A model generated the notes under the pieces. The model ran no database searches, was not told the origin of the DNA, and saw nothing but the letters and a program-made list of their open reading frames with translations. The position numbers and the translations under genes were made by a program. Shown piece after piece: positions 1 through 36,094 of a DNA stretch of 36,094 nt; position 1 is the stretch's first letter, and every line of letters starts with the position of its first letter. The stretch spans positions 1 through 36,094 of the IMG/VR virus record IMGVR_UViG_3300008108_000164; one strand, 5' to 3'. Source of the DNA: a virus.

Positions 1-238
1 GTGCCTTTGTTCAAATAAGAGATACCATAAACGCTATTGCAGATAAATTTAATGGTGCTTTTGAGAATCTCGGAGCTAAGTTTACAGACGGTTTCTTACA
101 GGTGAGAGATCAAATAACTAGCTTATTTAGCGGTATAGGCGAAGCTTTTAAAAATTTTCCAGGGCAGATAAGAGACGCCTTAAGTGATTTATTTAACGGC
201 ATAAAAGATGCAATCAAAAATGCTTTTTCTGGCGATAA
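1..238 (+). repeat. Tape measure repeat, copy at left window edge
   Basis: Bases 1-238 align without gaps to 35857-36094. The first 55 bases are identical, then roughly 20-25 substitutions follow, mostly at third codon positions. Both copies are read in the same codon phase. Either the tape measure carries tandem ~80-residue units or the window edges hold two variants of one locus. Confidence 0.85.
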
Positions 239-593
239 AATTAAAGGTGCTACAGAGAAAATTAAAGGCGGCGGCGGAGGATTTCAGTTACCAAAGTTCG
301 CTACCGGCATCACAGAAGTACCGTCTGGATTTGAAAACGACGGTTTCCTTGCTCGCCTATCATCAGGTGAAAGAGTAGTAGATAAAAATTCAAATCAAGA
401 TTTAAAAGACTTCCTAGCTAACTCACGCGCAGGCGGACTTGGTAACGAGCAAATGATTTCACTTCTATCTGAAATATCTTCAAAACTAAATAACTCTGGA
501 TCTCAGACTATTGAAGTTACCGTAGATAAAAAAGTGTTAGGAAAAACTATCCTTGATCTGAATAGAAGAAACGAAAGGTTGGCCACACGATGA
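1..593 (+). CDS. Tape measure protein, C-terminal fragment (5' end cut by window edge)
   Basis: The frame is open from base 3 to the stop at 591-593, giving about 196 residues. The first ~80 residues match the last residues of the tape measure fragment at the other window edge (same frame, same motifs such as FKNFPGQIRDALSDLFNGI), so this is the C-terminus of that protein. It continues through a glycine-rich linker (KGGGGGFQLPKF), then a globular tail with GFENDGFLARLSSGERVV, a pattern common at the C-termini of phage tape measures. The stop overlaps the next start (ATGA). Tape measures set tail length and are threaded inside the tail tube. The assignment rests on linkage to the long fragment at 33645-36094. 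An internal ATG/GTG start would make no sense here. Confidence 0.85.
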   Translation, partial: AFVQIRDTINAIADKFNGAFENLGAKFTDGFLQVRDQITSLFSGIGEAFKNFPGQIRDALSDLFNGIKDAIKNAFSGDKIKGATEKIKGGGGGFQLPKFATGITEVPSGFENDGFLARLSSGERVVDKNSNQDLKDFLANSRAGGLGNEQMISLLSEISSKLNNSGSQTIEVTVDKKVLGKTILDLNRRNERLATR

Positions 594-1702
594 CCAAAGC
601 GAGATTTTTATATAATAATTTTGCGGCATCTGATTTCGCCACTATTACGCCATCTTCAGAACTTGCCGGATTTGACGCAGACAATTTAGTAGAAAGCTTT
701 CGATTTAGTGGATGGAGACCGACAGGGCAATTTACAATTAGTGCTACAAACAAAGAGATTTATATAAACGACGGTTCAGATAAAACCGTTTCTTTGACTG
801 AGGCAATCTATACAACAGGGGCTTTACTAGCAGCCCATATTCAGACAAGTCTTAACGCATCATCGACTTTATGGACTTGTACATATTCAAGCACAACATT
901 TAAATTTACTATCGGCAGATCATCAGGCACAGCCTTACTTAGGTTAGCGACCACCTCAAACGCTGTTTGGAATACAATAGGTTACATAGGTGCGGTAGAT
1001 GATGATGTAGGAACGGGCCAAGTTGCTGATGTTATTAGAATTCATACATCTGAATACGTAACATTTGATTTGGGTGAGGCAAGACCAGTTACAACTTTAG
1101 CCGTTATTGGCAGGGTTTCAGAGGCATTTAAAATACCGGCAACAGCTACTGTCAGGCTTTACGCAAACAACATTAATTCATTTTCATCTCCAGCACTCAC
1201 TGTAAATATTACATCGACAGCAGACGGAATTATTCATTTCCTTGATGGCGATACAACTTACAGATATTGGCGGTTTGAGTTTATAGATAAAGAAAATCCA
1301 GCTGGCCCATCAGCTTTTGATTTAAGGGTTCTTTACTTAGGAAGTTACGAATCATTTACGACTCACAATATTAATAACGGATTTTCATCTGTCCAATCTG
1401 ATGATTCGATTGTCTCATATAGCGAAGGTGGAACAGCTTTCTTTCGGCTAAAGCCAAAATATTGGAATTATAGTTTTTCAATTGAATGGGTTAGTGAATC
1501 AGATAGATACCTTTTGCGTGATATGTTTAACCAAGTTGGGATATCTACTCCATTCTTTATTTCAATTGACCCTACAGGTTTAATATCTGAAACAGTCGGT
1601 GAATTAACAAAGTATGTAACTTTTACTGATCCTTATCAGCAGGACCACCTACGCTATAAATATTTCTCGCAATCAATGAGCGTTAGAGAGGTAGTCGGCT
1701 AA
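590..1702 (+). CDS. Distal tail / tail-tip protein with inserted structural domain and discoidin-like region
   Basis: This 370-residue protein follows the tape measure directly (4-base ATGA overlap), the usual place of the distal tail protein. Residues ~50-143 form a beta-rich module (LLAAHIQTSLNASS ... FKFTIG ... VWNTIGYIGAVDDDVGTG) that recurs inside the tail tube protein at 31475-32992. Residues ~150-250 (YVTFDLGEARPVTTLAVIGR, RLYANN, YRYWRFEF) look like a discoidin/galactose-binding jelly roll, often used to bind surface sugars. The C-terminal third (YWNYSFSIEWVS, RDMFNQVG) resembles other phage tail-tip proteins. A Shine-Dalgarno-like GAAAGG lies upstream. The tail role comes from position and domain pattern; exact placement in the tip is inferred. 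Confidence 0.55.
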   Translation: MTKARFLYNNFAASDFATITPSSELAGFDADNLVESFRFSGWRPTGQFTISATNKEIYINDGSDKTVSLTEAIYTTGALLAAHIQTSLNASSTLWTCTYSSTTFKFTIGRSSGTALLRLATTSNAVWNTIGYIGAVDDDVGTGQVADVIRIHTSEYVTFDLGEARPVTTLAVIGRVSEAFKIPATATVRLYANNINSFSSPALTVNITSTADGIIHFLDGDTTYRYWRFEFIDKENPAGPSAFDLRVLYLGSYESFTTHNINNGFSSVQSDDSIVSYSEGGTAFFRLKPKYWNYSFSIEWVSESDRYLLRDMFNQVGISTPFFISIDPTGLISETVGELTKYVTFTDPYQQDHLRYKYFSQSMSVREVVG

Positions 1703-1703
1703 T

Positions 1704-2144
1704 ATGTCGATACAAAAATATTCATCTATAGGTAGGTTTAAAGTTGCTGGTACGAGTGAGATCGTACCGGTAGCTTGTGTGGTATTTCCTGATAACCAAC
1801 AGATTGCGCAGATGGTTTTAACACTATACAAGCTTGGCACTGCTGGCGGAAATGAGACTTTAAGAGTTAACATGTATGCAGACTCAGCTTTGACAAAGTT
1901 AATTTCTAGAGGTGAAGCCTATGCTCTTTCAGAAATAACTGGAAACTCAACTAGCTGGCTTGGGCGTGTTGGTTTTACGATTAATAATAGGCCTTGGGTT
2001 AAGTCTGGTTCAACGTATTATTTTGGCATTGAGATTGAAAACTATACCAGGAATTTGGATGCCTTTTATCTAGCATTCCTCATGATTGGCAGTGTTATTA
2101 AGCATAGTTTCATAGGACTTAGAGAAGAAAGCTTAGAAAAATGA
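1704..2144 (+). CDS. Tail-associated protein, family not recognised
   Basis: This 146-residue protein has no signal peptide or membrane segment. It is rich in beta-prone stretches (RFKVAGTSEIVPVACVVF, TLRVNMYADSAL, YYFGIEIENYT) and reads like a small beta-sandwich carbohydrate- or protein-binding module. It lies one base after the distal tail gene and its stop overlaps the start of the hub-like gene (ATGA), so it is translated with tail-tip genes and probably sits at the tip. The pattern of extrema and 'bipolar' beta strands could also suit a carbohydrate-binding module. No catalytic motif was seen, and no family is claimed. Confidence 0.5.
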   Translation: MSIQKYSSIGRFKVAGTSEIVPVACVVFPDNQQIAQMVLTLYKLGTAGGNETLRVNMYADSALTKLISRGEAYALSEITGNSTSWLGRVGFTINNRPWVKSGSTYYFGIEIENYTRNLDAFYLAFLMIGSVIKHSFIGLREESLEK

Positions 2145-4288
2145 GCATTGCTACTGAAAAACTAAAAAGATCTACAGCACGCTGGATGCTTATTAGATTA
2201 AATCCAGCCAGATATGTTTCTGATTCTCTTGCAAACGCTGGCGGTGGCGTTTACACAATGAGTTTTAATTTACCGATTTCATCGGTAGAGAGAAATGGAA
2301 CTCCTTTAACAAAGGTTACCTTAGATCCTCCATCATCCAACGATACTTATTATTACGATCAAAATACTTCGACTTTTAAAGTAAAGTTGGCTTCTGCCCC
2401 AAACTCGACAACAAATATAATAATTATAAAGTATTATATTTTCTATACAACTTCAGAAGGCGAACACTGGCACGAAACTCCAACAAATACTTCTACTGAT
2501 ATTAGGCTTTGGCAGCCTAGAATTGTTTCACCACCACAAATCAAGCAAGGTGTTTCAAACGTTGTTTATGGTGTTTTTACCGTTGAGGATACGTCTATAT
2601 CTATCAATAATGAGGATGCAAACTTTACTCAATACCTTACAGAGAATGATTCTTTTTCAGATTCAAACGTAGAAATATGGCTTTGCATTACCTCAAACGA
2701 TAATTCAAGGTTAGTTTACAAAGGAAAGTGCAGGAACATTTTTGTAGGCGTATCTTCTGTCGATATTGATATTTATGACCCGTTTTCTAGGCTTGATCAG
2801 CCAGCATATTTTGGCGATACGGTTAACGAGTCATTTTTTTACAAAACATCTGAATCATTTCCAAATATGGATGCAAAAAAGCATGGTTATTTAAATAGAT
2901 TGATAGTGGGCAATAGTAGCAGATATAGAACAACACCAGCTTTTCCCTTATCTTTTTTTCAATTTAAGTCATTTCGTTTAAATTCAGAGACTATGCCAGA
3001 AGCAATCAATACTGATTTTGAGTTCAGTAATTTTGGAACAGACAATAGAACTTGGGGGCTTTGCCGACTACTTCACGATGGCAGTGCAAATTCAGCTATA
3101 GCTTCAACTATTTGGGGTACTAAATCTGGTGCAACAACTTCTGGGAAATCAACTATCTTTCAATTTACTACAGCTACCTGGAATACGATGAACGTTGAAG
3201 TTGGTGATTCTGTAGAAATAACAGAATCTTCAAATACTGTTTCTGGTATTGTTATAGCATTAGATTTTGACACGCCAGGATTTACTAACGTTGAAATTCA
3301 CACGACAACTGTGCCGACATTTCCTAATTTTTCTACTGCAGCAGTCATAACTAGTTTCCCATGTGTTTCTATTGTCATTAATCAGGGTGGTGTAGATTTT
3401 TTTCCTATCTATGGTCAAGATTATAACGTTATTGAAACAACCACGTCAGGCGGAAATAAATATGTAAAAATAGTTTTTACAACTAGCTTTGAATCAAATG
3501 CAATCGTTTTACCTTATATATCTACACCAAATTTCAATGCACTAAATCCTACATCTGACACAGTATTTTTTAAGATTAGGCCAAACATAGCTAATATACC
3601 TATGCATAAACACGGCACATATTTAAAAAAAATGATGTCAAGCGCCGGAGTCGAAACTAATGATTCTAGTTTTACAAATGCAAATACTGATTTGAATGTT
3701 GGTGTTTTGACTTCAATACCGACCTATCAAGAAAGTGATTACGATACATATTTGAAATATGCAGAAGATATTACCAAATCCACACTTTCTTTCATGTTTT
3801 CTAATACAAACGGTCAAGTTGAGTATCACTTACTAAAAAATTCTTTACCTTCGAACACAAGAAATTCTGATACCATTTTAGACCAAGAAATTAATTTTAA
3901 TATTGATTACCGTGATATATATACATCTGTAATAGCCTATAATAATAACGACAAATCAGATAACGATAGCTTAGAAAACTCAATATCTACTGCCGTCAAT
4001 CAATTGGCGTCTAGGCTTTACAACATTGTTCGACCAAAACAGCTTGTGCATTATTTGGATGATATAACTGGACGCATTAACGACCATCTTGTTGTGTCGT
4101 CAAGACCTGTTAAGACTTACAAGATATCTACAGCTACTTTAGATATCGAAACAGATATTAACGATGATTTGACAATACAATCTGATATTGTAAATGGATC
4201 TTCTGTCCAAGTTAAAGTTGTGAATATAAAGAGAGATATTGAAAAAACAACGATTGAGGCGATCGAAGTCTCTGATCTTTCACTTTGA
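2141..4288 (+). CDS. Putative central tail-tip / hub protein
   Basis: The protein has 715 residues. After an N-terminal region (KLKRSTARWMLIRLNP) and a beta-rich stretch it shows the layout of siphovirus tail-hub proteins. Segments such as EIWLCITSNDNSRLVYKGKCRNI and SVDIDIYDPFSRLDQPAYFGD look like the beta-barrel ring that caps the tube. A later section (YDTYLKYAEDITKSTLSFMF ... INFNIDYRDIYTSVIAYNN) resembles the second hub domain that processes along a C-shaped ring. The C-terminus ends in VKVVNIKRDIEKTTIEAIEV, a strand pair typical of such hubs. Position between distal tail protein and fibre fits. The call is by gene order and overall pattern, not by a definitive motif. Confidence 0.45.
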   Translation: MSIATEKLKRSTARWMLIRLNPARYVSDSLANAGGGVYTMSFNLPISSVERNGTPLTKVTLDPPSSNDTYYYDQNTSTFKVKLASAPNSTTNIIIIKYYIFYTTSEGEHWHETPTNTSTDIRLWQPRIVSPPQIKQGVSNVVYGVFTVEDTSISINNEDANFTQYLTENDSFSDSNVEIWLCITSNDNSRLVYKGKCRNIFVGVSSVDIDIYDPFSRLDQPAYFGDTVNESFFYKTSESFPNMDAKKHGYLNRLIVGNSSRYRTTPAFPLSFFQFKSFRLNSETMPEAINTDFEFSNFGTDNRTWGLCRLLHDGSANSAIASTIWGTKSGATTSGKSTIFQFTTATWNTMNVEVGDSVEITESSNTVSGIVIALDFDTPGFTNVEIHTTTVPTFPNFSTAAVITSFPCVSIVINQGGVDFFPIYGQDYNVIETTTSGGNKYVKIVFTTSFESNAIVLPYISTPNFNALNPTSDTVFFKIRPNIANIPMHKHGTYLKKMMSSAGVETNDSSFTNANTDLNVGVLTSIPTYQESDYDTYLKYAEDITKSTLSFMFSNTNGQVEYHLLKNSLPSNTRNSDTILDQEINFNIDYRDIYTSVIAYNNNDKSDNDSLENSISTAVNQLASRLYNIVRPKQLVHYLDDITGRINDHLVVSSRPVKTYKISTATLDIETDINDDLTIQSDIVNGSSVQVKVVNIKRDIEKTTIEAIEVSDLSL

Positions 4289-4297
4289 GGAAATAAA

Positions 4298-6376
4298 ATG
4301 GCAAGAGGTGAAGTAAAAACATTATATTTTGCAGACGGTACTACAGTAACTCCACCTGAAAATGTTCCGTTTATTAATGCTGAATTAGATGGAGCAAACG
4401 TATCAAATTATTTAGATTTTGATCATGTAGCAACACCACTAAATCCTCCGGCTTCTACTCTCAGGATATATGCTAAATCAGACAATAGCCTATATGCAAA
4501 AACAACAGCAGGTGTAGAACTTCCAATCGGTTCTGGTTCTGGAACAGGCCAAGTTACATTTTTCTATGACGATTTATCAAATGGGTCGGCATCAAATTGG
4601 GTTTCATATGACGATGGCTCTGCGGCAGTACCGGTAGACGGCACAGGAGGAACACCTTCAACTTTAACGGTGACGGCTTCAACCTCATCCCCTTTACGCG
4701 GAACTTACTCTTTACAAATCGCAAAAAGTGCAGCCGATGGACGTGGTGAAGGTATCGCGGCAGCTTTTACAATTCCAAATGGATACATTCAGGCAGCAAA
4801 AAGAACTATCTCATTTCTATGGGATGGTTCCGGCGCAAACTATGTTGCTGGCGATATGGCTTGCTATGTTTATGATGTAACAAATGCCACGTTAATAACT
4901 CCGTCAGTTGCAGCATTACCAGCGGCTAAGGTTCCTATTCAGATTTCTTGGGATTCCTCATCATCTTCCTCTTATCGTTTAATATTTCATGTCACAACTA
5001 CAAATGCGGCTTCTTATACTGTTAAGCTGGATGATATTACAGTGGGACCAGGGCAGATTGTTAATTCTGCTGCAAGTGGTTATTTGGGCGCGTTAGCAAC
5101 AACAGGTTCGTGGTTGACTAATACAACTTATACTGGCCGATATTGGCGAAATAATGAACTATTGATAGCTGACATAGAAATAGTTTTATCTGGTGCTCCA
5201 ACAGCCGCTACTTTAGATGTAAATATACTTTCCGGATTGACAGCGGATTTATCCAGGATGTCAAATCCAGGGAGTTTTGGTCAGGTAATTGTATATGACG
5301 ACGCTGGTGGTAGCGGTTCGTCAAGGATAATTGGTTATGTAGGATATTTATCATCTACTGCTATGCGTTGTTATGCCCTCGATGACTTAGCGGCAACTGA
5401 CCATTATACAAGAGAAATAAATGCTACTAATCCAATAACTTTTGCAAACCTTGACAGGGTTCTGGTTCGTTATTCTATCCCTATCTCACAATGGGCAAAT
5501 ACCCCACATTATCTGATGAGTGATGCAGTTAATTACGCAAATACTCGCTTTCGAACAGTATCAAATTCTACAGCTACAGTAGCAAACAATGCGGTAATGA
5601 CTCTTTGGACATCAACTGATTACAACGTCGGAGCAGCTACATTTTCTAGCGGAGTCTATACAACTCCAACGGCTGGTTATTATCGAGTATCAGCAGCATT
5701 GACAGGTACTGGTGCAACAGCCGTGAGTGTCAACTTACAGAAAAATGGCACTTCGTTTGTAGTAGCTAGCGGCACCACATCAGCCTATGCATCTGGAATT
5801 ATATATGCTGCAAAAGGCGATAGCATCCAACTTTTACGCGGCGGCGGCGGCACTTTGACCCTCGGCGGCTCAACTGTTAACAATTTTTTAGAGATCGAAA
5901 GATTATCTGACTACTCGGCGGGTGAAGCCGTAGCATTCGGTGCAGCTACTAGTACTAGTTCAGGTTTAGTGAGTCGAGAAGCATCCTCTGGCGAGGGAGA
6001 CATAGGCACAGTCACAAACTGGGCATCGCCTGGATCTAAAAAATTCCGTTGGAATACAGTTGGCGGTCTTACAACTTTATCCTGGTATATAACTTCTAAT
6101 GGCGGAAGCGTGTCTACTAACACTTCTGTTTTCTATTTTCCTGTACCAGCAGGCATCCCAGCGCCGATTAATTTTTCTAACCAAGTCGATACAACTGGAG
6201 CGATGGTAGCTGCAGGAACTAGTTTTATTTCAAACAACAACAGCATTGCTTCAAATACAGAATTTGAACAACAAACAACTCTCGGTTACAGTAGCAGTAT
6301 TTTGCAGGTTTATATCAGATGTGCGGCGTCAGCTAAAACAATCTGGACAGGCTCCGTTACTTACAGGAGTCAATAA
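4298..6376 (+). CDS. Tail fibre / receptor-binding protein with C1q-like domain
   Basis: The protein has 692 residues and a strong ribosome site (GAGGAAATAAA) before the ATG. The N-terminus has the common fibre motif NPPASTLRIYAKSDNSLYAK followed by GVELPIG. A jelly-roll-like stretch lies around 90-250 (YDDGSAAVPVDG, DGRGEGIAAAFTIP). Residues ~415-538 read as a C1q/TNF-like head (ATFSSGVYTTPTAGYYRVSA, VNLQKNGTSF, GIIYAAKGDSIQLL, NFLEIERL). A further beta-rich C-terminal domain follows. C1q heads trimerise and are common at phage fibre tips, so this probably contacts the host surface. It ends the tail-tip operon section, just before the small peptide and lipoprotein genes. Confidence 0.75.
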   Translation: MARGEVKTLYFADGTTVTPPENVPFINAELDGANVSNYLDFDHVATPLNPPASTLRIYAKSDNSLYAKTTAGVELPIGSGSGTGQVTFFYDDLSNGSASNWVSYDDGSAAVPVDGTGGTPSTLTVTASTSSPLRGTYSLQIAKSAADGRGEGIAAAFTIPNGYIQAAKRTISFLWDGSGANYVAGDMACYVYDVTNATLITPSVAALPAAKVPIQISWDSSSSSSYRLIFHVTTTNAASYTVKLDDITVGPGQIVNSAASGYLGALATTGSWLTNTTYTGRYWRNNELLIADIEIVLSGAPTAATLDVNILSGLTADLSRMSNPGSFGQVIVYDDAGGSGSSRIIGYVGYLSSTAMRCYALDDLAATDHYTREINATNPITFANLDRVLVRYSIPISQWANTPHYLMSDAVNYANTRFRTVSNSTATVANNAVMTLWTSTDYNVGAATFSSGVYTTPTAGYYRVSAALTGTGATAVSVNLQKNGTSFVVASGTTSAYASGIIYAAKGDSIQLLRGGGGTLTLGGSTVNNFLEIERLSDYSAGEAVAFGAATSTSSGLVSREASSGEGDIGTVTNWASPGSKKFRWNTVGGLTTLSWYITSNGGSVSTNTSVFYFPVPAGIPAPINFSNQVDTTGAMVAAGTSFISNNNSIASNTEFEQQTTLGYSSSILQVYIRCAASAKTIWTGSVTYRSQ

Positions 6377-6420
6377 TGAAATTTATCCTTTTATTAATTC
6401 TTCTAACCTTGTGTCAATGA
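6376..6420 (+). CDS. 14-residue hydrophobic micropeptide (possible leader or membrane peptide)
   Basis: An ATG overlaps the fibre stop (TAATG) and has AGGAG 8 bases upstream. It encodes MKFILLLILLTLCQ, a basic start followed by a Leu/Ile-rich helix ending in Cys-Gln, shaped like a lipoprotein signal but with Leu rather than Gly/Ala before Cys. The stop lies 10 bases before the next ATG. It may be a true small membrane peptide, a translational coupler, or a decayed lipoprotein start. Confidence is low because of the size. Confidence 0.3.
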   Translation: MKFILLLILLTLCQ

Positions 6421-6430
6421 AAGGACACAA

Positions 6431-6676
6431 ATGATCAAGTACAAAATTTTTAGAGACAGCGAAGCAAAAAGACTTAGAAAAGTAGTAATTGAAATTTGGA
6501 AAGAAGAGACTCTTCCAAACGGACAAATTTCTTACTCGCTATTAGACAGAACGCGTATGTTCGGAAACATTTTACACACTGATAGAGCTATCGAGCGTTT
6601 GCGTAAACGTATCTATAGGCGTCTAGTTAAGCGCATTGCAGTTGCAACAATTTTTGAAAAATCTGGAAACATGTAA
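6431..6676 (+). CDS. Small basic protein, unknown function
   Basis: This 81-residue protein has AAAGGA five bases before its ATG. It is strongly basic, especially the C-terminal half (RAIERLRKRIYRRLVKRIAVATIF), which would form a cationic amphipathic helix. The N-terminal half looks like a short beta unit (YKIFRDSEAKRLRKVVIEIWK, SYSLLDRTRMFG). No signal peptide is present. It sits between the fibre and the lipoprotein gene, one base upstream of the latter's ATG. The helix might bind nucleic acid or membrane; neither is shown. Confidence 0.55.
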   Translation: MIKYKIFRDSEAKRLRKVVIEIWKEETLPNGQISYSLLDRTRMFGNILHTDRAIERLRKRIYRRLVKRIAVATIFEKSGNM

Positions 6677-6677
6677 C

Positions 6678-7640
6678 ATGAAATACCTGATAATAGCCTG
6701 TATCTTTTTAGTATCATGCTCAAAAGCTAAAGACAAATATCCAGAGCTAGATGTTACCGAATACGCTCGTATGGATTATAGGGCTTTATCTCAAAACCTT
6801 ATAGAAAATCATACTTATGGTGGTTTCGGTGTAGTTAGTCGCGGTCCTAATTTTGAGCCTATGCATTCAGGAGAAGCCCTTATATGGGGCGGTACAGCTC
6901 TTTGGGCTTTGCCATGTGATATGGGACAAAACTTGTCTTTAGAGATGGCAAGAATGGTAGACAAAAGAGGCGGCGCTATTATCAGGGTTGATCCTTTAGG
7001 TGAATATAACAATGGAAGAGAAGTTACTTTTGATGGTTTTGTCGGTTTACTGATGGGAATATCGCGACGAATTGTCGCTTGTGGCGAGTTAGAACTATGG
7101 ATGGGACCATTTGAAAAGATGGTAGCCTACCAGAAATCTAACGGTAACCGTATGCATGCAAATGTTTCTCAAAAAATATTTGGTGAATTCGTTTATGCGA
7201 GAGAACTAATAGCATCATATTTAATGATCAGAAGCGAACCGTCAGAAAATTCTAAGATAGACATGGAAAAATTAGTTGGTGGCTGGCCTGCATTAGTTCA
7301 GATTGCACATGCTACTGGAGAAGGATCTGATGCCTGCTTTCGTGTCAATTTAGCGCTATCAACTTTTTTAACTGTAGAAACTATGGATAAAAAGATTAGC
7401 AAACAGGGAAGAAATCAGTTTTGCGAAAATACCAAAGGAATGGGTATACCGACAGTTGATCATTACTGCGGAAGAGAAAATATAAAAAGCTACATTGAAA
7501 GATATGTAACAAACCAATACGAATACCGTCACCAAAGATGCCAATGGGAATCCCCAGACGGTAAAAATAATGTGAGTCCTAGGCTCGATCTGATTGTTGC
7601 CTATGTAATGGCGTATGGTTACAATTCGCTTAATAAATAA
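6678..7640 (+). CDS. Predicted outer-membrane lipoprotein, unknown family
   Basis: I chose the ATG at 6678 because it begins a clean lipoprotein signal (MKYLIIACIFLVSC) with lipobox LVSC and Cys14 as the lipidated residue. An upstream in-frame ATG at 6636 would bury it. The 320-residue product has no Asp after the Cys, which predicts the outer membrane. The mature part holds eight or so further cysteines, suggesting periplasmic disulfides, plus conserved-looking stretches (EALIWGGTALWALPCDMG, GFVGLLMGISRRIVACGELELW). It is followed after 17 bases by a secreted protease. A host-surface role such as superinfection exclusion, or a role in lysis, is possible; the family was not recognised. Confidence 0.6.
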   Translation: MKYLIIACIFLVSCSKAKDKYPELDVTEYARMDYRALSQNLIENHTYGGFGVVSRGPNFEPMHSGEALIWGGTALWALPCDMGQNLSLEMARMVDKRGGAIIRVDPLGEYNNGREVTFDGFVGLLMGISRRIVACGELELWMGPFEKMVAYQKSNGNRMHANVSQKIFGEFVYARELIASYLMIRSEPSENSKIDMEKLVGGWPALVQIAHATGEGSDACFRVNLALSTFLTVETMDKKISKQGRNQFCENTKGMGIPTVDHYCGRENIKSYIERYVTNQYEYRHQRCQWESPDGKNNVSPRLDLIVAYVMAYGYNSLNK

Positions 7641-7657
7641 ATATATTGGGGGAAATT

Positions 7658-8542
7658 ATGCGAATTTTTATTTGTGCCTTGATGCTTATTACTTCAGCTT
7701 CGTTTGCCAGTGGAGGACAAACAACACCTTATTACGCAGATCTCTCAGATCCAAACGACTTATCACCAGCCTTGATTGGCGGAAGTGTAGCAGATCCAGC
7801 TGATTGGCCAGCATCCCCTTGGGTCGGTAACTGTTCATCAACTTTAATTAGTAGCAAGGTTTTAATTACTGCCGCCCACTGTGTAAGCAACGGTGGAAGC
7901 AAGTCTTTTACTATCAATAACACGCGATATACTGCAAGTTGTACTCACAATCCTAGTTACCGCGGTAATTCAACTGCAGATTGGGCCTTATGCCTAGTTA
8001 GCCAGCCTGTAGTTGGCATTAAATTTGAATCAATCGCAACAGAGCGGGAGGCGTCTTGTGCTACAGGAGTCAAATATCTCTGGACTGGTTACGGATGCCA
8101 GCGCTGGGGCGGCAATATCGATGGCAAGTTTAGAATCGGGATGGTTTCTACTATTAAATGCCCTAGCGGAACAGATTACGATACCGTCACTAGAGGAAGT
8201 GTTGCGCTATGCTCTGGTGATTCGGGCGGTGGTGGATATGTAATGTTTCAGAATGGAGATCGTAAAGTTGTAGGTACAAATAGCCGATCAAATACCACTG
8301 ATACTAGTTATGTTTCTTCAACTTATACTGAAAAATTTCGTGATTGGGCAAAAAGTTGGGCTGAGTCTAAAAATGTATCTATTTGCGGAATTCATAGTGA
8401 TGCAGAAAGCTGCAGAGTAGTTGGGGACAATCCAAGTCCTGGTCCAAAAGATTGCGGATCAGAATTGGCATCAGCAATGACTAGCCTATCTGATCATGTA
8501 GCGTCACAAACTGCGCTAAAAGCTTGCCTAGAATCTAATTAA
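7658..8542 (+). CDS. Secreted trypsin-like serine protease (S1 family)
   Basis: The ATG at 7658 has GGGGGAA five bases upstream and starts a Sec signal (MRIFICALMLITSASFA, probable cleavage before SGGQ). An upstream TTG is less likely. The mature protein has the S1 layout: IGGSVADPADWPASPW (40-55, the new N-terminus after zymogen cleavage), LITAAHC with catalytic His74, TADWALCLV with Asp108, and CSGDSGGGGYV with Ser189. Residue Leu39 precedes the predicted activation site, so trypsin itself would not activate it. About ten cysteines suggest disulfides. A C-terminal extension of ~60 residues follows the fold (CGIHSDAESC ... PSPGPKDCGS). Together with the upstream lipoprotein it may act in the periplasm or outside, in lysis or surface proteolysis. 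Confidence 0.9.
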   Translation: MRIFICALMLITSASFASGGQTTPYYADLSDPNDLSPALIGGSVADPADWPASPWVGNCSSTLISSKVLITAAHCVSNGGSKSFTINNTRYTASCTHNPSYRGNSTADWALCLVSQPVVGIKFESIATEREASCATGVKYLWTGYGCQRWGGNIDGKFRIGMVSTIKCPSGTDYDTVTRGSVALCSGDSGGGGYVMFQNGDRKVVGTNSRSNTTDTSYVSSTYTEKFRDWAKSWAESKNVSICGIHSDAESCRVVGDNPSPGPKDCGSELASAMTSLSDHVASQTALKACLESN

Positions 8543-8545
8543 TTT

Positions 8546-8809
8546 ATGATTAAACCCGTGAAAGTGCTTTGTTTCTATAGATATTGGGCACGAGTAGCGG
8601 GTGTTTCTTGCAATTTTAAAGACTCAATAATCATATCTACTTACACTTCTCGCGATATAGCTAGATTCTTCTATGTTGAAATGTCTCGAAGATTAAAAGA
8701 CAAAAAGAACTATTTTAAGTCAGGTCCAAGACCGATTGTCTATGAATTAGAATATTACCTTCCTGAAAATGGCAAGAAAACATTTAACCGATTTCGTGAT
8801 ACAATCTAA
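8546..8809 (+). CDS. Small basic protein, unknown function
   Basis: This 87-residue protein starts three bases after the protease stop, with no strong ribosome site, so it may depend on translational coupling. It is basic and aromatic (VLCFYRYWARVAGVSC, ARFFYVEMSRRLKDKKNYF, YELEYYL). No signal peptide or membrane segment is evident. I do not recognise the family. Context places it between the protease and the lysis block. Confidence 0.5.
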   Translation: MIKPVKVLCFYRYWARVAGVSCNFKDSIIISTYTSRDIARFFYVEMSRRLKDKKNYFKSGPRPIVYELEYYLPENGKKTFNRFRDTI

Positions 8810-8838
8810 TTATCAAAAAATGATTAGAGATTGCCGAA

Positions 8839-9108
8839 ATGAACAAAGCTTTTATTGAAAAGTTTATCATACCAGTAACGTTAGCTATGCTTACAGCTTC
8901 TATTAGTTTTCTTTGGGATCTTTCAAAAAGTATTCAGGAACTGAATAAACAGGTTGCTGTAGTAATTAATCAAGTAGCAACAAACGATCAAAGATCTTTG
9001 GAACAAAAAGAGAGAACAAGTGATTTAGAAGATCAAATAAGAATTTTAAATGATCGTGTGGTTTACATCACTCGTTACGTTAACGACGAAAAACTTAGGG
9101 GGAATTAG
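8839..9108 (+). CDS. Membrane protein with N-terminal anchor and coiled coil (lysis accessory candidate)
   Basis: The protein has 89 residues. A single hydrophobic segment (IIPVTLAMLTASISFLW, about 10-27) is followed by a long heptad-like helix (LNKQVAVVINQVATNDQR ... TSDLEDQIRILNDRVVYI). One anchor plus a coiled coil is the architecture of inner-membrane spanins and of some pinholin-type or XhlA-like proteins. It is first in a run of small genes leading to the M15 endolysin. No partner outer-membrane spanin lipoprotein was identified beside it; the lipoprotein at 6678 is far larger than usual o-spanins. The exact lysis role is inferred. Confidence 0.55.
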   Translation: MNKAFIEKFIIPVTLAMLTASISFLWDLSKSIQELNKQVAVVINQVATNDQRSLEQKERTSDLEDQIRILNDRVVYITRYVNDEKLRGN

Positions 9109-9109
9109 T

Positions 9110-9451
9110 ATGAAAAAGATGCCAGGTTGGATTGAGAAACTTATTGTTAAAGTAATCAAAGATTTTGTTCCAGTGTCTGTAATTGTTGAGGCTATGGAAA
9201 CATTTAAATTACAAATGATTGCAAAACTTAGAGAGCTAGCAGCATCTACAGAAAATAAAATTGATGACATTATGGTTGATAAAATAGAGGAAGCCCTTTC
9301 TAGTTGTAATCCTGATGTTGATTTTCTTTGCGGGCTAATTAAAGAAGGCGAAGACTATTTAATCGTTTTTCTAAGAAATGCTGTTTCCAAATCTGAAACT
9401 AAGATTGACGATGCTATCGTTGACTTAGTTGAGGAAGCTCTCAGGGCTTAG
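9110..9451 (+). CDS. Lysis-region protein with duplicated KIDDxxVDxxEEAL motif
   Basis: The ATG at 9110 has AGGGGGA seven bases before it; a longer in-frame start at 9050 would overlap the upstream gene by 59 bases and is rejected. The 113-residue protein begins with an amphipathic helix (WIEKLIVKVIKDFVPVSVIV). It then carries two copies of a motif: NKIDDIMVDKIEEAL (49-63) and TKIDDAIVDLVEEAL (97-111). Similar 'IDDxxV' tails occur in small phage proteins beside endolysins. Lysis or peptidoglycan-related help is inferred from position. The gene is closed by the terminator at 9479-9508. Confidence 0.55.
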   Translation: MKKMPGWIEKLIVKVIKDFVPVSVIVEAMETFKLQMIAKLRELAASTENKIDDIMVDKIEEALSSCNPDVDFLCGLIKEGEDYLIVFLRNAVSKSETKIDDAIVDLVEEALRA

Positions 9452-9478
9452 TTTGTGCTGATTTATCTCCGTAATAAT

Positions 9479-9508
9479 GAGCGGGATCATTCTGGTTCCG
9501 CTCTTTTT
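9479..9508 (+). terminator. Rho-independent terminator after the 113-residue gene
   Basis: Stem GAGCGGGA/TTCCGCTC (8 pairs, one G-U) with a 9-base loop is followed by TTTTT. It lies 28 bases after the stop at 9451 and before the gene at 9523, so it may partly separate expression of the two halves of the lysis block. Confidence 0.8.
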
Positions 9509-9522
9509 AAAGGGTATTAAAT

Positions 9523-9813
9523 ATGAATTTCATTTCTATAATTTTATTTTTTATAAAATATGGCCCAATGTTTTTTGAATTCATAATGAAAGCAATTGAG
9601 CTAATTCGTTGGCTTCGTAAGAATGACGATGAAGCAAAAGTAAGATTTGCATCTAGTGAATCAGTAAAATCTGAACTAGATGGAATTGCTAAACGCTGCA
9701 AAAAATCTAAAGATATGTCTGAAATAAAAGACTATATCGCTGGACTTGAAGCACGCAAAGCAGAAGTAATCGAGAAAAAGAAAAAAGCAGAAGCTGATTT
9801 AGCGGGGTTATAA
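9523..9813 (+). CDS. Membrane-anchored small protein with charged coiled-coil tail (holin/spanin candidate)
   Basis: This 96-residue protein has AAAGGG upstream of its ATG. The N-terminus is hydrophobic (FISIILFFIKYGPMFFEFIMK, about residues 3-23), then comes ELIRWLRKNDDE and a lysine/glutamate-rich helix ending in VIEKKKKAEADLAGL. It lies three bases upstream of the M15 endolysin gene. A holin or an inner-membrane spanin would both fit; one membrane segment and a coiled coil favour the spanin or class III holin shape. I cannot decide between them from sequence alone. Confidence 0.55.
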   Translation: MNFISIILFFIKYGPMFFEFIMKAIELIRWLRKNDDEAKVRFASSESVKSELDGIAKRCKKSKDMSEIKDYIAGLEARKAEVIEKKKKAEADLAGL

Positions 9814-9816
9814 ACT

Positions 9817-10164
9817 ATGTTTAAGCTTTCAGAATTTGCCTGCAAATGCGGTAGACCTGAGTGCGATGCTGAACATATGACGGTAGAAACTTTGACAGCG
9901 TTAAATGAGTTAAGAAAGCTTTACGGGAAACCGTTATTTATTACAAGCGCTCGCAGATGTTCCATGTGGAATCAAAAATGTGGGGGCGCCGAGAATAGCT
10001 ATCACCTTATTGGTGCGGCTGTAGATATTAGAGTAACTAGCGGAACCATGATGGGTCAGCTAGTTGAAATGGCTATTAGGGTAGGCTTTCGTGGGATCGG
10101 TGTTGCTAAGGGATTTCTGCATATTGACACGAGAGGCGGGCCACTAGTAGTATTTACTTACTAG
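9817..10164 (+). CDS. Endolysin, peptidase M15 family (zinc D,D-/L,D-peptidase)
   Basis: The protein has 115 residues and matches the single-domain M15_3 layout. It opens with FACKCGRPEC, a cysteine cluster often seen in phage versions. The zinc motif SYHLIGAAVDIR supplies His63 and Asp70, and GFLHIDTR supplies His102. LFITSARRCSMWNQKCGG is the usual conserved segment before the first histidine. It would cut peptide bonds in peptidoglycan cross-links. No signal peptide is seen, so it needs a holin to reach the wall. It is the last gene of the rightward late transcript, followed by a strong terminator. Confidence 0.9.
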   Translation: MFKLSEFACKCGRPECDAEHMTVETLTALNELRKLYGKPLFITSARRCSMWNQKCGGAENSYHLIGAAVDIRVTSGTMMGQLVEMAIRVGFRGIGVAKGFLHIDTRGGPLVVFTY

Positions 10165-10197
10165 AGACCAGGCGGGGGATACGTCAGATTTCTAGAA

Positions 10198-10225
10198 GCC
10201 CTAAGAAATTAGGGCTTTTGTTTTT
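10198..10225 (+). terminator. Rho-independent terminator ending the rightward late operon
   Basis: A perfect 7-pair stem GCCCTAA/TTAGGGC with a GAAA tetraloop is followed by TTTTG and TTTTT. It lies 34 bases after the endolysin stop. The stop codon of the last leftward gene lies within the 3' arm, so the two transcripts meet here. Confidence 0.9.
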
Positions 10226-10370
10226 CTAGGCTAGAAATGTAAGCAAGCAAAAGAGGAATTGCCTGGATTAATTTATAAGCTGCTTCGCTTGTAGCATAGA
10301 TATCTTGAATCTTTTTTGGCGAGATTGAGAATAGTCTGGCTTTTATGGCGTTTAATTCTTCTTTAGTCAT
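10209..10370 (-). CDS. Small protein, last gene of the leftward early operon
   Basis: The 53-residue product starts MTKEELNAIKARLF and ends LEKQKP. Its ATG overlaps the stop of the upstream gene (ATGA), which is good evidence for translation. It looks helical, with a hydrophobic middle (YKLIQAIPLLLAYISSL). The stop TAA lies inside the terminator stem that closes the opposing late operon. Function is unknown. Confidence 0.6.
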   Translation of the reverse strand: MTKEELNAIKARLFSISPKKIQDIYATSEAAYKLIQAIPLLLAYISSLEKQKP

Positions 10371-10621
10371 TCTGGGAATAACCTTTTCTTGAGTTCAGAC
10401 AAATGATGGTTCCTGTTAAACCTTTCTACGTCTTCGGCAATAGCATCAAACTCACTCTCCGTAATCTCAATCTTTCGTTCTTCTATTTCCCAGTCGGTGG
10501 CAAGTATGCTTTCAACATTGTAGTAAACGTCTTGCGATCTAAGGGCTTCACTCCAAAGATTATTACCTTTTCTTCTATGTCGTTTCCCGCTTTTCACGGC
10601 GTCAATAATATTTAATCCCAT
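10367..10621 (-). CDS. Small phage protein resembling Tad2-like/DUF2829-type short domains
   Basis: This 84-residue protein has the pattern I associate with a very common short phage family: NIIDAVKSGKRHRRKG near the start, then a variable part with LWSEAL, then ILATDWEIEE, then ITESEFDAIAEDVERF. The 'KSGK.-RRKG ... DWEIEE' core resembles DUF2829, of which some members (Tad2) bind cyclic nucleotide signals and block Thoeris defence. It is shorter than typical Tad2 and the resemblance is by eye. It overlaps its neighbours on both sides (TAATG and ATGA), within the early leftward operon, where counter-defence genes are often found. Confidence 0.5.
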   Translation of the reverse strand: MGLNIIDAVKSGKRHRRKGNNLWSEALRSQDVYYNVESILATDWEIEERKIEITESEFDAIAEDVERFNRNHHLSELKKRLFPE

Positions 10622-10809
10622 TATTTTGTTTCCTTAATAAAAGCAGGTAGGTCAGCACTCGTCTTCATTCTAAATAAACAAGCCTTACAGTTAACTTCTT
10701 TTGGATCAGTCGTAATAGTCGCCAGCGTCCCTGCATCCCTGCCACACAACACAAACATTTTCCCGTTTAACTCTCGTATCTTTAAATGCACTTTGTAGTA
10801 ATTAGTCAT
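10621..10809 (-). CDS. Small Cys-containing protein, unknown
   Basis: This 62-residue protein (MTNYYKVHLKIRELNGKMFV...) contains Cys22 in VLCGRDA and a CKAC pair, which with other residues could bind zinc. Its stop overlaps the downstream start (TAATG) and its start overlaps the upstream stop (ATGA). It looks like a compact beta unit plus a zinc knuckle. Part of the early leftward operon; function unknown. Confidence 0.55.
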   Translation of the reverse strand: MTNYYKVHLKIRELNGKMFVLCGRDAGTLATITTDPKEVNCKACLFRMKTSADLPAFIKETK

Positions 10810-11054
10810 CGCAGATAGTCCAAAATTGTTTTGTTTCTTTTTGGTGCCGCTCTATATTTCAGCTTGCTGTAAACTAATTCTATAGCTTCTTCAAAGCCTG
10901 AGTAATCGCGGGTTTTATGCCTGGATTTGTAGTTGTCAATGCATGGCTGACACATACTAATGGCTATATAATCCTGAGTGCCTTCGTTGTATCTTTTATC
11001 GCATCCAATACAAACAGCATTTATTCCTAGGTTTCCTTTTTTTAAATCGTACAT
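10806..11054 (-). CDS. Small zinc-finger-like protein
   Basis: The protein has 82 residues with two CxxC pairs, CIGC (15-18) and CQPC (35-38), spaced as in a four-cysteine zinc ribbon. The C-terminal half is basic and helical (FEEAIELVYSKLKYRAAPKRNK). It overlaps the downstream gene by four bases (ATGA) and starts directly after the upstream membrane gene stop. Nucleic acid or protein binding is plausible; no specific function is claimed. Confidence 0.6.
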   Translation of the reverse strand: MYDLKKGNLGINAVCIGCDKRYNEGTQDYIAISMCQPCIDNYKSRHKTRDYSGFEEAIELVYSKLKYRAAPKRNKTILDYLR

Positions 11055-11228
11055 TTAAAACCTCATGTATTTTAAAACGACTTCAGTTAAAAACGGAAAT
11101 GGCCAAAAAACTGTCAAAATTAAAAAGAAACTCCATTCACTTAGGCTAGCGCCGTATTTTACGTGTTTGAAATACCATTTATAGGCGAAAATTATTCCCG
11201 CAAACAGGTAAAGGATTAGATAAATCAC
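11055..11228 (-). CDS. Small membrane protein (57 residues)
   Basis: A GTG start overlaps the stop of the Erf gene (GTGA), and the stop abuts the ATG of the next gene exactly. The product has two hydrophobic segments (IYLILYLFAGIIFAYKWYF and WSFFLILTVFWPFPFL) joined by a short polar turn, so it is a likely two-helix inner-membrane protein. Without it the operon would have an unexplained 170-base gap, and its junctions match those of its neighbours. Function unknown. Confidence 0.65.
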   Translation of the reverse strand: MIYLILYLFAGIIFAYKWYFKHVKYGASLSEWSFFLILTVFWPFPFLTEVVLKYMRF

Positions 11229-11839
11229 GGTTCATACCTCTTCAAAATTACATCGAACAAATACTTTTTTTCTTTGTCTAATAGTTCACTATGAATTAAT
11301 TCATAATCTTGTTCTGGTACTCCGTTCTTAGCGAGTATTTCTTTTACGGCTCTAACTTGCGTAGTTGTCCCAATAAAGAACTTGTCTTCTTTGGTATCAA
11401 TTTTTTTATTCGATTTATGAAATTTGACTGGTTCTTCGCTCTTACCCTGCGCTTGATTCGCATCGTCGTCGTCATCCGCAACTATTCCAAGCATTGCAGA
11501 TAGGGCGTACCTCTTTAGATAGGTCACGGCAGATCCAACGTCTTGCGGCAAAAGTGCTTTAGGTTTGCACCAGGAATCACTTTCGATCCACTGCCCTGAC
11601 TTGTGTACGATACGAGTTTCTATACCGACCAAGCCTTTCTCTGGATCGGATAAAATACCTTGGATAGCTGCTAAACCGTTTTTCGCCATAACATCTTGGG
11701 TGGCTAATTTACACGCATAGAAATCGGCATAGCGAGATTTGAAATGAGGATTGACGCTATCCTTAAACGCTGGCTTTAGCTCACCTTGCATAGCAGATAG
11801 GGCCGCCTGAATATCTGAAACTCGTTCTGATGTTCTCAT
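11225..11839 (-). CDS. erf: Erf-type single-strand annealing recombinase
   Basis: The 204-residue protein starts at the ATG at 11839, which has AGAGGA eight bases upstream and gives MRTSERVSDIQAALSAMQGE. An earlier ATG at 11884 overlaps the upstream gene and is rejected. Erf superfamily hallmarks are clear: VNPHFKSRYADFYA, the middle strand region GIETRIVHKSGQWIESDSW, and QDVGSAVTYLKRYALSAMLG followed by DDDDDAN. Erf proteins form rings that anneal complementary strands during phage recombination and genome circularisation. The C-terminal part (EDKFFIGTTTQVRAVKEIL) is the variable partner region. It follows the Gp157-like gene by two bases. Confidence 0.93.
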   Translation of the reverse strand: MRTSERVSDIQAALSAMQGELKPAFKDSVNPHFKSRYADFYACKLATQDVMAKNGLAAIQGILSDPEKGLVGIETRIVHKSGQWIESDSWCKPKALLPQDVGSAVTYLKRYALSAMLGIVADDDDDANQAQGKSEEPVKFHKSNKKIDTKEDKFFIGTTTQVRAVKEILAKNGVPEQDYELIHSELLDKEKKYLFDVILKRYEP

Positions 11840-11841
11840 GT

Positions 11842-12402
11842 TTATAGTCCTCTCAACTGAGTGCCGAATTGTAATCTCGCCCATTTCAAAATATGGCCAG
11901 CAGCTAAATCATCCTTTAACTTTTTAGTGTCCAACGTGTGAAACGATACTTGCTGAACATATTCAGATGGCACCTCAAAAAAACTCGCCTGCTCTAGGTC
12001 GACGATGTTACCAAATGATTTACTACCTAATGGAAAATCAACTTCTAGGCGCGGTGTACCGTTGCGAGACACAGAAACCTTCTTGCCCAAAGAATCGGTA
12101 AAGGGGATATTCGGATTCGCTTCAATAATCTCTTTTGTTTTTTCTTCGAATTTATCTAAGACAGTTTCAAATCTCGCCTGCTCTTCCGCGATAAACCTTT
12201 TTTGATCCTTGCAAGCTTCAATCATCATTTTTAGATATCGCTTGAAAGCTTTGCGGCGATCAATACTTTCCTGGATGTTAGCTTGGTGCTCCGAAAATTG
12301 GATCATTAGCGCATCGCTGATTGAAACTCCCTTTTCGATCTCGTCTGCGATTTCATTTAGGCAGATAGCCGCCCACTGTAGGGAAACCCGTTGTTCAGTC
12401 AT
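11842..12402 (-). CDS. Gp157-like phage protein (recombination-associated)
   Basis: This 186-residue protein has a ribosome site AGGAG upstream of ATG. It is a long coiled coil (ISDALMIQFSEHQANIQES, RRKAFKRYLKMMIEACKDQKRF, EEKTKEIIEAN) followed by a small beta region (PFTDSLGKKVSVSRNGTPRLEVD) and EVPSEYVQQVSF. That order matches the siphovirus Gp157 family, often next to single-strand annealing proteins. Roles proposed in the family concern modifying or protecting phage DNA against host systems. It is first in the leftward early operon, transcribed from the control region at 12403-12503. Confidence 0.75.
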   Translation of the reverse strand: MTEQRVSLQWAAICLNEIADEIEKGVSISDALMIQFSEHQANIQESIDRRKAFKRYLKMMIEACKDQKRFIAEEQARFETVLDKFEEKTKEIIEANPNIPFTDSLGKKVSVSRNGTPRLEVDFPLGSKSFGNIVDLEQASFFEVPSEYVQQVSFHTLDTKKLKDDLAAGHILKWARLQFGTQLRGL

Positions 12403-12424
12403 TTTATTTCTCCTGAATTTATGT

Positions 12425-12446
12425 TAGGAATACATTTCCTACTATA
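12425..12446 (-). promoter_or_regulatory. Dyad (possible operator) and leftward -10
   Basis: TAGGAA-TACAT-TTCCTA (12425-12441) is a perfect 6+6 inverted repeat. On the minus strand the adjacent TATAGT (12446-12441) is a good -10 sequence for the leftward early operon, with a transcription start falling inside the dyad. No convincing -35 was found. A repressor bound here would block the early leftward transcript. Confidence 0.45.
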
Positions 12447-12451
12447 CTTTT

Positions 12452-12479
12452 TTGCCTAGTTAAACTAGTATTTTATTAT
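12452..12479 (+). promoter_or_regulatory. Rightward promoter candidate with internal dyad
   Basis: TTGCCT (12452-12457), a 16-base spacer, then TATTAT (12474-12479) form a plausible sigma70-type promoter for the gene at 12504. Within the spacer lies CTAGT-TAA-ACTAG (12456-12468), a perfect 5+5 dyad ideally placed as an operator. Confidence 0.45.
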
Positions 12480-12503
12480 TAAAGATATCGGGGGTTTATT
12501 TAA

Positions 12504-12731
12504 ATGATGTTCATAGAAGTTACGCAGATTTTTAGAGAGAAAAATGCAGAGTTTTTATCCCAGGTAGAGAAAATCAAAGTGATTATTTCGATTAATGCAA
12601 TATCCAAAATCGGATACTTGGACGCAAGGCACCTACCTGCTAAAACTGGTATTCATTCGATAGGCGGTGGTTATATTCAAGTAGCGGAATCTTACGAGGA
12701 TTTAAAAAGAATTCTCATTCCAGAAAAATAA
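12504..12731 (+). CDS. Small FlbD-like protein
   Basis: This 75-residue protein has GGGGG nine bases before its first ATG (a second ATG follows immediately). It starts with a beta strand (MFIEVTQIF), carries a long middle strand pair (VKVIISINAISKIGYL-like, HSIGGGYIQVAES) and ends YEDLKRILI. That order, strand - strand - 'V.ES.E.L...I', is reminiscent of FlbD, a small beta protein associated with flagellar regulation in some bacteria and common as unnamed ORFs in phages. It has no helix-turn-helix. It is the first rightward gene after the control region. The similarity is by eye. Confidence 0.5.
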   Translation: MMFIEVTQIFREKNAEFLSQVEKIKVIISINAISKIGYLDARHLPAKTGIHSIGGGYIQVAESYEDLKRILIPEK

Positions 12732-12759
12732 TCCACAAGTAATACACAGCTTACTCACA
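12729..12759 (+). repeat. Three DnaA-box-like 9-mers at exact 11-base spacing
   Basis: TAATCCACA (12729), TAATACACA (12740) and TTACTCACA (12751) all fit TWANNCACA and start exactly 11 bases apart. The first differs from the DnaA box TTATCCACA at one base. They lie in the leader of the SF3 helicase gene. They could bind host DnaA or a phage initiator on one face of the helix. Confidence 0.5.
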
Positions 12760-12859
12760 TAAAAATGGATTAACTTGCTTAAATAACGAGTTTTTTCTGC
12801 TTGACTCTTTTTAGTGTCAGTAGCAATCTGGTCTTTCAAATCCCGTTAAGACAAAAAAA

Positions 12860-12894
12860 ATACTCCAACTGGCGGCAAACCGAGGAGCATTTTT
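12860..12894 (+). terminator. Hairpin, possibly bidirectional terminator
   Basis: ATACTCC ... GGAGCAT (12860-12866 with 12884-12890) forms a 7-pair stem with one G-U. Four to five T follow on the plus strand, and eight A precede it (a T run on the minus strand). It would close the short gene at 12504-12731 and separate it from the helicase. A small inner CGG/CCG hairpin is also possible. Confidence 0.6.
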
Positions 12895-12917
12895 AGAAAT
12901 AAAACGATTGCCTCATA

Positions 12918-12933
12918 TGTGACATTGCTCACC
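12918..12933. promoter_or_regulatory. CRP-like site upstream of the helicase gene
   Basis: TGTGA-CATTGC-TCACC matches the CRP consensus TGTGA-N6-TCACA at nine of ten defined positions. It lies 62 bases upstream of the helicase ATG. No well-formed -35/-10 pair was found nearby, so a regulatory role is only suggested. Confidence 0.4.
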
Positions 12934-12994
12934 TATTTTGTCAATCAAAAACTTTCAAAACTTGTCTTAGCTTAACCATGTTGTGAGGAAAACT

Positions 12995-14299
12995 ATGGAA
13001 GCTGCTCCTGTCGTAAAACCACGAAAGAAAAAAGTTGAAACTTACCTAGAAATTATTGCTGCAATTAATGGTCTGCATCCCGGACTCCCACCGTGGCCGC
13101 ATAAATTTCATGTTTGCGAGCCTAAACCGGGCATCAAAGAACTAGTTGCTGAGAATTATAATAAAGTTGTGTGCTATGTGAACAATAAAGCTTTGGTGTC
13201 CGCGATTCTTTCTTTTGTTAACTCATGCGGTAAGAGAAAACTTTACCTTACTTATAGGGAGTCACAGGAAGTCGCTAATATGTGGATAGGTATGCAAGAA
13301 CCTATCGATGAACCAAAATCTATTTCTTTTAAATCAGATGATAGTCTGGCTTTTCATCGGCTTGATTTTGATCTACCAGAAGCTAAGTTTGATACTCCAC
13401 CGCTATTTGAAGAATTTCTATCTCGCTGCTCAAATAGTTTGGCGTTATGTTCTTTTATTGGCAGCTTGTTTGATCCGAAGGCTGATAGACAACAGTATCT
13501 ATATCTGCACGGCCAAGGACAAAACGGCAAGGGTGCTCTTACTTACTTGCTCCGTTCAATACTTGGACCATCTTGTCATACGGACTTTGTTCCTTCTCCT
13601 AGCCGTATTAACAACTTTTGGACTTACTCATTCTTAGGTAAACGCCTCGTCATATTTCCTGAGTGCGATCAGCCTGATTTCCCTAGCTCAGGATTCTTTA
13701 AGACACTTACAGGCGGCGATAGCATTAGACTAGAAAAGAAAAATAGTGACGCCTATAGCGCAGAGCTAAATTGCAAGTTTATGTTTTTGAGTAATGAAGA
13801 GTTGGCGATTAGCGGAGGCATGGCTGATCAAAGACGTGCAATCTTCTGTCACGTTGGGCCAATTAATAAAAAACCAGATCCGAAATATTACGAGAATCTA
13901 TTAAAAGAGTCGCCTGAGATTATTAGGAACTGTATAGATTTATATCAGAAGGACTGCCCAAATCATGGTCCTATTCCCGTAGAAGAAACGGCTGATGCTC
14001 AGGCTTCAGTAGTCGATGAAAAATACATTTCACTTTTTGATAAATATTTCGTCACTAGTACAAATGAAAAAGATTACGTTTCAGCTGCTGATATCCAGCA
14101 AGTTTTTTCCAGCCACAAAATTCACTCAACAAAGCTATGCGGTAGATACATCGACAATTGGAAAAACAACTTAGGGATAGAAAAAGGGAGACTTGGGGAG
14201 ACGAATAGGTGGGCTTATTACAAGATGGCAAAAAAGCAGGATGTATATTTAAAGGACAGCAGAGAAGAAAAAACCGATCAGGAGCCGATCAACAGCTGA
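12995..14299 (+). CDS. Superfamily 3 (D5/P4-type) replicative helicase
   Basis: The 434-residue protein starts at the ATG at 12995 with GAGGA upstream; an in-frame GTG at 12983 is less likely as it overlaps that ribosome site. The SF3 motifs are clear: Walker A HGQGQNGKGALTYLL (172-186), motif B RLVIFPECD (217-225), and motif C KFMFLSNEE (261-269). The N-terminal ~130 residues show no primase active site, so this is a stand-alone helicase with an origin-recognition-like N-terminus. Residues 300-434 carry a winged-helix-like region (YVSAADIQQVFSSHKI). The last codons overlap GATC repeats of the adjacent array (14274-14502), suggesting it may act on that site. Confidence 0.88.
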   Translation: MEAAPVVKPRKKKVETYLEIIAAINGLHPGLPPWPHKFHVCEPKPGIKELVAENYNKVVCYVNNKALVSAILSFVNSCGKRKLYLTYRESQEVANMWIGMQEPIDEPKSISFKSDDSLAFHRLDFDLPEAKFDTPPLFEEFLSRCSNSLALCSFIGSLFDPKADRQQYLYLHGQGQNGKGALTYLLRSILGPSCHTDFVPSPSRINNFWTYSFLGKRLVIFPECDQPDFPSSGFFKTLTGGDSIRLEKKNSDAYSAELNCKFMFLSNEELAISGGMADQRRAIFCHVGPINKKPDPKYYENLLKESPEIIRNCIDLYQKDCPNHGPIPVEETADAQASVVDEKYISLFDKYFVTSTNEKDYVSAADIQQVFSSHKIHSTKLCGRYIDNWKNNLGIEKGRLGETNRWAYYKMAKKQDVYLKDSREEKTDQEPINS

Positions 14300-14502
14300 T
14301 CAAAAAACTGATCATAAGTATTTAATATTATTAATCATCTGATCAGACTGATCAAAAGTGTTATTATTATATAGTAATTGTTTTTTTAGATATATATGCA
14401 ATCACTAATATGTAGAATTAGGATTTTGATCGGTTTGATCAGATTTCTGGTTTATCAATGGGTTATGATCGGCTGTATTTATTTTTGATCGGTTTTGATC
14501 GG
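14274..14502. repeat. Inverted array of 11 GATC repeats around an AT-rich core: candidate replication origin
   Basis: GATC occurs at 14276, 14287, 14298, 14310, 14341, 14350, 14428, 14437, 14467, 14487 and 14497, eleven times in ~225 bases against about one expected. Left units read CCGATCA or TGATCA, the first four starting 11, 11 and 12 bases apart. Right units mostly read TGATCGG, the reverse complement of CCGATCA, in pairs 9-10 bases apart. Between them, 14354-14425 is very AT-rich (TTATTATTATATAG, TTTTTTTAGATATATATG). Inward-facing iterons beside a melting region next to the helicase gene suggest an origin. Dam-type methylation control is another reading. Possible -35/-10 for the HNH gene (TTGATC at 14485, TATAAC at 14506) lies in the right arm. 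Confidence 0.65.
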
Positions 14503-14537
14503 TTTTATAACTAACCATTTACGCAAGGAATCATGCA

Positions 14538-15092
14538 ATGGACTGCGTCAATATAATAGCGGAAGTTGAAGACCAGTTGCAGTCTGGAATAGCAAAAATA
14601 TGGTTACGTGATACCCGCTACGCCATATCGCAAAATGGACGTGTATTTTCTCGTGCGATTCGTATTGGTCGAAAAGATAACGGTTGGAGAGAATTGAAAC
14701 AGTTAAGGACCGGTTCTAAAAAACAATATTCAACAGTCTATTTAGGTGCCGGTAATCGTTGGGATGTGCATAGGCTTGTTTACACTTGCTTTAAAGGTCA
14801 AATACCTGATGGACACGATGTCAGGCACCTCGATGGTAATTCATATAATAATTTTTTAAATAATCTAGCTGTAGGGACGCGTAAGGAGAATATGCAGGAT
14901 GCTGTTAGACATGGAACAACCTGCAAGGGATCCAAAAACTCAAGGTCAAAAATAGATGAATTTACTGCATTAGAAATAAGAAATTTATGTGATTCTAAAA
15001 CTATTACCATGACGTCTATTGCAAAAAGATACGGTGTATCTCTTGAGTGCGTTTCACAGATTTACAGACGTAAAAGATGGGGATGGTTGTGA
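14538..15092 (+). CDS. HNH endonuclease with C-terminal DNA-binding helix-turn-helix (homing-type)
   Basis: The 184-residue protein has AAGGA upstream. It begins with a NUMOD4-like region (RDTRYAISQNGRVFSRAIR), then a HNH_3 domain: VHRLVYTCFKGQIPDG with His78, DVRHLDGNSYNNFLNNL with His97 and Asn101/Asn109, then VGTRKENMQDAVRHG. The C-terminal 45 residues read as a helix-turn-helix (EIRNLCDSKTITMTSIAKRY, GVSLECVSQIYRRK). Free-standing genes like this are common in phages and move between genomes by cutting a target site. It lies next to the GATC array; its last bases overlap the ERCC4 gene. Confidence 0.88.
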   Translation: MDCVNIIAEVEDQLQSGIAKIWLRDTRYAISQNGRVFSRAIRIGRKDNGWRELKQLRTGSKKQYSTVYLGAGNRWDVHRLVYTCFKGQIPDGHDVRHLDGNSYNNFLNNLAVGTRKENMQDAVRHGTTCKGSKNSRSKIDEFTALEIRNLCDSKTITMTSIAKRYGVSLECVSQIYRRKRWGWL

Positions 15093-15607
15093 AGAAAAAC
15101 ATACAACCATCAGATATAATTGCAATTCAAGATAGTAGAGAAAAAGCACCTTTAGATCTTTCGCCCCTTAATGTTGTTGTTGGAACATTGCAAACCGCTG
15201 ATTACAGCGTGAAGGGATTGGAGCAATCGGTAGCAATCGAGCGCAAGTCCCTACCTGATTTCTTGGGCTGCGTTGGCAGGGAACGCGAGAGGTTCGAAAA
15301 AGAGATCCAGAGGCTCTTGGCATACGAGACCAGGGCAATCGTAGTCGAGGCCACTTGGAACGAACTGGAGGCCGGTTTATGGCTCTCTGGGACCCATTAC
15401 AAGTGGAGGTCTAAGATAACATCCTCTCAGGCGGTCGGATCGGCCCTTGGTTGGATCGCGCGAGGGGTGCCAGTCATCATGGCTACCAATCACGAAAGAT
15501 GCTCCAGTTTCGTTGCTAGGCTCTTATTCACGGCAGCCAGGCGGCGATGGGATGAACTTAAACATTTTGGTGATTCAATTCAGAATCCCATTAAGGAGAT
15601 AAAATGA
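15077..15607 (+). CDS. ERCC4-type (XPF/Mus81-like) DNA nuclease
   Basis: A structure-specific nuclease of up to 176 residues. The ERCC4 motifs are intact: DSRE (19-22), an acidic pair in TADYS (Asp42) and ERK (55-57), followed by DFLGCVGRERERFEKEI. The rest forms helices (VARLLFTAARRRWDELKHF). Starts at ATG 15077 or 15083, or GTG 15089 (GTGA overlap with the HNH stop), cannot be told apart; this entry uses the longest. The core, from about 15190, is GC-richer (50-55% by eye) than the surrounding DNA, which suggests a separate origin. It probably resolves recombination or replication intermediates alongside Erf and SSB. Stop overlaps the SSB start. Confidence 0.88.
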   Translation: MGMVVKKNIQPSDIIAIQDSREKAPLDLSPLNVVVGTLQTADYSVKGLEQSVAIERKSLPDFLGCVGRERERFEKEIQRLLAYETRAIVVEATWNELEAGLWLSGTHYKWRSKITSSQAVGSALGWIARGVPVIMATNHERCSSFVARLLFTAARRRWDELKHFGDSIQNPIKEIK

Positions 15608-15972
15608 GTTTTTCAAAAGTGATCATTGTAGGAAGAGTAGGGAAAACCCCAGAGATGTTCAAATCGAAGGCAGGGGAGGATATCGCTAAGTTCTCGGTAG
15701 CCACGTCTAAGAAGTCTGGCGGTCAGGAATTGGTAAGTTGGCACAACGTGGTTTGCTTCAAAAAGACTGCCGAAAATGTAGGCAAGTATCTCGCGAAGGG
15801 TTCCATGGTCGCGATTGATGGCGAACTCTCTTATAGCACTTACGATAACAAGGACGGTGTTAAAATGTATCGGACAGATATCGTTGCAAACTCTGTGCAG
15901 TTTTTGACTAAGCCAGTGTCTCAGGAATCACCGGCTAGTGATGAGCCATCAGACGATTCAATACCCTTCTGA
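15604..15972 (+). CDS. ssb: Single-stranded DNA-binding protein
   Basis: The protein has 122 residues, with AAGGAG before the ATG, and overlaps the ERCC4 stop by four bases. It has a standard OB fold (VIIVGRVGKTPEM, KFSVATSKKSG, SWHNVVCFKKTAENVGKYLAKGSMVAIDGELS, YRTDIVANSVQFL). The acidic tail ends DDSIPF, the classic motif that recruits recombination and replication partners. It coats single-stranded DNA at the replication fork and protects ends during annealing. Confidence 0.95.
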   Translation: MSFSKVIIVGRVGKTPEMFKSKAGEDIAKFSVATSKKSGGQELVSWHNVVCFKKTAENVGKYLAKGSMVAIDGELSYSTYDNKDGVKMYRTDIVANSVQFLTKPVSQESPASDEPSDDSIPF

Positions 15973-16036
15973 TTTTTGTTGGACATATGTTGCCTAGCAA
16001 TGGTAATTTTTTCCTATATCTTTCTTAGGAAAATTA

Positions 16037-16249
16037 ATGTTCGAGCTTTTTAAATACGGAATTCTAATCTCGGCTATCAATTCAGCATTCCTATTCCTGA
16101 TAGCCGGGACTACTATTAAACACGCCGCACAACGCGATTTTAGCCAGCTACAATATGCTGCAGCTATGGGGATCATGCTCGCTATCATTTGGCTCTTTGG
16201 GCTTGCTGGCGTTGGCGTATTTCAATATCTGACGGAAGGTCTGTTATAA
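16037..16249 (+). CDS. Small membrane protein with two helices
   Basis: The protein has 70 residues, with AGGAAA upstream of the ATG. There are two hydrophobic segments (FKYGILISAINSAFLFLIAG and YAAAMGIMLAIIWLFGLAGV), so a hairpin inner-membrane protein is likely. Its stop overlaps the next start (TAATG). The 64-base gap after SSB contains AT-rich sequence with TTGCCTAG (15990) and CCTATAT, possibly a weak promoter. Function unknown; possible roles include superinfection exclusion. Confidence 0.55.
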   Translation: MFELFKYGILISAINSAFLFLIAGTTIKHAAQRDFSQLQYAAAMGIMLAIIWLFGLAGVGVFQYLTEGLL

Positions 16250-16494
16250 TGAACTTAAATCAACTAGCTAAAGCCATAACCGATTTAGAAGGCAAAAATG
16301 TTTTGGTAAGCATAGCTCAAGTGAAGGAGGTACTCTTATGCCTCGGCAAAGTCTTGGCTAAGATGCATCCAGTTGAGCAAGCTGATTTGGTAAGTAAGTT
16401 AATATCGCGTGGAGCGAGACGACTAGGGATGGTCAAAAACTCAGAATTGCTGGCAGGTATGTATTTTTTGCCTAGCTATAAAAAGAGAAAATAA
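16249..16494 (+). CDS. Small helical protein, unknown function
   Basis: I placed the start at the ATG at 16249 (TAATG overlap), giving 81 residues beginning MNLNQLAKAITDLEGKN. A longer in-frame start at 16189 overlaps the membrane gene by 60 bases and is rejected. The sequence is mostly helical (VSIAQVKEVLLCLGKVLAKM, VEQADLVSKLISRGARRLGM). Ends basic (SYKKRK). No family recognised. Confidence 0.55.
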   Translation: MNLNQLAKAITDLEGKNVLVSIAQVKEVLLCLGKVLAKMHPVEQADLVSKLISRGARRLGMVKNSELLAGMYFLPSYKKRK

Positions 16495-16508
16495 TCCTGG
16501 CTCCAGGA
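16495..16508. promoter_or_regulatory. 14-base dyad before the terminase-side genes
   Basis: TCCTGG-CT-CCAGGA is a perfect inverted repeat with a 2-base spacer, just after the stop at 16494 and 27 bases before the ATG at 16535. The short spacer suits a protein-binding dyad rather than an RNA hairpin. A dyad of the same form occurs at 18897. Confidence 0.4.
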
Positions 16509-16534
16509 ATAAAGCAGGAATATAGGTGGGTTAC

Positions 16535-16879
16535 ATGGCAAATAAAAATCCGTCTGTAAGTACAAGATTTAAACCGGGTCAATCTGGGAATATTTCAGGT
16601 AAGCGCAAGGGCTTGCTGACTAGGGATCAAGTCAATGGGACTATCTCAGATTTGTACAAGAACGGTCCCGAAGAATTAAAAGAAGTCATTGAATCGCCTA
16701 AAAGTACAATGCTCCAGATTCATATTGCCTCAATTATTGCCAGAGGCGTCAGTAAGGGTTGCGCTACCGCACTTGAGGGTTTGCTGCAAAGATCTATCGG
16801 CAGAATAAAAGACGAAGCTGAGATAGACGTGCTCGGAGAATTTTCTCTCGCATACAAACGCGATGAAGAGGCAGGATGA
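16535..16879 (+). CDS. DUF5681-like protein (terminase-associated)
   Basis: The start is placed at ATG 16535 with AGGTGG seven bases upstream; an in-frame GTG at 16526 lies within that site. The 114-residue protein begins with TRFKPGQSGNISGKRKG, the signature of DUF5681, a family that often lies just upstream of the large terminase. The rest is helical (EELKEVIESPKSTMLQIHIA, GLLQRSIGR). Small terminase activity is possible but not established for the family. It overlaps the next gene by four bases. Confidence 0.7.
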   Translation: MANKNPSVSTRFKPGQSGNISGKRKGLLTRDQVNGTISDLYKNGPEELKEVIESPKSTMLQIHIASIIARGVSKGCATALEGLLQRSIGRIKDEAEIDVLGEFSLAYKRDEEAG

Positions 16880-17490
16880 AATCTAAATTTAAATCGCTAG
16901 AAAATGAAATTGATTGGGATAAATCAAGAAAAATTTGTGAATCTTATGCAAAAAAAAGTGGATTTTCTTCAATTGCAGAAGACTTTGCAAGCTATGCGAT
17001 TTTAGAAGCTATAGAGAAAAAACATGATGAAATATTTGTTGAAAGAAGATTTGTCGATTTTTTACGAAAAACTTATGGTCGTTCGGGGACACCTGGCGGG
17101 GATGCTAAACAAGAAGGAGTACTCAGATCTTCAGAATTTATTGAAGACAAACATAGATCTGAATTATCAGATAGACGATGCAGTACTTCTTTTGCAGGAA
17201 AGTCTTTAAGATTTCGTGCTTTTGCTTTGTTAAAAGAAGAGGGTTTTACAGGAGAAGAATTGGCAAAAATATGGGGAAAGTCAAGCATGAGTGTCTCCAA
17301 TGTTTTTCGTAAAGAAAGACAAAAGAGGATGCCTAAAAAACAAAAGCACGTGCCCCAGTTTTCTCTTGAAGCAAAAGTTATGGAACACATCAGATATGTT
17401 TTAGAGTTGCATAAAGGTAACAAAACTCACGCTGCCCGAGATCTTGGAATCTCGCTGCGCTGCCTTCGATACAGATTGAATGGAAAGTAG
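16876..17490 (+). CDS. DNA-binding protein with sigma-like N-terminus and Fis-type C-terminus (small terminase position)
   Basis: The 204-residue protein has two DNA-binding regions. Residues ~15-75 (SYAKKSGFSSIAEDFASYAI, VDFLRKTYGR) resemble sigma-70 region 2, and LKEEGFTGEELAKIWGKSSM plus VSNVFRKER resembles a region 4-like helix-turn-helix. The C-terminus (VLELHKGNKTHAARDLGIS, LRCLRYRLNGK) matches the Fis/NtrC helix-turn-helix. It overlaps the large terminase start by 11 bases, the usual position of a small terminase subunit that recognises the packaging site. Alternatives are a late-gene activator or sigma-like factor. Which of these it does is not determined. Confidence 0.65.
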   Translation: MKSKFKSLENEIDWDKSRKICESYAKKSGFSSIAEDFASYAILEAIEKKHDEIFVERRFVDFLRKTYGRSGTPGGDAKQEGVLRSSEFIEDKHRSELSDRRCSTSFAGKSLRFRAFALLKEEGFTGEELAKIWGKSSMSVSNVFRKERQKRMPKKQKHVPQFSLEAKVMEHIRYVLELHKGNKTHAARDLGISLRCLRYRLNGK

Positions 17491-18895
17491 GCCAACCCTA
17501 CAGCGATTTATTCCATTCTCCTATCAAAAAAACGTGATAGATCTAGTCCGCAATTCATTCGACTACTCAACAGGCAATTTAGAAATAATGCTTTCAGGTT
17601 CATATGGATCTGCGAAGTCAATTGTACTCGCGCATCTGGCAGTTACTCATTGCCTGATGAACAAACGCGCTGGTGTTGCAATAGTTAGGCGGGCGCTCCC
17701 AGATATTAAATCCACAATCTTTAGAGAGATCATTGATCATATTGAAGGCGATGCTAGAGAGGAAAATAAAGAAGGGCTAAAGTATTTCTTGCGCGAAGGT
17801 AGAGACTATACCGTAAATCATACGCGTGGATCAATACGGTTTAGCAACGGATCTGAGATAACAAGTGTATATTGGTCTGACAAACGCTACAAAAGACCTC
17901 GTTCTAGATCTTATTCAATGGTTTTGATTGAGGAAGGAACAGAAAATAATTTAGAGGACAAAGAAGGCTTTGAAGAAATTAAAGCGCGCCTTAGACGTAT
18001 ACCGCATATAAAAGAAAATGTGCTGATAGTTGCGACTAACCCAGATTCGCCTTCACACTGGCTTTGGGAATATTTCATTGCACCTAATCAAAATCAGCAA
18101 CACCCAACGCGGTATGTTTTTTACAGCAAGACAGAACAAAACCCGTATCTTGATCCAATGTATATTGACGGCTTACGTGCTAACATGGATGCCAGACGAG
18201 CAAGGCGTTATCTCGATGGCGAGTGGTTAGAGATAGCCAAGGACATGGTTTACTATGCTTATTCAGACGATAACTATATCCCACGTCCATACGAATTTAA
18301 CCCACGGTTTCCTATTCATTTATCATGGGACTTTAACATCGGAGTTGGTAAGCCGTTATCGGCATGCGTATTTCAATACGTGAATGATAAATTCCATTTT
18401 GGTAAAGAGATAGTTATCGAGGGTATGCGTACTCAAGATAGCTTAGAGGAAATGGCGGCGCGCGGTATTCTAGATATGGAGTGTCCGTACTTTGTAGTAA
18501 ATGGCGATGCGAGTGGTAAGCATAAAGATACAAGGAACAGGCGTGATGACTACGAAATTATTGTCGATTACTTATCAAACTACAAAACCGCAGAAGGTAA
18601 GCCTATATCTTTTAGGAAAATAGTGCCGCTTGCTAACCCGCCAGTGAGGCAGCGCCATAACATGGTTAACGCATATGCGAAGAACGCCAATAATGAAGTG
18701 CGGTTATTTGTTTATGAAGAGTGCCCTAATCTGCACAAGGGCTTTAGGTTAGTTGAGCTTTTAAAAGGCGCAAGCTATCAAGAGAACGATGGTCCAGCTT
18801 TCCCGTTTCAACACGTTACTACTGCGGCAGGATACGGCATGTATGCTGCTACTGTCCTAATGGCTCCTAGGAATCAAAGAACCATCCAAATGTAA
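17480..18895 (+). CDS. terL: Terminase large subunit
   Basis: The 471-residue packaging motor begins at ATG 17480 inside the upstream gene. The N-terminal ATPase shows Walker A GSYGSAKS (40-47), a Walker B hydrophobic run with LIEE (~149-152), and the coupling motif IVATNPDSPSHWLWEYF. The C-terminal nuclease has acidic residues at SWDFNIG (Asp ~283), NGDASGKH (Asp ~341), and a final part before HVTTAAGYGMYAA. It powers DNA packaging into the prohead and cuts the concatemer. The portal gene follows two genes later. Confidence 0.95.
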   Translation: MESRPTLQRFIPFSYQKNVIDLVRNSFDYSTGNLEIMLSGSYGSAKSIVLAHLAVTHCLMNKRAGVAIVRRALPDIKSTIFREIIDHIEGDAREENKEGLKYFLREGRDYTVNHTRGSIRFSNGSEITSVYWSDKRYKRPRSRSYSMVLIEEGTENNLEDKEGFEEIKARLRRIPHIKENVLIVATNPDSPSHWLWEYFIAPNQNQQHPTRYVFYSKTEQNPYLDPMYIDGLRANMDARRARRYLDGEWLEIAKDMVYYAYSDDNYIPRPYEFNPRFPIHLSWDFNIGVGKPLSACVFQYVNDKFHFGKEIVIEGMRTQDSLEEMAARGILDMECPYFVVNGDASGKHKDTRNRRDDYEIIVDYLSNYKTAEGKPISFRKIVPLANPPVRQRHNMVNAYAKNANNEVRLFVYEECPNLHKGFRLVELLKGASYQENDGPAFPFQHVTTAAGYGMYAATVLMAPRNQRTIQM

Positions 18896-18896
18896 T

Positions 18897-18929
18897 CAGT
18901 TGACCAACTGCATACAACACCCGTACAAT
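18897..18929 (+). promoter_or_regulatory. Promoter with operator-like dyad before the portal-capsid operon
   Basis: TTGACC (18900-18905), 18-base spacer, TACAAT (18924-18929): each box matches five of six consensus bases. CAGTTG-AC-CAACTG (18897-18910) is a perfect dyad overlapping the -35. This is the best promoter seen in the window and lies two bases after the terminase stop. Confidence 0.65.
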
Positions 18930-18972
18930 CTTAGCCAAGACCAATATAAGATCAAAACAATCTGAGGTAGCT

Positions 18973-19209
18973 GTGATTAAATTCACAATGAAAACTACTG
19001 CTTTGGTAACGACAACGCTTGTTATCATGCTTGGGATTTACGACTTGATTTGCGTCACTACCGGAGTTGGCATTGATATTTCTGTATCGAGATTTCTGAC
19101 TAATGCTGGCATCCAAGCTCCAGGTATAGTCTTTGTTTTTGGATACGTTTGCGGTCATCTATTTGGCTACATGAAACCAATTGGTTGCGATAATTGTAAA
19201 GGCAAATAA
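18973..19209 (+). CDS. Small membrane protein between terminase and portal genes
   Basis: A GTG start with GAGG seven bases upstream gives 78 residues; a downstream ATG (18988) lacks a ribosome site. There are two hydrophobic segments (ALVTTTLVIMLGIYDLICVT and PGIVFVFGYVCGHLFGYM) joined by a polar part (ISVSRFLTNAGIQ), then a tail with CDNC. Small two-helix proteins with 'GxLxGHLF' C-termini are common in phage genomes beside late genes. Function unknown. Confidence 0.65.
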   Translation: MIKFTMKTTALVTTTLVIMLGIYDLICVTTGVGIDISVSRFLTNAGIQAPGIVFVFGYVCGHLFGYMKPIGCDNCKGK

Positions 19210-19212
19210 AAA

Positions 19213-20649
19213 ATGGACATTCCTTACCTGGTTTCTAAGGTTAAAGAATATGATGAATATCTAGATAACGACCGTGATCTCTATCAGATCTACAACGGTG
19301 ACTTGCTTAGCTATGTTGAAAAAGAATTAGCTAATCAGTTGTCGCCTCAAAGTTACATGCAAGCGCAGTTTAGAATACCGCCGATTAATATTTTAAAGCG
19401 GATTATTGATAAGCTTGCCAAGGTTTACTCGCATCCGCCGCGCCGCATAGTCGAAGGCGGATCTACTCAGGAAGAAGAACTCTTTCAGTGGTATGCTGAT
19501 AGTTTCAAAATCAACCAGAATATGGCGATATGCAATGCGTACTTCAATCTAACCAAGCGAGGACTCATTGAGCCTTACCTATACAAAGCTGACGAGTTTA
19601 CTCCAGGAATTGCCAAGCTAAGAGTTATCCCGTCGCACCGAGTCATTGTCGTATCATACGACCGCACCGACCCAACTGTAATGAGTTGCGTTGTTACCTA
19701 CGAAGGTAAATATCAGGCAACACCCACAGGCCAGCCTAGAAGGTATTTCAAAGCTATTGATAAAGAGCGTTTCATTTATTTTGATGAGGATAAGCGTGAC
19801 ATTACTAAGCTTTACGCGCCTGAAAATAATCCTCAAGGCATTAACGTATATGGCGCAATCCCGGCTGTATACGTCAACAGATCAAGCGACTCGACAATGC
19901 CGATTCAAGATTCAGACACAAAACGAATGTCAATCCTTATACCGACATTACTTGCCGACACTAACTACGCTTCTATGTTTCAAGCCTTTTCTATAATGTA
20001 CGGTATCGATGTATCTGACGAAGGTTTGAAGATGTCACCTAATGCCTTCTGGACTTTCAAGTCTGAGATAGGCGTGGAGTCTAAACCTCAGATCGGATCT
20101 ATCAAACCAGAGATGGACGTTGACGGCTCACTAAACTTGATCGCATCTCAATTAGCTTTCTGGCTCAACTCACGCGGCATTAGGCCAGGTGCGATTGGTG
20201 ATATCAATGGAACTAACTTTAGTTCTGGTATCTCTAAGATGATTGATGAAGCGGATACTGCCGAGGACCGTAAAGAGCAAGTACCTTACTTCAAGACTGC
20301 AGAAGAGGAATTGTGGGATTTGGTACTGCACAAGATGCATCCAGTATGGTCTAGCACTGGCATGATCGAAAACCGCACGTTCTTTAGACCAACGTCATAT
20401 GTAAGCGTCAACTTCCCTGAACAGATCTCAATGCAGCGCCGCTCTGATTTAGTCAAAGAAGTCATCGAAGAAATGAAGGCTGGATTAATCGACCGCCGCC
20501 GCGCATTAAAACGAATCAATCCAGATATGTCAGATAAAGAAATTGATGAGCTGATGTCTGATTTAATTCTAACGGAAGTTATCGAGACTCCAGATGATAT
20601 GGAGGAAGAAGAAGAGGTTCCAAATGGCATGGATGAAGACCAAGATTGA
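19213..20649 (+). CDS. Portal protein
   Basis: The protein has 478 residues. The N-terminal helix region (YLVSKVKEYDEYLDND, YVEKELANQL) is followed by typical portal segments: INILKRIIDKLAKVYSHPPRR, FKINQNMAICNAYFNLTKRG, a beta region (YLYKADEFTPGIAKLRVIPS), then ADTAEDRKEQVPYFKTAEEELWDLVL and a C-terminal acidic tail (EEEEEVPNGMDEDQD). It forms the ring at one capsid vertex through which DNA is pumped and to which the neck binds. It lies downstream of the large terminase and upstream of gp10-like, scaffold and capsid genes. Confidence 0.9.
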   Translation: MDIPYLVSKVKEYDEYLDNDRDLYQIYNGDLLSYVEKELANQLSPQSYMQAQFRIPPINILKRIIDKLAKVYSHPPRRIVEGGSTQEEELFQWYADSFKINQNMAICNAYFNLTKRGLIEPYLYKADEFTPGIAKLRVIPSHRVIVVSYDRTDPTVMSCVVTYEGKYQATPTGQPRRYFKAIDKERFIYFDEDKRDITKLYAPENNPQGINVYGAIPAVYVNRSSDSTMPIQDSDTKRMSILIPTLLADTNYASMFQAFSIMYGIDVSDEGLKMSPNAFWTFKSEIGVESKPQIGSIKPEMDVDGSLNLIASQLAFWLNSRGIRPGAIGDINGTNFSSGISKMIDEADTAEDRKEQVPYFKTAEEELWDLVLHKMHPVWSSTGMIENRTFFRPTSYVSVNFPEQISMQRRSDLVKEVIEEMKAGLIDRRRALKRINPDMSDKEIDELMSDLILTEVIETPDDMEEEEEVPNGMDEDQD

Positions 20650-21028
20650 ACTGCCTGAGGATTTTGATTTAGCTAAGTCCGAACGCGAAGAGATTGCTTT
20701 AAAAATTCTAGAGTATATCAAAGAGCGTACTTTAGACGGTGTTGGGATTAAGAACGGTAGGCGGTTTAATTTCCCGAAATACTCGGAAGCCTACATTAAG
20801 TCAGCAGCGTTTAAGGAAGCTGGTAAGTCTGCTAGTGAAGTAAACCTTAAGCTATCTGGCGATATGTTAGATGAGATGAGAATACTTTCTTTACGCGGTA
20901 ACCAGATCTTAATCGGCTTCGAGAACGGAACATTTAGTAACGATAAAGCTGATGGCAACAGTAAAAAGCGTCCGTTTCTAGGTATTAATAAGTCTGAGTT
21001 AGAAGAGATCTTAAGGGAGTTTAAGTGA
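20624..21028 (+). CDS. gp10-like head-tail joining protein (first copy)
   Basis: Start at ATG 20624 with AGAGG seven bases upstream; it overlaps the portal end by 26 bases. 134 residues. The sequence LKILEYIKERTLDGVGIKNGRRF ... LKLSGDMLDEMRILSLRG ... KKRPFLGINKSELEEILREF follows the pattern of small head-tail/virion morphogenesis proteins of the HK97 gp10 type. A second, similar protein is encoded at 21340. It probably acts at the portal-tail interface. Placement in the virion is inferred. Confidence 0.6.
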   Translation: MAWMKTKIELPEDFDLAKSEREEIALKILEYIKERTLDGVGIKNGRRFNFPKYSEAYIKSAAFKEAGKSASEVNLKLSGDMLDEMRILSLRGNQILIGFENGTFSNDKADGNSKKRPFLGINKSELEEILREFK

Positions 21029-21195
21029 GTAAATGCGAGGACTGTATCTATTACTCGGATGAATTTTGTCACCGCTATCCGCCTACTCTTATGACTATGA
21101 TGGACAGCGAGGACGAAGTGCATCCTGCTGTTGGATTTCCTAACGTAGCACATGACGATTGGTGCGGTGAGTTTAAGGCGGACACTTTAAATTGA
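21025..21195 (+). CDS. Small Cys-rich (zinc-ribbon-like) protein
   Basis: A GTG overlapping the previous stop (GTGA) with GGGAG five bases upstream starts a 56-residue protein, MSKCEDCIYYSDEFCHRYPP, ending DDWCGEFKADTLN. Cysteines at 4, 7, 15 and near 48 give a CxxC...C...C zinc-ribbon-like set. Short proteins of this kind (CxxC ... C.RYPP ... DWCGEF) are widespread in phages, without a known role. It was missed by simple length cut-offs. Confidence 0.65.
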   Translation: MSKCEDCIYYSDEFCHRYPPTLMTMMDSEDEVHPAVGFPNVAHDDWCGEFKADTLN

Positions 21196-21356
21196 ACGAG
21201 CTTGAAGACGATTTCTTAGAATACTTTGAGCTATTCGAAGCGGAAAATAGACCGCACCAGAAAGCTAGGGAGTTAGTTGCTAAGAAGTACAAGTTAAGCA
21301 TAGAGGCTACACAGAAACTCTTAGATCACTTGGGGTACTATGAGCTTTCTATCTGA
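21192..21356 (+). CDS. Small acidic helical protein, TTG start
   Basis: A TTG (TTGA overlap with the previous stop) gives a 54-residue product, MNELEDDFLEYFELFEAEN ... AKKYKLSIEATQKLLDHLGYYELSI, ending 17 bases into the next gene. An AAGGCGG lies about ten bases upstream. It fills an otherwise empty 145-base gap, and its codon use is like its neighbours. The start codon is not certain. Function unknown. Confidence 0.5.
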   Translation: MNELEDDFLEYFELFEAENRPHQKARELVAKKYKLSIEATQKLLDHLGYYELSI

Positions 21357-21807
21357 CATTGCAAAATTAAATAAAAACCTCAGAAAGATCGTGCAGGAAT
21401 CAAGTGTTAAAGCTTTGGAGCCTGTTGGTCGTATCGCAATTGATATCATCAGAAAGCGTACTATTCAGGGGTACGGAGTCTCTAAGCAGGGCGGATCTAA
21501 GCAAAGGCTTAAACCTCTATCTGGTAATTACATAAAATTCAGACGACGTAACCGTGGGCGTCTTTCATCTTTTACTAATCCAGGTAAATCAAATTTAACT
21601 TTCACAGGCCAAATGCTTTTGGGAATGGTACAAAAGAGACAAGGTAAATCAGTAATTTTAACATTTGATAGCCAAAGAAATAAAAACGTTGCTGGGTACG
21701 TTTCAGGAGCTAGGCCATTTATGTTCCTAGCTAAAGAAGAGATAGACCAAGTAGTTAAGACATTTGACAAGTATTTTAGAGACCTTGTCAAGTCTAAGAA
21801 TAGATGA
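21340..21807 (+). CDS. gp10-like head-tail joining protein (second copy)
   Basis: The protein has 155 residues, with the same order of elements as the gene at 20624: IAIDIIRKRTIQGYGVSKQGG at the start, LTFTGQMLLGMVQKRQGKS in the middle (compare LKLSGDMLDEMRIL) and ARPFMFLAKEEIDQVVKTF near the end (compare KRPFLGINKSELEEI). It is basic (GNYIKFRRRNRGR). Likely virion morphogenesis or tail completion. The two copies look like ancient paralogs. Confidence 0.6.
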   Translation: MSFLSDIAKLNKNLRKIVQESSVKALEPVGRIAIDIIRKRTIQGYGVSKQGGSKQRLKPLSGNYIKFRRRNRGRLSSFTNPGKSNLTFTGQMLLGMVQKRQGKSVILTFDSQRNKNVAGYVSGARPFMFLAKEEIDQVVKTFDKYFRDLVKSKNR

Positions 21808-21830
21808 TTTAATAAAGGGAGAATTTTAGA

Positions 21831-22454
21831 ATGACAGTCACGCCAAATGCTTCCGGTGGGAGCGATGAGACTAGCGTCGGTGATGCTACTCAGAGAAAAG
21901 ACGTTGTTGCCTACGAAACACATCAAAGACTTTTATCTGAAAAGAAAAAAGAAGCTGAACGCGCTGCAGCTGCTGAAAAGAAGCTAGAAGAGTTTGAGGC
22001 AAAAGAGCGTCAACGTGAAAACGAAGAACTCGAACGTCAAAAGAACTACGAGCAGCTACTTAAGAATCGAGAGCAAGAACTAAAAGACGCTCAAGATAAA
22101 TTAAGTAAGGTCGATTCTGAACGTGTATTTGCTAGGAAAATAGACTCTTTTTTAAAAACACTTGGTGGCGATTTACCGGAACATTACTGGACTTTGATAC
22201 CGCTTGATTCTATCGCTCTTGACCCAACGACCAAGGCTGTAGATGAAATGACGGTAGCAAAAGCAGTTGAGGATTATAGGAAGATGTACCCAGAGACGAT
22301 TAAAGTCCCTGGCCAAATGCCTAATATGCCAAACGCTGCACCACAAGGTAACCCGAATTCTAAAATGGATTATGAAACGTGGAAGGCTTTAAAGTACAAC
22401 GACCCAGCTAAATGGGCTGCTGTAAAAGAAGGCCGGGTACAAATACCAAAATAA
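21831..22454 (+). CDS. Scaffolding protein
   Basis: The 207-residue protein has AAGGGAGAA upstream. Residues 30-100 are a highly charged coiled coil (SEKKKEAERAAAAEKKLEEF ... EQLLKNREQELKDAQDKLSK), followed by a middle region (IDSFLKTLGGDLPEHYW) and a C-terminal short domain (MDYETWKALKYNDPAKWAAV). The coiled coil and position directly upstream of the major capsid gene are typical of scaffolds that guide capsid assembly and then leave the head. No protease gene was found in this module. Confidence 0.8.
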   Translation: MTVTPNASGGSDETSVGDATQRKDVVAYETHQRLLSEKKKEAERAAAAEKKLEEFEAKERQRENEELERQKNYEQLLKNREQELKDAQDKLSKVDSERVFARKIDSFLKTLGGDLPEHYWTLIPLDSIALDPTTKAVDEMTVAKAVEDYRKMYPETIKVPGQMPNMPNAAPQGNPNSKMDYETWKALKYNDPAKWAAVKEGRVQIPK

Positions 22455-22469
22455 TTTTTAGGAGAAGTT

Positions 22470-23360
22470 ATGAGTGCAACTTTACTGGCAGATGTTCAGA
22501 ATCAGGTTCAAGCTTTCTGGTCACCAGCGTTTATGGACCAATTGAAAGAAAACACTTTGCTCGCTTCTTTGGTAAACAAATCTTACCAAGGCGAAATCAG
22601 AGCGCAAGGCGACCGCGTAAGAGTTAGCCAAGTCAACCGCCCAACCGCACAGCGTAAATCTGTAGGTTCTGGACATGAGACTTTCACAACTTCTACCCTT
22701 TCTACTAGCTATGTCGATATCGTAGCTGACCAAGTTATCTCTGCTGGTTACGAGTTTGACGACCTTATTGCACTCAAATCTCAAATTGGCGCGCAAGATT
22801 CTAAAATCCGCCAGGGTTTAATGGAAGCTGTTGAGCTTGAGCTTAACAAGTATCTTTACAGCCTAGTTCTTCCTTCATTTTCTGCACCTGCACACCGTGT
22901 TTCTGGCGTTACAGACTTCAACGCATCTGCTTTGAATAACGCTCGTAAACTTGCTGCACAAGCTAAATGGGCAAAAGCTGGCGGCTGGTGGTTGCTTGCA
23001 GACCCAAGCTATACAACTGACCTTCTTAACGCTCAGACTTTGACTTCTAGTGATTACGTTGGCGCAGAATCTCCAGTTGTCGGCGGCCAGATGGCTCGTC
23101 AGCGTTTTGGTTTTAACATCCTAGAAGACAATTCACTTTCTTCTACTGTTAAGCCAAGCTTCGTAACTGGTTCTGAAGATATCGGCCTTGCATTCCATCC
23201 AGACTTTTTGCACCTTGTTATGCAGACAATGCCTGAAATCAAAGTATCTGATTTGCATTCTAATAAGCAATTCGGTTACGTTATTTCGGTTCGTCTAGTA
23301 GTAGGCGCTAAGCAAGGCATCGACGGCGACAAAAAAGCAATCGTTATCTATAACAGCTAA
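22470..23360 (+). CDS. Major capsid protein (HK97-like fold)
   Basis: The 296-residue protein has TAGGAGAAG before the ATG. It starts MSATLLADVQNQVQAFWSPAF and continues with GDRVRVSQVNRPTAQR, ELELNKYLYSLVLPS, a P-domain/A-domain-like order (ARKLAAQAKWAKAGGWWLLADPS, DLLNAQ) and a terminal VISVRLVVGAKQGIDGDKKA. This order and its place after the scaffold are typical of the shell protein of tailed phages. Codon use is biased to a cleaner set than in neighbours, as for highly expressed genes. No maturation protease was identified. Confidence 0.88.
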   Translation: MSATLLADVQNQVQAFWSPAFMDQLKENTLLASLVNKSYQGEIRAQGDRVRVSQVNRPTAQRKSVGSGHETFTTSTLSTSYVDIVADQVISAGYEFDDLIALKSQIGAQDSKIRQGLMEAVELELNKYLYSLVLPSFSAPAHRVSGVTDFNASALNNARKLAAQAKWAKAGGWWLLADPSYTTDLLNAQTLTSSDYVGAESPVVGGQMARQRFGFNILEDNSLSSTVKPSFVTGSEDIGLAFHPDFLHLVMQTMPEIKVSDLHSNKQFGYVISVRLVVGAKQGIDGDKKAIVIYNS

Positions 23361-23369
23361 GGTTTACTC

Positions 23370-23579
23370 ATGGAATTTTTAGGGGATAGTCTAAGCGAGA
23401 ATTCTAAGATTGAATTTCTTACGGGAAATTCACCTGATGAATTACAAGCGCAATTAAAGCAAATAAAGTTGCCGTTTCGAATTGTAACTATATATGCAAT
23501 GGGTGGCGCTCATATTGCTTGGATTATCCCAACGAATCCTATTAAAAAAGTTTCTAAAACAAAGAATAAGGGAGAATGA
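23370..23579 (+). CDS. Small protein downstream of capsid gene
   Basis: The 69-residue protein starts nine bases after the capsid stop. Acidic N-terminus (MEFLGDSLSENSKIEFLTGN), a beta/helix unit (ELQAQLKQIKLPFRIVTIYAMGGAHIAWII) and a basic tail (KKVSKTKNKGE). It reads like a short alpha/beta domain. No family recognised; may be a head accessory by position. Confidence 0.5.
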   Translation: MEFLGDSLSENSKIEFLTGNSPDELQAQLKQIKLPFRIVTIYAMGGAHIAWIIPTNPIKKVSKTKNKGE

Positions 23580-23582
23580 GAC

Positions 23583-24011
23583 ATGGCAGTTTTAAAAGAT
23601 GCTAGTACTGAAGCACCAGGATTTGGAAATCAAGTTGAGTATGTTCGCTATACTTACGATTTCGCAGTAGACGGCGGAACAGCTACTTTCTACGATATCC
23701 TAACAGCTTCACAGCGTATGGTTATTGTAAGCGCTCACGCTACAGTTAAGACAACTTGTACTTCTGGCGGTTCAGCTACTGTTATTTGGGGCGTTACCGG
23801 CAACACTAACAGATTCATGAATACTACCCAAGGCGCAGTTGCAAACTTAACAGCTGGTTCAACCATTGTTCCAGTTGCTGTAGAAGGCACTCCAAATGTA
23901 TTGCCTACTCCATGTGTATTGTTTTCTGGCGATAAAGTTCTTATGACAATTGCTACAGCTGCTTTGACTGCTGGCAAAATTGAATTTGTAATCGGATTGA
24001 TGAAGCAATAA
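23583..24011 (+). CDS. Head decoration-like protein
   Basis: The 142-residue protein has GGGAG upstream and starts MAVLKDASTEAPGFGNQVEY. It is a small, beta-rich, Thr/Ala/Gly-rich protein (YDFAVDGGTATFYDILTASQ, VSAHATVKTTCTSGGSATVIW, AGKIEFVIGLMKQ), with few charges. Position after the capsid and followed by a strong terminator suits a highly expressed decoration protein that stabilises the shell. No decisive motif was seen. Confidence 0.55.
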   Translation: MAVLKDASTEAPGFGNQVEYVRYTYDFAVDGGTATFYDILTASQRMVIVSAHATVKTTCTSGGSATVIWGVTGNTNRFMNTTQGAVANLTAGSTIVPVAVEGTPNVLPTPCVLFSGDKVLMTIATAALTAGKIEFVIGLMKQ

Positions 24012-24026
24012 TAGTTATTTAGATAG

Positions 24027-24067
24027 AAGGTTGGCATTTGATCTATTGGTTATTTGCCAACCTTTTT
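24027..24067 (+). terminator. Rho-independent terminator after the head module
   Basis: AAGGTTGGCA ... TGCCAACCTT (24027-24036 with 24055-24064) is a perfect 10-pair stem with an 18-base loop, then TTTTT. It separates head genes from the adhesin genes. Confidence 0.9.
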
Positions 24068-24087
24068 AACTTTCATGAGGTTTTTAA

Positions 24088-24339
24088 ATGGCTCTTGACG
24101 AGAATATAAACACTCTTGAAAAATCTAAATTTATAGAAACTGATGAAGGAAAAACATCTGTTAGGGTTTCATTAGCCGGTGGTTTAGCTCCTGAATCTTA
24201 TGATGAAGTTCAAGTTACATATCCAACTGACTCAACTGAAGTTTATACGTTTAAATTGAATACAATTACAAAATCAGTTGTTACAGTTACCTATATTGAT
24301 TCAACAAAAGAAAATTTAGTTTCAGCAGTGAGGTCTTAA
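24088..24339 (+). CDS. Small protein of the adhesin module
   Basis: The 83-residue protein has GAGG upstream of the ATG. It begins acidic (MALDENINTLEKSKFIETDE) and then forms strands (TSVRVSLAGGLAPESYDEVQ, EVYTFKLNTITKSVVTVTY). The motif 'DxVxVTYP-VYTFK' resembles small phage virion attachments. The next gene starts directly after its stop. Function inferred from context only. Confidence 0.5.
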   Translation: MALDENINTLEKSKFIETDEGKTSVRVSLAGGLAPESYDEVQVTYPTDSTEVYTFKLNTITKSVVTVTYIDSTKENLVSAVRS

Positions 24340-24591
24340 ATGCCATTTAAATTTAATCCTCTTACTGGCTGCCTTGACTTGGTAAATACTTCTACTGGCG
24401 GTGGTGGCGGAGGAAGTCACAATAGTTTGACTGGACTTCAAGGCGGTACAACAGGCGAATATTATCACTTGACTTCTGCTCAATATACAAAAGTACAAAA
24501 CCTTGGAACTATTTCTTCAAAGAACATTACAATTAGCACAGATACTCCAAGTGGGGCTGGCAACACTGGCGATCTTTGGCTAAGGATTTAA
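24340..24591 (+). CDS. Short fibre-like adhesin head protein
   Basis: The 83-residue protein starts PFKFNPLTGCLDLVNTSTG, has a glycine linker (GGGGGGS), then HNSLTGLQGGTTGEYYHLTS and AQYTKVQNLG, and ends GNTGDLWLRI. Both motifs, 'PFxFNPLTGxLDLV' and 'GLQGGTxxEYYHLTSAQ', are well known from phage fibre and adhesin proteins. It may link a fibre to the virion or be a reduced fibre subunit. Confidence 0.65.
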   Translation: MPFKFNPLTGCLDLVNTSTGGGGGGSHNSLTGLQGGTTGEYYHLTSAQYTKVQNLGTISSKNITISTDTPSGAGNTGDLWLRI

Positions 24592-24595
24592 ACCT

Positions 24596-24790
24596 ATGAT
24601 TTACAGAATTATAGAGACTACAGACAGCCAACATCGTGGCGCAATTATATCTATCGAATCAAATCAAAAAACAATCATCATGCCTGATGGCGATATCATA
24701 AAGATCAATAGGATTAAGCAAATCTCAGACATTTATTATAAGCTAATTAGTTTCAATTATTTGGCAATCATGGAACTTGTGGGTGAGTAA
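24596..24790 (+). CDS. Small protein, unknown, upstream of the beta-helix adhesin
   Basis: The 64-residue protein (MIYRIIETTDSQHRGAIISI...) looks like a small beta domain with GDIIKINRIKQ in the middle. The end overlaps the adhesin start by one base (TAATG). It resembles short chaperone-like or structural ORFs between fibre genes. No family claimed. Confidence 0.45.
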   Translation: MIYRIIETTDSQHRGAIISIESNQKTIIMPDGDIIKINRIKQISDIYYKLISFNYLAIMELVGE

Positions 24791-27700
24791 TGGCTAATAT
24801 TACAGTTTTGACCTCAAGCAACTTCGATGATGCAGCAAACCTTGCCTTATTGAATGGCGAAAACATCACGATCAATTCCGGTGCAGTTCTTACCATTAAC
24901 TCTGATGTTCGGTGGGGACAGAATGCGGCTGTAATCGGTGACATTGACATAACGGAAGGCGAGTTAAATATAGACGCCAGGGAGACGTGGTGGGTTCCCT
25001 TCGACGCATCTAGCGGCAACGTCCCTTCGCTTGGGACACGCGGTACACCAGACGTAACGCGAAGCGCATCAAACGTTGGCGAATTTCTAGGCGTGTTCAC
25101 TGCCCTTGGTGTTGCACCCTCGACGGCTGGCGGCGCTATGCCCGCTAGTGGCTTTGTGAAGCTGCGAACTAAATCGACAACGCTGGCAGATAATGACGTT
25201 TTGACGTTTACCGGTGGCGCAACGATCACGATCAACTCGGCAACTGGCGGTCAACGTGGGTGGGTGCATTTCGTTGGCGAGGAAGGGACTAACAGCTCCA
25301 CCGGTAGGGCATTAGCTCCAACGCTTGGAAAGATTACAACTCGTGGAGACATGTTTCTACTTGGTACGGGATCAGGTTCATCTGGGCAAACCCTACAATA
25401 TTACGTTTCTGAATTTTGCCCTGCTATTCAAGTCGAAACAGCTAGTGGCAGTGGCGTATATGAGTGGTGGGGTTTATGCCCTGCGGCTGATTTCTCAGCT
25501 ACTAACATAGCAACCGATGACCGAGGCAGGTTCTTCACATGTTCCGCCGCTGGTTTGATTACATTCGGCGGTGCTACTTTTGGTAAACTTCCACCAAGCG
25601 GTGCAAGAATCCGTTGCCCAAACATCCACGTTAGTAGTTCAACGAGCGTAAATTGGAATGCCAACACATTAAATGCCACCACGCTTAACAGGTACTCATT
25701 TCAGTCTAGCGGAGGGATTCTTGATCTTGAGTACACAGCTTTTTGCGGGTCTTTTGGTGCTTCTGGGTCGTCATTGCTAAGTGCTAGATACTGTACAGGA
25801 ATTGAGTCGGCGTTCAATGAAGGCGGTAGCAGCGCACTAGTAGTAAACAATAAAGAGGTTTACTACGAACAATGTGCGGCTAGTCGATTGAGCGTCAACA
25901 GCTTGCATTTTGTAGCATCATATTGCCAGAAGATTACATTTAAGGATTGTTGCTCCTTTAGATCGAGCGGAGCGACTTCAGGTACTTACGGTTTTGGTGT
26001 CTCTTTTAGCGACCAGATATTAATAGAGAATCCGCTACTCATATCTAACGCGACGATTACCCCTTTTGACATCAGTTACTGCACAAATGTCACAATTACA
26101 AATCCGATACTTGTTGGTAATGCAGGCAGCACAACTGCCACGATCACAGGCACTAGTGCCATTAAAATTACAAATATAAAATTTGACGCGAAGACGTGCG
26201 CCGCCGCAACGGGAAATCAATTCCTTATAACTCTTACAAACTGTATCGATGTGCTCATTGACGGCGCATCTTATTGGCAATCAAATGTCCCGCCGACTTT
26301 TTACATTATAAACGCTGTTTCTCAGTCATCGAATGTTAGAATTAGGAATATTGGAAGCCGGGCCACTCCACTTGATATTACGGGGGGAAGACGTCTAGTA
26401 CAGGTACAAAACTGCAAGCGAATTTTCTTAAATCGGCTCTATCAAGCGGCTGGAAATCAAGGGGTTGATACGGCGTACAATGTAGGTAGCTGCGACGAGC
26501 TTTTTGTAAGCGATTGCGGCAACGCTAGCAACTACAGCGATCAAGCGGCTTTCCCTACTGGGTCAAATACTACATTTTACAAAAGATTAGCAGCGGGCGG
26601 CGGCAAGGCTTATACTTCTATCCCATCTGTTCCCAACACTGCCACACAGTTCCTAGCCTTCGGCACTCACTTTCAAGAGCAGGAAGTGTCCGCAACAGAA
26701 GTATGGCTAACCGTCAACTGCGGCACCGAAAAATCAGCAAGCGAGTTTTCAACCAACGCATACACTGATGACGTTGGCTCGATCAAACGCGACGGCAACA
26801 ACGGGCTTTTGCTTCGCGCCTTGAACGACCAAGTAACATGGACATGGAACTACTGGATTTTAGGGCTTACAGCCTTTGCAAACACTGCGCCGATCCTCAA
26901 CGGAACAAACACCGGCAACTTCACGCTCCAGTACGACCTTGATAAGGGCACCGGATTCAGCGGCACATTCAAAACATTGTCGGGCGCTAACCTGTCGGCG
27001 GAAACTGGCATATCGCCCGGTGGCGTCAAGGTCAGGATTCGGGCAATCTGCGCCACGGCCAACACGGCCAACCTTCTCAGGGCAATCAGCATCGTCGGAA
27101 CGACCTCGGCATCCGATGTCACGAACAACTACTATCCATACAATGAGCCGCCCGTCACATTATCTAGCATCCAATCTGGATCACTGGCGGCCATCTTTAG
27201 AAATAGTGACGGCAAGCTTCTGGACAGAAATCCAAGCACATCCCCAACGCTCTATCCAGCTTGGTACTCGGATGCGGCGGTAACACTCCGTGTCCGCAAA
27301 CCGGGATACACGGAATTCGAAGCACCTTTCACGTTGACCGAATCAGGCGCGGCCTTCCCTCTCGCTCAAGTCGATAACGCCATTTCCAACACTGATCCAG
27401 GGGCTTTGGGGATCACGGTAACAAACCACGGCGCAAGTCCTGTTACCTGGAACGGTAAGCAATATAGTATTACGATTACTGTTACTGACTCTTCGACTCC
27501 AGCCCAGATTGCGCAGTGGATTTCTTGGAATACCGCGCAAAATTCATACAGTTTAAATGCAAGTTTTCATAATATGGCTTGGCCATCTATGATTAGCGTT
27601 GCAGGTACATCATTTGAAACTCAAAGAGGTCAATTATTTGGGTCTGCCGGAACGACATTAAAAGGCGTTCGTATTGTAGACGGATCTGATAACGGTATTG

Positions 27701-28017
27701 CCGGATTTTCTCGTTTTCAAGCTGATGACGGCACATATTATCAGCCACCGGTTCTTGCCAATTTTGAGCTTACAAATTTAAAAAATAATACAGAGATTCG
27801 AATCTATAAAGTATCAGACATGAGTGAGCTTGCGGGACAAGAGAACGTAACTACAGGCACATTCAATTATGGCTATAGTTGGAGTTCAGATATTCCCATT
27901 ATAGTTAGCATTGTGAGTATTGGTTATCAAAACTTTCAATTGAGTTCTACGCTAACTTCAACAGGAACATCTATTCCAATAAGCCAAATTATTGACCGTC
28001 AATATCTAAACCCATAG
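24790..28017 (+). CDS. Large adhesin / tailspike-like protein with right-handed beta-helix
   Basis: The protein has 1075 residues. Residues ~25-120 are a capping region (NITINSGAVLTINSDVRW, GDIDITEGELNID). From ~240 to ~600 it shows repeated short strands with aligned turns and Asn/Cys rungs (CQKITFKDCCSF, QILIENPLLISNATITPFDI, CTNVTITNPILVGN, NVRIRNIGS, CKRIFLNRL), typical of pectate-lyase-type beta-helices. Later domains are beta sandwiches (TLRVRKPGYTEFEAPFTLTE; TEIRIYKVSDMSELAG). No unambiguous glycosidase site could be read. Bases ~24950-27440 are clearly GC-richer than both flanks, so most of the gene appears imported, while the C-terminus keeps the phage's own composition. A host-range determinant is likely. 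Confidence 0.75.
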   Translation: MANITVLTSSNFDDAANLALLNGENITINSGAVLTINSDVRWGQNAAVIGDIDITEGELNIDARETWWVPFDASSGNVPSLGTRGTPDVTRSASNVGEFLGVFTALGVAPSTAGGAMPASGFVKLRTKSTTLADNDVLTFTGGATITINSATGGQRGWVHFVGEEGTNSSTGRALAPTLGKITTRGDMFLLGTGSGSSGQTLQYYVSEFCPAIQVETASGSGVYEWWGLCPAADFSATNIATDDRGRFFTCSAAGLITFGGATFGKLPPSGARIRCPNIHVSSSTSVNWNANTLNATTLNRYSFQSSGGILDLEYTAFCGSFGASGSSLLSARYCTGIESAFNEGGSSALVVNNKEVYYEQCAASRLSVNSLHFVASYCQKITFKDCCSFRSSGATSGTYGFGVSFSDQILIENPLLISNATITPFDISYCTNVTITNPILVGNAGSTTATITGTSAIKITNIKFDAKTCAAATGNQFLITLTNCIDVLIDGASYWQSNVPPTFYIINAVSQSSNVRIRNIGSRATPLDITGGRRLVQVQNCKRIFLNRLYQAAGNQGVDTAYNVGSCDELFVSDCGNASNYSDQAAFPTGSNTTFYKRLAAGGGKAYTSIPSVPNTATQFLAFGTHFQEQEVSATEVWLTVNCGTEKSASEFSTNAYTDDVGSIKRDGNNGLLLRALNDQVTWTWNYWILGLTAFANTAPILNGTNTGNFTLQYDLDKGTGFSGTFKTLSGANLSAETGISPGGVKVRIRAICATANTANLLRAISIVGTTSASDVTNNYYPYNEPPVTLSSIQSGSLAAIFRNSDGKLLDRNPSTSPTLYPAWYSDAAVTLRVRKPGYTEFEAPFTLTESGAAFPLAQVDNAISNTDPGALGITVTNHGASPVTWNGKQYSITITVTDSSTPAQIAQWISWNTAQNSYSLNASFHNMAWPSMISVAGTSFETQRGQLFGSAGTTLKGVRIVDGSDNGIAGFSRFQADDGTYYQPPVLANFELTNLKNNTEIRIYKVSDMSELAGQENVTTGTFNYGYSWSSDIPIIVSIVSIGYQNFQLSSTLTSTGTSIPISQIIDRQYLNP

Positions 28018-28027
28018 GAGATATAGA

Positions 28028-29359
28028 ATGGCGCTTATTTTTGACCCGGATAATTTAAATGACGGCACCGAAATTGTCATAGATACGACGGCCAAGACTG
28101 TAAGACTTATCGTTACTGGCAATCTTTCAAACGATGGTGTTACGTTAAAGTGTGTTTATTCAAAGTTAAAAGAGCTTTGGAAATCTAATAGCACTTATGT
28201 GAAATTTGCTTTTCCAATGATTCCAATTACAGACGAGCAGTTTGAATTGGTTTCTGGTTGGGATTTTTTTAATGACACAACCAGATACTTAATAAGAAGC
28301 GGTGGCTGGGCTGTTAAAGATACTGCTGGTATTTCTCTGGAAGAGTGGGCTGGAATTATTTCACTTGGTAGCATAGGCGCAACTGACCAGCCATACTTTC
28401 AGCAAGCTTTGGGCGCATCTTCAACAAATATGCAGCTTCAAGGTCCGGTAAATCAGTCAGTAAAAATTTACGGAGATGCTACTCACGGGAATTTTGATTA
28501 TCGCGATTACATGAAAGTATTTGTACGCGAGTACCAAAAGTCCTATGCAAGTGCTGCTTTGACTGATATCGGCGTTACTGATATGACCTATCAAGCATAT
28601 CGTTTCCCGCTTGCCAACTCAGCTGATTTAAAAGTTACTAATAATGATACAACCGTTTCTGGCTACGGCGTCACCATTACATGGTATGCAGCAGCACAGC
28701 AAAGAAGCATTGGCGGAGTAAACCGCGATTTTCATGTAATTATCAACGGCAATAACAAGACAGCAGAACAGATTTATGAAGGCGTTCAGCGTTTACTTCG
28801 TCAGAATGCAGACATCGACAGTGGTGCTGGCACTAAAAATGGTAAGGTCACAAATGAACTTTTGCAGTTTGTTGGTGATACCTTAAAGACCAAGCTAGAT
28901 AGCACTGGCGGTACATATATAGATAACTTCCTGACAGCTGACATTAACCGTATTGTAATGGTTGATGACACAGGAACAGAAAGAACATTCCCATACACAG
29001 CTGTTTTAATTCTTCAGTTTGGCGATAACTTAAAAAACGACGCTGATGCAGTATACAGGGTATTCTATACAACAAATCCAGCCGGAAATTACGGTACAAC
29101 AAATGCATTATTGGTTAATAATGATGCTGGTTCTCCGATGTCTGGAACTGTTGGTGGAGTCTCTAGTGTGAGTCTTACTTTTGCTTATGACACAAACGTA
29201 CAAGGCGGAAGAACAGCGGGAACTGATGCTGCTATCACAGTTGTTGCCATAGGGTTATCAACTGGCCAATACGTAAAAGCTACTGGATTAATAACTAGAT
29301 CTGCGTCTAACTCAGTTTCATTAGTAGCAAGTCTTGAGCGTAACTACGAGAATCCATAA
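28028..29359 (+). CDS. Virion structural protein with SRWKDW-type domain (longer copy)
   Basis: The 443-residue protein begins LIFDPDNLNDGTEIVIDTTAKT, then YSKLKELWKSNSTYVKFAFPMI ... DFFNDTTRYLIRSGGWAVKD, a pattern shared with the next gene (YSRWKDWVATSSNAKFLQAF ... FFLTNGWKIRP). A longer C-terminal part contains two or more beta domains (FPYTAVLILQFGDNLKNDAD). Placed right after the adhesin with an 11-base gap, it is probably a connector or chaperone for the adhesin fibre. Two genes share the domain, suggesting duplication. Confidence 0.6.
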   Translation: MALIFDPDNLNDGTEIVIDTTAKTVRLIVTGNLSNDGVTLKCVYSKLKELWKSNSTYVKFAFPMIPITDEQFELVSGWDFFNDTTRYLIRSGGWAVKDTAGISLEEWAGIISLGSIGATDQPYFQQALGASSTNMQLQGPVNQSVKIYGDATHGNFDYRDYMKVFVREYQKSYASAALTDIGVTDMTYQAYRFPLANSADLKVTNNDTTVSGYGVTITWYAAAQQRSIGGVNRDFHVIINGNNKTAEQIYEGVQRLLRQNADIDSGAGTKNGKVTNELLQFVGDTLKTKLDSTGGTYIDNFLTADINRIVMVDDTGTERTFPYTAVLILQFGDNLKNDADAVYRVFYTTNPAGNYGTTNALLVNNDAGSPMSGTVGGVSSVSLTFAYDTNVQGGRTAGTDAAITVVAIGLSTGQYVKATGLITRSASNSVSLVASLERNYENP

Positions 29360-29374
29360 TTTACGGGTGAATTT

Positions 29375-29944
29375 GTGGCGATAACTTTCAATGGTCCTGC
29401 AAAATTAATAGAAGTAGGAGCTTCAGACACAACTCTGACAGCTACCTACATCTATTCACGATGGAAAGATTGGGTTGCTACTTCTTCAAATGCAAAATTT
29501 TTGCAGGCTTTTACTACTGTAGGCGGTGACCCACTCGGCGGAAGTGTATTTATTACTCCGTATTTCTTTTTAACAAATGGTTGGAAAATAAGGCCATATG
29601 CGCAAAATTATACGTTTACGATTGTAGAAAATTTGTTAACTGATGATAACAGTAGCCCATTTAATTTCCCTGGAGGCGGGTTTTCAATTGAAGTTGTTAG
29701 ACAATTTGCTTTGAAAACTGAAACAGTTGACGGCTCAGGTAATCCACTGGATACGGTACTAGAGAGTTCAATGACTGCGGCTCAAATGCTCAGGGTTATA
29801 TATGCATATGTAGCCAACCCGGCAACAGGTCTCAACAGCAATATTCAAACTATTTATAAATCAATAGATGGAACAAAAAACAGAATAGTTGGAACCGTTG
29901 ATACCGCTGGAGCTAGAACGATTACATCCACGGATGGGACGTAA
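29375..29944 (+). CDS. Virion structural protein with SRWKDW-type domain (shorter copy)
   Basis: A GTG start with GGGTGA upstream gives 189 residues. MAITFNGPAKLIEVGASDTT, YIYSRWKDWVATSSNAKFLQ, VGGDPL and FFLTNGWKIRPY form a widespread phage virion domain. The C-terminus (AAQMLRVIYAYVANPATGL, DGTKNRIVGTVDTAGARTIT) matches the usual end. It ends one base into the next gene (TAATG). A fibre base or adhesin accessory is inferred. Confidence 0.65.
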   Translation: MAITFNGPAKLIEVGASDTTLTATYIYSRWKDWVATSSNAKFLQAFTTVGGDPLGGSVFITPYFFLTNGWKIRPYAQNYTFTIVENLLTDDNSSPFNFPGGGFSIEVVRQFALKTETVDGSGNPLDTVLESSMTAAQMLRVIYAYVANPATGLNSNIQTIYKSIDGTKNRIVGTVDTAGARTITSTDGT

Positions 29945-30141
29945 TGGCGTGGCAGGGAAACAATTCAGGTAAATGGACTGGAAGTTGGCAAGGTACATCG
30001 TACCTAACTTTACTATATGCATATGCGGCTGGTAGTTGGTTTTTAGTTACACAAGCTTATGTGTATTCTGGTGGAGCATGGCAACTTGCAAAAGATGTAT
30101 GGGCTAATAAATCAGGTATTTGGAACAAAGTTTTAGGTTAA
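29944..30141 (+). CDS. Small Trp-rich fibre-associated protein
   Basis: The 65-residue protein is rich in Trp, Gly, Ser and Tyr and shows a repeated unit (GKWTGSWQG, AGSWFLVTQAYVYSGGAWQL, VWANKSGIWNKVLG). 'VYSGGAWQ' and 'VWxNKSGxW' are found at C-termini of phage fibres, where they likely bind sugars or mediate assembly. It starts by TAATG overlap with the upstream gene. Confidence 0.6.
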   Translation: MAWQGNNSGKWTGSWQGTSYLTLLYAYAAGSWFLVTQAYVYSGGAWQLAKDVWANKSGIWNKVLG

Positions 30142-30151
30142 AGGTAAAATA

Positions 30152-31006
30152 ATGAATAGAAAACAGCGTGTTATCTGGGGCGACAATGGGATTCTAAAAG
30201 ATATTTCCAAGCCTTTAAATGATTTTAGAGGCGCTCACAATGTTGTAATTGATTACAAATCAGCTACTGATTCAATTTACATAGGCACAGAACTACCATT
30301 CAATAGTAGATATTTTAAAGTTGGCACAACTAACAATTTATCATCAAATGCTTCTATAGCTGTTTGGGATGGTAATTCTTGGGTTCCTACTAAAGATGTT
30401 ATTGATGAAACACAAGAAAGCCATTTGCATGACACTTCTTTATTTAAAAATGGGTCTATTTCTTTTGTTTTAGACAGAGACGATAGAGGTTGGGGATCTG
30501 AACAAGATTCAAACGATATTCCAAACTTAACTGGTACTTTTATATATGATTTATTCTGGTCTAAGTGGACTTGGTCTGCTGACTGGAAAGCTCAGACAAG
30601 CCTTTCATATATAGGAAGTCTTTATAGCACTGATAATGATCTGGCTACATTTTACCCAGATTTAATGAACGTTGATTTAATGTCAGCTTTTGAAACTGGA
30701 AAAACTGACTGGTTAGACCAAGGAATTTCAGCTGCAGAAGCTATTGAGCGTGAGTTAAGGTCAAAGTCTATTATCATGCGAAGAGAGCAGCTTTTTGATT
30801 GGTCTCTTTTAATTGAGGCAAGCATACATAAAACTGCAGAAATCATTTACGGCGGGCTAGGTTCCGCATACAATGAAGCTAAGAAATTAGCATTAGAATC
30901 TTATATCAAGGCAATAAACCTTAAGTATTTTGAGACTGACAGGAATGGAGATGGTTTTTTATCTCCAGTAGAGCAGCGTCATTCTCAAACATTTTTTACT
31001 AGGTAG
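30152..31006 (+). CDS. Neck/tail-associated protein with C-terminal EF-hand
   Basis: The 284-residue protein has mixed beta and helical regions (RVIWGDNGILKDISKPLNDF, FNSRYFKVGTTNNLSSNASI, then helices from AAEAIERELRSKSIIMRREQ). Residues 263-274 (DRNGDGFLSPVE) fit a canonical 12-residue EF-hand loop with D1, N3, D5, G6 and E12, so calcium binding is likely. It lies between adhesin genes and the tail terminator-like gene. Its structural role is inferred. Confidence 0.55.
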   Translation: MNRKQRVIWGDNGILKDISKPLNDFRGAHNVVIDYKSATDSIYIGTELPFNSRYFKVGTTNNLSSNASIAVWDGNSWVPTKDVIDETQESHLHDTSLFKNGSISFVLDRDDRGWGSEQDSNDIPNLTGTFIYDLFWSKWTWSADWKAQTSLSYIGSLYSTDNDLATFYPDLMNVDLMSAFETGKTDWLDQGISAAEAIERELRSKSIIMRREQLFDWSLLIEASIHKTAEIIYGGLGSAYNEAKKLALESYIKAINLKYFETDRNGDGFLSPVEQRHSQTFFTR

Positions 31007-31008
31007 TA

Positions 31009-31464
31009 ATGACTAAAATTACAAACATTAGAGAAGAATTAGAGTCTATTATAGCGGCTTCAATAGCTGGATATAAACAAATTCCTAATCCTTACGAGAT
31101 TGAAAAAACTTCAAATGTAATCCTTAAAAAAGGTTTTGCGATTGCTTTTGGACCAGGGACAAATACGGAAAGATTGCTTAGTTGTCAGTTAAGCATAGAT
31201 AGAGAAATGGCTATAGTTCTTACAAGACAGGTGTCATCAACAGAGCATGATACAAACAGAAGAGAATCTATAGAAAAAGACATTTTAGAAGATCAATTTC
31301 TTATTATTAGGGCTATTGAAAGAGATCCTAGCCTAAATAATAAAGCGGCAAGGGCTCGCTACGTCGGAGACAATGGTCTTGAATTTCTGTCGTTGGAGAA
31401 TTCAAGATACTTTGTTTTGCAGTCTAATTTCGCTTTTGAATATTTTGAAGATCTTACACCTTAG
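31009..31464 (+). CDS. Tail terminator / completion-like protein
   Basis: The 151-residue protein comes directly before the tail tube gene. Helix (IREELESIIAASIAG), a strand pair (NVILKKGFAIAFGPG, LSCQLSIDREMAIVLTRQ) and a helix (ESIEKDILEDQFLIIRAIER) give the alpha/beta order of phage tail terminator proteins, which cap the tail tube at the neck. The C-terminus is YFVLQSNFAFEYFEDL, like the last strand in that fold. Gene order supports it. Confidence 0.55.
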   Translation: MTKITNIREELESIIAASIAGYKQIPNPYEIEKTSNVILKKGFAIAFGPGTNTERLLSCQLSIDREMAIVLTRQVSSTEHDTNRRESIEKDILEDQFLIIRAIERDPSLNNKAARARYVGDNGLEFLSLENSRYFVLQSNFAFEYFEDLTP

Positions 31465-31474
31465 GGAGAATTAA

Positions 31475-32992
31475 ATGGCTACTATTTCCAGCAGAAATTC
31501 AGTTTTAGGCGTAGTCACTGAAGTTACGCAAAATCTTTTAAGAGTACCTCAAACAAGTGGAGATTATGTTCCACTTCAAGATGATTTTAGTATTGAGCCA
31601 AATTATGATCAAATTGAAAACCTTGAAATCAAGGCTTCGATTGGTAGAGCAGCGTCTATTCAAGGCGGCGAAAATCCAACAGCTTCACTTTCATTCTACC
31701 TAAAAGGTTCCGGCACTGAAGGTGCTGCACCTCAATGGTCAGATATCGCAAAAAGCTTTTTTGGTACTCAAATCATCGAAGGCACTCAAAGAGTTACAGC
31801 GGCTTCATCTACTGTATCACTAATTAACGTAACAGGTGCTTTAGCAGCTGGTTTGGCGCAAGGTTACGGTGTTTTGATCAAAGACCCTGTAAATGGTTAC
31901 CGTGTTAGGGTAGTTGATTCTGTAACTACAAACGCTTTTGTACCATCATTTAACTTGCCAAATGCTCCTGGTACTTCAGTTGGTTTAGGGAAACCTGTTT
32001 ATTGGAGTCCAGCAAACGAAAATCATCCTAGCCTATCTCTTTGGTGGTATGGCGGTAATGGTGGAGCAACTCAAGCTGTTTCCGGCGCTTTAATAAATGA
32101 TTTTAGTTATACACTTACAGCAAATGATTCAGTTAATGCATCAGCTGGGTTTGACGCTCTTGGTTATTTCTTTGATCCAATTTTAATTGGTTCTAGCGAT
32201 AGATTTATTGATTTTACTGATGACACTGGTACTTTTGCGGCTGCAATTACAGCTCGTTGGTATAAAGATCCACACGAATTGGCAGAAGCACTTACAATAG
32301 CAATGAATTCATCTGGTACAGCTCAAACTCATCTTTGCCAATATCTTGATGCAAGTGGTAAATTTAAGTTTACATCTACAGGAACTCTTTTATCTCTTCT
32401 ATGGAATACAGGAGCAAATGCAGCTAATACTGTTGGTGATAAAATAGGTTTTATTGTTTCTGCAAACGATACCGGATCACCTGCAACTACTGGTTACAGT
32501 AGTGATAATGCGCAATCATATGCAGCTCCACATACACCGGTATTTGATCCTACTGCACCTATCATTGCTAAAAATCAAGAAGTAATGATTGGAAACGCTA
32601 CCGATTACGCTTGCTTTAACCCTTCAGAGGTTTCTGTTTCCTTATCTTCAGGTGTAAGAAAAGTTGAAGATATTTGTTCAGAATCTGGAAGAAGTGCAGC
32701 TATTATCAATAGCAGAGAAGCTGAAATCACTGTAACAGCGCTTTTAAATCAGTATGATGCTATCCAAATGGCTCGTTTCAGAAAAGGCGATTCAATCAGA
32801 TTCCAAACAACCATGGGTGCTAAAAATGGCGGAAACTGGGTTCCTGGAACTGTAGTTTATAGCTACGCTCCACAATCTAAAATTACTGCTATCTCTATCA
32901 CTAACGATGAAGGTCTAGTTTCACTCCAGTTGACACTACAGCCATTCGTTTCTGATACTGGAACTCCAGAGTTTTACATCGGTCAGCTTTAA
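31475..32992 (+). CDS. Major tail tube protein with inserted domain
   Basis: The 505-residue protein is longer than usual tube proteins (~200-250 residues). N-terminal part: MATISSRNSVLGVVTEVTQN, PNYDQIENLEIKASIGRAAS, SLSFYLKGSGTEGAAPQW. A middle insertion at about 243-334 (LAEALTIAMNSS ... GKFKFTSTGTLLSLLWNTG ... GDKIGFIVSANDTG) is the same module as in the distal tail protein at 590-1702. The tube core resumes with VSLSSGVRKVEDICSESGR, EAEITVTALLNQYDAIQMAR, FQTTMGAKNGGNWVPGTVVY and IGQL at the end. The strong hairpin at 33009 follows. It forms the stacked rings of the tail. Confidence 0.75.
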   Translation: MATISSRNSVLGVVTEVTQNLLRVPQTSGDYVPLQDDFSIEPNYDQIENLEIKASIGRAASIQGGENPTASLSFYLKGSGTEGAAPQWSDIAKSFFGTQIIEGTQRVTAASSTVSLINVTGALAAGLAQGYGVLIKDPVNGYRVRVVDSVTTNAFVPSFNLPNAPGTSVGLGKPVYWSPANENHPSLSLWWYGGNGGATQAVSGALINDFSYTLTANDSVNASAGFDALGYFFDPILIGSSDRFIDFTDDTGTFAAAITARWYKDPHELAEALTIAMNSSGTAQTHLCQYLDASGKFKFTSTGTLLSLLWNTGANAANTVGDKIGFIVSANDTGSPATTGYSSDNAQSYAAPHTPVFDPTAPIIAKNQEVMIGNATDYACFNPSEVSVSLSSGVRKVEDICSESGRSAAIINSREAEITVTALLNQYDAIQMARFRKGDSIRFQTTMGAKNGGNWVPGTVVYSYAPQSKITAISITNDEGLVSLQLTLQPFVSDTGTPEFYIGQL

Positions 32993-33008
32993 TCGGTAAA
33001 AGGTTTGG

Positions 33009-33035
33009 CTGGGTTCCTTTAAAAAACCCAGATCA
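33009..33035 (+). terminator. Attenuator-like hairpin between tail tube and chaperone genes
   Basis: CTGGGTT ... AACCCAG (33009-33015 with 33025-33031) is a perfect 7-pair stem followed by ATCATTTT, a weak T tract. It may lower expression of the chaperone and tape measure relative to the abundant tube protein. Confidence 0.55.
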
Positions 33036-33056
33036 TTTTAACCACGGAGATACATT

Positions 33057-33419
33057 ATGAATTTTGCATGTGAGTTTGTTCCAACAATTTGTAAAGCAAG
33101 CGAAGAAGCACCGGCTAAATACAGCGGAAGTATCACGCTTAAGCCTATCTCTTACGATGATCGACTAGATTTTATGGAAGCTCAGACCGTTGCAATGTCT
33201 GGCGATGAATCTCAAAAGATGATTGCTCTCCTAGGACTCGCTAAGGATTTTTCCAGAAACCATATAAGTAAATATTTCGTATCGTCTTCTATTGTTAGAT
33301 TAGAAGACAATTACGTTTTTGATAGTTTAGAGAAGATTAAAATGGATGGTCCTGTTTCGGCTTGTCTGCCTGAGATTTCAATGGCTCTTATCTCAGGACA
33401 GTTGTCTCTGGGAAAATAG
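33057..33419 (+). CDS. Tail assembly chaperone, short form (gpG-like)
   Basis: This 120-residue protein lies between the tail tube and the tape measure, where lambda-type gpG is found. It has CEFVPTICKASEEAPAKYS, ITLKPISYDDRLDFMEAQ and a helical C-terminus (IKMDGPVSACLPEISMALIS) ending QLSLGK just before TAG. Its final codons are G GGA AAA, a classic -1 slippery heptamer, so most ribosomes stop here and a fraction continue in the -1 frame. The ratio of short to long forms is essential for tape measure loading in lambda. Confidence 0.85.
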   Translation: MNFACEFVPTICKASEEAPAKYSGSITLKPISYDDRLDFMEAQTVAMSGDESQKMIALLGLAKDFSRNHISKYFVSSSIVRLEDNYVFDSLEKIKMDGPVSACLPEISMALISGQLSLGK

Positions 33420-33661
33420 ATAGCGAAGCTGTACGCAGGGCGGCGGCGGCAGTAGTTCGCGGGGTAGATTTCTTTAATGAGTATACGCCATTTGTTATTG
33501 AGTTTCTAGAACGGAAAAAGTTAGCTGAACTAGGTTACACTTCTTCGATCAAGGAACTTAGTATTTATAAAGCTAGAATATTTTGCGAAATTGCACTTAA
33601 GTTTGAATTAATTAAATCAGAGCAAATGCAAAAGGCGGTTAAAGGTGGCAAACGACGTTAA
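33057..33661 (+). CDS. Tail assembly chaperone, frameshifted long form (gpGT-like)
   Basis: A -1 shift at G GGA AAA (33410-33416) joins the 120 codons of the short form to 81 codons in frame 2 (33416-33658, stop 33659-33661), giving about 201 residues. The downstream part reads IDSEAVRRAAAAVVRGVDFF, then EYTPFVIEFLERKKLAELGY, IYKARIFCEIALKFELIKSE and MQKAVKGGKRR. It has no start codon with a ribosome site of its own, fills the gap completely and overlaps the tape measure start. This mirrors gpG-GT in lambda: position, heptamer and lengths agree. Coordinates assume the shift. Confidence 0.85.
33410..33460 (+). promoter_or_regulatory. Programmed -1 ribosomal frameshift site with downstream hairpin
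   Basis: GGGAAAA is in the exact phase for X XXY YYZ slippage (codons GGA AAA before TAG). Six bases beyond, GCGAA (33423-33427) can pair with TTCGC (33456-33460), and inner CTG with CAG (33429-33431/33450-33452), enclosing a GC-rich loop. A closer alternative is CTG-TACG-CAG (33429-33438). Stability was not calculated. Confidence 0.75.
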
Positions 33662-36094
33662 TTTTTCAATCGGTGCCGATACCAAATCAGCCGAAAGAAG
33701 CATTGATAGCCTTACTAATAGTTTAAAGACTATTCAAAAATTTGCTGCTGCTGCCATAGCCGTATTTGCTGGTAAACAAGTTGTAGACTTCTTTAATTCA
33801 GGAATACAAGCGGCAGTTGATCAGGAGCAAGCAATGGCTTCTCTTGGTCAACAGCTTAAAGCTACTGGTGAGTTTTCAACTAAGACATTAGAGCAGTTTG
33901 CTGCTTTTGCTGATGAACTAGAAAAAACCACTCAATTCGGTGACGATTTAGTTATATCGCAACTCGCAGTCGCCAAGGCTATGGGTTTAAGCAATGAGCA
34001 ATCAAAAGATCTAGTAAAAGCAGCAACTGAATTATCGGCTGTTACGGGCGATAGTTTAGCTTCATCTGTAGAACAACTAGGTAAGACCTATGACGGCATC
34101 ACGGGAAAATCACCTGTATTGAAAGCGGCCCTTGCTGGCGTATCAAAAGAAGCACTAGCTGCTGGCGAAGGAATTAAAGCAGTACAAAAGGCGTTTGGCG
34201 GTTCAGCCGCCGCACAAATAGATACTTATGCAGGTGCTCTAAAACAAGCACAAAACGCTTACGGCAATTTTCAAGAAGCTATCGGTAAAATAATAATAGA
34301 AAACCCGACATTGATAGCAACAATAAAGGGTTTAACTGAAATATTCTCAGAACTAGAGACGTCAATTAATGACAACTCTAGCGAGATAAGTAAGTTCGTA
34401 ACCACATCCGCTCAAATATTTTTGTTCAGTCTTAATGAAATGGTAAAGGGCACAGGACTTGCCATAAAAAGCTTTCAGATACTTTCTAACGGTTTATTGG
34501 TTTTTGGTGCTGCGGCCATTAAATCGGCTGAACTTTTCCTGAAAGTTTTTGGTGGAGAAGAAAGCAAAAAGAAAGCTGAAGAGTTGGAGAAATTAGGCCT
34601 TCAGTTTGAAACATTCTTTAAAGATAGAGTTGAAGGACAAAAGAAGTTTAACGAAGGTTTTGATGAACTAGCTAAAGCAATAGAGGAAATAACTCTAAAG
34701 GCGGCAAACGCCACTGAAAAACTCTCAAAAGCAGAGCAAGAAGCAGCCGCGGCAAGAGAAAAAACTGTTCAAGAAGAGAAGAAGGCTAATGAAAAAAGAG
34801 AGGCCGCTTTAAAAAGTCTTGCTGCTTTACAAAAGAAAGTAATTGATGAAACAGCAGGCGCATTTGAAAAAATACAAATTAAAAGAGACGAAGATCTAGC
34901 TCAACTTAAAAGAATTGAAAAAGAAGCTGGCGGAGCCTCTAAAGAAACAAACGAATTAAGAGAAAGAATACTTCAGCAATATGACAAAGCATACAAAGAA
35001 GCTTTGGTGGATCTAAGAAGCGCTGAAGATAAATATCACAAAGAGTCTTTAAACGCCGCTAAGGAAGCTTCTGACAGACAGAAAAAGGAAATAGAGGACC
35101 GTCAAAAAGAAATATCTACAATTCTCCAAAATACAAATATATTTCAGCAAATTAAACTGTCATTAGACCCAAATGCTGCATCAGATCTTAAATCAGAAAT
35201 AACAAAAAATCTTGGAACTATTGCTGCAAATATTGGTGCAACTGTTGTAGCTGGCGTAGCTAATGGCGCGGCTGGTGCAAGCTCAGTAGCAGATACAGTT
35301 GCTAATTTAATTTCAAAAATACCAGTTGTCGGTGGTTTGATTTCAGAATTAGTTAAGCTTGCAGGCCAAGCACCTGAAGAAAACAAAAAGAACATCCAGG
35401 GTTTTGTTAAAGGGATACCTCAATTTTTAGAGAATGTTAACGTTAACCTTGGTGCTTTAAATGGAATTTTAACTGAAGTCATCGGACCAATTATTAAAAA
35501 AGTTATCGACGAAGTAGGTATCTTTGATCTTTTAAGTAAGCTAGGGCAAAACCTTGTTTCACTGCCAGGATTAATTAAAACTATTGCATTAGGCGTAAGA
35601 GACGGATTACGCGGATCAGGCGGCGAGTTGTCTGATGCATTTAAGAAAGGTGTAGCTGATACAAAGGCAGAAATAGGTAGATTTGCAGAAAGCGTTAGAA
35701 ATTTCTTTGGAACGTTTGCAAATCAATTAAGATCTGCATTTGACTACGTATTTAAAAATAATCCTTTGCTAAATGAACTAAAATCAATGAAGGAATTAAT
35801 TACTAGGGTTAAATTAGTAATTGAATTTATTTCTACTTTGTTTCAGTCAATTCCTGGTGCCTTTGTTCAAATAAGAGATACCATAAACGCTATTGCAGAT
35901 AAATTTAATGGCGCTTTTCAGAATCTTGGCGCTAAATTTACAGACGGTTTTTTACAGGTAAGAGATCAGATAGCAAGTTTATTTAAAGGCTTGGCTACTG
36001 CATTTAAAAATTTTCCAGGGCAGATAAGAGACGCTTTAAGCGACTTGTTTAACGGCATAAAAGATGCAATTAAAAATGCTTTTTCTGGCGATAA
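33645..36094 (+). CDS. Tape measure protein, N-terminal ~816 residues (3' end cut by window edge)
   Basis: Starts at a GTG (33645) with GGCGG about six bases upstream, inside the long chaperone form. It runs open to the window end. The N-terminal part (VNFSIGADTKSAERSIDSLT) is the usual opening, followed by KFAAAAIAVFAGKQVVDFF. Helical and hydrophobic segments follow (SISEL-type helices, IFLFSLNEMVKGTGLAIKSF, VGGLISELVKLAGQ). A long coiled coil lies in the middle (AIEEITLKAANATEKLSKAE ... REKTVQEEKKANEKREAALK). The end carries a repeat (FVQIRDTINAIADKFNGAFQ, FKNFPGQIRDALSDLFNGIK) also found at window start. The total length cannot be fixed from this window because of the cut. Confidence 0.88.
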   Translation, partial: MANDVNFSIGADTKSAERSIDSLTNSLKTIQKFAAAAIAVFAGKQVVDFFNSGIQAAVDQEQAMASLGQQLKATGEFSTKTLEQFAAFADELEKTTQFGDDLVISQLAVAKAMGLSNEQSKDLVKAATELSAVTGDSLASSVEQLGKTYDGITGKSPVLKAALAGVSKEALAAGEGIKAVQKAFGGSAAAQIDTYAGALKQAQNAYGNFQEAIGKIIIENPTLIATIKGLTEIFSELETSINDNSSEISKFVTTSAQIFLFSLNEMVKGTGLAIKSFQILSNGLLVFGAAAIKSAELFLKVFGGEESKKKAEELEKLGLQFETFFKDRVEGQKKFNEGFDELAKAIEEITLKAANATEKLSKAEQEAAAAREKTVQEEKKANEKREAALKSLAALQKKVIDETAGAFEKIQIKRDEDLAQLKRIEKEAGGASKETNELRERILQQYDKAYKEALVDLRSAEDKYHKESLNAAKEASDRQKKEIEDRQKEISTILQNTNIFQQIKLSLDPNAASDLKSEITKNLGTIAANIGATVVAGVANGAAGASSVADTVANLISKIPVVGGLISELVKLAGQAPEENKKNIQGFVKGIPQFLENVNVNLGALNGILTEVIGPIIKKVIDEVGIFDLLSKLGQNLVSLPGLIKTIALGVRDGLRGSGGELSDAFKKGVADTKAEIGRFAESVRNFFGTFANQLRSAFDYVFKNNPLLNELKSMKELITRVKLVIEFISTLFQSIPGAFVQIRDTINAIADKFNGAFQNLGAKFTDGFLQVRDQIASLFKGLATAFKNFPGQIRDALSDLFNGIKDAIKNAFSGD
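35857..36094 (+). repeat. Tape measure repeat, copy at right window edge
   Basis: This 238-base segment aligns without gaps to bases 1-238, with the first 55 bases identical and the rest about 88% similar. The codon phase agrees. Joining base 36094 directly to base 1 would break the frame, whereas overlapping the two copies keeps it. Confidence 0.85.

Follow-up and report, generated by a model that had tools for sequence, protein, structure and literature searches.

How is the stretch between gene G, a candidate tail assembly chaperone gene, and the tape measure gene downstream of it translated in this virus? The window analysed here (the whole stretch of 36,094 nt, from IMG/VR record IMGVR_UViG_3300008108_000164) belongs to a phage family that is known from environmental DNA only (metagenomes) and whose hosts are bacteria. 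Between G and the tape measure gene it carries an 81-codon frame, here called T, that lies at -1 relative to G. A preliminary description had suggested that ribosomes enter T by a programmed -1 frameshift of the lambda G/GT kind at G GGA AAA, and on the sequence evidence presented below we consider this reading to be correct with a probability of about 95%.

G is located between the major tail protein gene, which lies directly upstream, and the tape measure gene, and starts with an ATG that has a GGAG Shine-Dalgarno sequence (Table 1). The tape measure ORF runs past the end of the window, and its apparent continuation is found at positions 1-593. Positions 1-238 and 35857-36094, inside this gene, form a direct repeat with 89% identity; the contig probably represents a near-complete, circularly permuted genome with overlapping ends derived from variants, or the repeat lies within the gene and marks where the assembly broke. 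Elsewhere in the window, positions 7646-8542 encode a trypsin-like serine protease (PF00089, E=6.8e-12) with TAAHC and GDSGG motifs and a likely signal peptide, which is unusual for a tailed phage.

Table 1. Features around the G/T junction of the window, and slip sites at the equivalent place in related loci (positions refer to the window unless a locus is named).
Feature	Position	Strand	Evidence
Major tail tube protein candidate	31475..32992	+	PHROG 290 tail family, E=1.5e-6; neighbour conserved in 28 metagenomic loci
G, tail assembly chaperone candidate, 0-frame product, 120 aa	33057..33419	+	ORF; homologues at same place in 25 loci
Possible internal Shine-Dalgarno AGGA	33395..33398	+	Sequence; 11 nt upstream of heptamer
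Slippery heptamer G GGA AAA	33410..33416	+	Sequence; heptamer at equivalent place in most relatives
T, 81 codons + stop in -1 frame	33416..33661	+	Open frame; at -1 in 26/26 loci; in close pairs, dN much smaller than dS
TAG stop of G, adjoining heptamer on 3' side	33417..33419	+	Sequence
Possible stimulatory stem-loop, 6 nt past heptamer	33423..33460	+	-15.4 kcal/mol; z=+0.14
Tape measure protein	33645..36094	+	PHROG 58, E=3.2e-9; start GTG, overlaps T end
G GGA AAC in relatives	L010, L031, L033, L034, L037-L045, L047, L048		
G GGA AAG in relatives	L028		
A AAC CCG/T, C-rich second codon, in place of G GGA AAN	L002 7971-7977; L004 7949-7955; L011 2642-2648		
G GGT TTT, T TTT TTG and A AAA AAA, all in phase	L029		
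A AAC CCA and C CCA AAG	L030		
Junction without perfect XXXYYYZ	L026 ~5928; L032 ~5295; L035 ~2080; L036 ~5935		

In the 0 frame, the 3' end of G reads TTG TCT CTG GGA AAA TAG. There, G GGA AAA fits X_XXY_YYZ exactly in phase and adjoins the stop codon, as the preliminary description had stated, and it is the sole in-phase XXXYYYZ within gene G. When amino acids were kept fixed and codons were drawn from the usage of the window phage, 7.7% of the draws contained any XXXYYYZ in the G/T overlap (P=0.077) and 4% contained GGGAAAN (P=0.04). By itself, in a single genome, the heptamer is only mildly surprising and provides modest evidence. It is the conservation in relatives that raises the finding above chance, the probability of a chance GGGAAAN being about 0.01-0.1 per locus for fixed amino acids and the given codon usage.

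The -1 frame is open from position 33374 to a TAA at 33659-33661. The first and only ATG, GTG or TTG of T is the ATG at 33626, which is codon 71 and lies 11 codons before the stop, and the GTG start of the tape measure gene at 33645 falls inside T. The lack of a start that had been claimed thus holds for the first 70 codons of T, and the -1 frame does reach over the tape measure start. An open -1 frame of 50 or more codons beyond the stop is kept by 11 genes of the window, G/T alone being without a start codon near or upstream of the stop.

Because G and T evolve fast, neither led to relatives when used directly as query; the anchors that worked were the major tail protein and the beginning of the tape measure. 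The tail tube protein yielded five loci and then, through an alignment of five, 28 loci, while the tape measure start as query added L010 and L011. The junction set comprised 26 loci including the window (25 further metagenomic ones); clustering by tail-tube identity gave 21 groups at the 95% level, 15 at 80% and 11 at 60%. Tape-measure matches with 29% identity (L012-L017) were left out as too distant for a junction comparison, and the records from which L046 and L022 derive stop short of the junction region. Neither the species genome collection nor 50,697 records of cultured phages yielded a relative or any match to the tail tube family, and a search of viral contigs with the junction pattern of the window returned no second copy. 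Many metagenomic virus contigs carry the tail tube family.

Throughout the relatives' loci the order tail tube, G, T and tape measure is kept. The preliminary description had named relatives with a broken -1 frame as evidence that would speak against it; on inspection, all 26 loci had an open T in the -1 relation to G. In a single genome, one missing base would give the same picture, that is, one ordinary gene split into G and T by a sequencing or assembly indel. However, the identical -1 split was present in independent contigs from many metagenomes, which already contradicts an indel, and we give this explanation practically no weight.

The protein encoded by T aligns across loci and shows the common motifs RRAAAA..RG and RK.LA.LG[YF]T. 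Read at -1, T showed dN values of 0.03-0.24 versus dS values of 0.12-2 in close pairs, with dN/dS of about 0.07-0.27, similar to G. Most close pairs differed mainly at third positions, again much like G, the pair L040/L042 being so close that its changes are too few for judging this bias. Together, the third-position bias and a dN well below dS indicate that T is a real protein sequence in the -1 frame, and judged from these comparisons it is under purifying selection there. An alternative is a separate T gene, translated after G by re-initiation at a non-standard codon: the start of T adjoins the stop of G, and its frame contains non-standard start codons, e.g. ATA at 33416 and ATT at 33497. 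We nevertheless regard this as very unlikely, given that in the window no ATG, GTG or TTG occurs until near the end of T, that candidate starts vary in place and kind among relatives, and that an independent gene would need neither the -1 relation in 26 of 26 loci nor a kept GGGAAAC.

The evidence for a frameshift extends to the slip site, whose absence from relatives the preliminary description had likewise counted against its reading. Most relatives do share such a site, 22 of the 26 loci having an XXXYYYZ in phase, in the majority of cases G GGA AAC (Table 1), but the overlaps of L026, L032, L035 and L036 contain no perfect XXXYYYZ, with T still at -1. The overlap measures 13 nt in seven loci (L033, L034, L037, L040, L042, L044 and L048), and GGGAAAC is the sole heptamer inside it; since the -1 frame is open for just 13 nt before the G stop, a shift in these loci must take place at GGGAAAC. 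An alignment of eight loci showed GGGAAACG to be invariant, whereas adjacent third positions vary. The AAAA at the slip site of the window would also be compatible with transcriptional slippage on the A run instead of a ribosomal shift. A run of four A is too short for the polymerase to slip efficiently, however, and most relatives have only AAA followed by C, with the heptamer pattern of ribosomal slippage retained, making transcriptional slippage exceedingly improbable.

The closest relatives, L002 and L004, which belong to a group with 78-88% tail-tube identity, are without the slip site of the window, indicating a slip-site exchange even inside this group. A more far-reaching and rather doubtful idea is that the slip site was replaced several times in the family, with G GGA AAN, A AAC CCG/T and possibly G GGT TTT and C CCA AAG as versions, and with three lineages (L026, L032 and L035/L036) free of a perfect heptamer and T still at -1. 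If functional, these would rank among the less common -1 sites of bacteria, some having a C-rich second codon and others working by single-tRNA or imperfect slips. Imperfect slip sites may be GTG GGG AAG AAG in L026 and TTG GGG GAA in L032. Slip-site drift together with the lineages that have no perfect heptamer is the only aspect that a specialist may wish to test, and the loci offer, at a single position, a natural set of slip-site replacements that is suited to reporters.

Regarding possible stimulators, a downstream RNA structure is helpful for shifts of this kind without being essential, and a stem had been proposed six bases downstream of the heptamer. It does form at that place, and for a genome of 40% G+C it is stable, ranking within the top 0.8% of the 45-nt stretches sampled from position 17480 on. 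It folds no better, however, than dinucleotide-shuffled versions of its 60-nt stretch, so that composition explains its stability, the local G+C coming with the RRAAAA codons, and it is not conserved across the family. The stem is the weakest part of the frameshift claim, and both it and the adjoining TAG may stimulate slippage. L002 and L004 have a common 10-bp stem 5 nt past A AAC CCG, in which two compensatory pair changes are suggestive of real pairing, based on two sequences only. No covarying stem was detected in the GGGAAAC subgroup; a promising hairpin about 30 nt past the heptamer in this group was rejected, as it showed no compensatory changes. Internal Shine-Dalgarno sequences act at the dnaX frameshift site, and by analogy the AGGA upstream of the heptamer could, speculatively, play such a role for the slip, although it is absent from the upstream stretches of relatives.

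Taken as a programmed ribosomal frameshift, the junction would work as follows. Most ribosomes on G would halt at the TAG and yield the 120-aa putative chaperone, whereas in a minority the tRNA-Gly and tRNA-Lys on GGA AAA would slip one base back onto GGG AAA. After this tandem slip, ATA GAT AGC GAA and the following codons would be read, producing a G-T fusion of 201 aa (120 + 81 codons). We infer both the slippage itself and its rate. By analogy with lambda, G would coat the tape measure protein, the T part of the fusion would recruit tail tube subunits, and neither G nor the fusion would have to be present in the virion.

With respect to protein identity, G and T matched no named chaperone family among Pfam and PHROGs profiles, with no consistent match below E=0.001; the best value for T of three members against PHROG 11549, a family of unknown function, was E=0.0019. 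A G profile gave chance matches only against PDB sequences. Confidence was high for AlphaFold2 models built on the family alignments, with pLDDT values of 88.5 (G) and 86.3 (T). The top match of the G model in a Foldseek search of the PDB was 2OB9, the HK97 tail assembly chaperone, at E=0.2, which is below significance, and comparison with 2OB9 and YqbN (3KLU) gave Z 3.3-3.4 over 82-91 residues, with 2OB9 at 3.3, a weak predicted likeness of fold that is likewise below significance. Several viral-library matches, also below significance, bear the name of a tail assembly or tape measure chaperone, and the structure search with the T model returned nothing telling. We infer the chaperone identity of G from its position and architecture more than from its fold.

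Overall, the data well support the known lambda G/GT strategy in a so far uncultured family, which is ordinary biology and not surprising. It adds a metagenome-only phage family to the users of G/GT and supplies an annotation, a 201-aa fusion, that is overlooked when ORFs are simply called. The tail-assembly frameshift was reportedly found to be conserved among dsDNA phages by Xu, Hendrix and Duda in 2004; the window shares with those phages, and with the SEA-PHAGES annotations, an identical strategy, which the surveys detect in spite of little sequence similarity, but unlike the surveyed dsDNA phages its family is absent from the cultured-phage records searched. The likeness to lambda G/GT noted in the preliminary description is borne out by gene order, with G and T between the tail tube and tape measure genes, by a start-less T at -1, and by a GGGAAAN heptamer close to where G ends (G GGA AAG in lambda). 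In contrast to lambda (gpG and gpGT), the Z base in the window is A, the G stop follows directly after the heptamer, and no named chaperone family could be matched to G or T. The G-T frameshift is widely conserved in long-tailed phages despite low sequence similarity, with slip sites G_GGA_AAG and G_GGA_AAC reported, and the two lambda products, whose roles have been described, occur at a ratio of 30:1 (PMC5009743); tail frameshifts have been annotated in thousands of phages (PMC10885494). The haloarchaeal viruses HCTV-1, -2 and -5 have a g-t frameshift too (PMC5009743). Unlike the phage studied here they infect archaea, and the likeness noted here is one of arrangement, with HCTV-1 using G_GGA_AAC as do most of the relatives described here.
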